From Pantoea sp. SoEX (GTDB lineage: Bacteria > Pseudomonadota > Gammaproteobacteria > Enterobacterales > Enterobacteriaceae), in assembly GCF_009829945.1 (NCBI RefSeq), contig NZ_SZZT01000001.1:186001-250000 (forward strand): 64,000 nucleotides of DNA, in the 5' to 3' direction. Positions within the stretch are counted from its first letter, which is position 1. Every line of letters starts with the position of its first letter. Under the pieces are notes generated by a model, which did no database searches, was not told the DNA's origin, and was given only the letters and a program-made list of their open reading frames with translations. Of the stretch, positions 1 through 64,000 are shown in pieces. A program made the position numbers and the translations under genes.

Positions 1-1543
1 TATGTGCAGTTGCAATAGCATTTAACACTGCTCTAGCTTTGTTACGACTTTCATCTGCTTCATCTTGAGGTTTTGAATCTAATACTATACCTGCTCCTGC
101 TTGTACTGTTGCTATTCCGTTTTCAATATATGCAGAACGAATAACAATGCAGGTATCTAGATCTCCTTGTGGTGTTAAATATCCTACTGAGCCACCATAG
201 CTTCCACGTCTATCTCCTTCTACAGATGCTATTAATTGCATAGCACGTACTTTAGGTGCACCACTGAGAGTACCCATATTTAAACATGCTCTATATGCAT
301 GTAATGCATCTAAATCTGATCTAAGTGTACCAACGATGCGAGATACTAAATGCATTACATAAGAGTAACGATCAACTTTTATTAAATCAGCGACATAACG
401 AGTACCAGGTATACATATTCTGGCTAAATCACTACGTGCTAAATCAACTAACATAAGATGTTCTGAAAGTTCTTTATGATTTGTTCGCATTTCTAATTCT
501 ATGCGGTTATCAAGGTCTAAATCTAAAGATCCATCAGGAAGATAACCTCTAGGACGTGTACCTGCTATAGGATATATTTCAATTTGGCGCGATCGAGAAT
601 CATATTTTAATGAACTTTCCGGTGAAGCGCCAAATAATGAAAAATTTTTATCTTGCATAAAAAACATATAAGGACTTAAATTATTTTTTTTAAGTATTTT
701 ATATGCACTTAAAGGAGAAGGACATGGTAAATAAAAACGTCGAGATGGTACTACTTGGAATATTTCTCCTGAACGTATTGATTTTTGCATTTGTTTAATT
801 ATCTTACAATATGATTTATCATCATGGTTCATGGTAAGTTTCATATCTCGTATTTTTTTTTCTGGTAATGTAGGATTTTTTACCAGCATTTTGCCCTGCA
901 ATTTTTGTATTCGCATTGTTAGTCTTTGAAATTCATTTACATCATTACAAAAGACACTGCTTTGTAGGGATGCCGTTTTTTTCTGATGATCCAGTATTAA
1001 CAATACTTCTGATAAATAAAAACAATAATCAGGACAATTTTGTTTATTTTCAATTCTACACACATTTTCAAAATTTGAAACTAAATCATAAGAAAATAAG
1101 CCGCCTAATAAAAATGCTTCTTTTTTATCTGGAGGTATTTCCATTAATTTCAAAATTAATCTAAGTGGATCAAATATTGATTTGCTTTTTAAACGATTAT
1201 CTTCATCTTGTATATTAGAATGATTGGAAAACTTTAATATAAGTTCATGTGTATTAATCTTATTTTTTATACTACTAGGTAATACATTATCTAATAATGA
1301 CAATAATATTAGACCGTTTTTTGATAACGCTTGTAGATAAACACAATTATCTATTGCAGTAATACGTAACGCGCTATCTATGATTAGTAAACTTTTTAAA
1401 TTTTGCTTGCTATCTATGTTAGCAGATTCAAGTAGTAAAGTTGCTGGTCTAGACCCACAAAGTTGATGAAATAATATTGCGGGATTATCGTGATAAGGAA
1501 CATCAACATTTATTATTTTTACCATAGGCTTATCATTTAACAT
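1..1543 (-). CDS. trpE: Anthranilate synthase component I (3' end cut by window edge)
   Basis: TrpE converts chorismate, with ammonia or glutamine supplied by its TrpG partner, to anthranilate, the first committed step of tryptophan synthesis. Reading the minus strand from the ATG at 1543 gives about 514 uninterrupted codons that align with the 520-residue E. coli enzyme to within a few residues of its C terminus. Visible landmarks are LLESANIDSKQNL near residue 38-50 (the LLES feedback-inhibition site), GEIFQVVPSRR, PIAGTRPRG, the ELSEHLMLVDLARSDLAR helix and GTLSGAPKVRAM of the chorismate-binding domain. Retention of LLES suggests tryptophan feedback may still operate. No trp leader peptide or convincing TrpR operator is visible upstream. 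Downstream trp genes would lie beyond the left edge. Identity is certain; only the last few residues are missing. Confidence 0.97.
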   Translation of the reverse strand, partial: MLNDKPMVKIINVDVPYHDNPAILFHQLCGSRPATLLLESANIDSKQNLKSLLIIDSALRITAIDNCVYLQALSKNGLILLSLLDNVLPSSIKNKINTHELILKFSNHSNIQDEDNRLKSKSIFDPLRLILKLMEIPPDKKEAFLLGGLFSYDLVSNFENVCRIENKQNCPDYCFYLSEVLLILDHQKKTASLQSSVFCNDVNEFQRLTMRIQKLQGKMLVKNPTLPEKKIRDMKLTMNHDDKSYCKIIKQMQKSIRSGEIFQVVPSRRFYLPCPSPLSAYKILKKNNLSPYMFFMQDKNFSLFGASPESSLKYDSRSRQIEIYPIAGTRPRGYLPDGSLDLDLDNRIELEMRTNHKELSEHLMLVDLARSDLARICIPGTRYVADLIKVDRYSYVMHLVSRIVGTLRSDLDALHAYRACLNMGTLSGAPKVRAMQLIASVEGDRRGSYGGSVGYLTPQGDLDTCIVIRSAYIENGIATVQAGAGIVLDSKPQDEADESRNKARAVLNAIATAH

Positions 1544-2329
1544 AATGATTTTCTCTAGAATTCTTTTTTAAAATCAGCTGATTATGATGTTTTAGAACAA
1601 AAATATTTTTTAATTAAAAGGCAAATAGATTATATAAAACATTGTATTGATCTATATGTTAATAGAATTGGAAAATGAAAATTTTTATTATTAACTTAAT
1701 TTAATCATTTGATATTAAAATATTGGTTTAATTTTGCTGTATAAATAATATTTTATATTTAAGATAAACTACAAAACAATTACATAAAATCATAATATTG
1801 TAACTATTTAGGATATAATACTATTTATAAGTAAAAATAATCTATGGCTAGATAGAAATTATATATAAGGTAATATAATATCAATAACTAATTTTTAGTG
1901 AGATTGCACGAAAATTAACATTAATATGTAACTAAATAATTATAATAGGAAATTATTAAATGTATATCTAAAGTTAAGATCATGATTATATTCTATAATT
2001 CACTAGATAACAATTTTAAAACAATTTAGAATTTAATATTAAAAGTAAACATATATTTATTAAGTAATGAAACTTATATCATAAGTTTAATAAGCAATTT
2101 CAAAATTAAATATGTAAATGTATTATATTTAATTTAATAACAATACTTATTTACAATAATGTTTACTAACATTATTTAGAATTATATAGTTACTTGGTTA
2201 CAAATTATTAAATTTTACAAATTATTAAATTTAAATATTTAATTAAAAATATTATTACTATAGTTTATTTAACCTTGTTAGCTATAAGGGAATAAAATAC
2301 GTTCGATTTTTCTTTAATAGGATATAAAG
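1544..2329. other. Long AT-rich divergent spacer between trpE and sohB
   Basis: About 790 bases with no credible gene on either strand. In E. coli this interval holds trpH, yciO, rluB, btuR and yciK, none of which can be recognised here. A 12-base perfect palindrome, AATCAGCTGATT, lies at 1572-1583, about 30 bases before the trpE start; it could be an operator or chance. A 17-base tandem duplication lies at 2208-2241. The spacer must carry the trpE and sohB promoters, but I cannot pick them out with confidence in such A/T-rich sequence. Confidence 0.5.
2208..2241. repeat. 17-bp tandem duplication upstream of sohB
   Basis: Two perfect adjacent copies of TTACAAATTATTAAATT occupy 2208-2224 and 2225-2241, about 90 bases before the sohB start codon. 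It looks like a simple slippage duplication in non-coding DNA; no function is implied. Confidence 0.85.
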
Positions 2330-3355
2330 ATGAATTTTTTATCAAATTATGGACTTTTCTTAATAAAATTTATTACAGTAATCATTATGGTTTCTGCAAT
2401 TATATTAATATTTATTAGTGGAACTTTGCGAAAAAAAAATCCAATTGGAAAATTTCGCTTTACAAATTTAAGTGAAGATTATGAACAAATGAAAATAGAA
2501 CTTCAATTAGCTAAAATGCCCCTACAAGAAAAAAAAAATTGGTTAAAAAATTATAAAAAAGAAAAAAAGAAAAAATTAAAATTAGAAAAAATATCTATAA
2601 AAAATACTAAACCTACTCTATATGTTATTGATTTTAAAGGTAGCCTTGATGCTAAAGAAGTAGGTTCATTAAGACAAGAGATATCAGCAATATTATCTGT
2701 CCAACAAGCTAATGATGAAGTTTTAATTCGTCTTGAAAGTTGTGGAGGAATTGTTCAGGGTTATGGTTTAGCTGCTGCTCAGATAAAACGTATAAGAGAT
2801 TCTGGATTACATATTACTATAACAGTAGATAAAGTAGCAGCTAGTGGTGGGTATATGATGGCATGTGTAGCTAATCATATCGTTGCAGCACCATTTTCTA
2901 TTGTAGGTTCTATAGGAGTAATAGCACAAATACCTAATATTAATCGGTTACTTAAACAAAATAATATTGATGTAGAAATGCATACTGCTGGACAACATAA
3001 ACGTACTTTAACTTTACTTGGAGAAAATACCGATAAAGGACGTAAAAAATTTCAAGAAGAATTAGATAGGACACATAAATTGTTTAAACATTTTGTTCAT
3101 GAAATGCGCCCTAATGTAAATATTGATACTATATCTACAGGAGAGCATTGGTATGGTAATAATGCTTTAAAATTAGGGTTAGTTGATGAAATTGGTACCA
3201 GTGATGATTTTATTATCAAATGTATGAATAAATTTAATATAATAAGTGTACAATATATAAAAAACGGTCCCAAAATATTTAATTACTTAACGGATAGCAC
3301 AAATAAAATAATAAGCTATTTTTTATCGAATTTAATGGATCATATGAAAAAATAA
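2330..3355 (+). CDS. sohB: Inner-membrane serine peptidase SohB (S49 family)
   Basis: SohB is a signal-peptide-peptidase-like serine protease of the inner membrane, originally found as a multicopy suppressor of htrA (degP) loss; its natural substrates are poorly known. The 341-residue product (E. coli 349) starts with a hydrophobic membrane segment at about residues 8-30, followed by a very lysine-rich linker (about 50-92) and the S49 domain. The nucleophile motif AASGGYMMA places the serine near residue 172, and the general-base lysine lies in GQHKRTLTLL near 224. An AGGAT ribosome-binding site precedes the ATG. It is followed after 400 bases by topA in the same direction, as in E. coli except that yciN is gone. 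The linker contains an in-frame run of ten A at 2529-2538. Confidence 0.95.
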   Translation: MNFLSNYGLFLIKFITVIIMVSAIILIFISGTLRKKNPIGKFRFTNLSEDYEQMKIELQLAKMPLQEKKNWLKNYKKEKKKKLKLEKISIKNTKPTLYVIDFKGSLDAKEVGSLRQEISAILSVQQANDEVLIRLESCGGIVQGYGLAAAQIKRIRDSGLHITITVDKVAASGGYMMACVANHIVAAPFSIVGSIGVIAQIPNINRLLKQNNIDVEMHTAGQHKRTLTLLGENTDKGRKKFQEELDRTHKLFKHFVHEMRPNVNIDTISTGEHWYGNNALKLGLVDEIGTSDDFIIKCMNKFNIISVQYIKNGPKIFNYLTDSTNKIISYFLSNLMDHMKK

Positions 3356-3382
3356 AGTAATAATTAATAAACATATTACTTT
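3354..3382 (+). terminator. Possible sohB terminator hairpin
   Basis: The inverted repeat AAAGTAATA (3354-3362) and TATTACTTT (3374-3382), loop 11 bases, overlaps the sohB stop codon and is followed by a T-rich stretch. The 9-bp stem is almost all A-T, so stability is modest and the call tentative. Confidence 0.4.
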
Positions 3383-3756
3383 TAATTATTATTATAATAT
3401 ATATCAAATGTGTAAATTAACTAAAATTGTATTTATTATATTAAGCAAAATAAATGATATAAATTTTATTATCCTCTAATAATATCTTTAATTTATATGA
3501 TATAAATAAGTGGTTTATTTAATCTATTGAATTTGTAGCTGTTTTATATATTGATTCTAAATCATATATAAACTATTTTTGTTGTTACGTATTCATAATA
3601 GAAAATTAAATTTTATTTAATATTTAATGTCAAAACAAATCCTAATAAGTAGGAATTTATTTTTTAAGTATAATATTTATAAATGTACACAAATGCAGAT
3701 AATAATAGATAAAGTAATAGTTCTCTAACATATAGAAATTTTAGGTATTAGTAAAT
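3356..3756. other. AT-rich spacer between sohB and topA
   Basis: About 400 bases without a recognisable gene. E. coli has yciN here and no remnant of it is seen. The spacer should contain the topA promoter; I could not single out a convincing one. Confidence 0.5.
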
Positions 3757-6363
3757 ATGGGTAAGACACTTGTTATTGTTGAATCACCAGCCAAAGCTAA
3801 GACAATTAATCAATATCTTAATAATAATTATGTGGTCAAATCTAGTATTGGTCATATTAGAGATTTACCGAAAAGTAATCATTATATTTTAAAAAAACAT
3901 AAAATGATGATACCTAATGAAAAAAATAACCAAACTAAAAAAATTGATAAACAATTATCATCTATTATAAAACGTATGGGTATTGATCCTTATAATAATT
4001 GGGAAGCAAATTATCAAATTATTCCTGGAAAGGAAAAAATAGCTAAGGAATTAAAAGTATTAGCTAAACAAGCAGATCATATTTATCTTGCTACTGATCT
4101 TGATCGTGAAGGTGAAGCTATTGCCTGGCATCTACAGAAAATTATTGGCGGAAATGACGATCGTTTTAGCCGTGTAATATTTAATGAAATTACAGAAAAT
4201 AAAATTTTAAAAGCATTTAAAAATCCTATCAAATTAAATATTAATAGAGTTAATGCTCAACAAGCTCGTCGTTTTATGGATCGTATTGTCGGTTATATGG
4301 TATCTCCATTATTATGGAAAAAAGTAGCTAGAGGGTTATCTGCTGGCAGAGTACAATCAGTTGCTGTTAGATTAATAGCAGAAAGAGAACAAAAAATAAA
4401 AACGTTTATACCCAAAGAATACTGGAAATTACAAGCTAATTTTAAAACTTCAAGAAATAAAGAAATCAAAATGGATATTACTCATTTTAATAAAGAAATA
4501 TTCCATCTTGAGAACCAAAATGATGTTTCCTATCACATAGAATTATTAAAGAAATTATCTTATAAAATTACTAATATTGAAATAAAAAAGATTAGTATAA
4601 AACCACCAGCTCCTTATATTACTTCAACTTTGCAACAAGCAGCTAATATATACTTAGGTTTTAGTGTTAAAAAAACTATGTTAATTGCACAACGTTTATA
4701 TGAAGCTGGTTATATCACTTATATGCGTACAGATTCGACTAATATAAGTGAAGAAGCTCTAGAAAATGTTAGGAATTATATTCTAGAAAAATTTGGAAAT
4801 AAATACATTAATAAATGTGCTATTATTTATAATAATAAAAATTCTCAAGAAGCTCACGAGGCAATTAGACCATCTAATATAAATTTATGCGCAGAAAAAC
4901 TAATAAAAACAATTGAATTAGATGCAAGAAAGTTATATGAGCTGATTTGGTGTCAATTTATAGCATGTCAAATGACAGAAGCACAGTATGAATTAACTAT
5001 CTTAACATCTACAGCTGATAAATATAAATTACAATCTAAAGAAAGAATATTAATATTTGACGGTTGGAATAGAATATTACCGAAAAAAAGACATGAACAT
5101 AGTAAATTTTTTGATGTAAAAGATATTAAAGTTGGAGATAATATCTGTCTAAAAAAATTACTCCCAAATCAATATTTTACTAAACCGATTTCACGTTTTA
5201 CTGAAGCATCACTGGTAAAAGAGCTTGAAAAAATGGGTATAGGTCGCCCTTCTACTTATTCTACAATTATTTCTACTATTCAAGACCGGGGATATATACG
5301 TATTGAAAATCACCGTTTTTATATTGAAAAAATAGGAGAAATTGTTACTAATTGCTTAAAGAAAAATTTTAGTGAATTAATTGATTATAATTTTACAGCC
5401 TATATGGAAAATAATCTTGATAAAATTGCTAATAACAAAGTTGAATGGAAGCAAGTTCTAAATAATTTTTTTGAGAATTTCATTAAGCAGTTAAATGAAG
5501 CTGAAAAAAAACCTCAAGAAGGCGGTATGCCAGTAAATAACATGGTATTAGTTTCTCTTGATTGTCCACTATGCAGTCGTAAAATGGGTATTCGCAATGC
5601 TAGCACAGGAGTTTTTTTAGGATGTTCAGGGTATGATTTAAAATCAAAAAATTGCTGTAAGAAAACTATTAATTTAATTTTAGAAAACAAAATAATTAAT
5701 AATTTAAAAAATGAATTTGATGAAATTAGTTCTCTTGTTACACGTAAACGCTGTCAAAAATGCAATACCGTTATGGATATTTACATAACAACTGATAGTA
5801 AATATAAAGTTTATATATGTGGTAATAATCCTAGATGCGATGGATCTGAAATAGAAAAAGGTCGATTTAATCTGGAAGAAAATAATTATATCAATATAAA
5901 ATGTGATAAATGTTATTCAAAAATGAATTTTAAAATAGGGCGTTTTGGTAAGTACTTAAGTTGTATAAATTGTAAAAACGCTCGGAAAATTTTAAAAGAT
6001 GGTAATATTGCTCCACCTACTGAAGTTCCTGTTCCTTTTCCAGAGTTACTTTGTGAAAAATCAAATGATTATTTTGTATTACGTAATAGTTCAACTGGAA
6101 TATTTTTTTCAGCTAGTACCTTTCCTAAATTACGCGAAACTAGAGCGCCTTTAGTAGAAGAATTAAAAAGATTTATCAACAGGTTACCTAATAACTTAAA
6201 ATATCTTGCTGCTGCTCCATCTACCGATCCAGAAGGAAATAAAACTATAATAAGATATAATAGAGATAAAAAACAACAATATATAGTTTCTATAAAAAAA
6301 GGTAAAAAGACCAACTGGAGTGCTTTTTATACAAAAGGCAAATGGCAAGAAGCTAAAAATTAA
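3757..6363 (+). CDS. topA: DNA topoisomerase I
   Basis: TopA relaxes negative supercoils by transient single-strand cleavage through a 5'-phosphotyrosine. The 868-residue product matches E. coli TopA (865) over its whole length. It shows the Toprim domain with LVIVESPAKAK at the N terminus and the metal-binding DLDREGE near residue 114. The active-site tyrosine lies in TYMRTDSTN near residue 322. From residue 600 onward there are three four-cysteine zinc-binding repeats (CPLC, CQKC and CDKC modules), followed by the two C-terminal DNA-binding repeats. The C-terminal region is often trimmed in reduced genomes, so its full retention is worth noting. cysB follows 188 bases downstream on the same strand, as in E. 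coli. Confidence 0.97.
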   Translation: MGKTLVIVESPAKAKTINQYLNNNYVVKSSIGHIRDLPKSNHYILKKHKMMIPNEKNNQTKKIDKQLSSIIKRMGIDPYNNWEANYQIIPGKEKIAKELKVLAKQADHIYLATDLDREGEAIAWHLQKIIGGNDDRFSRVIFNEITENKILKAFKNPIKLNINRVNAQQARRFMDRIVGYMVSPLLWKKVARGLSAGRVQSVAVRLIAEREQKIKTFIPKEYWKLQANFKTSRNKEIKMDITHFNKEIFHLENQNDVSYHIELLKKLSYKITNIEIKKISIKPPAPYITSTLQQAANIYLGFSVKKTMLIAQRLYEAGYITYMRTDSTNISEEALENVRNYILEKFGNKYINKCAIIYNNKNSQEAHEAIRPSNINLCAEKLIKTIELDARKLYELIWCQFIACQMTEAQYELTILTSTADKYKLQSKERILIFDGWNRILPKKRHEHSKFFDVKDIKVGDNICLKKLLPNQYFTKPISRFTEASLVKELEKMGIGRPSTYSTIISTIQDRGYIRIENHRFYIEKIGEIVTNCLKKNFSELIDYNFTAYMENNLDKIANNKVEWKQVLNNFFENFIKQLNEAEKKPQEGGMPVNNMVLVSLDCPLCSRKMGIRNASTGVFLGCSGYDLKSKNCCKKTINLILENKIINNLKNEFDEISSLVTRKRCQKCNTVMDIYITTDSKYKVYICGNNPRCDGSEIEKGRFNLEENNYINIKCDKCYSKMNFKIGRFGKYLSCINCKNARKILKDGNIAPPTEVPVPFPELLCEKSNDYFVLRNSSTGIFFSASTFPKLRETRAPLVEELKRFINRLPNNLKYLAAAPSTDPEGNKTIIRYNRDKKQQYIVSIKKGKKTNWSAFYTKGKWQEAKN

Positions 6364-6539
6364 TTACTTAAAATACCAAAATAAACATTAATATTATTTT
6401 ACATTGTAAAATATAGTTGGGTGCTTGCACGCAGAATTATATATTAATTTTAATATTATTTCTAACAAATATTGTTTTTAATTTATATCAGGTAATAATA
6501 TGTCAATCATTAATGTGACTCTATTCTATAGATTATTAG

Positions 6540-7526
<987 letters not shown>

Positions 7527-7863
7527 TGTAAAATTTTATTAACTATTATTTGTGAGTATTACTAAAACGCATTATTTTAATAACATTAATTAAATTAGCA
7601 TTTATAACTAGCTTTTTATATAAAAAGCTAGTTATATATTATATTTTCAAAAATTGGTAATTTCAAAAAAATCAAAAAGTATTGTTTTTATATTTAATTT
7701 TATATTGAATTAACATCTAATGTTTTCTTGGTTAAAATTTAAAGATTATATCTCTAATAATTGTATTTGTTATTTTTAATAAATATATAATTAATTTCAG
7801 TATAGGTTATTTTAATATTTATAATAATTAAATTTAAATTTTATAAGCGTCAAGGAGTAATCT
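7527..7863. other. Spacer between cysB and acnA
   Basis: About 340 bases holding the palindrome at 7603-7636 and otherwise no recognisable gene. The small ymiA and yciX genes found here in E. coli are absent. The acnA ribosome-binding site AAGGAG lies directly before its ATG, at 7852-7857. Confidence 0.5.
7603..7636. terminator. 34-base perfect palindrome after cysB
   Basis: Positions 7603-7636 are identical to their own reverse complement; the arm is TATAACTAGCTTTTTA and the centre is TATA. It lies 77 bases after the cysB stop and 228 before acnA. The best reading is a bidirectional terminator hairpin for cysB. The mix of an AGCT core and long A/T flanks is the pattern expected of a terminator in an AT-rich genome. 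Confidence 0.55.
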
Positions 7864-10545
7864 ATGTCATTAACCCTAAGAGAAAAAAGCCAAGAAACAA
7901 TATATTTAGATAAAAAAAAAATTCGCATTTTTAGTTTATCTTTTGTTTCAAAAAATTTTGGTAGTATCAAAAACTTACCTAAGTCCTTAAAAATTATTTT
8001 AGAAAATATATTACGAAGAAAAGACAATGATATTACTAAATTAAAAGATATTAAAGCACTAATTCATTGGCAAAAATATGGTCATATTTTACATGAAATT
8101 GATTACTATCCAGTAAGAATATTAATGCAAGATTTTACTGGAGTTCCAGCTATAATCGACTTAGCAACTATGAGAGAAGTAGTTTTAAAATTAGGAGGAA
8201 ATGCAAAACAGATTAATCCTTCTATTCCAGTTGATTTAATAATTGATCATTCAATTACAGTAGATTATTTTGGTACTAAAAATGCACTTAAAAAAAACAC
8301 TGCACTAGAAATGTATCGGAATTATGAGCGCTATAAATTTTTACGTTGGGGTCAGAAAAATTTTAATAATTTTCGTGTAGTACCACCAGGAACGGGAATT
8401 TGTCACCAAGTAAATCTTGAATATTTAGGAAAAACAATTTGGGAAGAAAAAGTTGACAATGAAATTTTTGCATGGCCTGACACAGTAATAGGAACAGATT
8501 CTCATACTACCATGATTAACGCTCTTGGTATATTGGGGTGGGGAATGGGAGGTATTGAAGCAGAAGCAGCAATGTTAGGTCAACCAATATCAATGCTTAT
8601 TCCTGATGTAGTGGGATTTAAGCTTAACGGAAAACTTTGTTCTGGTATTAATGCAACTGATTTAGTTTTAACTATAACACAAATGCTTAGAAAACATGGA
8701 GTAGTAAATAAATTTGTAGAATTTTATGGCGATGGCTTATCTAATTTATCGTTGTCTGATCGTAGCACTATAGCTAATATGGCACCAGAATATGGAGCTA
8801 CATGTGGTTTTTTTCCAATAGATCAAGTAACGATTGATTATATGAAATTAACTGGGAGAGATAACAAACATATTATTTTAGTAGAAACATATGCTAAAAA
8901 ACAAGGTATTTGGCGTAATGTAGGAGATGAGCCTATTTTTACTACTACATTAACGCTTGATATGGATCAAGTTCAATCAAGTATAGCTGGTCCAAAAAGA
9001 CCACAAGATTGTATTCCAATAAAAAATGTTCCTACATTGTTTGATTACAAGACAAAATATAAAGGTAGCATATTAAATAAACATGATATTAATATAAAAC
9101 ATAAAGATAATTCGATTAAGTTAAATCAGGTTTTTCAAGATGGTGCAATAGTTATTGCTGCAATTACATCTTGTACAAATACTTCTAATCCTAATGTTTT
9201 GATAGCAGCAGCTTTGTTAGCAAAAAAAGCTATTAAATATGGATTAAAACAAAAATATTGGGTTAAAACTTCATTATCTCCAGGATCAAAAGTAGTTTCC
9301 ATTTACCTAGATAAGCTAAATCTTTTAACTTATTTTGAGCAATTGGGTTTTAATATAGTAGGTTATGGATGTATGACATGTATAGGTAATTCAGGGCCAT
9401 TAGACAAAAAAATTGAATCAGCAATTATAAATAATAATTTAACTGTAAATGCAGTTTTATCAGGAAATAGAAATTTTGAAGGAAGAATTCATCCTTTAGT
9501 AAAAGAAAATTGGATAGCATCACCACCACTAGTAATAGCTTATGCAATAGCAGGAACTATGAGAATTAATTTAGAAGTGGATCCTATTGGTAAAGATCAT
9601 TATGGTAATAAAATATTTTTAAAAGATATTTGGCCATCTGATGAAGAAATTATTACTGAAGTGAAAAAAATAAAAAGTGAAATATTTTACAAAGGATATA
9701 AAAAAGTTTTTTTTGGAAATAAAGAATGGAAAGATATTAAGGTAGATAATAGTATTACTTATAAATGGAATAAAGATTCCACTTATATTAGACCATCTCC
9801 ATTTTTTGAAAACATGGATATAAAAACAAAACACAATAATGATATTATAGATGCACAAATATTAGCAATTTTCGGAGATTCTATTACAACCGATCATATT
9901 TCTCCTGCTGGCAAGATAGATATCAATAGTCCCGCAGGACGTTATCTGATTTCTAATGGCGTGGAGAACGAAAATTTTAATTCTTATGGTTCACGTCGTG
10001 GCAATCACGAAGTTATGGTGAGAGGAACTTTTTCTAACATAAGAATCAAAAATGAAATGCTATTAGGAAAAGAGGGAGGATATACTAAATATCCTTCTGA
10101 AGGAAATCAACTGCCAATTTACGATGCTGCAATGAGATATAAACAAAATAATATTCCGTTAATATTAATCGCTGGTAAAGAATATGGATCAGGATCAAGT
10201 AGAGATTGGGCTGCTAAAGGGCCATATTTACAAGGAATAAAAGTAGTAATTGCAGAATCTTTTGAACGAATCCATCGTTCTAATTTAATTGGAATGGGAA
10301 TTTTACCTTTGGTATTTGCAGAAGATTTAAATAGAAATGTATTAAACATAAAAGGAACAGAATTATTTGATATTAAAGACTTATCTCAATTAAAACCCAA
10401 ATGTAAAGTTAAAGTAATAATAAAAAGAGAAAATACAAGAGAGGAAATATTTAATACATATTGTTGCATTTACACTAATACTGAACTTAGATATTATCAT
10501 CATGGAGGAATTTTAAAATATATAATAAGAAAGATGATTGATTAA
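7864..10545 (+). CDS. acnA: Aconitate hydratase A
   Basis: AcnA interconverts citrate and isocitrate through cis-aconitate using a [4Fe-4S] cluster. The 893-residue protein corresponds to E. coli AcnA (891) from MSLTLREK onward, not to the differently arranged AcnB. Cluster ligands are visible as Cys437 in ITSCTNTSNP and Cys503/Cys506 in GCMTCIG. Substrate-binding landmarks are IGTDSHTTM near the middle of the first half and GSGSSRDWAAKG near the C terminus. A strong AAGGAG site precedes the ATG. With icd at the far end of the window it supports a citrate-to-2-oxoglutarate branch. The first residues contain an in-frame ten-A tract (7912-7921). It converges on ribA with only 27 bases between stops. 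Confidence 0.97.
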   Translation: MSLTLREKSQETIYLDKKKIRIFSLSFVSKNFGSIKNLPKSLKIILENILRRKDNDITKLKDIKALIHWQKYGHILHEIDYYPVRILMQDFTGVPAIIDLATMREVVLKLGGNAKQINPSIPVDLIIDHSITVDYFGTKNALKKNTALEMYRNYERYKFLRWGQKNFNNFRVVPPGTGICHQVNLEYLGKTIWEEKVDNEIFAWPDTVIGTDSHTTMINALGILGWGMGGIEAEAAMLGQPISMLIPDVVGFKLNGKLCSGINATDLVLTITQMLRKHGVVNKFVEFYGDGLSNLSLSDRSTIANMAPEYGATCGFFPIDQVTIDYMKLTGRDNKHIILVETYAKKQGIWRNVGDEPIFTTTLTLDMDQVQSSIAGPKRPQDCIPIKNVPTLFDYKTKYKGSILNKHDINIKHKDNSIKLNQVFQDGAIVIAAITSCTNTSNPNVLIAAALLAKKAIKYGLKQKYWVKTSLSPGSKVVSIYLDKLNLLTYFEQLGFNIVGYGCMTCIGNSGPLDKKIESAIINNNLTVNAVLSGNRNFEGRIHPLVKENWIASPPLVIAYAIAGTMRINLEVDPIGKDHYGNKIFLKDIWPSDEEIITEVKKIKSEIFYKGYKKVFFGNKEWKDIKVDNSITYKWNKDSTYIRPSPFFENMDIKTKHNNDIIDAQILAIFGDSITTDHISPAGKIDINSPAGRYLISNGVENENFNSYGSRRGNHEVMVRGTFSNIRIKNEMLLGKEGGYTKYPSEGNQLPIYDAAMRYKQNNIPLILIAGKEYGSGSSRDWAAKGPYLQGIKVVIAESFERIHRSNLIGMGILPLVFAEDLNRNVLNIKGTELFDIKDLSQLKPKCKVKVIIKRENTREEIFNTYCCIYTNTELRYYHHGGILKYIIRKMID

Positions 10546-10572
10546 TTTAAGAAAATATTAATGTTTGCTCTT

Positions 10573-11166
10573 TTAAGATTTAGGTAGTAAATGTCCCATT
10601 TTTTCTGCTTTCGTATCTAGATAACAGGCATTTTGGGGATTTCTACCAACAATTAGCGGTACTCTTTCGACGATTTTTATTCCTAAATTTGTCAAAATTT
10701 TCACTTTATTTGGATTATTGGTTAATAATTTAATTTCATGAATACCTAATAATTTAAACATATCTGCACAAACTGAAAAATCTCTTTCATCTGCATTGAA
10801 ACCAAGATGATAATTTGCTTCTACAGTATCGTATCCTCTATCTTGTAATGCATATGCAAGAATTTTATTTAACAGACCAATATTTCGACCTTCTTGACGA
10901 TGATATAATAAAACACCTCTACTTTCTGCAGCAATTGCAATTAACGCTGCTTTTAATTGAAATCCACAGTCACAACGTAGACTAAATAGTGCATCTCCAG
11001 TCAAACATTCTGAATGTACTCTAGCAAGCACAGGATTTTTATTATCAATAGTACCAAACACTAAAGCAATATGATTATTACCTGTTAATAATTCTTCAAA
11101 ACCTACTATAAGAAAATTTCCCCATATTGTTGGTAATTTGGCTTCTGCTACTTTTTTCAGTTGCAT
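10573..11166 (-). CDS. ribA: GTP cyclohydrolase II
   Basis: RibA opens GTP to 2,5-diamino-6-ribosylamino-pyrimidinone phosphate plus formate and pyrophosphate, the entry to riboflavin synthesis. From the ATG at 11166 the protein is 197 residues (E. coli 196). Zinc ligands appear in [21 protein letters not shown], the GTP-binding and catalytic segment in [11 protein letters not shown], and the C terminus reads [12 protein letters not shown] as in E. coli. An upstream in-frame TTG at 11178 exists, but GGAG is spaced six bases before the ATG and homology begins there ([12 protein letters not shown]), so I chose 11166. ribE, the last step of the pathway, is elsewhere in this window. Confidence 0.96.
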
Positions 11167-11383
11167 GTGATTCTCCAAAACCTTATAGAAAATATACTAC
11201 TAATATAATAATTGATATGATATCTTATTATATAATTTACTAATATAGATGAAATATATAAATATTACATAAAATTAAATTATTGCTTAATAATTGTAGT
11301 TAAACATATAATAAATAGTAAATAATTATTTTTTATCTTTTTAAAATTAATTAAATTGAATTTATTAATTATAAGGTAAACAG

Positions 11384-12112
11384 GTGTTTAAAATTTTATG
11401 TAATACTACTATAGCAATGTTATTATTGTTAATTTTACCAATAACATTTTGGTTATTAGGATGGCATTGGTCACCTTATAAAACAGATATAAAATTAATA
11501 TTTTTGATAATGCAGACTGTTAATAATCCCTGGGTAATATTTACTAATACAGTATTAAATATCTGGATATTTAAATGTTTACATTGTAAGATTAAAATGA
11601 CATTAGGATTTTTTTTAATATTAAATATTGCGATTTTTGTAGGTCAACCTATTAAAGATTTTATAAAATATAAAACTCAAGAAACTCGTCCTTATGTAAC
11701 ATGGTTAGAACACAAATATAGATTAAATATCAATAAATTTTATCAATTCACACCTAAAAAACGTGGTAAAATTATAGCAAATTTAATCTATAATCAAAAT
11801 TTACCTTATTGGCTTAAAAAACATTGGATAGAAGAAACAGACTTTTCTTTTCCATCAGGACATACGGTATTTACTAATATTTGGGCAATTTTGATAGTTT
11901 ATTTTCTATGGCCTTATCGATATTATAAAACAGTAATAACAATATTTTTTTGGAGTTTTATTATAACAGCCAGTAGACTACTATTCGGTATGCATTGGAT
12001 ACAAGATATAATAGCTGCTAACATATTAGCTTGGATTTTAGCTAATATCGCTATTATTTCAATACATTATTTTTTTACTGATAAAAATCATAAAATATCA
12101 GATAATAGATAA
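11384..12112 (+). CDS. pgpB: Phosphatidylglycerophosphatase B / undecaprenyl-diphosphatase (PAP2 family)
   Basis: PgpB is a polytopic inner-membrane phosphatase acting on phosphatidylglycerophosphate, undecaprenyl diphosphate and related lipids. The product is 242 residues (E. coli 254). The three PAP2 signatures are present: KYKTQETRP around residue 97-105, PSGHT near 158 and SRLLFGMHWIQD near 197-208. They lie between hydrophobic segments at about 8-25, 45-62, 75-92, 162-180, 184-200 and 210-228. The start is a GTG preceded by AAGG. pyrF follows 155 bases downstream; lapA and lapB, which separate them in E. coli, are missing. Confidence 0.93.
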   Translation: MFKILCNTTIAMLLLLILPITFWLLGWHWSPYKTDIKLIFLIMQTVNNPWVIFTNTVLNIWIFKCLHCKIKMTLGFFLILNIAIFVGQPIKDFIKYKTQETRPYVTWLEHKYRLNINKFYQFTPKKRGKIIANLIYNQNLPYWLKKHWIEETDFSFPSGHTVFTNIWAILIVYFLWPYRYYKTVITIFFWSFIITASRLLFGMHWIQDIIAANILAWILANIAIISIHYFFTDKNHKISDNR

Positions 12113-12267
12113 GAAATTTGTTTTTTATAATTAGATGTAATGTTATGTAGTAGTATGGTAAATATTTTAGAAAAATTTGTTTGCAATCATAAAATAATTC
12201 ATGATTAAATATTTATTGCTAAATAATAATTATTTAATTAAACAATACAAATAAAAATTAATAAAAT

Positions 12268-12993
12268 ATGGTTATATATAAAAAAACATCTCAAAAATTG
12301 ATTTTAGCTCTTAATTTCAGTAACTTAAAAGAAACATTTAACTTGATTGATCAAATAAATCCTAATAGTTGTCATCTAAAAATAGGGATAGAAATGTTTA
12401 CATTATTCGGTCCCTCTTTGATTAAAGATATTCATAAACGAAATTTTTCTATTTTTCTAGATCTTAAATTTCATGATATTCCTAATACTACAGCATACGC
12501 TATATCTGCTGCAGCAGATCTTGGAATTTGGATGCTTAATGTACATGCTAGTGGTGGCATACGTATGATGTTAGCTGCAAAAAAAGCTCTATTACCTTTG
12601 GGAAAAGATGCACCTCTTTTAGTTGCTGTTACTGTTTTAACCAGTATGGATAGTAATGACTTAGAAAGTTTAGGTATTTTTTCTTCGCCAAATGAACAAG
12701 CTGAACTTTTACTAAAAAGAGCAATAGAATGTGACATGGATGGAGTAGTATGTTCTGCTCATGATACAACACATTTTAGAAAAATCACCAATAAAAACTT
12801 TATATTAGTAACACCTGGTATTCGCACTATAGACAGCAAAGCTGATGACCAACGTCGTATAATGACTTTACAACAAGCAAAAAAATCAGGCACTAACTAT
12901 GTGGTAATAGGAAGACCAATTACAAAATCCAAAAACCCAATTAACACATTACAATATTTTTTAAATATTCTGGTGGAAGATAATGAATTTTGA
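12268..12993 (+). CDS. pyrF: Orotidine 5'-phosphate decarboxylase
   Basis: PyrF decarboxylates OMP to UMP, the last step of de novo pyrimidine synthesis. The 241-residue product (E. coli 245) shows ILALNF at the N terminus, the catalytic lysine/aspartate cluster DLKFHDIPNT, and TPGIR followed near the C terminus by YVVIGRPIT, which binds the substrate phosphate. The protein is a complete TIM-barrel monomer. Its TGA stop directly abuts the stop codon of rnb on the other strand, so the two transcripts must either overlap or end inside coding sequence. No strong ribosome-binding site is visible before the ATG. Confidence 0.96.
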   Translation: MVIYKKTSQKLILALNFSNLKETFNLIDQINPNSCHLKIGIEMFTLFGPSLIKDIHKRNFSIFLDLKFHDIPNTTAYAISAAADLGIWMLNVHASGGIRMMLAAKKALLPLGKDAPLLVAVTVLTSMDSNDLESLGIFSSPNEQAELLLKRAIECDMDGVVCSAHDTTHFRKITNKNFILVTPGIRTIDSKADDQRRIMTLQQAKKSGTNYVVIGRPITKSKNPINTLQYFLNILVEDNEF

Positions 12994-14937
12994 TTATTTA
13001 ATAGTATTGTCCATTGGACGTGCTACTATGGTACGTTTATTAAGACAAACTTTAATGATAGTAACGTCGATAACATCACCAACACGATACAAAATTTTAT
13101 CTCTTACTACTATGATTCCGTGTTCGTGATCACATATTAACTCATCACGTAATTCATGAATAAGAATAGATGGAATAAATGCAATAGCTCCATTATCTAT
13201 CAATTTAACTTTCATACCGTTTTTAAAAACATAAAGAATTTCGGTAACAAATTTATGATCAGTACCGATAAATTTTGAAATATAGCAAGCATATAACCAA
13301 TCTTCAATATCTCTTTCTGCTATTTTATTTAATCTTTTTCTTTCACTAATTTTGATTATTAGTGTGTTATCTGGACATGAAATTTTATTACCTAGAATGA
13401 TTGCTTTTATTAATCTATGGTTCACCATATCACTAAATTTACGCATAGGTGAAGTCCAAGTTGCATAATTTTCAAGACCTAATCCGAAATGAGGGCCAGG
13501 TTTATTACTAATGGAAGCAAATGACTGGAAACGTCTTAATTTATTATTTAAAAATTGAGTAGGCTGAGTATCTAATTTTCGTCGTAATAATTTAAAACCA
13601 TCTAAAGTAGCAATACTTTTAGCATCAAATATAATTCCATGAGTCGCTAAAATTGTAATAGCCTGTTCAATACTTTTTGAATCAAAACCTGAATGTATGT
13701 TATAAATTCCGAAACCTAATTTTTCATTTAAAATCTTACCTGCACATATATTGGCTAGAATCATAGATTCTTCTACAATGTGATTAGCAATACGACGATA
13801 TTCAACAATAATTTTTAATACTTCTCCTTTATCTCCAATTAAAAATCGATAATCTGGTCGATTTTGAAATACTAATGCATAATTTTTTCTCCACCTATTA
13901 CGTATCAAATATAAGCGGTGTAAAAGTCTCAGTTGTTTTGCAATTTTAAAATCACTAGGTTTCCATGTTCCACTATTTTCTAGCCAATCAGAAACATCAT
14001 TGTAAGCTAACTTAGCTTTAGATTTTATCCACGCTGCAAAAAAATCAATATCTATTAAATTACCTTCACTAGTTATAGTAACACTACAAGCTAAAACTGG
14101 TCGGCGAATATTAGGACGTAAAGAACAGAGATTATCAGATAACTGACGAGGAAGCATGGGTACATTAAAACCTGGTAAATAATTTGTAAATCCACGATCA
14201 GAAGCTATAATATCCAATTGACTTCCAGCTTCAATATAAGAAGTAGGGTCAGCAATAGCAATAATCATATGTAAATTACTATTTGGTAGTTCTCTTATAT
14301 AAAGGGCATCATCCATATCTTCAGTACTTATACTATCAATAGTAATAAAATCTAATTCAACTAAATTTTTACGATCTAAATTTTCATTGATCATTTTTCC
14401 CAAATTAATATTTGGCGCATCTCGTTCTAGATCATATCGAGATAATGTAACCCACCATGGAGCATATTGATCATCGTGTTTTACTATAAAATCAATTAAT
14501 TCAGCATGAAAACCTCGATTATCTTTTAATGGATGAGAACACATTTTAGCTACAACCCAATCACCATTTTGTAATTCACATCTCAATTTTTTTATATTAT
14601 CACAAGGAATTATATCCTTTAAAAAAGGATTATCTGGAATTATTGCAATAAAATTATTTTTTTTACATATACGGCCTACGAATCGATCTAAAAATGGTTC
14701 AATTAATCTTTTAGGAGTAGCCATTTCTCTATCTTTATTATTAATAATAGCAGCAATTATCTTGTCACCATGCATAACTTTTTTCATTTGATAAGGATGA
14801 ATGAAATAACTTTTCTGTGAATTTACCTCCAAAATACCAAATCCTTTTTCTTTGCGTCTAACAATTCCTTCAACAAAACTATTATGTAATTTTAATTGCT
14901 TTTTAAGTTTTATGAGTATTGGATTATTCTGGAACAT
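12994..14937 (-). CDS. rnb: Exoribonuclease II
   Basis: RNase II degrades single-stranded RNA processively from the 3' end. From the ATG at 14937 the product is 647 residues (E. coli 644). It has cold-shock-type domains in the first 180 residues, the RNB catalytic domain with the metal-binding aspartates in DSISTEDMDDAL, the arginine-containing segment ATWTSPMRKFSDMVNHR, and an S1 domain at the C terminus. An in-frame ATG five codons upstream (14952) is possible, but homology begins at MFQNNPIL and neither start has a clear ribosome-binding site. ydeP lies 84 bases upstream on the same strand, so the two may share a transcript. Confidence 0.95.
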   Translation of the reverse strand: MFQNNPILIKLKKQLKLHNSFVEGIVRRKEKGFGILEVNSQKSYFIHPYQMKKVMHGDKIIAAIINNKDREMATPKRLIEPFLDRFVGRICKKNNFIAIIPDNPFLKDIIPCDNIKKLRCELQNGDWVVAKMCSHPLKDNRGFHAELIDFIVKHDDQYAPWWVTLSRYDLERDAPNINLGKMINENLDRKNLVELDFITIDSISTEDMDDALYIRELPNSNLHMIIAIADPTSYIEAGSQLDIIASDRGFTNYLPGFNVPMLPRQLSDNLCSLRPNIRRPVLACSVTITSEGNLIDIDFFAAWIKSKAKLAYNDVSDWLENSGTWKPSDFKIAKQLRLLHRLYLIRNRWRKNYALVFQNRPDYRFLIGDKGEVLKIIVEYRRIANHIVEESMILANICAGKILNEKLGFGIYNIHSGFDSKSIEQAITILATHGIIFDAKSIATLDGFKLLRRKLDTQPTQFLNNKLRRFQSFASISNKPGPHFGLGLENYATWTSPMRKFSDMVNHRLIKAIILGNKISCPDNTLIIKISERKRLNKIAERDIEDWLYACYISKFIGTDHKFVTEILYVFKNGMKVKLIDNGAIAFIPSILIHELRDELICDHEHGIIVVRDKILYRVGDVIDVTIIKVCLNKRTIVARPMDNTIK

Positions 14938-15021
14938 AACTTTAATTATCATAAAAAAACAAATTTTAAATTTTTGATTAGTTTATAAATATATTATCCG
15001 ATATTTTATACATTTATAATT

Positions 15022-17304
15022 TTATTTAGATAATTTTAACTTAACTGGAACAGATTTAGAAGTTGGAGTATAACTATAATCACCATAACTATCCATAGGT
15101 ATTAATACGTTAGTTTCTGGATAATAAGCGGCTAAATTCTTACTTGGAATATTATATGGAACTAATTTAAAATTCTTAACAGAACGAACGATACCATCGT
15201 TCCATATCGTTTCTATATCTACATACTGTCCCTGTTTAAATCCTAATTTATTCATGTCATCAATATTAATGAACAATACATTTCTTTGTCCATACACTCC
15301 ACGGTAACGATCATCAAAACCATAAATTGTTGTATTATATTGATCATGAGCACGTAATGTCTGTAAAACAAAATATTTATTATTTTCTATATTATTGATA
15401 AAAATTGATTTAGGTAAAGATGCATTGCTAAATTTTGCTTTTTTTGATTTAGTATCAAAAATATGTTGTGATGCTAAATTATTCAAATAAAATCCTTTTA
15501 AAACATTACATTTATTAGTTAATTTTTCAAAACCTGGAATAACTGCAGATATTTGTTTACGAATCAAATTGTAATCACTTGCAAGATCATTCCATTTTAC
15601 TTTATGATCACCTAATGTTTTGTAAGCTATACCAGATATAATTGCAATTTCTGAAAGTTGTTTATTAGATAAAGGTTTAGATATTCCTTGTGAAGCATGT
15701 ATCATTCCAAATGTATCTTCTATGGTAATATATTGATTTCCATTAACAGTTTGATCTCTTTCAGTACGTCCAATAGTTGGTAATATTAAAGATTCATTTC
15801 CAGGTATTAAATGACTGCGATTTAATTTAGTGCTAATATAAACTGTTAGTCCACAACGAGAAAGAGCTTCTTTAGTACGCAAGGAATCTGGAGCTGCTAC
15901 AGCTAAATTTCCTCCTAGTGAAATAAATACTTTAACATCACCATTTGTCATTGCATTTAAAGCTTGAATAGTATTATGTCCATTGAGCATTGGAGGTTCG
16001 AATTTAAAATATTTTTTTAATCTTTTCAGAAACATATTTTCAGGTTTTTCGTTAATACCCATTGTACGGTTACCTTGAACGTTACTATGACCACGTACAG
16101 GACATAATCCTGATCCTATTTTTCCTATATGATTAAATAAAAGTTGTAAGTTAACAATTTCTCTTACTGTATTGACAGAATGTTTATGTTGAGTAATACC
16201 CATACCCCATGTACAAATTACTCTTTTTGAATTTTGGTAAATGGAAGCTACTTCACAAATTTGTTTTTTTGTTAATCCTGATTGTTCTATAATATGATCC
16301 CAGCTAGTACTATCTACTGATTTGAAATATTCTAATACACCATCAGTTTTATCTTTAATGAATTTGCAATCGAAAATATCTCCTTTTCCTAAAGATTTAT
16401 ATAAACGATGTCGTTTTAATAAAAACTTTACCATCCCACGTACTATTGCCATATCCCCGCCTAAATTTGGTTGATAATATGCAGAATTTATAGTTTTTTC
16501 CATAGTGGTAATAATTTCGATAGGCTTTCTAGGATCTGAAAATCTTTCTAATCCGCGTTCTTTTAATGTATTAAAAACAATTACCTTAGCACCTCTATTT
16601 AATGCACGGCGTAAACTATGCAACATTCGAGGATGGTTAGTTCCAGGATTTTGTCCAAATACAAAAATGCTATCTGCATAATTAAAATCTTCTAAATGTA
16701 TAGTACCTTTCACTACTCCAATACTTTTCTGAAGTCCTATACCACTAGCTTCATGACACATATTAGAACAATCTGGAAAATTGTTTGTACCTAACATGCG
16801 ACCAAATAACTGATAAATCCAAGCTGCCTCGTTACTAGCACGTCCTGATGTATATAGTTCTATTTGATTAGAATGATCCATTTTTTTTATGTGTGTAGCA
16901 ATAAGTTTAAATGCATTATCCCAACTAATAGGTTCATAATGATCATTTTTAGAATTATAATATACAGGTTCTGTCAATCTACCTTGATATTCTAAGAAAT
17001 AATCACTTTGTTTATTTAAATAACTAACACTATTTTTTGCGAAAAATACTCTATCAACTTTACGGTTTGTAGATTCCCAAGATACTGCTTTTGCTCCATT
17101 TTCACAAAAATCAAAGATGCTTTTGTTATCATTACCCCATGCACATCCTGGGCAATCAAATCCATTATTTTTATTTATTTTTAACAAATTACGTACACTT
17201 TTAAAACTAGCTTTACTATCAAAAATAAAACGAGCTGTGGATTCTATAGAGTCCCATCCACCAGCTGCAGAATCATAAGGTTTAATTTTATTTTTAAATT
17301 TCAT
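15022..17304 (-). CDS. ydeP: FdhF/YdeP-family molybdopterin oxidoreductase
   Basis: This 760-residue protein aligns along its length with E. coli YdeP (759), a bis-molybdopterin guanine dinucleotide oxidoreductase linked to acid resistance; its true substrate is not known. At the N terminus DCPGCAWG (Cys51, Cys54) belongs to the [4Fe-4S] site. SNMCHE places Cys183 where formate dehydrogenase H has its metal-ligating selenocysteine. Further cofactor-binding segments are NPGTNHPRM, RGHSNVQGNRTMG, TKLNRSHL and RSHDQYNT-like RAHDQYNTTIYG in the C-terminal barrel. There is no signal peptide, so it should be cytoplasmic. It sits between rnb and fabI, where E. coli has yciW, so its position is not ancestral. 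No molybdenum-cofactor gene is in the window. Confidence 0.93.
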   Translation of the reverse strand: MKFKNKIKPYDSAAGGWDSIESTARFIFDSKASFKSVRNLLKINKNNGFDCPGCAWGNDNKSIFDFCENGAKAVSWESTNRKVDRVFFAKNSVSYLNKQSDYFLEYQGRLTEPVYYNSKNDHYEPISWDNAFKLIATHIKKMDHSNQIELYTSGRASNEAAWIYQLFGRMLGTNNFPDCSNMCHEASGIGLQKSIGVVKGTIHLEDFNYADSIFVFGQNPGTNHPRMLHSLRRALNRGAKVIVFNTLKERGLERFSDPRKPIEIITTMEKTINSAYYQPNLGGDMAIVRGMVKFLLKRHRLYKSLGKGDIFDCKFIKDKTDGVLEYFKSVDSTSWDHIIEQSGLTKKQICEVASIYQNSKRVICTWGMGITQHKHSVNTVREIVNLQLLFNHIGKIGSGLCPVRGHSNVQGNRTMGINEKPENMFLKRLKKYFKFEPPMLNGHNTIQALNAMTNGDVKVFISLGGNLAVAAPDSLRTKEALSRCGLTVYISTKLNRSHLIPGNESLILPTIGRTERDQTVNGNQYITIEDTFGMIHASQGISKPLSNKQLSEIAIISGIAYKTLGDHKVKWNDLASDYNLIRKQISAVIPGFEKLTNKCNVLKGFYLNNLASQHIFDTKSKKAKFSNASLPKSIFINNIENNKYFVLQTLRAHDQYNTTIYGFDDRYRGVYGQRNVLFINIDDMNKLGFKQGQYVDIETIWNDGIVRSVKNFKLVPYNIPSKNLAAYYPETNVLIPMDSYGDYSYTPTSKSVPVKLKLSK

Positions 17305-17428
17305 TATAGTAAAATTTTTATTATCTTAATAATTTAATTAAAAAATTATTAGTAATGTTAAACTCAATAAATTTAAATTAACATAAAAATATAAGAAAAA
17401 TTAATACTTTTATATTATTAAAATATAA

Positions 17429-18211
17429 TTATAGTTCATTCATGTTTGAAATATTAAAACCACCATCTACATAAATTATTTGTCCGGTAATTCCACTGGC
17501 CAAATCAGAACACAAAAAAGCAGCTGTGTTTCCTATTTCTTCAATTGTTACTGTTCTACGTATTGGAGAAACTTTTTTGTAATATTCTAAAATTTTACGA
17601 AAATTTTTAATTCCAGATGAAGCTAAAGTGCGTACAGGACCGGCAGAAATAGCATTCACACGGATTTCTCCTTCAGGCCCTAATGCATTTGCAATATATC
17701 GAACATTTGCTTCCAAAGAAGCTTTTGCAGGCCCCATGATATTATAATTAACTATTGCTCTTTTAGAACCTAAATAGGATAAAGTCAATAATGCTGCATT
17801 TGGATTTAACATCATTCTGCATTCTTTAACCATAGAAACAAAGCTATAGCTACTAATTTTGTGTGCAATTTTAAAACCTTCATAATTAACTGTATCAATG
17901 TAATTTCCGGATAACTGATTAGTTGGAGCAAATCCTATAGAATGCACTAAACCATCAAAATTTTTCCAATGTTTAGATAATGAAATGAATAATAATTTAA
18001 TATTTTTATCATCAGAAACATCACATGGTAAAATTATTTTTGTATTAAAATTTTTTGCAAATTCTTCAATTCGATATTTAGATCTATCATCTTGATAAGT
18101 AAATGCTAATTCTGCATTTTGTTTATACATAGCTTGAGCAATACCGTAAGCTATAGATAATTTACTGATAATACCACTTATTAAAATACGTTTACCATTA
18201 AGAAAACCCAT
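17429..18211 (-). CDS. fabI: Enoyl-[acyl-carrier-protein] reductase (NADH)
   Basis: FabI reduces trans-2-enoyl-ACP in the last step of each fatty-acid elongation cycle. The product is 260 residues (E. coli 262), a short-chain dehydrogenase fold. It keeps the N-terminal nucleotide-binding segment GKRILISG, the SIGFAP loop, Tyr146 and Tyr156, and the catalytic lysine at 163 in [10 protein letters not shown]. There is a one-residue insertion relative to E. coli in [10 protein letters not shown], outside the active site. AAGG lies seven bases before the ATG. The 5' leader contains a strong inverted repeat (18255-18298). Confidence 0.97.
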
Positions 18212-18883
18212 AATTTAACCTTGTAATTTTTCATTGGTTAATGAATTCTTAATATTTAGTTATATAAAATTAAGTAACATAATTTTTATATAACTAAATT
18301 ATCAATAAGAATAGTATTTTATTTATTAATTTAGAATACTAATTTTCTAATTTAGGATATTTAATGAAAAATATTATTGTTAAATATAAACAAAAATAAT
18401 AATCAATGTATAAAAAAATCAAATTTAAATCAATATTACCACAATCATAAGTATTTTATTTTTTAATTGCTCCTAATATATTATAATACAAATAAATTTA
18501 ATTTATAGCTAAATATTTATAATATAAATATTAATGTCATTTCATGAATTATGATGAAATAATTAAACTTTAATAAGTTTAATATTAATATACAATCTAA
18601 TAAAAGAAATATATTAATAAAAACAAATTATAAATATTTGGGTTTAGTAATTAGAATATTATTACTATAATGAACAATCCTTGTAGATAGTATCTAAAAT
18701 TAAATAACTTATCTTTTATTTAAAAAAATCAAATGTTGGTAAAATAATTTGATCTTAATTTGTTTTTTTATTTAATAAATTTATTTTGAAATTATTTACT
18801 TAAATAATATTTATCTTAAAGGTGTTAACACACAATTTTAATGATTTAGAAATAAATTTTATATATTTTATAAAGGAACTTGT
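18212..18883. other. AT-rich divergent spacer between fabI and pntA
   Basis: About 670 bases that mark a break in E. coli gene order, from the 29 min to the 36 min region. Apart from the inverted repeats in the fabI leader and the AAGGA site before pntA, I see nothing gene-like on either strand. Promoters for both flanking genes must lie here. Confidence 0.5.
18255..18298 (-). promoter_or_regulatory. Long inverted repeat in the fabI leader
   Basis: The arms TTTAGTTATATAAAATT (18255-18271) and AATTTTTATATAACTAAA (18281-18298) pair almost perfectly, with one bulged A and a nine-base loop. The repeat lies 44-87 bases upstream of the fabI start. A second, weaker pair, TAGTATT and AATACTA, follows nearby at about 18313-18342. 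It could be a leader hairpin of the fabI mRNA or the terminator of a gene since lost; the sequence alone does not decide. Confidence 0.4.
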
Positions 18884-20419
18884 ATGTTAATCGGGATACC
18901 TAAAGAAAAATTATTACATGAGTCCCGTGTAGCTGCTACACCGATGACTGTCAAAAAATTAATTAATTTAGGTTTTAGTGTTTATATTGAAAATAATGCA
19001 GGAAAAGCTGCTAATTTTGATAATTATGACTATGTAAAAGAAGGAGCACAAATTACAAATAGTCAAAAAATTTGGCAGGTTGATATTATAGTCAAGATTA
19101 ATGCACCTAACGATGAAGAAATTATTTTAATACAACCAGGAAGTATATTAATAAGTTTTATTTGGCCTGCTCAAAATAAATCTTTAATCAAAAAACTAGC
19201 AGAAAAGAAAATAACAGTAGTTGCAATGGATGCTGTTCCACGTATTTCCCGTGCACAATCAATGGATGCGTTAAGTGCAATGTCTAATATTGCTGGTTAT
19301 AGAGCTATAATTGAAGCAGCCTATGAATTTGATAGATTTTTAGGGGGACAGATTACTGCAGCCGGTAAAGTGTTTCCCGCTAAAGTATTAGTTATTGGTG
19401 CAGGAGTAGCGGGATTAGCTGCTATAAGTGCTGCAAAAAATATGGGAGCTATAGTAAAAGCTTTTGATACTCGTCCTGAAGTTAAAGAACAAATACAAAG
19501 CTTAGGTGCAGAATTTTTAGAATTGAATTTTTTAGAAAATAATACTTCTTCTGCAGATGATGGATATGCTTCAGTAATGTCTAAATCTTTTATAGAAGCT
19601 GAAATGAAGCTGTTATCTTCTCAATCCAAAGAAGCTGATATAATAGTTACAACTGCCTTAATTCCAGGTAAAAAAGCTCCTATTCTTCTTACAGAAGAAA
19701 TGGTATTGAATATGAAAAAAGGAAGTATAATTGTTGATTTAGCTATACAAACAGGCGGTAATTGTTCATTAACTATTATAGATCAAGTTATAACTACAAA
19801 TAATGGCGTAAAAATTATTGGTTATACTGATTTGACTAGTCGTTTAGCAAACCAGTCTTCTCAATTATATTCTACTAATGTGTTTAATTTGATAAAATTA
19901 ATATCCAATGGTAACAATGGTGAAATAAAATTAAATTTTACTGACATAGTAGTTAGTAGCATTACTGTAATCAATAAAGGTGAAATAATTTGGCCATCTC
20001 CTCCTATTAAAGTTTCTGAAATTCAAGAAACCAAAAAAATTAACTATCAACAAGAAAAAAAAGTAGAAGTTAAAAGTTATAATAACTATAAATATATGTT
20101 TTTTATATTACTATCACTAATATTTATCTTATTATCTAGTAATGTTTCACCTGAATTCTTATCTCATTTCACTATCTTTATACTTTCTTGTATAGTTGGT
20201 TACTATATAGTATGGAATGTTAATCATGCATTACATACTCCGTTAATGTCAGTTACTAATGCTATTTCTGGTATTATTATCATTGGATCAATATTACAAA
20301 TAGGTTCAAATAATTTGATTAATTGGATTTCTTGTTTCGCTATATTAATAGCTAGTATTAATATTTTTGGTGGCTTTAATGTTACTCATCGAATGCTAAA
20401 AATGTTTCGTAAGGAGTAA
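18884..20419 (+). CDS. pntA: NAD(P) transhydrogenase subunit alpha
   Basis: PntA with PntB forms the inner-membrane transhydrogenase that uses the proton gradient to transfer hydride from NADH to NADP+. The 511-residue product (E. coli 510) has the soluble NAD-binding domain I in its first 370 residues, with [14 protein letters not shown] as the dinucleotide fold and the mobile loop [13 protein letters not shown]. Four hydrophobic segments follow between about 405 and 500. AAGGA lies seven bases before the ATG. pntB begins three bases after the stop, so the pair is one operon. Keeping it suggests a high NADPH demand for biosynthesis. Confidence 0.97.
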
Positions 20420-20422
20420 AGT

Positions 20423-21814
20423 ATGTCTAGTGGATTAGTGATTTCAGCATACATCATTTCTGCAATACTTTTTATTTTTAGTTTAAAAGGTCTTTCAAAA
20501 CATAATACTTCTAAACAAGGAAATTTTTTTGGTATAATAGGAATGGCAATTGCATTAATTACTACTATTTTAATTCAACAAATTATTCATAGTATTATAT
20601 TGATTTTTATATCAATGTTTATAGGTGGATTAATTGGTATTTTTTTATCAAAAAAAATTGAAATGACTAAAATGCCTGAATTAATTGCTATTTTACATAG
20701 TTTTGTTGGTTTATCAGCCGTACTAGTAGGAATTAATAGTTATATTAATTATATATTAAATCCAGTAATGCTTACAGAAGGTAGTTTATATCTAATAGAG
20801 ATTTTTATAGGAATATTTATCGGTACAATAACTTTTATCGGTTCTTTAATAGCATTCGGTAAACTTTCTGGAAAAATTAAGTCACAACTATCTTTTCCAT
20901 ATCATCACAAATTAAATGCTTTTATATTTGGTATTTGTTGTTTATTTTTGTACTTTTTTATTAGTAATGATATTGTTTTAATTCAAATAATTTTATTAAC
21001 AACGATGGTTGTAATAGCACTTTTATTAGGAGCTAATTTAGTATTATCTATTAGCGGTGCTGATATGCCAGTAATAGTTTCTATGTTAAATTCATATTCT
21101 GGTTGGGCAGCAGCAGCAGCAGGATTTACATTACAAAATGATTTGTTAATTATAACTGGTTCTTTAGTAGGTTCTTCAGGAGCGATACTTTCTTACATTA
21201 TGTGCAAAGCAATGAACCGTTCATTTATTAACGTAATATTTGGAGGATTAACACAAAATAAAATAGCAATTAAACAAGAAGATATAGGAAGGAAATATAA
21301 TGAAATTTCAATAGAAAAATTAATTAAAATTTTAAAAAATTCTTCATCTATTGTTATTACTCCTGGTTACGGAATGGCAGTTGCACAAGCTCAACATTCA
21401 GTTGCAAAAATATCTCAAAAACTTCAACAATTAGGTGTTAAAGTTTTTTTTGGTATTCATCCTGTTGCTGGGCGTTTACCTGGTCACATGAATGTTTTAC
21501 TTGCAGAAGCTAGAGTGCCTTATGATTTAGTATTAGAAATGGAAGAAATTAATGATGATTTTACTAATACAGATACAGTACTAGTCATTGGAGCTAATGA
21601 TACTGTAAATCCAGCAGCACAAGAAGATCCTAATAGTCCAATATCTGGCATGCCAGTACTAGAAGTATGGAAAGCTAGACATGTTATAGTTTTTAAAAGA
21701 TCTATGGGTTCTGGCTATTCTGGTATTAATAACCCATTATTTTTTAAACAAAATACTTATATGCTATTTGGTGATGCAAAAAATACTATGGATTCCATCC
21801 TAAAATTAATTTAA
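20423..21814 (+). CDS. pntB: NAD(P) transhydrogenase subunit beta
   Basis: PntB supplies most of the membrane domain and the NADP(H)-binding domain III of the transhydrogenase. The 463-residue product (E. coli 462) starts with about nine hydrophobic segments to residue 260. These contain the functional histidine in [14 protein letters not shown] and the asparagine region [26 protein letters not shown]. The soluble C-terminal domain shows [30 protein letters not shown] and [13 protein letters not shown]. The preceding AAGGAG is inside the end of pntA, indicating translational coupling. It ends convergent with fumC, 54 bases away. Confidence 0.97.
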
Positions 21815-21868
21815 TATGTTTTTATATAAAAAATATATTATGATATTACAAATGATTAATATTTAAAA

Positions 21869-23263
21869 TCATATAATATTTCCAACCATTTTTTCTGGTT
21901 TTACTAAATTATCAAATTCTTTTTCTGTTAAATATCCTAGCTGTATTGCAGCTATTTTAAGTGTTATACTTTCTTTGTATGCTTTTTTAGCAATTTTTGC
22001 AGCTTTATCATATCCAATATGATTATTAAGTACAGTAACTAACATTAATGACTCATTTAAAAACTTATTAATACGTTCATATACTGGTTCAATGCCAGTA
22101 ACACAATAACGATTGAAACTATCTATACCATCTGAAATAAGGCGAATAGATTGAAGAAAATTATATATTATCATTGGACGAAATACATTAAGTTCAAAGT
22201 TACCTAATGAACCACCTATGTTAATAGCAACATCATTTCCCATTACTTGACAAGAAATCATAGTAATTGCTTCACATTGTGTTGGGTTTATTTTTCCAGG
22301 CATTATTGAACTGCCCGGTTCATTTTCTGGGATGGTAATTTCTCCAATTCCACAACGTGGGCCTGATGATAACCATCTTATATCGTTAGCAATCTTCATT
22401 AAGGATACTGCTAAGTTTTTTAGTGTACCATGTGCATTTACTATAGCATTTGTGCTACTTAAAGATTCAAATTTATTAGGTGCAGTAACGAAAGGTTGTT
22501 GAGTTAGGTTAGCAATTACTTTAGCAACATTAACTGCATATTTAGGATGAGTATTTAATCCAGTACCAACTGCTGTACCACCTAAAGCAATTTCACATAA
22601 ATCAGGAATACTTTGTTCTATATGTTTAAGATTATTTTCAAGCATAGTTACCCAACCAGAAATTTCCTGTCCTAAAGTTAAAGGGATAGCATCTTGTAAA
22701 TGAGTTCTACCTATCTTTACTATATTTTTAAATTTTTCGGATTTTTTACTTAAAGTACTTATTAATGTAATGATATTAGGTATCATTTGTTCAGTAATAG
22801 AAATAACAGATGCTATATGCATAGCACTTGGGAATACATCATTAGAACTTTGGCTTTTATTTACATCGTCATTGGGATGTACTAATTTTGATACACCCTT
22901 ATTACCCCCCATAATTTCACTTGCTCTGTTAGCTAGTACCTCATTCATATTCATGTTTGTTTGAGTTCCAGAACCAGTTTGCCATACTACTAGTGGAAAT
23001 TCATCATTATGTTTTCCGTCCATTATTTCTTCAGCAGCTTTAATAATTGCATTAGCAATGTTTTGATTTAATATTCCTAAATCACAATTTACTTTTGCTG
23101 CGGCAAGTTTTATAAGTGCCAATGAATGTATAAATACAATGGGCATTTTTTCATTGGAAATATGAAAATGTTCTAATGAACGTTGAGTTTGCGCTCCCCA
23201 TAGTCTATTATTAGGAACGTTTACAGATCCCATAGAATCTTTTTCAACACGACTAGGTATCAT
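21869..23263 (-). CDS. fumC: Class II fumarate hydratase
   Basis: FumC is the iron-independent, heat-stable fumarase that interconverts fumarate and malate. It also clears fumarate released by arginine and purine synthesis. The 464-residue product (E. coli 467) keeps [13 protein letters not shown] at the N terminus, [30 protein letters not shown] and the superfamily signature [24 protein letters not shown] precedes the ATG. fumA, its tandem partner in E. coli, is absent, so this is probably the only fumarase of this locus. It is divergent from manA. Confidence 0.97.
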
Positions 23264-23383
23264 TATTATCTCCTTTTGAAAATGTGTTATATGAATAATA
23301 AATTAGTTTTTTCAGTTATAAATAATGTTTTATTTAAAATATTATAATATAATAAATTATTTGAAGATATTGCCATATATAAT

Positions 23384-24565
23384 ATGATATTAAAATTAAA
23401 AAATTCGTTAAAGTTTTATAAATGGGGAAGTATAGATTTTTTAGCTGATACTTACAATATTCATAATTCTAAAAAATTACCTATCGCAGAATTATGGATA
23501 GGTACACATTATCAAAATCCTTCAAAAGTGTATTATAATAATCAACTACGTTTGCTTAGTGAAATCATAAATATAGATCCTGATAAATTTTTAGGTAATG
23601 CAGTAGCTAAATATTTTGGCGAATTACCTTTCCTATTTAAAATATTATGTATTGATAACCCATTGTCAATTCAAGTGCATCCAAAAAAATCTTTTGCTAA
23701 AAGAGGATTTTTAAAAGAAAATAAATTATCGATCAAATTAGATATGAATAAACGTAATTATAAAGATAAAAATCATAAGCCTGAACTTATTTATGCCATT
23801 ACTGATTTTCATGCTTTAATTGGTTTTAGAAATTGTTCTCAAATAATTCCATTACTAGATAAAATTATAGATATACATCCATTAATTTCAAAATTTCAAA
23901 ATAGACCAAATAATAGCAATTTATTAAAATTATTAAAATATTTTTTATGTTTAAAAAACAATGAAAAAATTATAGCTTTAAAAATTCTAAAATCAAATAT
24001 AAAATATTTAAAAACAGAACCATGGAAAACTATTAAAAATGTAATGATAAACTATCCTGAAGATAATGGTCTATTTTTACTAATATTTCTAAATATTTTT
24101 TCTCTTAAACCTGGTGAAGCATTATTTGTACCACCAGGAATTCCGCATACCTATTTAAAAGGTAATGCAATAGAAATTTCTGCTAATTCTGATAATGTTA
24201 TACGTGCAGGTTTAACATCAAAACACATAGATATATCAGATTTTTTGATAAATATACAATTTAAAGAAACTTTTAAAAATCAAATTTTGATAAAAACTAA
24301 AAAATTAAAAAATGAAATACAATTTTTAATTCCAATTAAAGATTTTGCTTTTGCAGTACATTCATTGCAAAATATACATCAAACCATATATCAAAAAAGT
24401 ATGGCAATATTATTTTGTATTTCAGGTGAATTTAGTATTATTAAAAATAATAAAAATATCTTATTTAAATCAGGAGAATCTTGTTTCGTTTCTGCAGATG
24501 AAATGCCAATTATTATTACAGGAAATGGTTGCATAGCAAGAGTATTTAACAAGGACATGAATTAG
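23384..24565 (+). CDS. manA: Mannose-6-phosphate isomerase
   Basis: ManA interconverts mannose-6-phosphate and fructose-6-phosphate with a bound zinc. The 393-residue product (E. coli 391) shows the zinc-site segments SIQVHPKKSFAKRG, HKPELIYAI and PPGIPHTYLKGNAIEISANSD with the C-terminal arginine-containing GL region. The second half is more divergent and lysine-rich, as is common here. No good ribosome-binding site is visible. Its retained role is likely supply of mannose phosphate for sugar nucleotides or use of host mannose; the window contains no other gene of that pathway. Confidence 0.94.
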   Translation: MILKLKNSLKFYKWGSIDFLADTYNIHNSKKLPIAELWIGTHYQNPSKVYYNNQLRLLSEIINIDPDKFLGNAVAKYFGELPFLFKILCIDNPLSIQVHPKKSFAKRGFLKENKLSIKLDMNKRNYKDKNHKPELIYAITDFHALIGFRNCSQIIPLLDKIIDIHPLISKFQNRPNNSNLLKLLKYFLCLKNNEKIIALKILKSNIKYLKTEPWKTIKNVMINYPEDNGLFLLIFLNIFSLKPGEALFVPPGIPHTYLKGNAIEISANSDNVIRAGLTSKHIDISDFLINIQFKETFKNQILIKTKKLKNEIQFLIPIKDFAFAVHSLQNIHQTIYQKSMAILFCISGEFSIIKNNKNILFKSGESCFVSADEMPIIITGNGCIARVFNKDMN

Positions 24566-24756
24566 TTAATTAAAATATACATTCAAAATTATTTCTTAAT
24601 TTGCAATAAAAATATTAATTTATTTTCAATTAGTGAAAATTACTTATAACGTAACAATATAATATCAGTAATGCGTTTATGCTCTATGAATCAGAATCAA
24701 AGTTTGGTTGATTAAAAATAATAAATAATGAATGTAGAATAATAGGTAAAATAAAA

Positions 24757-25071
24757 ATGGAAATAAAAAAAATACTTAGCATGAAATCAAATATTTCTGA
24801 AATTAATTCAAAGAATATAGCTTTTATTGAAGAGAACAATTGTATAGGTTGTAATAAGTGTGCTCAAATATGTCCTGTGCAAGCTATTGTAGGATTTGTA
24901 CGTACTACTCATACTGTCATAAGTAATCAATGTACTAATTGTAATTTATGTATTGACTACTGTCCTGTTAATTGTATAAAAATAATTTCTTCAAATATTT
25001 TAATGAATAATTTTGAATGGAATGTCAATAATACATTGGTTAAATTGAATGTAATATGTAATGAAATATAA
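24757..25071 (+). CDS. rsxB: RsxB-derived 2x[4Fe-4S] ferredoxin (N-terminal half lost)
   Basis: This 104-residue protein matches only the C-terminal half of RsxB/RnfB (E. coli 192 residues). Eight cysteines form two C-x2-C-x2-C-x3-CP motifs: Cys29/32/35/39 in NCIGCNKCAQICP and Cys59/62/65/69 in QCTNCNLCIDYCP. The linker IVGFVRTTHTVIS matches RsxB closely. The membrane anchor and the N-terminal CGQCGYPGC cluster domain of RsxB are absent, and only 191 bases separate manA from this start, so that domain has been deleted. It stands directly before nth, as rsx does in E. coli, but rsxA, C, D, G and E are gone. It should therefore be a soluble electron carrier, not part of the ion-pumping Rsx/Rnf complex. 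Its partners are unknown. Confidence 0.88.
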   Translation: MEIKKILSMKSNISEINSKNIAFIEENNCIGCNKCAQICPVQAIVGFVRTTHTVISNQCTNCNLCIDYCPVNCIKIISSNILMNNFEWNVNNTLVKLNVICNEI

Positions 25072-25132
25072 TTTTTATTTATTAAATAAATAATTACTGA
25101 TTTCCAATTAAAAAAGTCAATTATTTTACATC

Positions 25133-25164
25133 ATAAACATGATACTATATAAACATGATACTAT
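25133..25164. repeat. 16-bp tandem duplication between rsxB and nth
   Basis: Two perfect adjacent copies of ATAAACATGATACTAT occupy 25133-25148 and 25149-25164, 35 bases before the nth start. It looks like a recent slippage duplication; it may affect nth promoter spacing but nothing more can be said. Confidence 0.85.
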
Positions 25165-25198
25165 ATGTTAAATACCATATTTATAATAAAACAAATGA

Positions 25199-25834
25199 AT
25201 GAAACAGGCAACACGTATAAAAATACTTGATCGTTTCGCAAAGGACAATCCTAAACCTATTATAGAACTTCATTTTTGTTCACCATTTGAACTTCTAATA
25301 TCAACATTATTATCAGCTCAATCTACTGATATAATGGTCAATAAAGTTACTAAAAAACTTTATTCAAAAGCAAATGATCCTATAAGTTTTTTAGAGATTG
25401 GTTTAGATAATATAAAGAAATATATTCAACCTATAGGATTACATAACATTAAAGCATTGAATATAATAAAAATTTGCCATATTTTATTAAAAAAATATAA
25501 CAGCCAAATACCAAACAATAGGATAGAATTAGAAAAATTACCAGGAATTGGACCTAAAACAGCAAGTATCATACTGAATATTATTTTTGATCAACCGACA
25601 ATTGCTGTAGATACTCACGTTTTTCGTTTCTGCAACCGTACTGGTTTTGCATTAGGCAAAAATGTTAAACAAGTAGAAAATAAGTTATTACAAGTAGTTC
25701 CAGATGTTTTCAAAAAAAATTGTCATTTATGGATAGTTCTACATGGACGTCATGTTTGTAAATATCGTAAACCAAAATGTACTACTTGTAATATTAATGA
25801 TTTATGTGATTACTATAGAATAACAAACATATAA
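25199..25834 (+). CDS. nth: Endonuclease III
   Basis: Nth is a DNA glycosylase/AP lyase that removes oxidised pyrimidines in base-excision repair. The product is 211 residues, identical in length to E. coli. The helix-hairpin-helix LPGIGPKTASIIL carries the catalytic lysine, the catalytic aspartate lies in AVDTHVFRFCNR, and the C-terminal [4Fe-4S] loop is the four-cysteine motif CKYRKPKCTTCNINDLC. The ATG at 25199 matches the E. coli start, though no ribosome-binding site is obvious. Its cluster would be supplied by the Suf system encoded nearby. Confidence 0.97.
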   Translation: MKQATRIKILDRFAKDNPKPIIELHFCSPFELLISTLLSAQSTDIMVNKVTKKLYSKANDPISFLEIGLDNIKKYIQPIGLHNIKALNIIKICHILLKKYNSQIPNNRIELEKLPGIGPKTASIILNIIFDQPTIAVDTHVFRFCNRTGFALGKNVKQVENKLLQVVPDVFKKNCHLWIVLHGRHVCKYRKPKCTTCNINDLCDYYRITNI

Positions 25835-25893
25835 TATTATTAATCATGTTATTATTAGTATTTACAATACAAAACTAATTATTAAATAGTATT

Positions 25894-27174
25894 TCACAAC
25901 CAAGAAATCAGATAATAATTTTTTTTCCCCCTACGTAATAAAGTATATTTATTGAATAAAATATCTTTTTTATCAAATTTATAACTTATATTAGATTCTT
26001 TTCTACCATTTACATAAATTGCATTGTTATTAATCATAGTACGAGCTTGAGTAAATGATGATGCTAGCTTTGTTTCTACTAATATTTTATGTAAATCTTT
26101 AAATGTATCTTTTTTTATAGTAATATTTGGCATACCATCAATAGCAAGTTGTTCAAAATCTAATTCACTCAAATCAGATATACTACTACAAAATAAACTA
26201 CAAGTAATTCTCTTTGCAGAAATCAAACCAATTTCTCCATGAACTAAACGAGTTACATATTCTGCTAAGACGTACTGAGCTTGAGGGATTTTATTAACAT
26301 TTTTATCTTCATATTCTAGTGCAGTTATCTTATCATTATCAATAGACGTAAAATATCTTAAAAAAAGATAAACATCACAATCAGAAATATTTATCCAAAA
26401 CTGATAAAACTTATATGGAGTAGTTTTTAAAGGGTCTAACCATATAGTTTCTTTTTCCGTTTTTCCAAATTTACTTCCATCTGATTTTGTAATCAAAGGA
26501 ACGGTTAGACCAAAAACTTGATCATTATTGAGTTTGTGTGTTAAATTAATTCCTGAAGTGATATTACCCCATTGATCAGAACCACCAATTTGTAAAAAAA
26601 CACCATATTTCTTATTTAAATGAGCAAAATCATAACTTTGTAATAAATTATAAGAAAATTCAGTATAAGATATACCATGATCATTTCGTTTTAAACGTTG
26701 TTTAATAGCTTCTTTACTAATCATTTGATTTACAGAAAAGTGTTTTCCTATGTCTCTTAAAAAACTTAGCAAATCGATATTACTAAACCAATTATAATTA
26801 TTTACAATAATAGCGCTGTTAAAACCACAATTGAAATCTAATAATCTTGTAAGTTGTTTTTTTATTTTTTCTGCAGATTGTACTATAGTTTCTTTATCTT
26901 GTAATTTACGTTCCTTCGCTTTAAAACTGGGATCTCCAATTAAAGCTGTAGCTCCTCCTAATAATAAAACAGGTTTATGACCTAAATTTTGAAAATGTTT
27001 TAAACATATTATAGGTATCAGGTGTCCTAAATGTAAACTTTCAGCTGTAGGATCAAAACCACAATAAACTGATATTGATCCTTGTTCCAATTTTTTTTCT
27101 AACAAGTCTTTATTTGTTAATTGGAATATCAGATTTCTACTATTTAAATATCCTATAATATTATTTTTTATCAT
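25894..27174 (-). CDS. tyrS: Tyrosyl-tRNA synthetase
   Basis: TyrS charges tRNA-Tyr. From the ATG at 27174 the protein is 426 residues (E. coli 424). The class I signatures are present as SLHLGHLIP (HIGH equivalent) and KFGKT (KMSKS equivalent), with [12 protein letters not shown] in the tyrosine-binding fold. The C-terminal S4-like RNA-binding domain ends in [14 protein letters not shown]. An upstream in-frame TTG at 27186 could extend it by four residues, but GGA is well placed before the ATG. pdxH lies about 60 bases upstream on the same strand and the two probably form a transcription unit. Confidence 0.96.
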
Positions 27175-27232
27175 GTATATGTCCAAATTAATTAAAAATT
27201 ATTAATTAATTTGAATATAATATAAATTATAT

Positions 27233-27889
27233 TCATGGTGCAAGACGATTTATTTCCCAAACCTTATTTTTTAATTGATATACAAATCTATCATGAAGAC
27301 GATGTTTACCTCCTTGCCAAAATTCCATTGTCTCAATTTTAACTCTAAAACCACCCCAAAAGCTAGGTAATGGAACTTCACAATTTTTAAATTTATTTTT
27401 TAATTCTATGAATTTTTTTTCAAGAATTTCTCGAGATTTAATATGAGAAGATTGTTTGGATACCCAAGCACTTATTTGACTTTCTCGAGGACGTTTACTA
27501 AAATATCCTATTGTTTCTAAAATTGGTAATTTTTCTATTCTGCCTAAAATCATTAATTGACGATCAAAAAAATGCCATAGAAAATGTAATGAAACATTTG
27601 GGTTTTTATTCAAATGAAAAACTTTTCGGCTATTAAGATTTGTATAAAATACCAGTCCGTTAATATCATAATGTTTTAGCAATACAGTTCTTTGATAAGG
27701 TTTTCCATTTTCATCTACCGTTGCTAGTGTCATTGCTGTTGGATCTGGCAATGATGATGCACAAGCTTTTATTAACCAATTTTCAAATAATATTAGAGGA
27801 TTTTCTGGTAAATCTTGACGATTTAATTGTCCTTTTGTATATTCCCGCCTTAAGCTAGATATATCAGGTAATTCTTTGAAAGAATTCAT
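27233..27889 (-). CDS. pdxH: Pyridoxine/pyridoxamine 5'-phosphate oxidase
   Basis: PdxH is an FMN-dependent oxidase that makes pyridoxal 5'-phosphate. From the ATG at 27889 the length is 218 residues, as in E. coli. LRREYTKG near residue 14, [28 protein letters not shown] and the C-terminal [12 protein letters not shown] with terminal INRLAP are conserved substrate and FMN contacts. A second ATG two codons upstream (27895) is possible; homology and a GAG eight bases upstream favour the inner one. The enzyme links the riboflavin genes of this window, which supply FMN, to PLP-dependent SufS and the aminotransferase. Confidence 0.95.
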
Positions 27890-28577
27890 CTTCATTACTC
27901 ATTATCTTATTAATAGGAATTTTATTAAAATATTAGCATTTGATAATATCATTACTTTAAATTAAATATTATTACCAATAACAAATTATTATTCAATAAA
28001 TAAAATTAATTTCTTCTTAATAAGAAATTAATTATTTATAATATGACATTTAAATTTTATTATGAAATAAATATTTATACACAATAATATATTTTGAAAT
28101 ATTTATTATTAATATAATGATATGTAATTAAAATATATTGTTTGTCAATTAATATCAGATATTTAAAAAATAATTTGTTTAATTGTATCATTAAATAATG
28201 ATTATATCGATAATTTAATATATACTTAGTCAAGTAAAATAGTAAGATTATTTTAATTGATATTATCCTCAAATAAAATAAATATAATATATCTAAACAA
28301 TAAGATGAAGTTAATCTTTATATCAACAATAATTTTTATATTATAACAACTTTTAATATTAAAACATTACGAGAATAACATATTATTAATTATATTAAAG
28401 CAATCAACAAATATTTTTATTTTTTAATAAAAATAATGATTTAAAAATCTTATTTTAGTAATATTATTTAATTTTATTATAATAATAAAATTAATAGAAA
28501 AATAATTATCACTAACTTTTAATGAGAAAAAGAGATATTTATTTTGATTAGCAGTTCATGTTTGATAATGAGATTGT
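27890..28577. other. AT-rich divergent spacer between pdxH and rnt, with a hairpin
   Basis: About 690 bases where E. coli carries mliC, anmK, slyA and several other genes; none can be recognised. A perfect 12-bp inverted repeat, AATTAATTTCTT (28004-28015) and AAGAAATTAATT (28022-28033) with a six-base loop, stands about 115 bases upstream of pdxH. It may be the terminator of a lost gene or a leader hairpin. The only open frames are short, AT-rich and unlike any family I know. Confidence 0.45.
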
Positions 28578-29240
28578 ATGTCTGAACTAAATTATTTAAA
28601 TTCTATTAATAAAAGATTCCGTGGTTTTTATCCTGTTGTAATTGACATAGAAACTGCTGGTTTTAACGAGCAAACAGATGCTTTACTAGAAATTGCCGCA
28701 GTTACTCTTAAAATGGATGAGGGTGGATGGATTCATCTTAATGAAAAAAAACATTTTAACATTAAACCATTTAAAGGATCTATATTAAATCCAGATTCAC
28801 TAGCATTTACTGGAATAGATCCAAATAATCCCTTACGTAGTGCAGTTAGTGAATCTGAAGCACTAAATTCTATTTTTGATATGGTCCGTAAAGGAATAAA
28901 AGATACCGGTTGTAATTGTGCTATTATGGTAGCTCATAATGCAACTTTTGATTTTAAATTCATGATGGCAGCTGTTGAACGTGCTAGTTTAAAACACATT
29001 CCTTTTCATCCCTTTGCTACCTTTGATACTGCTACGTTAAGTGGAATAATTCTTGGTCAAACAGTATTAGCAAAAGCTTGTAAAGCTGCAGGAATCAGCT
29101 TTGATAATATTCAAGCTCATTCTGCCCTATATGATACAAAACAAACTGCAGTACTATTTTGTGAATTAGTCAATCGTTGGAAGAGATTAGGAGGTTGGCC
29201 TCCCAAATCTGCTAATAATATAGAAAATAATTCTAGTTGA
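28578..29240 (+). CDS. rnt: Ribonuclease T
   Basis: RNase T is a dimeric 3'-5' DEDD exonuclease that trims tRNA and other stable RNA ends, including 23S and 5S rRNA. The product is 220 residues (E. coli 215). The DEDD residues are seen in [21 protein letters not shown] and [12 protein letters not shown], the last also providing the histidine of the DEDDh type. GFYPVV and [14 protein letters not shown] are typical. It is the only plus-strand gene between nth and tRNA-Val. The ATG at 28578 corresponds to the E. coli start (MSD). Confidence 0.97.
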
Positions 29241-29251
29241 ATAATAATAAT

Positions 29252-29611
29252 TCAATATTTAATTTCTTTTTGCTTATTTATTAATTCATATTTGTTTTTT
29301 ACTTTTTTGATAATTGATTGTAACTCATTACATTGAAACATCTCTATTATAATATCACAACCGCCTATTAACTCACCATCAATCCACAACTGAGGAAAGG
29401 TAGGCCAATTAGAATATTTAGGCAGTTCTTCTCGAATATCAGGATTTTCTAATATATCTATATAAGCAAAATTTGTTTCACAAGCTGACAAAAATTTCAC
29501 TGCTTGTGCAGAAAAGCCACAGCTGGGTTGATTAGGTGAACCTTTCATATATAATAAAATAGGATTTTCTGAAATCTGCTTCTTAATTTTTTCTAATGTA
29601 GTAATAACCAT
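29252..29611 (-). CDS. grxD: Monothiol glutaredoxin GrxD
   Basis: Grx4 is a monothiol CGFS glutaredoxin that binds a [2Fe-2S] cluster with glutathione and passes it on, often with BolA. From the ATG at 29611 it is 119 residues (E. coli 115). YMKGSPNQPSCGFSAQ holds the active cysteine at residue 31, and WPTFPQLWIDGELIGGCDI forms the glutathione-binding side. An in-frame ATG three codons upstream (29620) directly abuts the AGGGG ribosome-binding site, so the inner ATG nine bases downstream is the better start. sodB, its E. coli neighbour, is absent. It complements the Suf operon encoded 1 kb away. Confidence 0.95.
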   Translation of the reverse strand: MVITTLEKIKKQISENPILLYMKGSPNQPSCGFSAQAVKFLSACETNFAYIDILENPDIREELPKYSNWPTFPQLWIDGELIGGCDIIIEMFQCNELQSIIKKVKNKYELINKQKEIKY

Positions 29612-29851
29612 AATAATCATCCCCTAGTGGCATCAAGAACATATTTTATCTGTGGAACAATGAAATAATATAAATACTAATATTTATTAAATAATATCCT
29701 TAATTATTTTATATAAATATTATTATTGACAGTAATAATAATTTAATTGAAAAATATTTTTATATCTAATTTATATGATTATAATAATCATCTTTTTTTA
29801 TAAATTATAAAAATATTTTAAAAAATAAAATAATGATTGTATACAAAATAT

Positions 29852-30471
29852 TTAGAGTAACATTTTTTTTAATGATAATAGGCGTTCAACAGTATGAACT
29901 ACTACCTGGGTATTTGAATCCACCTCAATATTTGTACAGTAACCTAAACTTTTCTGTCCAATAGTAGTGCGATTTAATGTTTCTGGTATAAGAAAAATAC
30001 AAAAAAATCTTTCAAAAATATTTCCGACTGTTAAGCTAATCCCATCTATTCCAATAAAACCTTTATGGAAAATATACTTCATTTTATCAACATCTTTAAT
30101 TTTTAGCCATAAAACATAACTATTATCTGATTTATTAATTTCGTGAATTTTAGCAGTTGTCATAACATGACCAGACATCAAATGACCTCCTACTTCGTTA
30201 TTTATTTTAGCTGCACGCTCAATATTAACCATATCTCCCTGACATAAATTATTTAAATTACTAATTCTTAATGTTTCATTAATTACGTCAAAACTGACAA
30301 AAACATCATCAATACTAGCTACAGTTAAGCAGCAACCATTTACCATAATAGATGCTCCTAACGCTAAATCGTACGTTAATTTTTTTGGTAGTTTAACTAT
30401 ATAAATATACGGTATTTTTTTTTTTCTATATATACTACTTCGCCTATTCCTTGTACAATTCCAGTAAACAT
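29852..30471 (-). CDS. ribE: Riboflavin synthase alpha chain, frameshifted at a poly(A) tract
   Basis: RibE (ribC in E. coli) dismutates two 6,7-dimethyl-8-ribityllumazines to riboflavin. An ATG at 30471 opens MFTGIVQGIGEVVYIEKK, the conserved N terminus. It runs into G followed by eleven A at 30416-30426, after which the frame reaches a stop. Adding one A restores IPYIYIVKLPKKLTYDLALG and joins the second frame, which continues from MVNGCCLTVA to the natural end at 29852. The remainder, including GGHLMSGHVMTTA and KGFIGIDGISLTVG, is fully conserved across both lumazine-binding repeats. Total length would be about 207 residues (E. coli 213). I read it as one functional gene rescued by slippage, a recent pseudogene, or a homopolymer sequencing error. 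Confidence 0.85.
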
Positions 30472-30568
30472 TTTATTTAACCTTATTTAATCTTATTATA
30501 TTTAAAGTAAATGTATAAACTAATTTGAAATCAATAAATATTTATTTACAATTATTATAAATAAAAGA

Positions 30569-30598
30569 TTGATAAAATTATGTTAAATTATGTATAAT
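30569..30598 (+). promoter_or_regulatory. Promoter of tRNA-Val
   Basis: TTGATA at 30569-30574 and a perfect TATAAT at 30593-30598, separated by 18 bases, stand about 17 bases before the tRNA. This is close to the sigma-70 consensus and correctly placed for a short tRNA leader. Confidence 0.7.
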
Positions 30599-30615
30599 TT
30601 CTTATTTAGAATATT

Positions 30616-30691
30616 GCGTTCTTAGCTCAGTTGGTAGAGTACCACTTTGACATGGTGGGGGTCAATGGTTCAAGTCCATTAGAACGCACCA
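30616..30691 (+). tRNA. valV: tRNA-Val (GAC)
   Basis: The 76 bases fold into a complete cloverleaf: acceptor GCGTTCT with AGAACGC, D-arm GCTC/GAGT, anticodon stem CCACT/GGTGG with loop TTGACAT (anticodon GAC), and T-arm AATGG/CCATT with loop TTCAAGT. The discriminator is A and CCA is encoded. It corresponds to valV/valW of E. coli, which are a tandem pair between ribC and the suf region; here a single copy remains in the same place. It ends only eight bases from the stop codon of sufE on the opposite strand. Confidence 0.97.
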
Positions 30692-30699
30692 ATTTATAT

Positions 30700-31155
30700 T
30701 TAGTATAAAATTTCTATGTTGTTTTTATTATCATTTAAATTATTAAGATAAATTTTTATGTTACTGCGAATAGATTTAACTACCTCTTCTATTCCTTTTG
30801 ATCGAGTTGGTGTAATATGTCTCATTAATGATAATTTATTAAACCAGTATTTTACATCTATGATCATTATCTCTGAAAATGTTATATTTTGAAAAAGAAT
30901 AAATACTATGGCAATTAATCCTTTGACTATAACTGAATCGCTGTCTCCTTCAAACAAAATAGTATTATCAGGTTGTGGACTTATCTTAATCCATACTTGA
31001 CTATGACAACCGTGTATCATATTTTCAGGAATATGTAGATTTTCAGATATAATTGGAATTTTTTTTCCTAATTCAATTATATAAAGGTATTTTTCTTCCC
31101 AATTATCACATCTATTAAAGTTGATAATTAACTTTTCTTTTTCTGGTAAAGTCAC
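30700..31155 (-). CDS. sufE: Cysteine desulfuration protein SufE
   Basis: SufE accepts persulfide sulfur from SufS and hands it to SufBCD. The product is 151 residues (E. coli 138), the extra length being an asparagine-rich tail. The acceptor is Cys50 in MIHGCHSQVWI. It is the last gene of sufABCDSE, 60 bases after sufS, and converges on tRNA-Val with no obvious terminator in the eight-base gap. Confidence 0.96.
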   Translation of the reverse strand: MTLPEKEKLIINFNRCDNWEEKYLYIIELGKKIPIISENLHIPENMIHGCHSQVWIKISPQPDNTILFEGDSDSVIVKGLIAIVFILFQNITFSEIMIIDVKYWFNKLSLMRHITPTRSKGIEEVVKSIRSNIKIYLNNLNDNKNNIEILY

Positions 31156-31215
31156 TGATCATTACTCCAATAAAATTTATTTTTTAAGATTTTTAAATAA
31201 TAGTAAAAATTATAG

Positions 31216-32442
31216 TTAATCATTTAATAAATTATTAATATGTATCAAACTCGATACTAAACGGTCTATTTCTTGTTCAGTGTTATAGAAAGCTAACGAA
31301 GCTCGGCACATTGCTTTAACTTTATAATACTTCATTAATGGTATTGCACAATGATGACCTGTGCGAATAGCTATACCATATTGATCTAAAAAACTTCCAA
31401 CATCATACGGATGATGTTCACCAAGATTAAATGAAATAATACCATTGTTATTAAACGGGCTATATAATTTAATATTTGGTATTAAAGATATTTTTTTATA
31501 CGCATAATACATCAAAGCGGTTTCACGTTGATTAATTAAATCTAAACCTAATTTTTCTATATAATTTAAAGCAGCTCCTAATCCAACAATTCCAGCTATA
31601 TTAGGTGTTCCTGCTTCAAAACGCCATGGAATAGTATTCCAAGTAGTGCTATTAGGCAATGCTACATTATTAATCATTGCACCTCCACCTTCCCATGGAG
31701 GCATATCATTTAGTAAACTTTTACGACCATATAATATACCAATTCCAGTTGGTCCATATATTTTATGTCCTGAAAACACATAAAAATCGCATCCGATATC
31801 CTGAACATCAACTCTATGATGCATAACAGCTTGAGCTCCATCTATAACTGTTATAATTCCAGAAGATTTAATGTGAGAGATAAAATTTTTTATTGGATTA
31901 GTTATACCTAAAACATTAGAAACATGAGTTATTGCTAATAAACGTGTATTTTTATCCATTATATTTGTAAGTTGTTTTAAACATAATTTACCTTCTTTAG
32001 TTAAAGGTAATACACGAATTTCTGCCCCTGTGCGGTTAGCTAAAAGCTGCCATGGAACTATATTAGAATGATGTTCCATTTCAGTAATAATTAAGTTATC
32101 ATTTTTATTTATTATATTACTACCCCAACTATTAGCTATTAAATTTATACCTTCCGTAGTACCTTTAACAAATATAATTTCATCTTTTGAAGAAGCATTT
32201 AAAAAATGTGCAACCTGATTTCTAACATTTTCCATATGTATAGTTGCTTGTGCACTTAATGTATGAATACCTCTATGAACAGTTGCGTAATTATTTGTAT
32301 AAAAATTTTTTTCAGCTTCAATTACTTTTAACGGTGTTTGAGAACTAGCTGCATTATCAAAATAAGCTAAGCAATGACCATTGATTTTTTGTTTTAGAAT
32401 AGGAAAATCATTTCTAATTAGTTCAAAATTAAAATTTGTCAC
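31216..32442 (-). CDS. sufS: Cysteine desulfurase SufS
   Basis: SufS is a PLP-dependent group II desulfurase that frees sulfur from cysteine as a persulfide. The 408-residue protein (E. coli 406) shows [14 protein letters not shown], the PLP lysine in [11 protein letters not shown], and the active cysteine at residue 365 in [11 protein letters not shown]. The start overlaps the end of sufD by four bases (ATGA type), implying coupled translation. Its cysteine supply ties in with the retained CysB regulator. Confidence 0.97.
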
Positions 32443-33743
32443 ATATTTCCTCTATATAGTATTTTATCTATACGATTTAAAATAGCTTCAATTAATATAT
32501 TATTTTTTAATACTTCGATTAGTTCTAAAGAAAATGCATTTACTAACATTCTTTGTGCATCAATTTCTTTTATTCCTCTTGATCTTAAATAATAAATTTG
32601 TTCATCATCAACACAGCCAATAGTTACTCCATGACTACATTTTACATCATCTGCATAAATTTCTAATTGAGGTTTAGTATTAACTTCAGCTTGTTCGCAT
32701 AGTAATAAATTATTATTGATCATAGTTCCATCTGTTTTAATTGCATTAGAAGAAACTTTAATATGTCCATTAAATACTGCTCGACTTTTATCTAATACTA
32801 TTGTTTTATGTTTTTGCCTACTTTTACAATGGCTATTATTATGTTCTAAATAAGTTCTAATATCAGTTAATTCCTTGTTTTTTGGTAATGATAAACTATT
32901 AACTGTAACTTTAGAATTCTTTCCATCTAATTTCGTACTAGTATTATGACGACATATATTTGATCCTGTTACAAATATATTACTAGAAACTTGTGAATTA
33001 TAACCAACAATTATATCATTATGTGAAAAATGATAACTGTTAGTATCTTCGAATGCAAATTTAGTATGCTCTAAATTTGCATTATCAGCTACATGCAATG
33101 TTAAACGTGAACCAGTAAAATGTGAACCTGAATTTAAAGTTAAAAAATGTTCTATTACTTCAGCTTTAGTATTGTTTTCTACAATTAAATGATGACGATA
33201 ATTAACAGTACTAATATTATTTTGCTGACTATCAGTTATATATTGCTGACCTTCAGTAATATGAAACAAATACAAAGGAACTAGGGGTGTTGTATTTTTT
33301 AAAACACGGATTATAGTAATTTCTTCAGCTAAACTTTCAGTTAAATGTAAAAAAAATTCTGGTTGAATTGGATTTGGTAACCTAATGTTTTCACCTTTAA
33401 TTTTATTTTGTACTTCAAAGATATCTTTATCATAAGAACTTAATGATTGCATAAAATATCCATTTATAAAAATTAACCTACAGGCATTTAAATTTATTGA
33501 TAGTTCATTAATTTTGTCTATGTCTAATACTATTTTATTAGGTAAAACAAAATTTTTTGATAACATTTTATCTAATGGAGTATATTTCCAATTTTCATTT
33601 TTAATAGTAGGCAAACCAATTTGTATTAATTGATCCCAATGTTTCTTAGATTGTTTTGAACGAATAACACCGTTTACAGTAAACAAACTACTATACCAAT
33701 TATTTAAAATACTGTTGTAATTTTTTTTAGGTGAGCCAGCCAT
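32439..33743 (-). CDS. sufD: Fe-S cluster scaffold subunit SufD
   Basis: SufD pairs with SufB and two SufC to form the SufBC2D scaffold that assembles clusters. The 434-residue product (E. coli 423) has a poorly conserved helical N-terminal third, a beta-helix core with [18 protein letters not shown] and the C-terminal [23 protein letters not shown] motif, which contains the functional histidine. Its first 17 bases overlap the end of sufC and its end overlaps sufS, so the operon is tightly packed. Confidence 0.96.
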
Positions 33744-34464
33744 AACCGTGCTCCTCTAACTGTCTTACCAATGAAAAATCTCCAGATTTAACTATATTCC
33801 CTTGGTATAAAACATGTACTAAATCTGGTTTTATATAATTGAGAATACGCTGATAATGTGTAATAATAATAAAAGAACGAAATTTATTGCGTAAATTATT
33901 AACACCGTTTGATATAATTTTTAAAGCATCAATATCTAGTCCAGAATCAGTTTCATCTAAAATACACAAATCTGGCTCTAATAAAGACATTTGTAAAATA
34001 TCATTTCTTTTTTTTTCTCCTCCAGAAAAACCTACATTTACATAACGTTTTAACAAATCTAAAGGCATATCTAAAAGGGTCATTTTATCTTTAATAAGAT
34101 CTTGAAATTCAAACCGATCTAATTCTTTTTGTTTTCTATACTTACGTATTTCATTAACTGCTGTTTGGAGAAAAAATTGATTACTGACTCCAGGAATTTC
34201 TACTGGATATTGAAATGCCATGAATATTCCTTCACGAGCTCTTTCTTCAGGTTCTAATTTTAATAAATTTTTATTTTTAAAAACTATTAAGCCATTATTA
34301 ACTATACATTCTTCTCGTCCAACTATAGTGGAAGAAAGAGTGCTTTTTCCCGATCCATTAGGACCCATGATAGCATGAATTTCTCCAGGTTTTATTTCAA
34401 GGTTCAGTCCATTTAAAATAGTTTTATTTTCAATACTTACATTTAATTCTTTTATCTTCAACAT
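33727..34464 (-). CDS. sufC: Fe-S assembly ATPase SufC
   Basis: SufC is the ABC-type ATPase of the SufBC2D scaffold. The 245-residue protein (E. coli 248) has Walker A GPNGSGKST, the signature GFSGGEKKRNDI, Walker B LCILDETDSGLDIDAL and the switch histidine in IITHYQRIL. It lacks any transmembrane segment, as expected for this soluble ABC protein. sufB lies 33 bases upstream. Confidence 0.97.
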   Translation of the reverse strand: MLKIKELNVSIENKTILNGLNLEIKPGEIHAIMGPNGSGKSTLSSTIVGREECIVNNGLIVFKNKNLLKLEPEERAREGIFMAFQYPVEIPGVSNQFFLQTAVNEIRKYRKQKELDRFEFQDLIKDKMTLLDMPLDLLKRYVNVGFSGGEKKRNDILQMSLLEPDLCILDETDSGLDIDALKIISNGVNNLRNKFRSFIIITHYQRILNYIKPDLVHVLYQGNIVKSGDFSLVRQLEEHGYGWLT

Positions 34465-34497
34465 GATATCGTTGATTCCTTATCAAATTGCTTAACA

Positions 34498-36000
34498 CTA
34501 ACCTACACTATGTTCCAAACTAATAGATAGTAATTTTTGAGCTTCCACAGCAAATTCTAAAGGCAATTTAGAAAAAACATCTTTACAAAAACCATTAACT
34601 ATCATCATAATAGCATTTTCTTCGCTTATGCCACGTTGTAAGAAATAAAACATTTGATCTTCACCTATCCGTGAGGTTTTAGCTTCATGTTCTAAATGTG
34701 CTGTATTAGTTGCATTTTCTATATACGGAAAAGTATGTGAACTACAATCACGTCCAATTAACATAGAATCACATTGTGTAAAATTTCGTGCATTTTTTGC
34801 ATTAGGTAAAATTTTTACTAACCCCCTATAAGTATTTTTGCTTTTGCCAGCAGATATCCCTTTTGATATAATTGTAGATTTTGTATTCTTGCCAATATGA
34901 ATCATTTTGGTACCACTATCAGCTTGTTGATACGCAGTAGTCAATGCTACTGAGTAAAATTTACCTACTGAATTATCTCCTTTTAAAATACAACTAGGAT
35001 ATTTCCAAGTAATAGAAGAACCGGTTTCAGACTGAGTCCAAGACATCTTACTATTTTTTCCTTCACATAATGCACGTTTAGTGACAAAATTTAGAATTCC
35101 TCCTTTTCCTTGATGACCTGGAAACCAATTTTGTACTGTAGAATATTTTACTTCAGCGTTATCATGAATAATAACTTCTACTACTGCTGCATGTAATTGA
35201 TTAGATTTATGTATAGGTGCTGAACATCCTTCAATATAACTTACATAACTATCAGCTTCTGCTATTAAAATAGTTCTTTCGAACTGTCCTGTATTTGCTG
35301 CATTAATCCGAAAATATGTAGATAACTCCATAGGACAACGTATTCCTTTTGGAATATAAACAAAAGTACCATCTGATGCTACGGCAGAATTTAAAGATGC
35401 ATAAAAATTATCATTTATTGGTACTACACTTCCTATATATTTTCTAACTAAATCTGGATGTTTATTAATAGCTTCATTAAATGAACAAAAAATAATTCCA
35501 TATTTATTAAATAATTCATCTCTATATGTTGTTGCAACAGAAACTGAATCAAAAATAGCATCCATAGCAACTTGATTTCCTTCACGAATAGGTACACCTA
35601 ATTTATTAAAAGTATTTTCTACTGCTTTAGTTAAATAATTTTTATTGTTTTTCTTTTCTGAATATTTTGATTTATCTTCAAAATTAGTATAATTTAGAGG
35701 AGTTTCACAATTATTACATGAAGGTGTAGAATAATAAATATAATTCTGGTAGTTAATTTTATTATAGTGTCCTTGTAACCAATGTGGTTCTTCCATCTTT
35801 AACCAAGTGTAAAAAGCTTCAAGACGAAAATCTAGCATCCATTTTGGTTCATTTCTTTTTTCAGAAATTTCATGCACTATATTTTCATTTATACCTTGCG
35901 TAATCACTTCTGTTTCTAGTTCTGTAAAAAAACCTTCTTTATAATTTATATTACTTTCCAAAAATGGAATATTTTTAGATGATTTTATATTTTGTGACAT
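34498..36000 (-). CDS. sufB: Fe-S cluster scaffold subunit SufB
   Basis: SufB is the central scaffold subunit that receives sulfur from SufE and holds the nascent cluster. The 500-residue product (E. coli 495) has [41 protein letters not shown] and [17 protein letters not shown], where the last includes the conserved cysteine and histidine near the SufD interface. The start lies five bases from the stop of sufA. Family assignment is unambiguous. Confidence 0.97.
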
Positions 36001-36005
36001 TTTCT

Positions 36006-36371
36006 TTACTCTATGCTAAAACTTTCACCACATCCACAAGAGTGTTGAGCTTTAGGGTTTTTAAATTTAAAATTTTGGTTTAATCCGTCATAAACATAAT
36101 CTATTTCAGTACCATCAATAAAAGGCATAGCTTGAATAGGTACAAATAAATCAATACGTTCAAATGAAAACTTAAGACAATCAGCTGATGGTTTTTTTGT
36201 TAAATACATACTGTATTTAAATCCTGCACAACCAGATTTCTTTATATTTAAACATAACCATTTTATTTCAGGATTTTTGTTTATTAAAATAAATATTTGT
36301 TTTTCTGCGTTTTTTGTTAATTTAAATCCTTTCCAAATAAAATTATTGCGTGAAATATTGTCTATACTCAT
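36006..36371 (-). CDS. sufA: A-type Fe-S carrier SufA
   Basis: SufA carries clusters from SufBCD to apoproteins. The product is 121 residues (E. coli 122) with the three ligand cysteines at 48 (KKSGCAGF), 112 and 114 (SCGCGESF). It opens the complete sufABCDSE operon, so this genome keeps the whole stress-type assembly system. No IscR or OxyR site could be recognised upstream in the A/T-rich leader. Confidence 0.96.
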
Positions 36372-37014
36372 GATATTTACATTTATGCCTATAGTTTTAA
36401 ATTTATCAAAATATTATTGGTTAGTATTTGATTTATTACAATATACATTAGTTATATTTTATTTATATGTTAATAAAATATAATATTCATTATGTACTCA
36501 ATATCAATTAATATTTTTAATAAAATATTTAACTAAACTAAATTATTAATAACATAATAGGTTATTTCTGCTAATTTGAAACTATTGTCTGAAATTTATT
36601 TTAGATTTAATAATAAAAAATCAATATAACATGTTATTTAAATTAAAATATAAATATATTAAGTAAAATACAAAGATATGATATAAATAACAACTTGATA
36701 TTATAATAATTTATACAAACTTTAGTACAAATAAATTTTAAAAAGATATGTTGTTAATGAATATTATTCATTCATAATTTAAAATTTGATTATTAAAATG
36801 GGAATTGAAATAAATAATTATAATATTTTTTAAGTAATTACAAAAAAAGTAGTAATGGAAGGTAAATAAAATTATGTTAAAACCAGCTAATAAATTTCAT
36901 AAAAATATCCTATCTATAAGATGCTATATTTTATGATTATAAATTTTTTTAAACTTAACAAGTGATATTGTAAATTATTTATTAATAATTATTTCTAATG
37001 ACTAAAAAATACAT
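36372..37014. other. AT-rich spacer between ppsA and the suf operon
   Basis: About 640 bases with no recognisable gene on either strand. The suf promoter must lie in the part next to 36371. ppsA ends at 37015 with no strong terminator visible. In E. coli many genes separate sufA from ppsA; all appear deleted. Confidence 0.5.
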
Positions 37015-39399
37015 TTAAGATAAATTACTCAATTTTGCAATTTTTAACCAAGATTCTACAATATTATCAGGATTGAAAGATAAACTATCTATTCCTTGTT
37101 TAATTAACCAAATAGCAAAATTTGTATTATCTGAAATGCCTTGCCCACAAACACCTATATATTTGTTATGTTTTTTTGCTGCTTTAATAGCCATAGAAAA
37201 CAGGATTTTTAATGAATCATCAAATTCATCAAATAAAGGAGCAAGTAAATCTGAATCACGATCTATTCCTAATGTTAATTGAGTCATATCATTAGACCCA
37301 ATAGAAAACCCATCAAAATATTGTAAGAATTGCTCTGCTAATAAGGCATTAGAAGGTATTTCGCACATCATGTGTACTTTTAATCCATTATCACCACGAT
37401 ATAATCCTTGATTACCTAGTTCATAGATAATGTCTTGTGCTTGTTTTATAGTTCTTATAAAAGGAACCATTATTTCTATATTAATTAATCCTATTTCATT
37501 TCGTGCTCTTTTAATAGCTTCACATTCTAGAGCAAAACAATCACGAAAGCTATTATTTATATATCTTCCTGCTCCACGAAAACCTATCATAGGATTTTCT
37601 TCTTTAATTTCATATTTTATACCACCTATTAAATTAGCATATTCATTAGTTTTAAAATCGGAAAACCGTAATATTACTTTTTTAGGGAAAAAAGCAGAAG
37701 CTAATGTTGCAATACCTTCAGTTAAACGTGAAATATAAAATTCTACAGGATCATTAAATCCTTTTGTAAGGATATTAATTTGTTTTTTTATTTCTTCTGT
37801 TTGTTTATTAAATTCTAACAGAGCTTTTGGATGTATTCCTATCATACTATTTATAATAAATTCTATACGAGCAAGACCTATTCCTTTATTTGGTAATGAT
37901 GAAAAATTAAAAGCTAAATCTGGATTACCTATATTCATCATAATATCTAAAGGTAATTTAGGCATATTATTAATTTTTGAACTATTGATAGTATATTTAA
38001 GTAATTTATTATATACATAACCAGTATCTCCTTCAGCACAAGACACTGTTACTTTAGATTCATTATTAAGGATTTCAGTTGCATTGCCACACCCTACTAC
38101 TGCTGGAATACCCAATTCACGTGCAATAATTGCAGCATGACAGGTACGACCGCCTCTATTAGTAACAATAGCAGAAACTTTTTTCATAACTGGTTCCCAA
38201 TCTGGTCCTGTTAAATCAGTTACTAAAACATCTCCTTGATCAATAAGATTTATATTATTAATATCTAATATAATTTTTACTTTTCCACATCCAATTTTAT
38301 GTCCTATAGCTTTACCTTTAATTAAAATTTTACTTTTCTCTTCTAAAATATAGTGTTGCATAACATTATTATTTGCATATACTGTTTCTGGACGTGCTTG
38401 TAAAATAAATAATTTTCCTGTTATTCCATCTTTTGCCCATTCAATATCCATAGGATTTTTGTAATGTTTCTCAATTAATATTGCTTGGTGAGCTAATAAT
38501 TGAATATCTTTATCATTCAAGCAAAAATTATTACGTTCAGATTCTGAAACAGATTTAATACATACTGATTGATTTTTTTCAGAGCTATTAGAATAAATCA
38601 TTTTAACTTTTTTAGAACCCATATTTCGTCTTATTATTGATGATTTATTAGAAAGTAATGCTGGTTTATAAACGTAAAATTCATCTGGATTTACAGCTCC
38701 TTGAACTATCATTTCTCCTAATCCTAACGAAGCCGTAATAAACACTACTTTATCAAAACCAGATTCAGTATCAATGGTAAACATTACTCCAGAACATGCT
38801 AAATCAGAACGAACCATCTGTTGGATTCCAACTGACAAAGAAATATCTTTATGGTTATACCCTTTATGAATACGGTATGAAATTGCTCTTACATTAAATA
38901 AGGAAGCATATACTTTTTTAACTGCAATTAGTATCGAATTAATATTGTTTATATTTAAATATGTTTCTTGTTGTCCAGCAAAGGATGCATCTGCAAGATC
39001 TTCTGCAGTTGCTGAAGATCTTATTGCGAAAGAAACATTATTATTATTAATTGTTATCTCTTGATAAGCTTTATAAATTTCTGTTTCTAATTCTTGAGGA
39101 AGTGATTTATTTAGAATCCATTGTTGAATTTGTTTACTAACTTTATTTAAATTATCAATTTCATTAAGATTAGTTTTTTCTAAAAGATTATAAATATCAT
39201 AATTCATTTTATCTTGGTTAAGAAACTGATTAAAAGCATAAGATGTAGTTACATATCCACTAGGAATGTTAATACCCAGTGGTGATAATTTATTTATCAT
39301 TTCACCTATTGAGGCGTTCTTACCTCCAACTATTTTAATATCTTCAATGTTTATTTGATGATACCAAAGTATTAGTGGTTTATTTATTTTACTACGCAT
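37015..39399 (-). CDS. ppsA: Phosphoenolpyruvate synthase
   Basis: PpsA converts pyruvate and ATP to phosphoenolpyruvate, AMP and phosphate, opening gluconeogenesis and feeding the shikimate pathway. The 794-residue protein (E. coli 792) has the ATP-grasp N-terminal domain (VGGKNASIGEM, FAIRSSATAEDLADASFAGQ). The phospho-carrier His421 is in GGRTCHAAIIARELG. The PEP-binding TIM barrel has GIGLARIEF, GFRGAGRY and the C-terminal catalytic cysteine in GVCGQG. The divergent regulator ppsR of E. coli is absent, so phosphorylation control of PpsA is probably lost. Confidence 0.97.
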   Translation of the reverse strand: MRSKINKPLILWYHQINIEDIKIVGGKNASIGEMINKLSPLGINIPSGYVTTSYAFNQFLNQDKMNYDIYNLLEKTNLNEIDNLNKVSKQIQQWILNKSLPQELETEIYKAYQEITINNNNVSFAIRSSATAEDLADASFAGQQETYLNINNINSILIAVKKVYASLFNVRAISYRIHKGYNHKDISLSVGIQQMVRSDLACSGVMFTIDTESGFDKVVFITASLGLGEMIVQGAVNPDEFYVYKPALLSNKSSIIRRNMGSKKVKMIYSNSSEKNQSVCIKSVSESERNNFCLNDKDIQLLAHQAILIEKHYKNPMDIEWAKDGITGKLFILQARPETVYANNNVMQHYILEEKSKILIKGKAIGHKIGCGKVKIILDINNINLIDQGDVLVTDLTGPDWEPVMKKVSAIVTNRGGRTCHAAIIARELGIPAVVGCGNATEILNNESKVTVSCAEGDTGYVYNKLLKYTINSSKINNMPKLPLDIMMNIGNPDLAFNFSSLPNKGIGLARIEFIINSMIGIHPKALLEFNKQTEEIKKQINILTKGFNDPVEFYISRLTEGIATLASAFFPKKVILRFSDFKTNEYANLIGGIKYEIKEENPMIGFRGAGRYINNSFRDCFALECEAIKRARNEIGLINIEIMVPFIRTIKQAQDIIYELGNQGLYRGDNGLKVHMMCEIPSNALLAEQFLQYFDGFSIGSNDMTQLTLGIDRDSDLLAPLFDEFDDSLKILFSMAIKAAKKHNKYIGVCGQGISDNTNFAIWLIKQGIDSLSFNPDNIVESWLKIAKLSNLS

Positions 39400-39920
39400 T
39401 TAGCTTATCCTTTTTTAGCCACAATAATTCTAATATTGAAGATAAAATATATAATTTAGAAATATACCTTAATAATACAAAATTAATAAAACATAATTAC
39501 ATTATTTTTAATTGTGATAAATATTCTTTATTTAAAGTAAGATATAAAAATATTGAAAAACATATTAATCATGATTAGTTGATAAAATTATTTTTTACCA
39601 ATTAATATAGAATTTTTATTTACTTTATTTTTAATTTATATATCTATATATAAAATTATATAACTAAAAATTTCTTTACATATTCTTACATACATTCAAG
39701 TTACAAATTATATTTAAAGGTATTTTTTAAAGAGCAATAAATAAAAACATAACTATATTATGATATTATTATAAAATATAAAGTGTTAACTTTAATTGTT
39801 TAACAAACTCAATACAAACTCAACAATAGATATAAGTATAATATATTTTAAAAGATAATCATGTTTTGATATAACGAAATCAGAAAAGCCATAGATAAGG
39901 CTTTTCTGTAAATGTAGATA
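39400..39920. other. Spacer between ppsA and ihfA
   Basis: About 520 bases with no gene recognised. The ppsR gene that E. coli keeps here is missing. The only clear structure is the hairpin at 39881-39908. Short open frames overlapping the ppsA start on the plus strand do not resemble any family. Confidence 0.5.
39881..39908 (-). terminator. Hairpin after ihfA
   Basis: A perfect 10-bp stem, CAGAAAAGCC (39881-39890) and GGCTTTTCTG (39899-39908) with an eight-base loop, lies 12 bases after the ihfA stop codon. Its G/C-containing stem stands out from the surroundings. The T-tail on the minus strand is weak, but the position marks it as the end of the thrS-to-ihfA transcript. Confidence 0.7.
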
Positions 39921-40223
39921 TTAAATATTCTCTTTTAGGATAGTTTTTTCAACTCTATTTTTTAATTTTTGTCCTGGTCGAAACGTAACTACACGACGAG
40001 CAGTAATAGGAACATCTTCTCCAGTTTTAGGATTCCTACCTGGACGTTGTTTTTTATTACGCAAATCAAAATTACCAAATCCTGAAAGTTTTACTTGTTC
40101 TCCATTTTCTAAAGTACACCGAATTTCTTCAAAAAATATTTCTACTAATTCTTTTGAATCCCGTTTACTTAAATCGAGTTTTTCAAATAGATATTCTGAC
40201 ATTTCAGCTTTTGTAAGCGCCAT
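39921..40223 (-). CDS. ihfA: Integration host factor subunit alpha
   Basis: IHF-alpha forms with IHF-beta a DNA-bending nucleoid protein. The 100-residue product (E. coli 99) begins [16 protein letters not shown], has [21 protein letters not shown] with the intercalating proline of the beta arm ([10 protein letters not shown]), and ends with the short helix. It follows pheT after four bases, the ancestral arrangement. It is one of the few nucleoid proteins visible in the window. Confidence 0.97.
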
Positions 40224-40227
40224 AGAT

Positions 40228-42630
40228 CTAATTCCTCAAGGTTACCTGGAATCGCTCTTTTAATGCTACAGTGTATTTATTTACTATCATAGCAATTTCT
40301 TCTTCTTTAAGTGTCCGTTTAGTATCTTGTAAAATTAAGCTAATTGTTATACTTTTATAACCTTTAGAAATACCTTTTCCACGGTATATATCTAATAAGT
40401 TTATCCCAACTAACTGATTTATGCTAATTTTTTTGCATAAATTAATTATATCTGCCACAGGAATATTTTCATCCACTATAACTGAAATATCTCTACGATT
40501 TGCAGGAAAATGTGAAATGTCTCTTACTTTGATAATAGATTTATGATCTATAATGTCATTGCAAATTAATTCAAAAACTAAAATTTCGTTTTTAATTTTT
40601 AATTTTTTTTGAATCATTGGATGAATTATACCAATAGATCCAATTTCTTTTTTATGGAAGTAAATACTGGCACTTTTTCCTGGATGTAGAGTTTCATTCA
40701 ATTTTGGAGAGAAACTTATATCATTTATATTTTTAGATAATTCACATAAAGATTCTAAATCGCCTTTTAAATCATAAAAATCAACAAATTTACTCTTTTG
40801 ATCCCAGTGATCTTCAAACATATTGCCACTTAATACTCCAGATAACATTAATTCTTGACGTATTCCAAAATCAGCGTCTTTATCTGGTATAAAACAATAT
40901 CCAATTTCGAATAAACGTAATCTATTTTGTTGATAATTCTGATTATAATTTATTGTATTTATCAAACCAGTCCATAATGATAAACGCATAACTGACATAT
41001 CTTTAGATATAGGATTTATAATTGGAACAGCATCATTATTTGGATGTAATATTTTTTGTGTTTTGGGGTTTACAAAACTATAAGTAATTACCTCTTGATA
41101 TCCTTTATTGACCAAAAAATTTTTTATGCGTCTTAATGATAAAATATTATTGGAATTTGATTCAATTTTTAATTGAGTTTTAGCAGGTATCTTTGGAATT
41201 TTGTCATAACCAAATATACGTATTATTTCTTCGATTAAATCTTCTTCAACTAAAATATCAACTCGCCAATAAGGTATGATAACTTTCCAATTATTGTTTT
41301 TTTTGTATATATTAAAACCTAGTTTAGCAAGTATTTCGCTAACTTGATTATCACTAAATTTATAGCCAATTAAACTATCTAATTTTTTACGGTGTAAATT
41401 AATAATTAATTTTGGTTTAAATGATTTATTACCTGTTTGTTCAACAATTGGACCTGGTTTCACATTACAGAAAATATCTGTAAGTAATTTAGTGGCATAT
41501 TCAAGTGCTTTATATTGCAATGTAAGATCAGAATCAATACCACGTTCATATCTATAAGACATATCACTATTTAAATTTGAAAAACGTATATTGTTAATTA
41601 CAGATATTGGATTAAAATAAGCACATTCTAATAAAATATTTTTAGTCTTATTACTTACAATATAACGAGAATCGGCACATATACCTGCTATTGATATAAC
41701 CTTACTTTTATCAGAAACAACTAATATTTTGTTGTTTAAATTTATTAATTTACCATTGTATGTTTTTAAAGCTTCGTTTTCTTTTGCTGTACGAACTATT
41801 ATATATTCATCAATATAATCAAGATCAAAAGCAAATATTGGTTGTCCAATTTCCATTAAAATATAATTATTTATATCTATAACTACATTTATAGAAGATA
41901 TGCCACAACGTCTCAATTTTTCTTTAATCCAAAAAGGAGTAGAAACATTTATATCAATATTTTTAATTATCCTAGATAAATAATGCGGACATGAATTTGA
42001 TTCATTAATATAAATAGGTAAATTATCGTTTATTATTGGTGGAATTTTATTATTTATTAAATTTTTAAAAGGTAAATCATTTGTTGCTGCAACATCACGA
42101 GCTATACCCATAATACTTAAACAATCAGCTCTATTTGGAGTAATATTGGCGTCAATAATATTATCATATAATTTTAAATAATCGTAAATATCAAGTCCAA
42201 TCATTACATCATTTGGTAATTCTATAATAAATTTATCTTCCTTATCTGATATTCCTAATTCAAAGAAAGAACAAATAATTCCTTGAGATATATGTTCCCG
42301 AAAATTTATTGGTTTAACTTCTTTTTGTCCCGGTAACATTGTTTTTATAGGAGCTACAACTACTTTTAAACCTAAACGACAGTTATAAGCATCGCAAATT
42401 ATACTTAATATATTGCCATTTCCTATATTAACTTTAGTCAATTTAATATTATTACATCTTAATAATTCTTTACATTCAATAATTTCTCCACTTACTACAC
42501 CATGAAAAAAATCTGCAACTAAACAAACATTATCTACTTCTATACCTAACATGGTAATTTGTTCACATAATTTTTTGGTATCAATGTCGGGATTAATCCA
42601 TTCACGTAGCCATAATTCACTAAATTTCAT
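40228..42630 (-). CDS. pheT: Phenylalanyl-tRNA synthetase beta subunit
   Basis: PheT is the large subunit of the alpha2-beta2 synthetase, containing the editing site and tRNA-binding domains. The 800-residue product (E. coli 795) has the OB-fold tRNA-binding domain at about 40-150, the B3/B4 editing region in the middle ([25 protein letters not shown]), a DNA-binding-like B5 domain around 400-470, the catalytic-like B6/B7 domain with [10 protein letters not shown] and the ferredoxin-fold anticodon-binding domain at the C terminus ([14 protein letters not shown]). It lies eight bases after pheS. Confidence 0.97.
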
Positions 42631-42638
42631 TCATTATC

Positions 42639-43628
42639 CTACAATGATCTAAATTGTTTGAGGAAACGTAAATCGTTTTCAAAAAATGAGCGAATATCTT
42701 TTATTCCATAACGTAACATAGCTAAACGTTCTACTCCTAGTCCAAAAGCAAATCCAGAGTATATATCTGAATTAATATTCATATTATTCAATACATTAGG
42801 ATGTACTAGTCCACATCCTAATACTTCTAACCATTTGTTTTTATTATTCATGATATCAAATTCTGCTGATGGTTCTGTAAATGGAAAGTATGATGGACGA
42901 AAACGAACTTTTATATCATCTCCAAAAAAATTATATAGAAAATCATACATAGTTTGCTTTAGGTTAGTAAAACTTATACCTATATCAATAATCAGACCTT
43001 CTACCTGATGAAACATTGGTGTATGTGATTGATCATAATCATTACGATATACTCGACCTGAAGATATTATACGAATTGGTAATTGTTGGTTTTTCATTAC
43101 ACGAATTTGTACTCCTGAAGTTTGAGTACGCAACAAGGTAAATTCATTTAACCAAAAAGTATCGTGGCTAGTCCGTGCTGGATGATGTTCCGGAATATTA
43201 AGTGCATCAAAATTGTGATAACTATCTTCTATTTCAAAACCATTAACTGTAGAAAAACCTAGAGAAGTAAAAAAATTTTCAATACAATCAATTGTTATAG
43301 TGATAGGATGTAGTCCACCATTTTCTAATCTTCTGCCTGGAAGTGATACATCTATTTGTTTTTGTAATAAATTCAAATTTAGCGTAACTGATTCTAATAT
43401 TTTTTTACGAGCATGTATATAAGAAATTATTTTTTGTTGAGCTTTATTAAGCATTTTTCCTTCTTTAGAACGTTCCTCCTTAGGAATATAATTTAGCGAA
43501 TTTATCATTTTTTTTATATATCCCTTTTTCCCAAGATATTTAATACGCACTAATTCTAGTGAATCAATATCTTGTGAATTATCTATAGTCATGATAGCTT
43601 CAGCTATCAGATCTGATAGTTTAGACAT
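42639..43628 (-). CDS. pheS: Phenylalanyl-tRNA synthetase alpha subunit
   Basis: PheS holds the class II catalytic centre that activates phenylalanine. The 329-residue protein (E. coli 327) has the N-terminal coiled-coil (about 1-100), then [24 protein letters not shown], the motif 2 region [21 protein letters not shown] and motif 3 [18 protein letters not shown]. The leader between rplT and pheS keeps a G/C-rich hairpin like the E. coli attenuator, but no pheM leader peptide. Confidence 0.97.
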
Positions 43629-43700
43629 TTTTTTCTCTTTGATTTTTAAATTTGCTAATAATAAGATTAAAATAAATTAAATAACAGAAAAAAGATATAT

Positions 43701-43722
43701 CCTCCAATAGAATCATTGGAGG
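43701..43722 (-). promoter_or_regulatory. Hairpin in the pheST leader (attenuator remnant or terminator)
   Basis: CCTCCAAT (43701-43708) and ATTGGAGG (43715-43722) form an eight-bp stem with a six-base loop, 73-94 bases before pheS and about 140 after rplT. In E. coli this interval holds the Phe-rich leader peptide pheM and a CCTCC/GGGGG-type attenuator. Here the stem remains and is followed on the minus strand by ATATATCTTTTTTC, but the only nearby short frame encodes MKNLQ with no phenylalanine. It could act as a partial terminator between the ribosomal and pheST parts. Confidence 0.55.
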
Positions 43723-43859
43723 TTTTTCATTAGTAGTTTATTTTATATTAAAATTTTTAATTATTATAAATAGTAATATATTTTGATGATCGGTAAAATA
43801 TATTGTTTCTATTTTACATTAATTTATATTTGTAACAATTATTAAACACTTTATTAAAA

Positions 43860-44216
43860 TTATATCGTTACTGCATTAACTTTTTCTATTAATTTAGAAA
43901 AAGCTACTTTATCTTGCACAGCTATTGCTGATAAAATTTTACGATCAATCTTAACAGCTGCTTTTTTTAGCATATTTATTAAATTACTATAAGATACGCC
44001 ATATTGTCTTGCAGCAGCATTAATGCGTAAAATCCATAATCTACGAAACTGACGTTTACGTTGTCTGCGATCTCGATATGCATACTGACCGGCTCTTATA
44101 ACAGCTTGAAAAGCAGCACGATATGTACGTGATCTCGCACCGTAGAAACCTTTAGCTTTTTTTAAAATTTTTTTATGACGTGAATGAGCAGTTACACCGT
44201 GTTTAACCCGAGTCAT
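43860..44216 (-). CDS. rplT: 50S ribosomal protein L20
   Basis: L20 binds 23S rRNA early in assembly and in E. coli represses rpmI-rplT translation. The 118-residue product has exactly the E. coli length, with the very basic N-terminal extension ([20 protein letters not shown]) and the conserved [17 protein letters not shown] core. An AGGAGA site precedes the ATG (GATCTTATATG context). It lies 46 bases downstream of rpmI in the ancestral infC-rpmI-rplT order. Confidence 0.97.
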
Positions 44217-44262
44217 ATAAGATCTCCTATTTTATAATTTATATTAAATATGAAGAATAATA

Positions 44263-44460
44263 CTATACATAGGGTAAACATGTAGAAATTAAACTTAAAT
44301 CTCCTTGAGAAACCATACTTTTAACACGAAGATGACGTTTTTGTTTAGTTGATTTCTTAGTTAAAATATGTCTTAAGTTAGCATGTTTATGTTTAAACCC
44401 TCCAGATGCAGTTTTTTTAAACCTTTTGGCTACACTTCTTATTGTTTTGATTTTTAACAT
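44263..44460 (-). CDS. rpmI: 50S ribosomal protein L35
   Basis: L35 is a small basic protein of the large subunit. The 65-residue product matches E. coli in length: [20 protein letters not shown] at the N terminus and [15 protein letters not shown] in the middle. It lies 95 bases after infC and before rplT. The L20-binding operator upstream of rpmI in E. coli is formed partly by distant pairing; I cannot confirm it here by eye. Confidence 0.96.
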
Positions 44461-44555
44461 CTTAACGCTGCCTAATTATTTTTAAATTTACTAATTTTAT
44501 GGAAAAAATATAATAATTATAAATTAATGTTAATTAATTGCATTGTTATTAATAA

Positions 44556-45104
44556 TTATTTTTTCCTAGGAACAAGCACCATAACGATTTGACGACCTTC
44601 AATCCTTACTGGAAAAGATTCCATTATCGCTATATCTGAATCTTCACATAGATCTTTTCTTATACGATTTAAAATTTCCATACCTATTTGTTGGTGAGCC
44701 ATTTCACGACCACGAAAACGAAGAGTAACCTTTGTTTTATTGCCTTCTTCTAAAAAACGAATCAAATTTTTTAATTTTACTTGATAATCTCCTTCATCAG
44801 TTCCGGGACGAAATTTCACTTCTTTAATTTGAACAATTTTTTGTTTTTTCCTCTGTTCTTTAGAATATTTGCTTTTTTCATAAACAAATTTTCCATAATT
44901 CATAATACGGCAAACTGGTGGTTCAGCATTAGGACTAATCTCAACTAAATCTGCTCCTTGTTCTTCAGCTTTTCTTAATGCTTCTTGCAGACTAATAACA
45001 CCAATCTGTTCACCATCAAATCCTGTTAAACGCACTTCAGGTGCATTAATTTCTTTATTAATACGATCTGAGCGAATCAACTGTGTTTTCTTTGAGCCTT
45101 TAAT
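44556..45104 (-). CDS. infC: Translation initiation factor IF-3 with AUU start codon
   Basis: IF3 binds the 30S subunit, prevents premature 50S joining and rejects non-canonical start codons. A TTG at 45080 could open a shorter frame, but reading upstream gives ATT AAA GGC TCA AAG AAA at 45104, matching the E. coli start, which also begins AUU AAA GGC, with the same AAGGT upstream. From there the protein is 182 residues (E. coli 180). Landmarks are [13 protein letters not shown] in the N domain, [22 protein letters not shown], the lysine-rich linker and [15 protein letters not shown] with [13 protein letters not shown] in the C domain. It starts three bases after the thrS stop. The AUU start allows negative autoregulation by IF3 itself. 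Confidence 0.92.
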
Positions 45105-45107
45105 ACC

Positions 45108-47036
45108 TTATCCCTCCAATTGTTTAACGCTTCTTGTATCAATTTCTTTCTTTAATTTTCTAATGAAAATATCAATATCTATTAATCCGAGATCTTGACC
45201 AAAACATGTACGCACAGATATCTTGTTTTGTTCAATTTCTTCATTTCCACATATTACTATGTAAGGAATACGATGTATTGTATGTTCACGAATTTTAAAC
45301 GCTAATTTCTTGTTTCTTATATCAGATATAACTCGAAATCCTTCATTATATAACTTAGATGTTACATTTTCGACGAATTTTACATATTTATCAGTAATAC
45401 TTGTTATCACAACCTGTATAGGTGCCAGCCAAGTAGGAAAAAAACCTGAATATTCCTCAATTAATATCCCTATAAAACGTTCTATTGATCCTAGAATAGC
45501 TCGATGAATCATTACAGGAAAGCGACGATTATTATTTTTATCTATATAAGTTGCATTAAGACGTTGAGGTAGAGAAAAGTCTAATTGAATTGTACCACAT
45601 TGCCAAGCGCGATTAAGACAGTCAAATAAAGTGAATTCGATTTTAGGACCATAAAAAGCACCTTCACCATGTTTTATCAGAAATTTAATATCGTTTTCTT
45701 TTAAAACAGATTCTAAATTTTTTTCAGCATGATCCCAAATTTCATTTGCTCCTATGCGTTGTTGAGGTCTAGTAGCTAGATGAACAACTATTTTTTTAAA
45801 ACCAAAAATATAATAAGTATCATAAACCATATTTATGCATTTATTAATCTCTTCCTTTAATTGTTCTTCTGTACAAAAAATATGAGCATCATCTTGAGTG
45901 AAATTACAAACACGCATTAACCCATGCAATGCACCTGAATGTTCATTTCTGTGACAACTACCAAATTCTGCCATACGCATTGGCAAATCACGATAAGATT
46001 TTACTCCTTGATTAAAAATCTGTAAGTGACCCGGGCAATTCATAGGCTTAATACAATATTCATTATTTTCAGAATTTACCATAAACATTAATTGTTTGTA
46101 GTTTTCCCAATGTCCCGTTTTTTCCCATATTTTACGATTCATAATTAGAGGACTTTTAACTTCTTCGTATTTATACTCTCTTAACTTACTAGAAATAAAT
46201 ATTGTTAGTTCATTAAAAATAACCCATCCATTATGATGCCAAAAAATCATACCAGGAGCTTCTTTTTGAATATGGTATAAATCGAGTTGTTTGCCAATTT
46301 TACGATGATCACGTTTAGCTGTTTCTGTTAATTTCTGGATATAATAAGATAATTGTTTTTTATTTGCCCAAGAAGTGCCATAAATTCTTTGCAACATTTT
46401 ATTATTTTTATTTCCTTTCCAGTAAGCTCCTGAAACTTTTTGTAATTTGAAATAACGGCAAAAACTAATGTTAGGTACTTGTGGACCTTTACATATATCT
46501 ATATAAGTTCCGTGTGTATATGTATTAATATATTTTTCATGATTTAAATATTCATCAAGAATTAATATTTTATATGTTTCATTTTTATTGGAAAATAAAT
46601 TATGCGCTTCCTGGTAAGGAAATTTTTTACTCACTATTTTATAATTAGTATCAATTAGCTCATGCATGCGTTTTTCTATAAGATCTATATCTTTATGATT
46701 TAAATTATGATTAACATCAATATCATAATAAAAATCATTGCTAATTACTTTGCTAGTTGCCATCTTCGCTTCAGGCCATAACGTTTTTATAGCATAACCT
46801 AATAACTGTACACATGATTTACGAATGATCTCTAAACCTAAATCATCTTTTGTAGTAATAATATCTACTAATGCATCATGATTTATAAGATAAGAACAAT
46901 CAACTAATTTAAGATTTACTTTACCTGCTATACAAAATTTTGCTAAGGTATTATCTATGCTTAAAGCAATATCCATAATACTAACTGTACTATCGTAATG
47001 ACGTTTACTACCATCAGAAAAAGTAATTAAAGGCAT
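45108..47036 (-). CDS. thrS: Threonyl-tRNA synthetase
   Basis: ThrS charges tRNA-Thr and edits mischarged serine. The product is 642 residues, exactly the E. coli length. It has the TGS-type N1 domain (1-60) and the N2 editing domain with HIYDID-like NDFYYDIDVNHN and KGPQVPN. The class II catalytic domain contains the zinc-binding cysteine in KPMNCPGHLQIF, MRVCNFTQDDAHIF and PVMIHRAILGSIERFIGIL. The anticodon domain forms the C terminus. The E. coli operator upstream of thrS, which mimics tRNA-Thr, is not recognisable in the A/T-rich leader. Confidence 0.97.
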   Translation of the reverse strand: MPLITFSDGSKRHYDSTVSIMDIALSIDNTLAKFCIAGKVNLKLVDCSYLINHDALVDIITTKDDLGLEIIRKSCVQLLGYAIKTLWPEAKMATSKVISNDFYYDIDVNHNLNHKDIDLIEKRMHELIDTNYKIVSKKFPYQEAHNLFSNKNETYKILILDEYLNHEKYINTYTHGTYIDICKGPQVPNISFCRYFKLQKVSGAYWKGNKNNKMLQRIYGTSWANKKQLSYYIQKLTETAKRDHRKIGKQLDLYHIQKEAPGMIFWHHNGWVIFNELTIFISSKLREYKYEEVKSPLIMNRKIWEKTGHWENYKQLMFMVNSENNEYCIKPMNCPGHLQIFNQGVKSYRDLPMRMAEFGSCHRNEHSGALHGLMRVCNFTQDDAHIFCTEEQLKEEINKCINMVYDTYYIFGFKKIVVHLATRPQQRIGANEIWDHAEKNLESVLKENDIKFLIKHGEGAFYGPKIEFTLFDCLNRAWQCGTIQLDFSLPQRLNATYIDKNNNRRFPVMIHRAILGSIERFIGILIEEYSGFFPTWLAPIQVVITSITDKYVKFVENVTSKLYNEGFRVISDIRNKKLAFKIREHTIHRIPYIVICGNEEIEQNKISVRTCFGQDLGLIDIDIFIRKLKKEIDTRSVKQLEG

Positions 47037-47698
47037 TTTATATCCTTGATATCATAACTATATAAGTATATAAAAATTTGATGATAATTAAAACTTAAAT
47101 GAAGTAAAACATACATTATATTTTACTTATAAATATCACAAAAATCCATTGTAAAACGTTTTATTTAAGGATTGTAATAATTAAACTATTCACTTATTTT
47201 AAATAATCATCAATATAATTTATTTTGTACTAAATATTAAAAATTTTTTATCTTTATATAGTTAACAATTTGTAATTTATATTAAACATTAACTATTAAT
47301 TTAAATTACAAATAAAATTTAATAATATTCGGTTTTATATTATTGTAAGTAATATGTAAAATGTAACATGATAAGAAAACAAAGTGCTGCAAATTTTAAG
47401 CTAGTTGTTAGCTAAAATATCTTACTTGTAATTTTAATTATACACTTTAATAATTTTTTGTTTTAAATTTAAAATAATAATATTATGATTATTAATATAA
47501 AGAGAAAATATAATCAATCATTGTAAAATAAATTCAATATTTTATCAATCATCATTATATTATTAAGCTCAATTTATTGATTTAACAAATAATAAATTTT
47601 ATAGTTTAAAATAATCATGATATTATTTTAATAACTATGTAAAAATATACCATTTATATTTAGGATAAGATGATTTAAATATCACAACGGAATCTTTC
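47037..47698. other. AT-rich divergent spacer between thrS and hxpB
   Basis: About 660 bases with no gene recognised. The stretch 47365-47420 has slightly more G and C and contains the imperfect inverted repeat TTTTAAGCTA / TAGCTAAAA around 47395-47417, possibly a relic terminator or decayed gene. E. coli has yniA, yniB and others here; no similarity is evident. Confidence 0.4.
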
Positions 47699-48364
47699 AT
47701 GCATACTTTAGCAGTTTTTTTTGATATGGACGGAATTATTATAGATTCTGAACCACTATGGAGCCAAGCTCAAAATGAAGTTATATCTGAGTTAAATATA
47801 AAATTGCCTTATAATTATTCAAAACATCCAGATTCAGTAGGCTTACGTATAGATCAAACAGTAAATATGTGGTATAAACTATTACCACTAAACATTAACA
47901 AACCAAGTCAGCAAGATATCATGAATCTCATTATAACTCGTGCAATGGCGTTAATTAAATATAAAAAACCTTTATTTCCAGGAGTAGAGTCTGCACTAAA
48001 ATTGTGTAAAGAATGTAATTTGAAAGTTGGACTTACTTCAGCTTCTCCTTTATGCATGTTGCAAATGGTATTGGAAATATTTAATTTGAATCATTATTTT
48101 GATGTAATCATATCTGGCGATTTTTTACCTTATAGTAAACCTCATCCACAAATTTATCTAGATGCAGCAATTAAACTTAATATTGATCCTCAGAAATGTA
48201 TTGCTATAGAAGATTCCATTAATGGAATGATTGCCACTAAAGCAGCTCGCATGCATTCAATTGTAATTCCTGCTATTGAATATAAAAATGATCCTAGGTG
48301 GTGTTTATCAAATATAAAACTTGAAAATATTACACAGCTAACAATTTCACATTTAAATATTTAA
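47699..48364 (+). CDS. hxpB: HAD-family sugar phosphatase (HxpB/YniC)
   Basis: HxpB (YniC) is a haloacid-dehalogenase phosphatase active on 2-deoxyglucose-6-phosphate, mannitol-1-phosphate and related hexitol and hexose phosphates. The product is 221 residues (E. coli 222). The HAD motifs are FFDMDGIIIDSEP (motif I with both aspartates, near residue 9), LTSASP (motif II), a lysine in SKPHPQIY (motif III) and AIEDSINGM (motif IV). The position next to thrS fits the E. coli order after deletions. Its likely retained role is metabolite repair or removal of unwanted sugar phosphates. Confidence 0.92.
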   Translation: MHTLAVFFDMDGIIIDSEPLWSQAQNEVISELNIKLPYNYSKHPDSVGLRIDQTVNMWYKLLPLNINKPSQQDIMNLIITRAMALIKYKKPLFPGVESALKLCKECNLKVGLTSASPLCMLQMVLEIFNLNHYFDVIISGDFLPYSKPHPQIYLDAAIKLNIDPQKCIAIEDSINGMIATKAARMHSIVIPAIEYKNDPRWCLSNIKLENITQLTISHLNI

Positions 48365-48493
48365 GAATATAGAATAATAAATTGTTTTGTTAGAATTGCA
48401 ACTAATGTTTTTTTACTTTAATTGCTAATTAAATTTTTTATTTATATTTTTACAATGAAATGTAACAATATTTTTAAAATTTAAGTATAAATC

Positions 48494-49036
48494 ATGACAA
48501 CTAATGGACATATTTTTTTTGCTGTAGCTTGTGCTATTTTTGCTAAGCGTTTTGAGCTGACTGAAATAATTAGACAATCAGATTGGTGGCATTTAATTCC
48601 TTCTGTTTTGATTACCTGTCTTATACCTGATATTGATCATCCTCATTCTTTAATTGGACAAAGATTACGTTGGATTTCTAAACCTATGTTTTTTACTTTT
48701 GGTCATAGAGGATTTACACACAGTTTATTAGCGTTAATAGTTTTATCAATTTTTAAAATTATTTTCTTAGATAATATCAAAATACCAGATGATGTATTTC
48801 AGGGTATGATAATTGGATACTGTAGTCATATTCTTGCTGATGTACTTACTCCTGCTGGAGTACCTTTATTTTGGCCATATCGTAAACGTTTTAGTCTACC
48901 TTTAATAAATATTAAAAAAAATAAAAAAATAGAGCAAAAAATATGTTTTACTTTAGTTGGTCTTTTAATATTATTTCCAGTTTTCATGCCTATGTTGCTT
49001 AAGTTTATTACACCATTAACTATTAATATTTTTTAA
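48494..49036 (+). CDS. ydjM: YdjM-family inner-membrane metal-dependent hydrolase
   Basis: YdjM belongs to the LexA-binding/DUF457 family of membrane proteins annotated as metal-dependent hydrolases; the substrate is unknown. The 180-residue product (E. coli 196) keeps the histidine/aspartate pattern TNGHIFFAVACAIFAKR, PDIDHPHSLIGQRLRW, GHRGFTHSLLAL and SHILADVLTPAGVPLFWP. About four hydrophobic segments surround these motifs. In E. coli the gene is LexA-controlled; no LexA box is seen here. Keeping such a poorly understood protein in a reduced genome hints at a basic envelope role, but that is inference. Confidence 0.92.
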   Translation: MTTNGHIFFAVACAIFAKRFELTEIIRQSDWWHLIPSVLITCLIPDIDHPHSLIGQRLRWISKPMFFTFGHRGFTHSLLALIVLSIFKIIFLDNIKIPDDVFQGMIIGYCSHILADVLTPAGVPLFWPYRKRFSLPLINIKKNKKIEQKICFTLVGLLILFPVFMPMLLKFITPLTINIF

Positions 49037-49196
49037 TTTATACAATATAATTACGAGATAAATTTAATTATAATAATTATTTCAAGAATAAAAAGTTATA
49101 AACCTATAGCAGTTAATATTATATATTAACATGTCATTTTTAAAATCAATTTAGTCATACAATTACTATTTTAAAAAATGTTAAGGAAAAATTTAG

Positions 49197-50030
49197 ATGT
49201 CATTACAAAATAAAATAATAAAAACTCTAGGTGTTAGATCAGCTATTAATACAAAAGAAGAAATTTGTAAAATCATTAATTTTTTAAAAAATTATTTATT
49301 ACATCATAAAAAAATTAGATCATTAGTTCTTGGTATTAGCGGAGGACAAGATTCAACTCTTGCAGGCAAATTATGTCAATTAGCTATTTCTGAATTAAGA
49401 AATTATACAGGTAGAAATGACTATAAATTTATCGCTTTAAGGCTACCATATGGTAATCAAATTGATGAGCAAGATTGTCAAGATGCTTTGTCTTTTATAC
49501 AGCCAGATAGTCATATATCAGTTAATATTAAAAATGCAGTATTAGCTAGTGAACAATCTTTAAAAGATGCTGGTATTTTTTTATCGGATTTTTTAAAAGG
49601 TAATGAAAAAGCAAGAGAAAGAATGAAAGTTCAGTATAGTATAGCAGGTATTAACAACGGAATTGTAGTTGGTACTGGTCATGCAGCAGAAGCGGTTACT
49701 GGTTTTTTTACTAAATATGGAGATTCTGGTACAGATATTAATCCATTGTTTCAATTAAATAAACGTCAGATCAAAAAAATATTGAAAAATATGCACTGTC
49801 CAAAACATCTATATTTAAAGAAACCTACAGCTGATTTAGAAGATAATTATCCATCTAAAGAAGATGAATTGGTTCTAGGAGTGAGCTATAATATGATAGA
49901 CGATTATTTAGAAGGGAAACATATAGACATAAAATATACTGCTATTATAGAAAAACTATACTTAAAAACTAAGCATAAACGTCATTTACCTATTAATATT
50001 TTTGATGATTTCAAATCAATAATTGCTTAA
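49197..50030 (+). CDS. nadE: NH3-dependent NAD+ synthetase
   Basis: NadE amidates deamido-NAD to NAD using ATP and ammonia. The 277-residue product (E. coli 275) has the P-loop [54 protein letters not shown] and the C-terminal DDYLEGK and KHKR segments. It lacks a glutaminase domain, so it uses free ammonia. AAGGAAAAATTTAG precedes the ATG. It ends 101 bases from the convergent aminotransferase gene. Confidence 0.97.
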
Positions 50031-50131
50031 CTGAACCAAAATAATAAATTGAAATATTAGTTTTTAAAATAAAATTATAATAACTTAATTTTATTTAAAA
50101 TATCTTATATGTGTAAAATATGATTTAGTTG

Positions 50132-51340
50132 TTATTTACTGATAAGCTTACATGCTTTTGCAAATCTTTCCATCCCAATATCAATTTCTTTTTTACTAAT
50201 ATTTAATGCTGGAGTGAACCGAATCACATTATTTCCAGCAACTAAAACCATTACTCCACATTCAGAAGCTAAAATATTAATTTTATTTGCTTGACCGGCC
50301 AATTTTTCATCTAAAACTGCACCAATAAGTAATCCTACTCCTCTTATTTCTTTAAATATATGTAAACCATTATTTATTTTGTTTAAATGTGAATTAATCC
50401 ACATGTGACGTTCTTTTACACCATCAATAATTTTATCTTTTTTAATTAATTCTAATACTTCACTTGCTACTGCACCTGCTAATGGGTTTCCTCCATAAGT
50501 ATTGCCATGAGTACCGACAGTCATCATTAATGCTAGTTCTTTTTTAGCTAACACTGCTCCTATTGGAAAACCACCACCTAAACCTTTAGCACTTGTTAAA
50601 ATATCTGGTATTACTCCGTAATGCATGTATGCATATAGCAATCCTGTACGTCCTATTCCAGTTTGTACTTCATCAAAAATTAGTATAACACGATATTTAT
50701 CACATAAATTTCTTAATTCTTTTAAAAAAGAAATATCTGCTGGAATAACACCACCTTCTCCTTGAATTGGTTCTATAATGACAGCACAAGTATTTTCATT
50801 TATTAATTTAGAAACAGAATTAATATCATTAAATAATGCGTGTTTAATTTTTTTGGGTAGTGGTCCAAAATGTTTTGAGTACTCAGATTTTCCTCCTGTA
50901 GCAACTGTAAATAAAGTGCGACCGTGAAAAGAATTTTTAAACGATAATATATTGTTTTTATGTTTGCCAAATTTATCTTTAGCCACTTTTCTAGCTAATT
51001 TTAATGCAGTTTCGTTTGCTTCTGCACCAGAATTACAAAAGAACACTCTGTCTGCAAAAGTTGAGTCAATTAGTTTTCTTGCTAATTTTAAAATTGGCTC
51101 ATTTGTATAACCGTTACCAATATGCCATAAATTATCTAGTTGTTTTTCCAAAGCTTCTTTTAATAAAGGATGGGCATGACCTAGTACATTAACAGCAATT
51201 CCACCTGTAAAATCTATATAATCTTTACCATTTTGATCCCAAATAGTTGAACCTTCACCACGAATAGGGATAAATTTAGCAGGATTATAGACTGGTATCA
51301 TCCATTTATCGAAATCTTTGCGTAAAAATTTCCTTAACAT
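50132..51340 (-). CDS. astC: Acetylornithine/succinylornithine aminotransferase (AstC lineage)
   Basis: This PLP enzyme transaminates N-acetylornithine or N-succinylornithine with 2-oxoglutarate; such enzymes also serve lysine synthesis as N-succinyl-diaminopimelate aminotransferase. From the ATG at 51340 it is 402 residues. A GGAG nine bases upstream decides the start; an ATG at 51355 overlaps it. Family features are [28 protein letters not shown] and the PLP lysine in [10 protein letters not shown]. Diagnostic stretches ([39 protein letters not shown]) match E. coli AstC rather than ArgD, and it lies beside nadE, the astC neighbourhood. The rest of the arginine-catabolic ast operon is missing, so it probably acts as ArgD/DapC in biosynthesis. 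It could be labelled argD by function. Confidence 0.9.
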
Positions 51341-51733
51341 AACTATTTTCTCCACTATTTAATTGAAAAATACAATAAATAAAAAAATTATTTTGATAAT
51401 ACATAATCATTAAATTAAAATTTATTATAAATTCATTATTGTAAACATACAATTAGTTATGATTTGCAATCAATTATCTTATTAAAGATTGTGTTATTTT
51501 TTAAAACATTGATAAAATTAAAAGATAGTTTAGTTTATGTTATGATTATTTTAAATAAACAAGTAATCATAACATAATCATTTAATAATATGGTTTTTAG
51601 ATATATTTTCATAAATCACAACATATTTATATTTTAACGATTTTTTTATTTAATTATTAATAATAAATTAAATAATATTTTTATGTTTTTCTAAATAAAC
51701 TTATGTTGAATATTTTTTATATTTTATAAAAAT
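51341..51733. other. AT-rich spacer between sirB1 and astC
   Basis: About 390 bases at a break in E. coli order (39 min to 27 min). It contains a perfect 14-bp inverted repeat described separately and no recognisable gene. Confidence 0.5.
51535..51577. terminator. 14-bp inverted repeat downstream of sirB1
   Basis: TTATGTTATGATTA (51535-51548) and TAATCATAACATAA (51564-51577) are perfect complements separated by 15 bases, about 160 bases past the sirB1 stop and 195 before astC. It may terminate the hemA-prfA-prmC-sirB1 transcript. The T-tail is weak, so an operator-like or chance origin cannot be excluded. Confidence 0.4.
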
Positions 51734-52537
51734 TTAATGTAAAATGATTTTTTTTTGTTTGATTATATTTATCTGAAATTTTATCATTTCGCTAATTAAA
51801 TCTTCTGGACAATGTTCAACAAAATAAATTAAATCATTAATTGCAATATGTTCGCAATCTAATTGAGTATAAATCAAGCCGCGATCTCTAATTTCGTAAG
51901 GATCATTAGGATTAATAAGCAATAAAATCTTATTAACATTGAGAGCTAACTCCATTTTTTTTTCTTCCATTAAAGCAACTTTTAGTGTAGTAAGCATCTT
52001 ATATATCACACTAATATTTGTAGCTTCATCAAGATCATCTTCATGTAATTTAGCATTCAAGTCAATATTACCTTTTAACCATGATTCTAGAACAGAAATA
52101 TTTAATGTGTCTCCAGTAAAAGGATCTATTAACCAATCATAACTATCGTTCCAATCTACACGTAGAATTAATTGAGTAGGAAAGATAATTGGCATTAAAG
52201 TTAATTTTAATTCACTAGCTATATGAATTAAAATTACACTTAAAGAAATTGCAGTACCTTGCTTTGTTTTTAACACTTTATCTAACCATAATACATCAGA
52301 TAGGTTATAAGGACCTTTAGCTCCTCCAAATCCCCATTTGTTATAAAAAAGTTCAAATAATTTTTTAAGTTTTAATTCTAAATTCTGCTCTTCTTCTATG
52401 TGATCTTTTGCTTTATTAACTAATAATAGTAATTGATTTTGTACAAAAGATAATGGAAAATCAGAACGAATATTTACCATAACATCAATAACTGCTTCAC
52501 ATAACATCATTTGACTAAAATCTAATTTTTTGACCAA
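51734..52537 (-). CDS. sirB1: SirB1 family transglutaminase-like/TPR protein
   Basis: SirB1 (YchA) is a conserved protein of the prfA-prmC neighbourhood with a transglutaminase-like N-terminal domain and tetratricopeptide-like helices at the C terminus; its biochemical role is unresolved. The 267-residue product (E. coli 269) shows KWGFGGAKGPYNLSDVLWLDKVL, KTKQGTAISLSVILIHIA, DPFTGDTLN and, at the end, LLINPNDPYEIRDRGLIY typical of the family. The cysteine of true transglutaminases is not evident. sirB2, which lies before it in E. coli, is gone. It ends in a run of nine A on the coding strand. Confidence 0.9.
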   Translation of the reverse strand: MVKKLDFSQMMLCEAVIDVMVNIRSDFPLSFVQNQLLLLVNKAKDHIEEEQNLELKLKKLFELFYNKWGFGGAKGPYNLSDVLWLDKVLKTKQGTAISLSVILIHIASELKLTLMPIIFPTQLILRVDWNDSYDWLIDPFTGDTLNISVLESWLKGNIDLNAKLHEDDLDEATNISVIYKMLTTLKVALMEEKKMELALNVNKILLLINPNDPYEIRDRGLIYTQLDCEHIAINDLIYFVEHCPEDLISEMIKFQINIIKQKKIILH

Positions 52538-52735
52538 AGTTTAATATTCCTACTATAAGTTTTTAATTAAATTTTATTGAACATTTTATATTAAAAACAT
52601 AAATCTGTTAGATTCTAAAATAAATTAAACATATTATGTATCTATATATCATGTATTTAATAAATATATTTTCATATAATATTATAACATTTATTTAAAT
52701 TTAATAAATTTTATATAGCAATTAATTAATATGTT

Positions 52736-53575
52736 TTATTTTGGTGACATACCTAATGTAACACGTGGATTGCCTCCGTAATCCTTTATTGTATTGATAT
52801 TTTTATAACCATATTTACTCATAATATAACGTACTGATTCACTTTGTTTCCATCCATGTTCTAACAAAAGCCAGCTTTCTTTTTTTAACCAATCTAAGGA
52901 ATTTTTAATTATAATTTTTAAGTCAGCTAAACCATTTTCATTTGATACTAAGGCACTTATAGGCTCAAATCTTATATCTCTATAATTCAGATAGATACTA
53001 TCTGATTCAATATATGGTGGATTGCTTACAATCAAATTAAATTTATTAGATGGTATATTATTAAACCAGTGACTTAAAAAAAAAGTAGCATTGTGAATAT
53101 TTAGTTTTTTAGCATTATATTGTGCATTTTTAACTACGGTATCAATATAATCAACTCCGAAAATATTACATTTTGGTAATTCACTTGCTATCGCTAATGC
53201 AATAGCTCCTGTTCCTGTTCCAAGATCAAGTACTTTTAAATCTGATGAATTTGACAGATAATTCAATGATTCTAAAACTATAATTTCTGTATCAGGTCGT
53301 GGAATCATGGTATCAGGTATAACTTTTAAGGTAAGAGACCAGAATTCACATTCCCCTATTAAATAAGCTAATGGTTCTCCTTTCAAACGTCTCATTAACA
53401 GTTTATCTAAATATACTAGTTGTTTTTCTGTAATAATCGTTTCATTAAAAGCAAATATCCAAGTGCGTGATTTTTCTATAACAAAACTTAATATTGTTTG
53501 AACGTCAAGTTCTGGAGTGTCACTATTATATAAAGTTTTTTTAGCTTTTTTTAGCCAATCATGAACATTCATCAA
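52736..53575 (-). CDS. prmC: Release factor glutamine methyltransferase PrmC
   Basis: PrmC methylates the glutamine of the GGQ motif in RF1 and RF2. The 279-residue product (E. coli 277) has the N-terminal helical substrate-recognition domain (about 1-75, ending in [17 protein letters not shown]), the SAM-binding [16 protein letters not shown] and the catalytic NPPYIES. It overlaps the end of prfA, its substrate, by four bases, so the pair is translationally coupled as in E. coli. Confidence 0.97.
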
Positions 53576-54654
53576 TTTTTTTCTGAAATAGTTATTAGTT
53601 GATCAGCTTTATATTCTTGAATTATAGGATTAATTAATGGTTCTAATTTTCCATTTAATATTTCATCTAAACGATAAATTGTTAAATTAATTCTATGATC
53701 AGTAACTCTTCCTTGTGGAAAATTATATGTTCTAATACGATCTGAACGATCTCCTGTTCCTAAAAGGTTACGTCGCATATTTGCTTCTACAGCTTGTTGT
53801 TTTGCTTTTTTCATAGCTTGAATACGAGATGATAATATGGATAAAGCTCTAGCTTTATTTTTATGTTGCGAACGTTCATGTTGACATTCAACTGAAATTC
53901 CTGTTGGTAAATGAGTAATACGAATTGCTGAATCAGTAGTGTTAACATGTTGACCTCCGGCTCCAGATGAACGAAAAGTGTCAATTTTTAAATCACAATT
54001 ATTGATTTGTAATATTGATTCTTCTGTAATTTCAGGAATTACTGCTACAGTACAAGTTGATGTATGAACTCTTCCTTGTGATTCAGTATTGGGAATTCGT
54101 TGAACTCTATGACCTCCTGATTCAAATTTTAATTTTCCATAAGCATTGATGCTATTTATACGAATAATTATTTCTTTATATCCACCATATTCACTATCAT
54201 TGGCACTAATAATCTCTGAATTCCAATTACAAATTTCAGCATAACGAATATACATGCGAGATAACTCTCCAGCAAAAATTGCAGCTTCATCTCCTCCAGT
54301 TGCAGCACGTATTTCTATAAAACAATTACGTTCATCATCAGGATCTTGGGGTATTAATAACAATTGTAATTTTTGTTCTAGTATTGCAATTATTTTGTAT
54401 GATTCTTGTAATTCATTTTGAACTATATCTTGTAATTCAAAGTCTTTAGATAAATTTTTTAAATTTTCTATATTTTCATAAATATTTTGCCATTCTCTAA
54501 AACATTCAGTAATAGAAGTAATTTTAGAATATTCACGTGATAGATTACCTAAAAGTTTTTGATTTACAAATATATTAGGATCACTTAGTAAAACTTCTAG
54601 CTCTTCTTGACGATTTTGAAGTTCTTTTAACTTAGTGATAATAGAAGTTTTCAT
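53572..54654 (-). CDS. prfA: Peptide chain release factor 1
   Basis: RF1 terminates translation at UAA and UAG. The product is 360 residues, as in E. coli. The peptidyl-hydrolysis loop SGAGGQHVN lies near residue 233. Domain 2 also contains [11 protein letters not shown] and [21 protein letters not shown], which includes the codon-recognition element, and the C terminus keeps [11 protein letters not shown]. It lies 39 bases after hemA. UAA is the dominant stop in this window; a few genes use UAG or UGA. Confidence 0.97.
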
Positions 54655-54693
54655 TTATTATCCCATTTTTGGCAAAATGTATTATAAAATAAG

Positions 54694-55947
54694 TTAATTT
54701 AAACCTAAACTATCACATAAAATTTTCAAACGTTTTTTATCTCCATTGCGAGCTGCTTGTTGAAGAGATTTTGTAGGAGCATGAATTAAACGATTGGTTA
54801 GTTTATATATTAGTTTTTGCATAACTTTTTGAGGATCAGCACCTTGTTGCAATGCATGTAATGCTTTTTTTTCCATTTCAACACGAATATCTTCAACCTG
54901 TTCACGATATTTGCGAATACTATAAGATGCTTTTTGTGATTTTAACCATAGCATAAATTTATTACTTTCCTGTATTACTATATTTTCAGCTTTTGTTATC
55001 GTAACTTTTCTGCTTAATAGATTATTATCTATGATTTCTTTTAGATCATCTACTCTATAAAGATAAGCATGAGGTAAATTATTTGCTTTTAATTCAATAT
55101 CTGGAGGAACTGCTATATCAATTATAAACATTTCTTTATTACATCTCATTTTTATTGCTTGTTCTATCATAACTTTAGTTATTAAAGGAAATCTGCTAGA
55201 AGTAGAGGATATTATTAAATCAGCTTTATATAAATGATTAATCAATTTACTCTGATCTATCACTTCTGCATTAACTTGTGATGCTAATAATTTAGCACGT
55301 GATTTAGTACGGTTAGAAATAATTATTTTTTTTATTTTATACTTACTTAAATAATAAGCTATTAAGTTAATAGTTTTTCCTGCTCCTATTAATAATACCG
55401 TTATTTCAGATAAAGATTTAAATATTTGACGAGTTAAAGTACATGCAGCAAATGCTACAGAAACAGGATTTGATCCGATATCAGTTTCAGATCTAATACG
55501 TTTTACTGCATGAAAAGTTTTTTGAAACATTTGATGGATTTCACTATTTACCAAGTTATTTTTTTGTGAAGTAGCAAATGCTTCTTTAACTTGATTGAAT
55601 ATTTGAGATTCTCCTAATATCATAGAATCTAAACCACTAGCCACACGAATTAAATGACTGATTGTTTCTCTATCTCTATAGTAATATATACCATGTAATT
55701 CTTCTTTATTTAATTTATGGTATTGGCACAACCATTTTATTAGATATTCTTTTGAACTATCTTCTTGATCTACGCTAACATATATTTCTATTCTATTACA
55801 TGTTGATAATAATATAGCACTTTGTATCATAGATAAAGATAATAAACTATCTAGGGCATCTTGTATTATTTCAGGCCCAAATGATAAACGTTCACGTAGA
55901 CTAAAAGGAGCAGTTTTATGATTTACTCCAAGAACAAGTAATGTCAT
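54694..55947 (-). CDS. hemA: Glutamyl-tRNA reductase
   Basis: HemA reduces glutamyl-tRNA to glutamate-1-semialdehyde, the first step of haem synthesis by the C5 route. The 417-residue product (E. coli 418) has the catalytic Cys50 in LLSTCNRIEIYV, GLDSMILGESQI, the NADPH-binding VLLIGAGKTINLIAYYL and the C-terminal dimerisation domain. It leads the hemA-prfA-prmC-sirB1 run and is divergent from ispE across a 600-base gap where E. coli has lolB. Confidence 0.97.
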   Translation of the reverse strand: MTLLVLGVNHKTAPFSLRERLSFGPEIIQDALDSLLSLSMIQSAILLSTCNRIEIYVSVDQEDSSKEYLIKWLCQYHKLNKEELHGIYYYRDRETISHLIRVASGLDSMILGESQIFNQVKEAFATSQKNNLVNSEIHQMFQKTFHAVKRIRSETDIGSNPVSVAFAACTLTRQIFKSLSEITVLLIGAGKTINLIAYYLSKYKIKKIIISNRTKSRAKLLASQVNAEVIDQSKLINHLYKADLIISSTSSRFPLITKVMIEQAIKMRCNKEMFIIDIAVPPDIELKANNLPHAYLYRVDDLKEIIDNNLLSRKVTITKAENIVIQESNKFMLWLKSQKASYSIRKYREQVEDIRVEMEKKALHALQQGADPQKVMQKLIYKLTNRLIHAPTKSLQQAARNGDKKRLKILCDSLGLN

Positions 55948-56546
55948 CAGTATTTAAAGGTTCAATTAAGTTAGGATAGTTTTCAATTTTAAAATTGTTA
56001 TATTAAGAAATATTTCACAATATATTATATAAGGAAAACAAGACATATAAACATCAAATAAAAATCTTACGAAGTTTAATACCAAATTATTTCTTTCTGT
56101 TAAGTGTGATTAATCAATTGCTTACGTTTTACCAAAAATATTCAGATTAGAGTAAATAATATTTTTGATGATATTAACTATTTAATATATTGATATTATT
56201 TATATAATATTCACCATTTAATAATCAAATATATTATAGTTTAATAATGATAATAATTACATTAATATAATAAGTTTACAAATTAAAATATGATATGTTA
56301 ATTTTATTAACCGAGTAACTCATTTATTATTATATATTTTTTAGAAATTTACTGAATCAATATCCATTATATAGTTATTCCATTTTAGAATATTACAAAA
56401 TATAATAGATAAATACAATTGTTAATCAGTAATAATAGTCATTAATTATCATCATTGTTAAAATTTATAGTAAAAAAGTTACAATTTTGATTTTTAATTC
56501 AATTGATATTATTATAATACTAAGTAATATTTAAAATATAATTTAA
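55948..56546. other. AT-rich divergent spacer where lolB is expected
   Basis: About 600 bases between hemA and ispE. In E. coli lolB starts divergent to hemA and overlaps towards ispE. Here no lipoprotein gene is intact. The stretch 56065-56155 is a little richer in G and C and has a short plus-strand frame with a hydrophobic run, but similarity to LolB cannot be claimed. The rest is A/T-rich and featureless apart from promoter needs of the two neighbours. Confidence 0.45.
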
Positions 56547-57412
56547 ATGATAAATATTTGGCCATCTCCAGCAAAATTAAATCTTTTTCTTCATATAAAT
56601 AACCGCAGATCAGATGGTTATCATAATTTACAGACTATTTTTCAATTTCTAAATTATAGTGATTTGCTTGAAATAAAATTAAATAATAGTGGGTTAATCT
56701 ATTTAACTACAAATTTTAACAATATACCTAAAGAAAACAATTTGATTATAAAAGCTGCAAATATATTAAAGGTAGCAGCAAAAAAAAAATATCATCTTTA
56801 AATTTAGGTGCAATTATTAATATAAAAAAAAAATTACCCATAGGAGCTGGATTAGGTGGAGGGTCATCTAATGCTGCTACTGTTTTAACAGCACTTAATT
56901 ATTTATGGAAAACTAAATTTACAGTAGATGAATTAGCAAAAATTGGTTTGCAATTGGGAGCTGATGTTCCTATATTTATTTATGGGTTTTCCGCTTTTGC
57001 CGAAGGAATAGGTGAAAAAATACATCCTATTAATCTTCAAGAAAAATGGTATTTGGTTACGTATCCTAACATAAATATTAACACTGCTGATGTTTTTCAA
57101 TACCAAAACTTAAAAAGAAATACAAAGTATTACAGTCTACAAGAACTTTTAAGATTGCCATTTACAAACGATTTTGAGAATGTAATTAGAAGTAATTTTG
57201 CTAAAGTTGATGAGATAATACATTTACTCTCAAAATATGCACCTACCAGATTGACTGGAACAGGATCTTGTGTTTTTTCTGAATTTGATAATAAAGAAAA
57301 TGCCTATCAAGTAATGGATTTTATTCCTAACTATGCTACGGCATTTGTGGCTAAAAGTACTAATATATCCCCTCTGCGTCGTTTATTTATAATGAATAAT
57401 TTATTAAATTAA
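56547..57412 (+). CDS. ispE: 4-diphosphocytidyl-2-C-methylerythritol kinase, frameshifted at a poly(A) tract
   Basis: IspE is a GHMP kinase of the methylerythritol phosphate route to isoprenoids. The ATG at 56547 opens [20 protein letters not shown] and continues to ILKVAAKKK at a ten-A run (56780-56789), where the frame hits a stop after three codons. One extra A restores [21 protein letters not shown] and the ATP-binding [12 protein letters not shown], then the second frame continues to the natural stop, including LGADVPIFI and [13 protein letters not shown]. Restored length is 288 residues (E. coli 283). All motifs on both sides are intact. A second ten-A tract, in frame, lies at 56824-56833. 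It is read as one gene needing slippage, a very recent pseudogene, or a sequencing error. Confidence 0.87.
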
Positions 57413-57472
57413 CAATCTCGTAAGTATATTATGACATGTTTCAATTAAGAAAATTGTTAAGGATCTTATATT

Positions 57473-58420
57473 ATGTCAGACATGAAATTATTTACTGGTA
57501 ATGCTAATCCAGAATTAGCAAAACTTATTGCTAACCGTTTATACACTAATTTAGGTAATGTTACTGTTGGTAGATTTAGTGATGGAGAAATAAGTGTTGA
57601 AATAAATGAAAATGTGCGAGGAGGTGATATTTTTATTATTCAATCTACATGTTATCCAACTAATGATAATTTAATGGAACTTTTTGTAATGGTAGATGCA
57701 CTTCGTAGAGCTTCTGCTAGTAGAATTACTGCTGTAATCCCATACTTTGGTTATGCTCGACAAGATAGACGTGTACGTTCTGCAAGAGTTCCTATTACTG
57801 CTAAACTAATAGCAGATTTTCTTTCTAATGTAGGAGTTGATCGTATTTTAACTGTTGATTTACATGCAGAACAAATACAAGGTTTTTTTGATATTCCTGT
57901 TGATAATGTATTTGGTAGTCCAATTTTATTAGAAGATATGTTAAATATGGTATTAGTAAATCCTATAGTTGTTTCCCCTGATATTGGTGGTGTAATACGT
58001 GCTCGTGCTATAGCCAAATTATTAAATGATACTGATATGGCTATTATTGATAAACGTCGACCCCATTACAATATAGCCCAAGTTATGCATGTTATTGGTG
58101 AAGTTGCCGATAGAGATTGTGTGTTAATTGATGATATGATTGATACAGGTAGCACGTTATGCAAAGCAGCAGAAGCACTAAAGGAACGTGGAGCGAAAAG
58201 GGTTTTCTCATATGCTACACATCCTGTTTTTTCAGGTATTGCATATAAAAATTTACAAAATTCCGCTATAGATAAAGTAATAGTTTGTGATACAATTCCT
58301 TTGTGCCCAAAAATAAAATCTTTAACAAAAGTTAGACTGTTAACTTTATCTGGAATGTTAGCTGAAGCGATTAGACGCATTAACAACAATGAATCTATAT
58401 CTGCTATGTTTGAACATTAA
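57473..58420 (+). CDS. prs: Ribose-phosphate pyrophosphokinase
   Basis: Prs makes PRPP from ribose-5-phosphate and ATP, feeding nucleotide, NAD, histidine and tryptophan synthesis. The product is 315 residues, identical to E. coli in length. It shows [40 protein letters not shown] and the PRPP-binding loop [24 protein letters not shown] lies before the ATG. It follows ispE by 60 bases in ancestral order. Confidence 0.98.
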
Positions 58421-58542
58421 TATTTTAAATATTTATAAGTAAATTTAAATATTAAATTAATCTTAAAAATAATAATTGCTTATTTTGATTGATGCAATAT
58501 AACTTAAAAATTTTAGTATTACCGAAGGTAAAATAATTGATC

Positions 58543-59130
58543 ATGAATAAAATTAAGTTGATAGTTGGTCTTTTAAATCCCGGAGCGAAATACTATCTTA
58601 CAAGACATAATGCAGGAGCTTGGTATATAAATTTATTAGTTAAAAAATATAAAATTAATATAAAAAAAAATATTAATTTTTTTGGATCAATATCAAGTTT
58701 AAGAATTAATAATAATAATATTTACATATTATTACCAAATACGTTTATAAATTTAAGTGGTATGTCAGTAAAAAATGTATCAAATTTTTATAATATATTT
58801 CCTGAAGAAATTTTAATAGCCCATGATGATCTAGATTTACCCCCTGGAATAATAAAATTTAAACAGGGAGGTGGTCATGGTGGACATAATGGTTTAAAAG
58901 ATATTATTGGCAAACTTAGAAATAATAAAAATTTCTATAGATTAAGGATTGGAATAGGTCATCCTGGTAATCGTGATAAAGTCAATCAATTTGTACTTAG
59001 TAAGCCTGATAATGACGAAAAAGAACTAATTAATCTTGCTCTTCATGAAGCAGTAATTTGTACAGAAATTTTATTTAAAATTGGATATGTTCATGCATTA
59101 AATAGACTTAATTCATTTAAAATAAAATAA
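58543..59130 (+). CDS. pth: Peptidyl-tRNA hydrolase
   Basis: Pth releases tRNA from peptidyl-tRNAs that drop off ribosomes. From the ATG at 58543 it is 195 residues (E. coli 194). The catalytic histidine is in TRHNAGAW, with supporting residues in FINLSGMSV, AHDDLDLPPG and GGGHGGHNGLKDI. A TTG two codons earlier (58537) has a better-spaced AAGG ribosome-binding site (eight bases), so it could be the real start; E. coli homology fits either. ychF follows 29 bases later. Confidence 0.95.
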   Translation: MNKIKLIVGLLNPGAKYYLTRHNAGAWYINLLVKKYKINIKKNINFFGSISSLRINNNNIYILLPNTFINLSGMSVKNVSNFYNIFPEEILIAHDDLDLPPGIIKFKQGGGHGGHNGLKDIIGKLRNNKNFYRLRIGIGHPGNRDKVNQFVLSKPDNDEKELINLALHEAVICTEILFKIGYVHALNRLNSFKIK

Positions 59131-59159
59131 AGTATTATAAATAAAAGGAATATTAAAAT

Positions 59160-60242
59160 TTGGGATTTAAATGTGGTATAGTAGGACTACCTAACGTAGG
59201 TAAATCTACTATCTTTAATGCACTTGCCGGTCAAAATATAAAAGTAGCAAACTTTCCATTTTGCACAATTAAACCTAATATAGGGGTTGTTTCTGTACCA
59301 GATTTAAGATTATATCAATTAGTAAAAATTCTTAATTCAAAAAAGTTAGTACCGACAACTATGGAATTTGTTGATATTGCAGGACTAGTAAAAGGTGCTT
59401 CTAAAGGTGAAGGATTGGGAAATTTATTCCTGAATAATATTAAAACATCTGATGCTATATGTCATGTAGTACGTTGTTTTAAAGATGAAAAAATTATTCA
59501 TGTTACAGGAAAAGTTGATCCCAAAACAGATGTTAATATCATTAATAGTGAACTAATTTTAGCTGATTTGGTTATGTGTGAAAACACTATTAAAAGATTA
59601 AGGAAGAAAACAGATATAAATGATCAAAATATTAATAAAGAATTAGGTATATTAGAAAAATGCTTGTTTCATCTTTTAGATTCACAATTGTTACGTACAT
59701 TATATTTAACTATTGAAGAAAAAAATTTAATCAATTATTTAAATTTTTTATCAATAAAACCAACAATGTATATTGCAAATGTAAAAACACAAAACTCACA
59801 AAATAACTCTCTATTAGGTCAGTTATATGAAATTGCTAACAAGGAAAATTCTGTAGTGATTCCTTTATGTGCATTAACTGAATATGATCTTATCAAACAA
59901 GATATTAAAAACCGAAATAAGTTTATATTTAATGAAGAACTTTGCTTAAATCGCGTGATTCGTGCGGGTTATTCATTGCTAAAATTACATACTTATTTTA
60001 CTGCTAGTATAAAAGAAGTACATGCTTGGACTATACCTGTTGGAACTAATGCACCTCAAGCTGCAGGCAAAATTCATAGCGATTTTCAAAAAGGTTTTAT
60101 TTGTGCACAAACTATTGCTTTTCATGATTATATATTACATAAAGGGGAACAAGGTGCAAAACTTGCTGGTAAGATGAGATCAGAAGGTAAGAATTATATC
60201 ATTCAAGATGGAGATATTGTTAAATTTCTATTTAATATTTAG
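59160..60242 (+). CDS. ychF: Redox-responsive ATPase YchF (OLA1 family)
   Basis: YchF is a universally conserved Obg-related P-loop protein that prefers ATP, binds ribosomes and modulates oxidative-stress responses. The 360-residue product (E. coli 363) has GLPNVGKST (G1), the switch [17 protein letters not shown] and the C-terminal TGS domain ([16 protein letters not shown] to INFLFN-like FLFNI). Homology begins at GFKCGIVG, and the codon there is TTG, with AAAGGA eight bases before it, so translation starts at TTG. It is probably co-transcribed with pth and ends at a strong bidirectional hairpin. Confidence 0.95.
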
Positions 60243-60344
60243 TTAGTATGAGTACTTTGATAGATAATTAATAAAATATCATGCTATGTATTATTATATA
60301 GATATATAAAATAAGACATTAAAGTAATAAATTTTTGAGAATAT

Positions 60345-60392
60345 TTTTTAGTTATTTCAATTCAGTTACATATAAATTGAAATAACTAAAAA
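60345..60392. terminator. Bidirectional terminator between ychF and icd
   Basis: An 18-bp perfect inverted repeat, TTTTTAGTTATTTCAATT (60345-60362) and its complement at 60375-60392, with a 12-base loop, lies between two convergent genes. The arms end in T- and A-runs, giving a U-tail in either direction. It is the clearest terminator in the window. Confidence 0.8.
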
Positions 60393-60423
60393 TATTTATT
60401 AAATAGTAAACAGTGATAATTAA

Positions 60424-61677
60424 TTACATATTTTGAATAATAGCGTTACCGAATTCAGAACATTTTAATAATTTATAATCATTTGCTAATTTCTTAAGAT
60501 CGTAAGTAACAGTTCTTTCATTAAGAGTACGTTGTATACCTTTGATAATAAAGTTAGCTGCTTCTTTCCATTCTAAATAACGCAACATCATTTCAGCAGA
60601 TAAAATTATAGAACTAGGATTAACGTTATCATAACCTGCATATTTAGGTGCAGTACCATGAGTTGGTTCGAATATTGTACAATCATTTCCTACATTTGCT
60701 CCTGGAGACATTCCAATTCCTCCTATTTGAGCTGCAAGAGCATCAGAAATATAGTCACCATTCAAATTCATGCATGCTATTACGTTGAATTCTACTGGTT
60801 TTAGTAAAATTTGTTGCAAAAAAGCGTCAGCAAGTATATCTTTTATTACTATAATTTTTCCTGTTTTAGGATTTTTTATTTTCATCCAGCAACCATTGTC
60901 TAAAAGTTCAGCGCAAAATTCTTTTTTTAATAAATGATATGCCCAATTTCTAAAAGCTCCTTCAGTAAATTTCATGATATTACCTTTATGAACTAATGTG
61001 AGAGAACTGGCATCATTATCAATAGTATATTTAATTGCAGATCTTATTAAACGCTCAGTACCTTCTAGTGAACATAATTTAATCCCTATACCGCAATGTT
61101 GAGAGAAACGAATTTTTTCTTTCACATTCATCTCATCTATTAAAAATTTAATTATTTTATTAGCTTGATCGGAATCAGCTTGCCATTCAATACCAGTATA
61201 TATATCTTCTGAATTTTCTCTGAAAATCACTACATTAACATTTTCTGGATATTTTACTGGACTAGGAGTATTTTTAAAATAGCGTATTGGACGTAAACAA
61301 GCATATAAATCCAATTTTTGGCGTAAAGCAACATTTAGAGAACTAATACCTTTCCCTATAGGAGTTGTAAGAGGTCCCTTGATAGCAACATGGTGATTTT
61401 TAATCAAATTTAATGTTTCTGTTGGTAAATATATTTCATTTCTATAATATTTTGTTGCTTTTTCACCGCAATAAACTTCCATCCAATGAATTTTTCTTTT
61501 TTCTCCATAAGCTTTCTTTACAGCTGCATTAACTACTTTAATCATCACAGGTGTTATGTCAACACCAATACCATCACCTTCTATATATGGAATAATCGGA
61601 TTATCTGGAACAATTAATTTTCCATTTTTTATAGTTATTTTTGTACCTTTTATAGGAATGATTACTTTGTATTCCAT
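60424..61677 (-). CDS. icd: Isocitrate dehydrogenase (NADP+)
   Basis: Icd oxidises isocitrate to 2-oxoglutarate and makes NADPH. From the ATG at 61677, preceded by TTGGAGAAT, it is 417 residues (E. coli 416); a further upstream in-frame ATG at 61746 would add 23 unconserved residues and lacks support. [15 protein letters not shown] contains the phosphorylatable serine, [21 protein letters not shown] and [14 protein letters not shown] are substrate and metal contacts, and [22 protein letters not shown] is the family signature. With acnA it gives a route from citrate to 2-oxoglutarate, needed for transamination. Confidence 0.97.
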
Positions 61678-62112
61678 TATATTAGATTCTCCAAGTTCAT
61701 AAAATGATATCTTATAAATTGGCAACATAAACATATTAAGTTGCATATTTTATACATTATAATAAGATCTTTAATTAAATTTGTCTCTAAAATAGAATTT
61801 TTTCATTTAAAATTTAATGTTACAAAAATTATTTATTTAAAGTATATTCATATATCATTTATAATGAAATATTAAAAAATATCAATTAAAATGCATGTAA
61901 TCCATTCATAATGGTACAATAGAGAAAAAATTTTCATAAAAATAATTTTATAAACTTTAATGACTAAAATCTTTAATAATAAAAATGTTTGTATTATAAT
62001 AGATTAACATAATTATATATGATTAAAAATATTTATTACAATGATTATTCCAAAATAATTAATAGTCATATAGTTACGCATTTTTTAAAAAAATATAACA
62101 ATTAAATATCAG
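61678..62112. other. AT-rich divergent spacer between icd and mnmA
   Basis: About 435 bases with no recognisable gene; nudJ and rluE, which lie here in E. coli, are absent. Promoters for icd and mnmA must be inside, but none stands out from the A/T background. Confidence 0.5.
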
Positions 62113-63216
62113 ATGATTATAAATAAAAAAAAAGTTATTGTTGGAATGTCTGGAGGCGTTGATTCTTCTGTATCTGCTTGGTTATTAAGAAATCAAAACT
62201 ACCATGTTGAAGGATTATTTATGAAAAACTGGGAAGATGATGATGGAGAAGGATGTAACTCCATAAATGATTTATCAGATGCTCAATCGGTTTGTGATAA
62301 AATTGGTATTAATTTACATAAAATTAGTTTTGCTGAAGAATATTGGAATAACGTTTTTGAACCATTTCTTAACGGATATAAAATGGGATATACTCCTAAC
62401 CCTGATATTATTTGTAATAAAGAAATAAAATTTAAATTGTTTCTTAAATTTGCTACTGAAGAACTTGGAGCTGATTTTATTTCTACTGGTCATTATGTTC
62501 GTACTCATTGTAATAACTCTAGTTGTAAATATTTATTACGTGCAGTAGATCTTACTAAAGATCAAAGTTATTTCCTCTATACATTAAATCAGAAACAACT
62601 TAATAAAGTTATTTTTCCACTTGGTGAAATAAAAAAAACACAAGTGCGAAATATTGCAAAAAAACTTAATTTTATTAATGCATTAAAAAAAGATTCGATG
62701 GGAATTTGTTTTATAGGAAAAAGAAAATTCACTGAATTTTTAAAAAATTATTTACCATATAAAGAAGGTGATATAGTAAGCGTTAATGGTCAAAAAATTG
62801 GTAAACATAAAGGAGTAATATATTACACATTAGGACAACGTAAAGGTTTAGGTATTGGTGGATTAAAAAAATATCATAATAATCCATGGTATGTTGTTGA
62901 TAAAGAAATTTTTAGTAACCGTTTAATAGTAGCTCAAGGTAATAACAACCCCAGTTTATCTTCCATTGGCTTAATAGCTTCTAATTTACATTGGATAAAT
63001 GATACGGTAATTAATAATATTTTAAATTGTAGTGTGAAAATCAGACATCAACAACCAGATATTGCTTGTATAATCACACCGTATACTAATAATTGCATAA
63101 AAGTAATATTTAAAACTCCTGTAATAGCTGTTACACCGGGTCAATCAGCTGTATTTTATCAAAATCAAATTTGTCTTGGCGGTGGTATAATTCAAGAGAG
63201 ATTACCTCTATTATAA
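62113..63216 (+). CDS. mnmA: tRNA-specific 2-thiouridylase MnmA
   Basis: MnmA installs the 2-thio group on U34 of tRNA-Lys, -Glu and -Gln, taking sulfur from a persulfide relay. The 367-residue product (E. coli 368) has the PP-loop [15 protein letters not shown], the nucleophile Cys101 in [12 protein letters not shown] and the persulfide Cys199 in DSMGICFIG, plus the C-terminal beta-barrel with TPGQSAVFY. Its sulfur donor in E. coli is IscS with TusABCDE; whether that path exists here cannot be seen. hflD, next in E. coli, is deleted and purB follows 156 bases on. Confidence 0.97.
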
Positions 63217-63372
63217 CATATTATTTGATTAAATATATTAAAAAACTTATTTATGTAATGTATGATTTATTTATTCTCTAAAGTCTAAAGAAATTACATG
63301 TTAATTATTTATTAACATAACTATTTTAATAAATCATAAAAATTAACAGAGAAATAATTAAGGAATTTTAAA

Positions 63373-64000
63373 ATGTTATTAACTGGATTAACAAATATAT
63401 CACCTATAGATGGTCGTTATAGAGATGAATTGAGTGAATTGCGTAATATATTTACTGAATATAATTTATTGCAATATCGTGTAAAAATTGAAATACATTG
63501 GTTACAAAAACTTTCTGATACTACAGAAATTCAAGAAGTTCCATTGTTTTGTAAGGAAACGAAAGATTTTCTTAATAAAATTATTAATAATTTTAATATA
63601 GATGATGCAAATCGCATTAAGTCAATTGAAAGAGATATTAACCATGATGTGAAAGCTGTGGAGTACTTTATAAAAGAAAAAATAGCAAAATTTCCATCAT
63701 TATATAAAATTTCTGAATTTGTCCATTTTGCTTGTACTTCTGAAGATATCAATAATTTATCTTATGCTATTCTTTTAAAGAAAGCTCGTCATGATATAAT
63801 AATACCTTATTGGAAAAAATTGATTAAAGAAATAAAAATTTTAGCAAAAAAATATAGAGATATTACTGTAATATCTAGAACACATGGACAACCTGCTACT
63901 CCTTCTACAATAGGTAAGGAAATGGCAAATACTGTATTTCGTATGCAGCGTCAATTAAAAAAATTAGATAAGATTGAAATCTTAGGTAAGATGAATGGTG
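63373..64000 (+). CDS. purB: Adenylosuccinate lyase (3' part beyond window)
   Basis: PurB catalyses two fumarate-releasing steps of purine synthesis (SAICAR to AICAR, and adenylosuccinate to AMP). The ATG at 63373 has AAGGA eight bases upstream. The 209 codons before the window ends align with the first 209 of 456 E. coli residues: ISPIDGRY near the N terminus, INHDVKAVEYF, FVHFACTSEDINNLSYA and SRTHGQPATPSTIGKEMAN with the catalytic histidine. FumC in this window can recycle the fumarate it releases. Confidence 0.96.
   Translation, partial: MLLTGLTNISPIDGRYRDELSELRNIFTEYNLLQYRVKIEIHWLQKLSDTTEIQEVPLFCKETKDFLNKIINNFNIDDANRIKSIERDINHDVKAVEYFIKEKIAKFPSLYKISEFVHFACTSEDINNLSYAILLKKARHDIIIPYWKKLIKEIKILAKKYRDITVISRTHGQPATPSTIGKEMANTVFRMQRQLKKLDKIEILGKMNG

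Follow-up and report, generated by a model that had tools for sequence, protein, structure and literature searches.

The ispE gene of Pantoea sp. SoEX raises the question of whether a gene whose reading frame is broken by a single base is a pseudogene or still yields its enzyme. The gene lies in a window of 64,000 nucleotides, which is the whole stretch of DNA analysed (positions 186,001 to 250,000 of contig NZ_SZZT01000001.1), on a contig with a GC content of 0.267. The bacterium appears to be a stink-bug gut symbiont, its host probably being Edessa oxcartii. Judged by prs, a neighbour of ispE, the best named relative is Candidatus Pantoea edessiphila SoET. The studied genome is referred to as G000 and five other genomes of the same genus as G001 to G005; positions are those of the window unless a contig (C) is given.

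The split ispE gene

From its open reading frames and profile matches, ispE as a whole spans 56547-57412 on the forward strand. Its N-terminal part of 84 amino acids (56547-56801) matches positions 4-81 of the TIGR00154 profile (E 1.2e-22) and ends at a stop codon (56799-56801) nine bases past a first run of ten A's (run 1, 56780-56789). The C-terminal part (56790-57412, stop at 57410-57412) is read in a different frame and matches positions 90-290 (E 5.7e-56), the two halves together covering positions 4-81 and 90-290 of the 294 in the profile and being intact on either side of the break. Searched alone, the piece 56813-57409 scores 190 bits against the ispE cut-off of 138.7, and the C-terminal part aligns with solved IspE structures, e.g. 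8qc7 and 1oj4. The frames are offset by the equivalent of one missing A or two extra ones, and alignment with the intact genes of G001, G003 and G004 places a single indel within run 1, which is one A short and would be the slippage site. A second run of ten A's (run 2, 56824-56833, forward strand) stands in the downstream frame; the homologous run is an A9, one short, in the genomes G002, G005 and G074. The 12 residues encoded at 56843-56878, which we take to be the GHMP-kinase ATP-binding motif, read as intact. The frame break at run 1, the in-frame second run and the preserved motif and C-terminal domain had all been claimed by the sequence-only reading, and sequence, frames and the two profile halves confirm them.

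An intact ispE copy elsewhere had been named in that reading as the finding that would speak against it. A search of the whole genome (826,838 bp, 12 contigs) found no second ispE; the only extra GHMP match, at C7:65186, was rejected as such a copy, being the homoserine kinase ThrB (thrB). The other MEP pathway genes checked, dxs, ispF and ispG, are intact in all six genomes of the genus.

Recurrence and constraint in related genomes

Three genomes of the genus (G001, G003 and G004) have an intact ispE, and the other three (G000, G002 and G005) a split one. The alignment places the break at run 1 in G000 and at run 2, there an A9 that is one A short, in G002 and G005; the lesion thus recurs at different runs rather than being a common inherited state. 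A tree built from 42 shared genes joins G000 and G005 as sisters and puts G002 on the other side. Because the run differs and G002 is far from G005 in this tree, the sequences are most simply read as recording three separate events. The comparison with sister strains, proposed earlier as a check on whether the ten-A state is fixed, thus gave a divided answer: the gene is split in half of the six genomes, and the A10 break at run 1 occurs only in G000 of the six.

A survey of 295 genomes of the family was extended by close inspection of eight, chosen for weak or multiple ispE matches among those listed. Four of these (G106, G198, G250 and G152) have one open ispE frame. In G144 (708,439 bp) the gene is split at an A11 at the place of run 1, in G181 (650,317 bp) at an A10 near run 1 and in G074 (1,121,596 bp) at an A9 at run 2, each time one A short; from their small genomes, these three are presumably symbionts. 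The split genes of other genera include some in single-contig genomes. At least five reduced genomes besides G000 thus carry an ispE split one A short, at runs of A9 to A11 just before the ATP-binding motif. In G211 (a genome of 2.1 Mb in 170 contigs), ispE has breaks in several frames and resembles a true pseudogene; it was left out of the verified one-A-short cases.

The downstream half of ispE remains under constraint. For the split pair G000-G005 it gives dN 0.153, dS 0.64 and dN/dS 0.24, compared with dN/dS of 0.28, 0.34 and 0.40 when the intact G001, G003 and G004 are paired with one another; the G004-G005 pair gives 0.39, and pairs including the split G002 range from 0.32 to 0.53, at the top of the values. 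This part of the gene evolves fast in every pair, split or intact, at the 83rd to 100th percentile of dN among the 42 genes. A modest relaxation of constraint in some lineages is possible, because the downstream part is fast everywhere and because of the values of the G002 pairs. The sequence-only reading had spoken of slippage-tolerated decay: tolerance through slippage is supported, and decay is unlikely, since the downstream half shows no clear acceleration relative to intact relatives.

The same lesion in other genes and along the genome

The suggestion that ispE and ribE share an error type and a common cause is supported by at least three further genes of the genome that are one A short. 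Besides ispE, the broken genes of G000 are ribE, dusA, accA and rluD. The riboflavin synthase gene ribE (reverse strand) is one A short at an A11 in the mRNA sense, at 30415-30425, and is open in five relatives; its upstream piece is short and matches the profile weakly (best E 0.0026), and the case also rests on alignment to intact relatives. In dusA (C7:8664), rluD (C8:81164) and accA, an A10 is one A short and both halves are profile-confirmed. Judging from the sequence, fdhD (C11:20409, A10) is probably broken likewise; its upstream piece is unconfirmed and it stands outside the verified count. So does yciC (C4:180578, A9), in which only the C-terminal half matches a profile and the upstream part may be broken too, so that this gene may be truly decaying.

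The accA lesion is common to G000, G001 and G005, three species that form a clade in the 42-gene tree at 77-82% amino-acid identity, and other bases break up the run in the remaining three genomes of the genus. The lesion has thus been long kept between species, as expected of a gene rescued at a poly-A run. After the break, dN/dS among the three is 0.09-0.14, so that accA is under strong purifying selection despite its lesion, and AccA is essential in E. coli. This is the clearest case, as it is hard to imagine that such a gene was kept while truncated.

Elsewhere in the genus, nadK of G005 (C4:27822, reverse strand) is broken at an A10, one A short, and G004 has one-A-short breaks in pqiC (G004:268947) and ppk. 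In G005 nadK the stop codon that directly follows the run overlaps an ATG, which makes reinitiation a possible second route there. The verified cases number 15, namely ispE, ribE, dusA, accA and rluD in G000, accA in G001, ispE in G002, pqiC and ppk in G004, ispE, nadK and accA in G005, and ispE in G144, G181 and G074, with 13 origins if accA is counted as one event. All 15 are one A short. A further 24 A9 runs flagged in G000 stand outside this count.

To place these breaks among long runs in general, we surveyed the poly-A and poly-T runs that could be placed inside genes on the ispE contig of the six genomes. This contig measures 86 to 379 kb, and in G004 the survey took in 300 of its 368 kb; the counts comprise the runs whose frame was clear. 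Out-of-frame poly-A runs were 0/575 at A8, 2/161 at A9, 4/24 at A10 and 1/5 at A11, and out-of-frame poly-T runs in the mRNA sense 0/143 at T8 and 0/29 at T9. The in-frame counts are upper estimates, as matches that overrun a run may hide further breaks. The excess of frame breaks at long A runs is more than chance. The same contigs hold 20 A10 and four A11 runs in frame, together with one A16. The latter, at position 178347 of the 300-kb part of C5 of G004 (reversed), is in frame with the proteins of relatives and is the longest run by far. Two frame flags at runs of length seven (one A7, one T7), each with a single supporting query, were dropped as spurious.

A scan of open reading frame structure over 816,494 of the 826,838 bases of G000, whose length thresholds miss breaks near gene ends (e.g. 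ribE), gave nine candidates. Those at A8 runs, three in all, were dropped: two, presumably def/fmt and znuC/znuB from our own reading of the sequences, were rejected as broken genes and are pairs of neighbouring genes, and the third lies at C4:112807. The scanned bases hold 21 A10 runs, four of which break a gene with both halves profile-confirmed (ispE, dusA, accA and rluD) and one of which probably breaks fdhD; ten (nine poly-A, one poly-T) have an open frame on either side, five are read through near a gene start and one is probably non-coding. The sole A11 run in the surveyed sequence breaks ribE.

Explanations of the lesions and of their direction

We hold it probable, judging from sequence comparisons, that ispE still functions despite lacking one base and is rescued by transcriptional slippage. 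Replication slippage would have caused the lesion by the loss of one A from the run; RNA polymerase would then slip at the A10, adding one A in a share of the transcripts, so that corrected transcripts would yield full-length IspE and the remaining ones the 84-residue fragment, a rescue of this kind being sufficient for the lesion to be tolerated. In this account, the gain of an A in the mRNA and how much full-length enzyme results are what we infer. We favour a living gene because the break lies only at the A10 with both halves intact; because half of the six genomes of the genus, and G144, G181 and G074 as well, carry a split ispE; because dN/dS is not raised in the G000-G005 pair and the accA lesion is common to a clade and constrained; because each of the 15 verified cases lacks one A, Buchnera transcripts gain bases in homopolymers and hisH of G250 is broken alike; and because dxs, ispF and ispG are intact in all six genomes.

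A shift of the ribosome would rescue the same lesions, which counts against slippage of the polymerase: a -1 frameshift on A AAA AAA re-reads one base and leads into the downstream frame. This shift corrects the direction in 15/15 cases, every run has at least nine A's (A9 to A11), so that the slippery A7 is present, and AAA AAA stands in the upstream frame. An AGGAG lies 13-14 bases 5' of run 2 in the split G002 and G005, replaced by AGGTG or TGGTG in the others; its pairing with the anti-Shine-Dalgarno (-6.6 kcal/mol) is the strongest of the 15 sites, and it could be chance or a ribosomal stimulator. However, the 15 sites tested (including fdhD and yciC and leaving out G005 accA and G074 ispE) show no enrichment of Shine-Dalgarno-like pairing (p 0.75) or of downstream folding (p 0.92) relative to 63 controls from G000, all in-frame runs of at least nine A's, and in aphid and ant symbionts the correction sits in the transcripts according to a review (PMC5009743). 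We therefore consider ribosomal correction unlikely. A recent loss, in which ispE has just been inactivated and is too young to decay, is quite improbable. A very young pseudogene would look the same, with one lesion and no other fault, and ispE is fast-evolving across the genus, but this explanation would need one pathway gene to have been lost recently several times over, independently, in six genomes, each time at A9 to A11 and each time one short; the intact dxs, ispF and ispG speak against it, as does the persistence of the same lesion in the essential accA across its clade.

The lesions could also have been created by sequencing or assembly, a true A11 being called A10: all lie in the direction of an undercall and are commoner in longer runs, as undercalling would give. 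Illumina sequencing at the depth given below rarely miscalls an A10 run in the consensus, and for this reason an undercall loses most of its force. The best-matching record, SoEOx (the match being our assignment), was sequenced by Illumina MiSeq 2x300 at 940x, and the genomes of that study were assembled with Unicycler, with SoBr at 430x and SoET at 172x (PMC8032781); the sequencing platform of SoET comes from a separate, earlier paper. In-frame A10, A11 and A16 runs are called in the same contigs, the same accA state is found in three separate genomes, and the ispE lesion occurs in single-contig genomes of other genera. The systematic homopolymer undercall offered by the sequence-only reading as one common cause is, on these grounds, very improbable. 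Least credible of all is an enzyme in two pieces, in which translation restarts downstream and the fragments assemble. The ispE halves are contiguous and both conserved, but the break point differs between genomes, and the first ATG, GTG or TTG in the downstream frame past the break is a TTG at 56948-56950; as this lies past the ATP-binding motif, a restart is unlikely and would give a fragment lacking the motif.

Rescue by transcriptional slippage also bears on the direction of the lesions. No one-A-long break was found among the verified cases and the survey candidates, the sole one-long candidate of the open reading frame scan being the gene pair znuC/znuB. If both directions were equally frequent, the chance of all being one short would be 3e-5 (n=15) or 1.2e-4 (n=13); if replication contracts runs four times in five, it would be 0.035 or 0.055, respectively, so that a strong contraction bias in replication remains a partial alternative and could explain most of the one-short lesions. 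The direction fits an RNA polymerase that inserts A's. In Buchnera transcripts, according to one study (PMC5574713), 151/157 insertions versus 16/57 deletions fall in homopolymer runs (another count in that study is 70 deletions, with 15 in such runs), and the insertion rate in homopolymers rises exponentially with run length; for all sequence of E. coli it reports 921 deletions versus 72 insertions, which counts against slippage as the rescue. We tentatively propose a one-way ratchet, which may quite possibly operate here: because slippage on A runs mostly adds A's, only one-short genes would be rescued, and AT-rich symbionts would collect one-short, not one-long, lesions in essential genes, the lysine-rich stretch before the IspE ATP-binding motif being a recurrent trap in six reduced genomes, most simply through separate events. 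If this is true, one could tell from its direction whether a homopolymer frameshift in a symbiont has left the gene functional.

Rescue of poly-A frameshifts is itself already known from Blochmannia and Buchnera. The histidine gene of an ant symbiont that enters the review cited next is, we assume, hisH. That review gives 12-50% corrected transcripts for this gene and for cell-wall genes of aphid symbionts (PMC5009743), and correction by transcriptional slippage in Blochmannia and Buchnera was reported by Tamas et al. 2008 and Wernegreen et al. 2010, as cited in later papers (PMC3017870). In our own survey, hisH of G250, which would be Blochmannia pennsylvanicus (PMC4389277), is split at an A11, one A short. 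The likeness lies in a reduced, AT-rich insect symbiont, a short indel in an A run, and a gene that is otherwise intact and evolves without acceleration. With Blochmannia vafer it extends to the kind of gene affected (dxs, ribF, dnaG and pth there; ispE, ribE and accA here) and to independent lesions at separate sites within a single gene, which is ytfM there and ispE here (PMC3017870). In contrast, the present lineage is a stink-bug gut symbiont, the ispE lesion extends over several genera and six genomes, and the verified cases are one short without exception.

Two further systems offer partial parallels. In dnaX, -1 ribosomal frameshifting takes place on A AAA AAG; it shares with ispE an A-rich slippery stretch and a direction that would also correct the lesion, but the runs here are longer and of pure A, have no common Shine-Dalgarno-like or structural stimulator and lead to no evident alternative product. 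IS elements use transcriptional slippage on A9 or T9 runs (PMC1088944), and runs of about nine A's there likewise serve as slippage sites joining two frames; there it is an expression device of mobile elements, whereas in ispE, a housekeeping gene, it would make good a lesion. In the literature searched, which covers a minor part of the subscription journals, we found no earlier report of such rescue in ispE or in Pantoea-type symbionts. The repetition of lesions at one spot of ispE in several genera, together with their uniform direction, may be new; this would turn anecdotes into a testable rule on which frameshifts are survivable in reduced genomes. Annotation pipelines tend to label genes of this kind as pseudogenes, so that an essential step drops out of metabolic reconstructions; in the present genome this would affect isoprenoid, riboflavin and fatty-acid synthesis.

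Frame changes lying away from any long homopolymer were also seen, in G005 (C4:161408-161727 and C4:209014), in G001 (288355 on the reverse complement of C5) and at about 135.3 kb in G000 and G003; these are perhaps real pseudogenes or chance matches.
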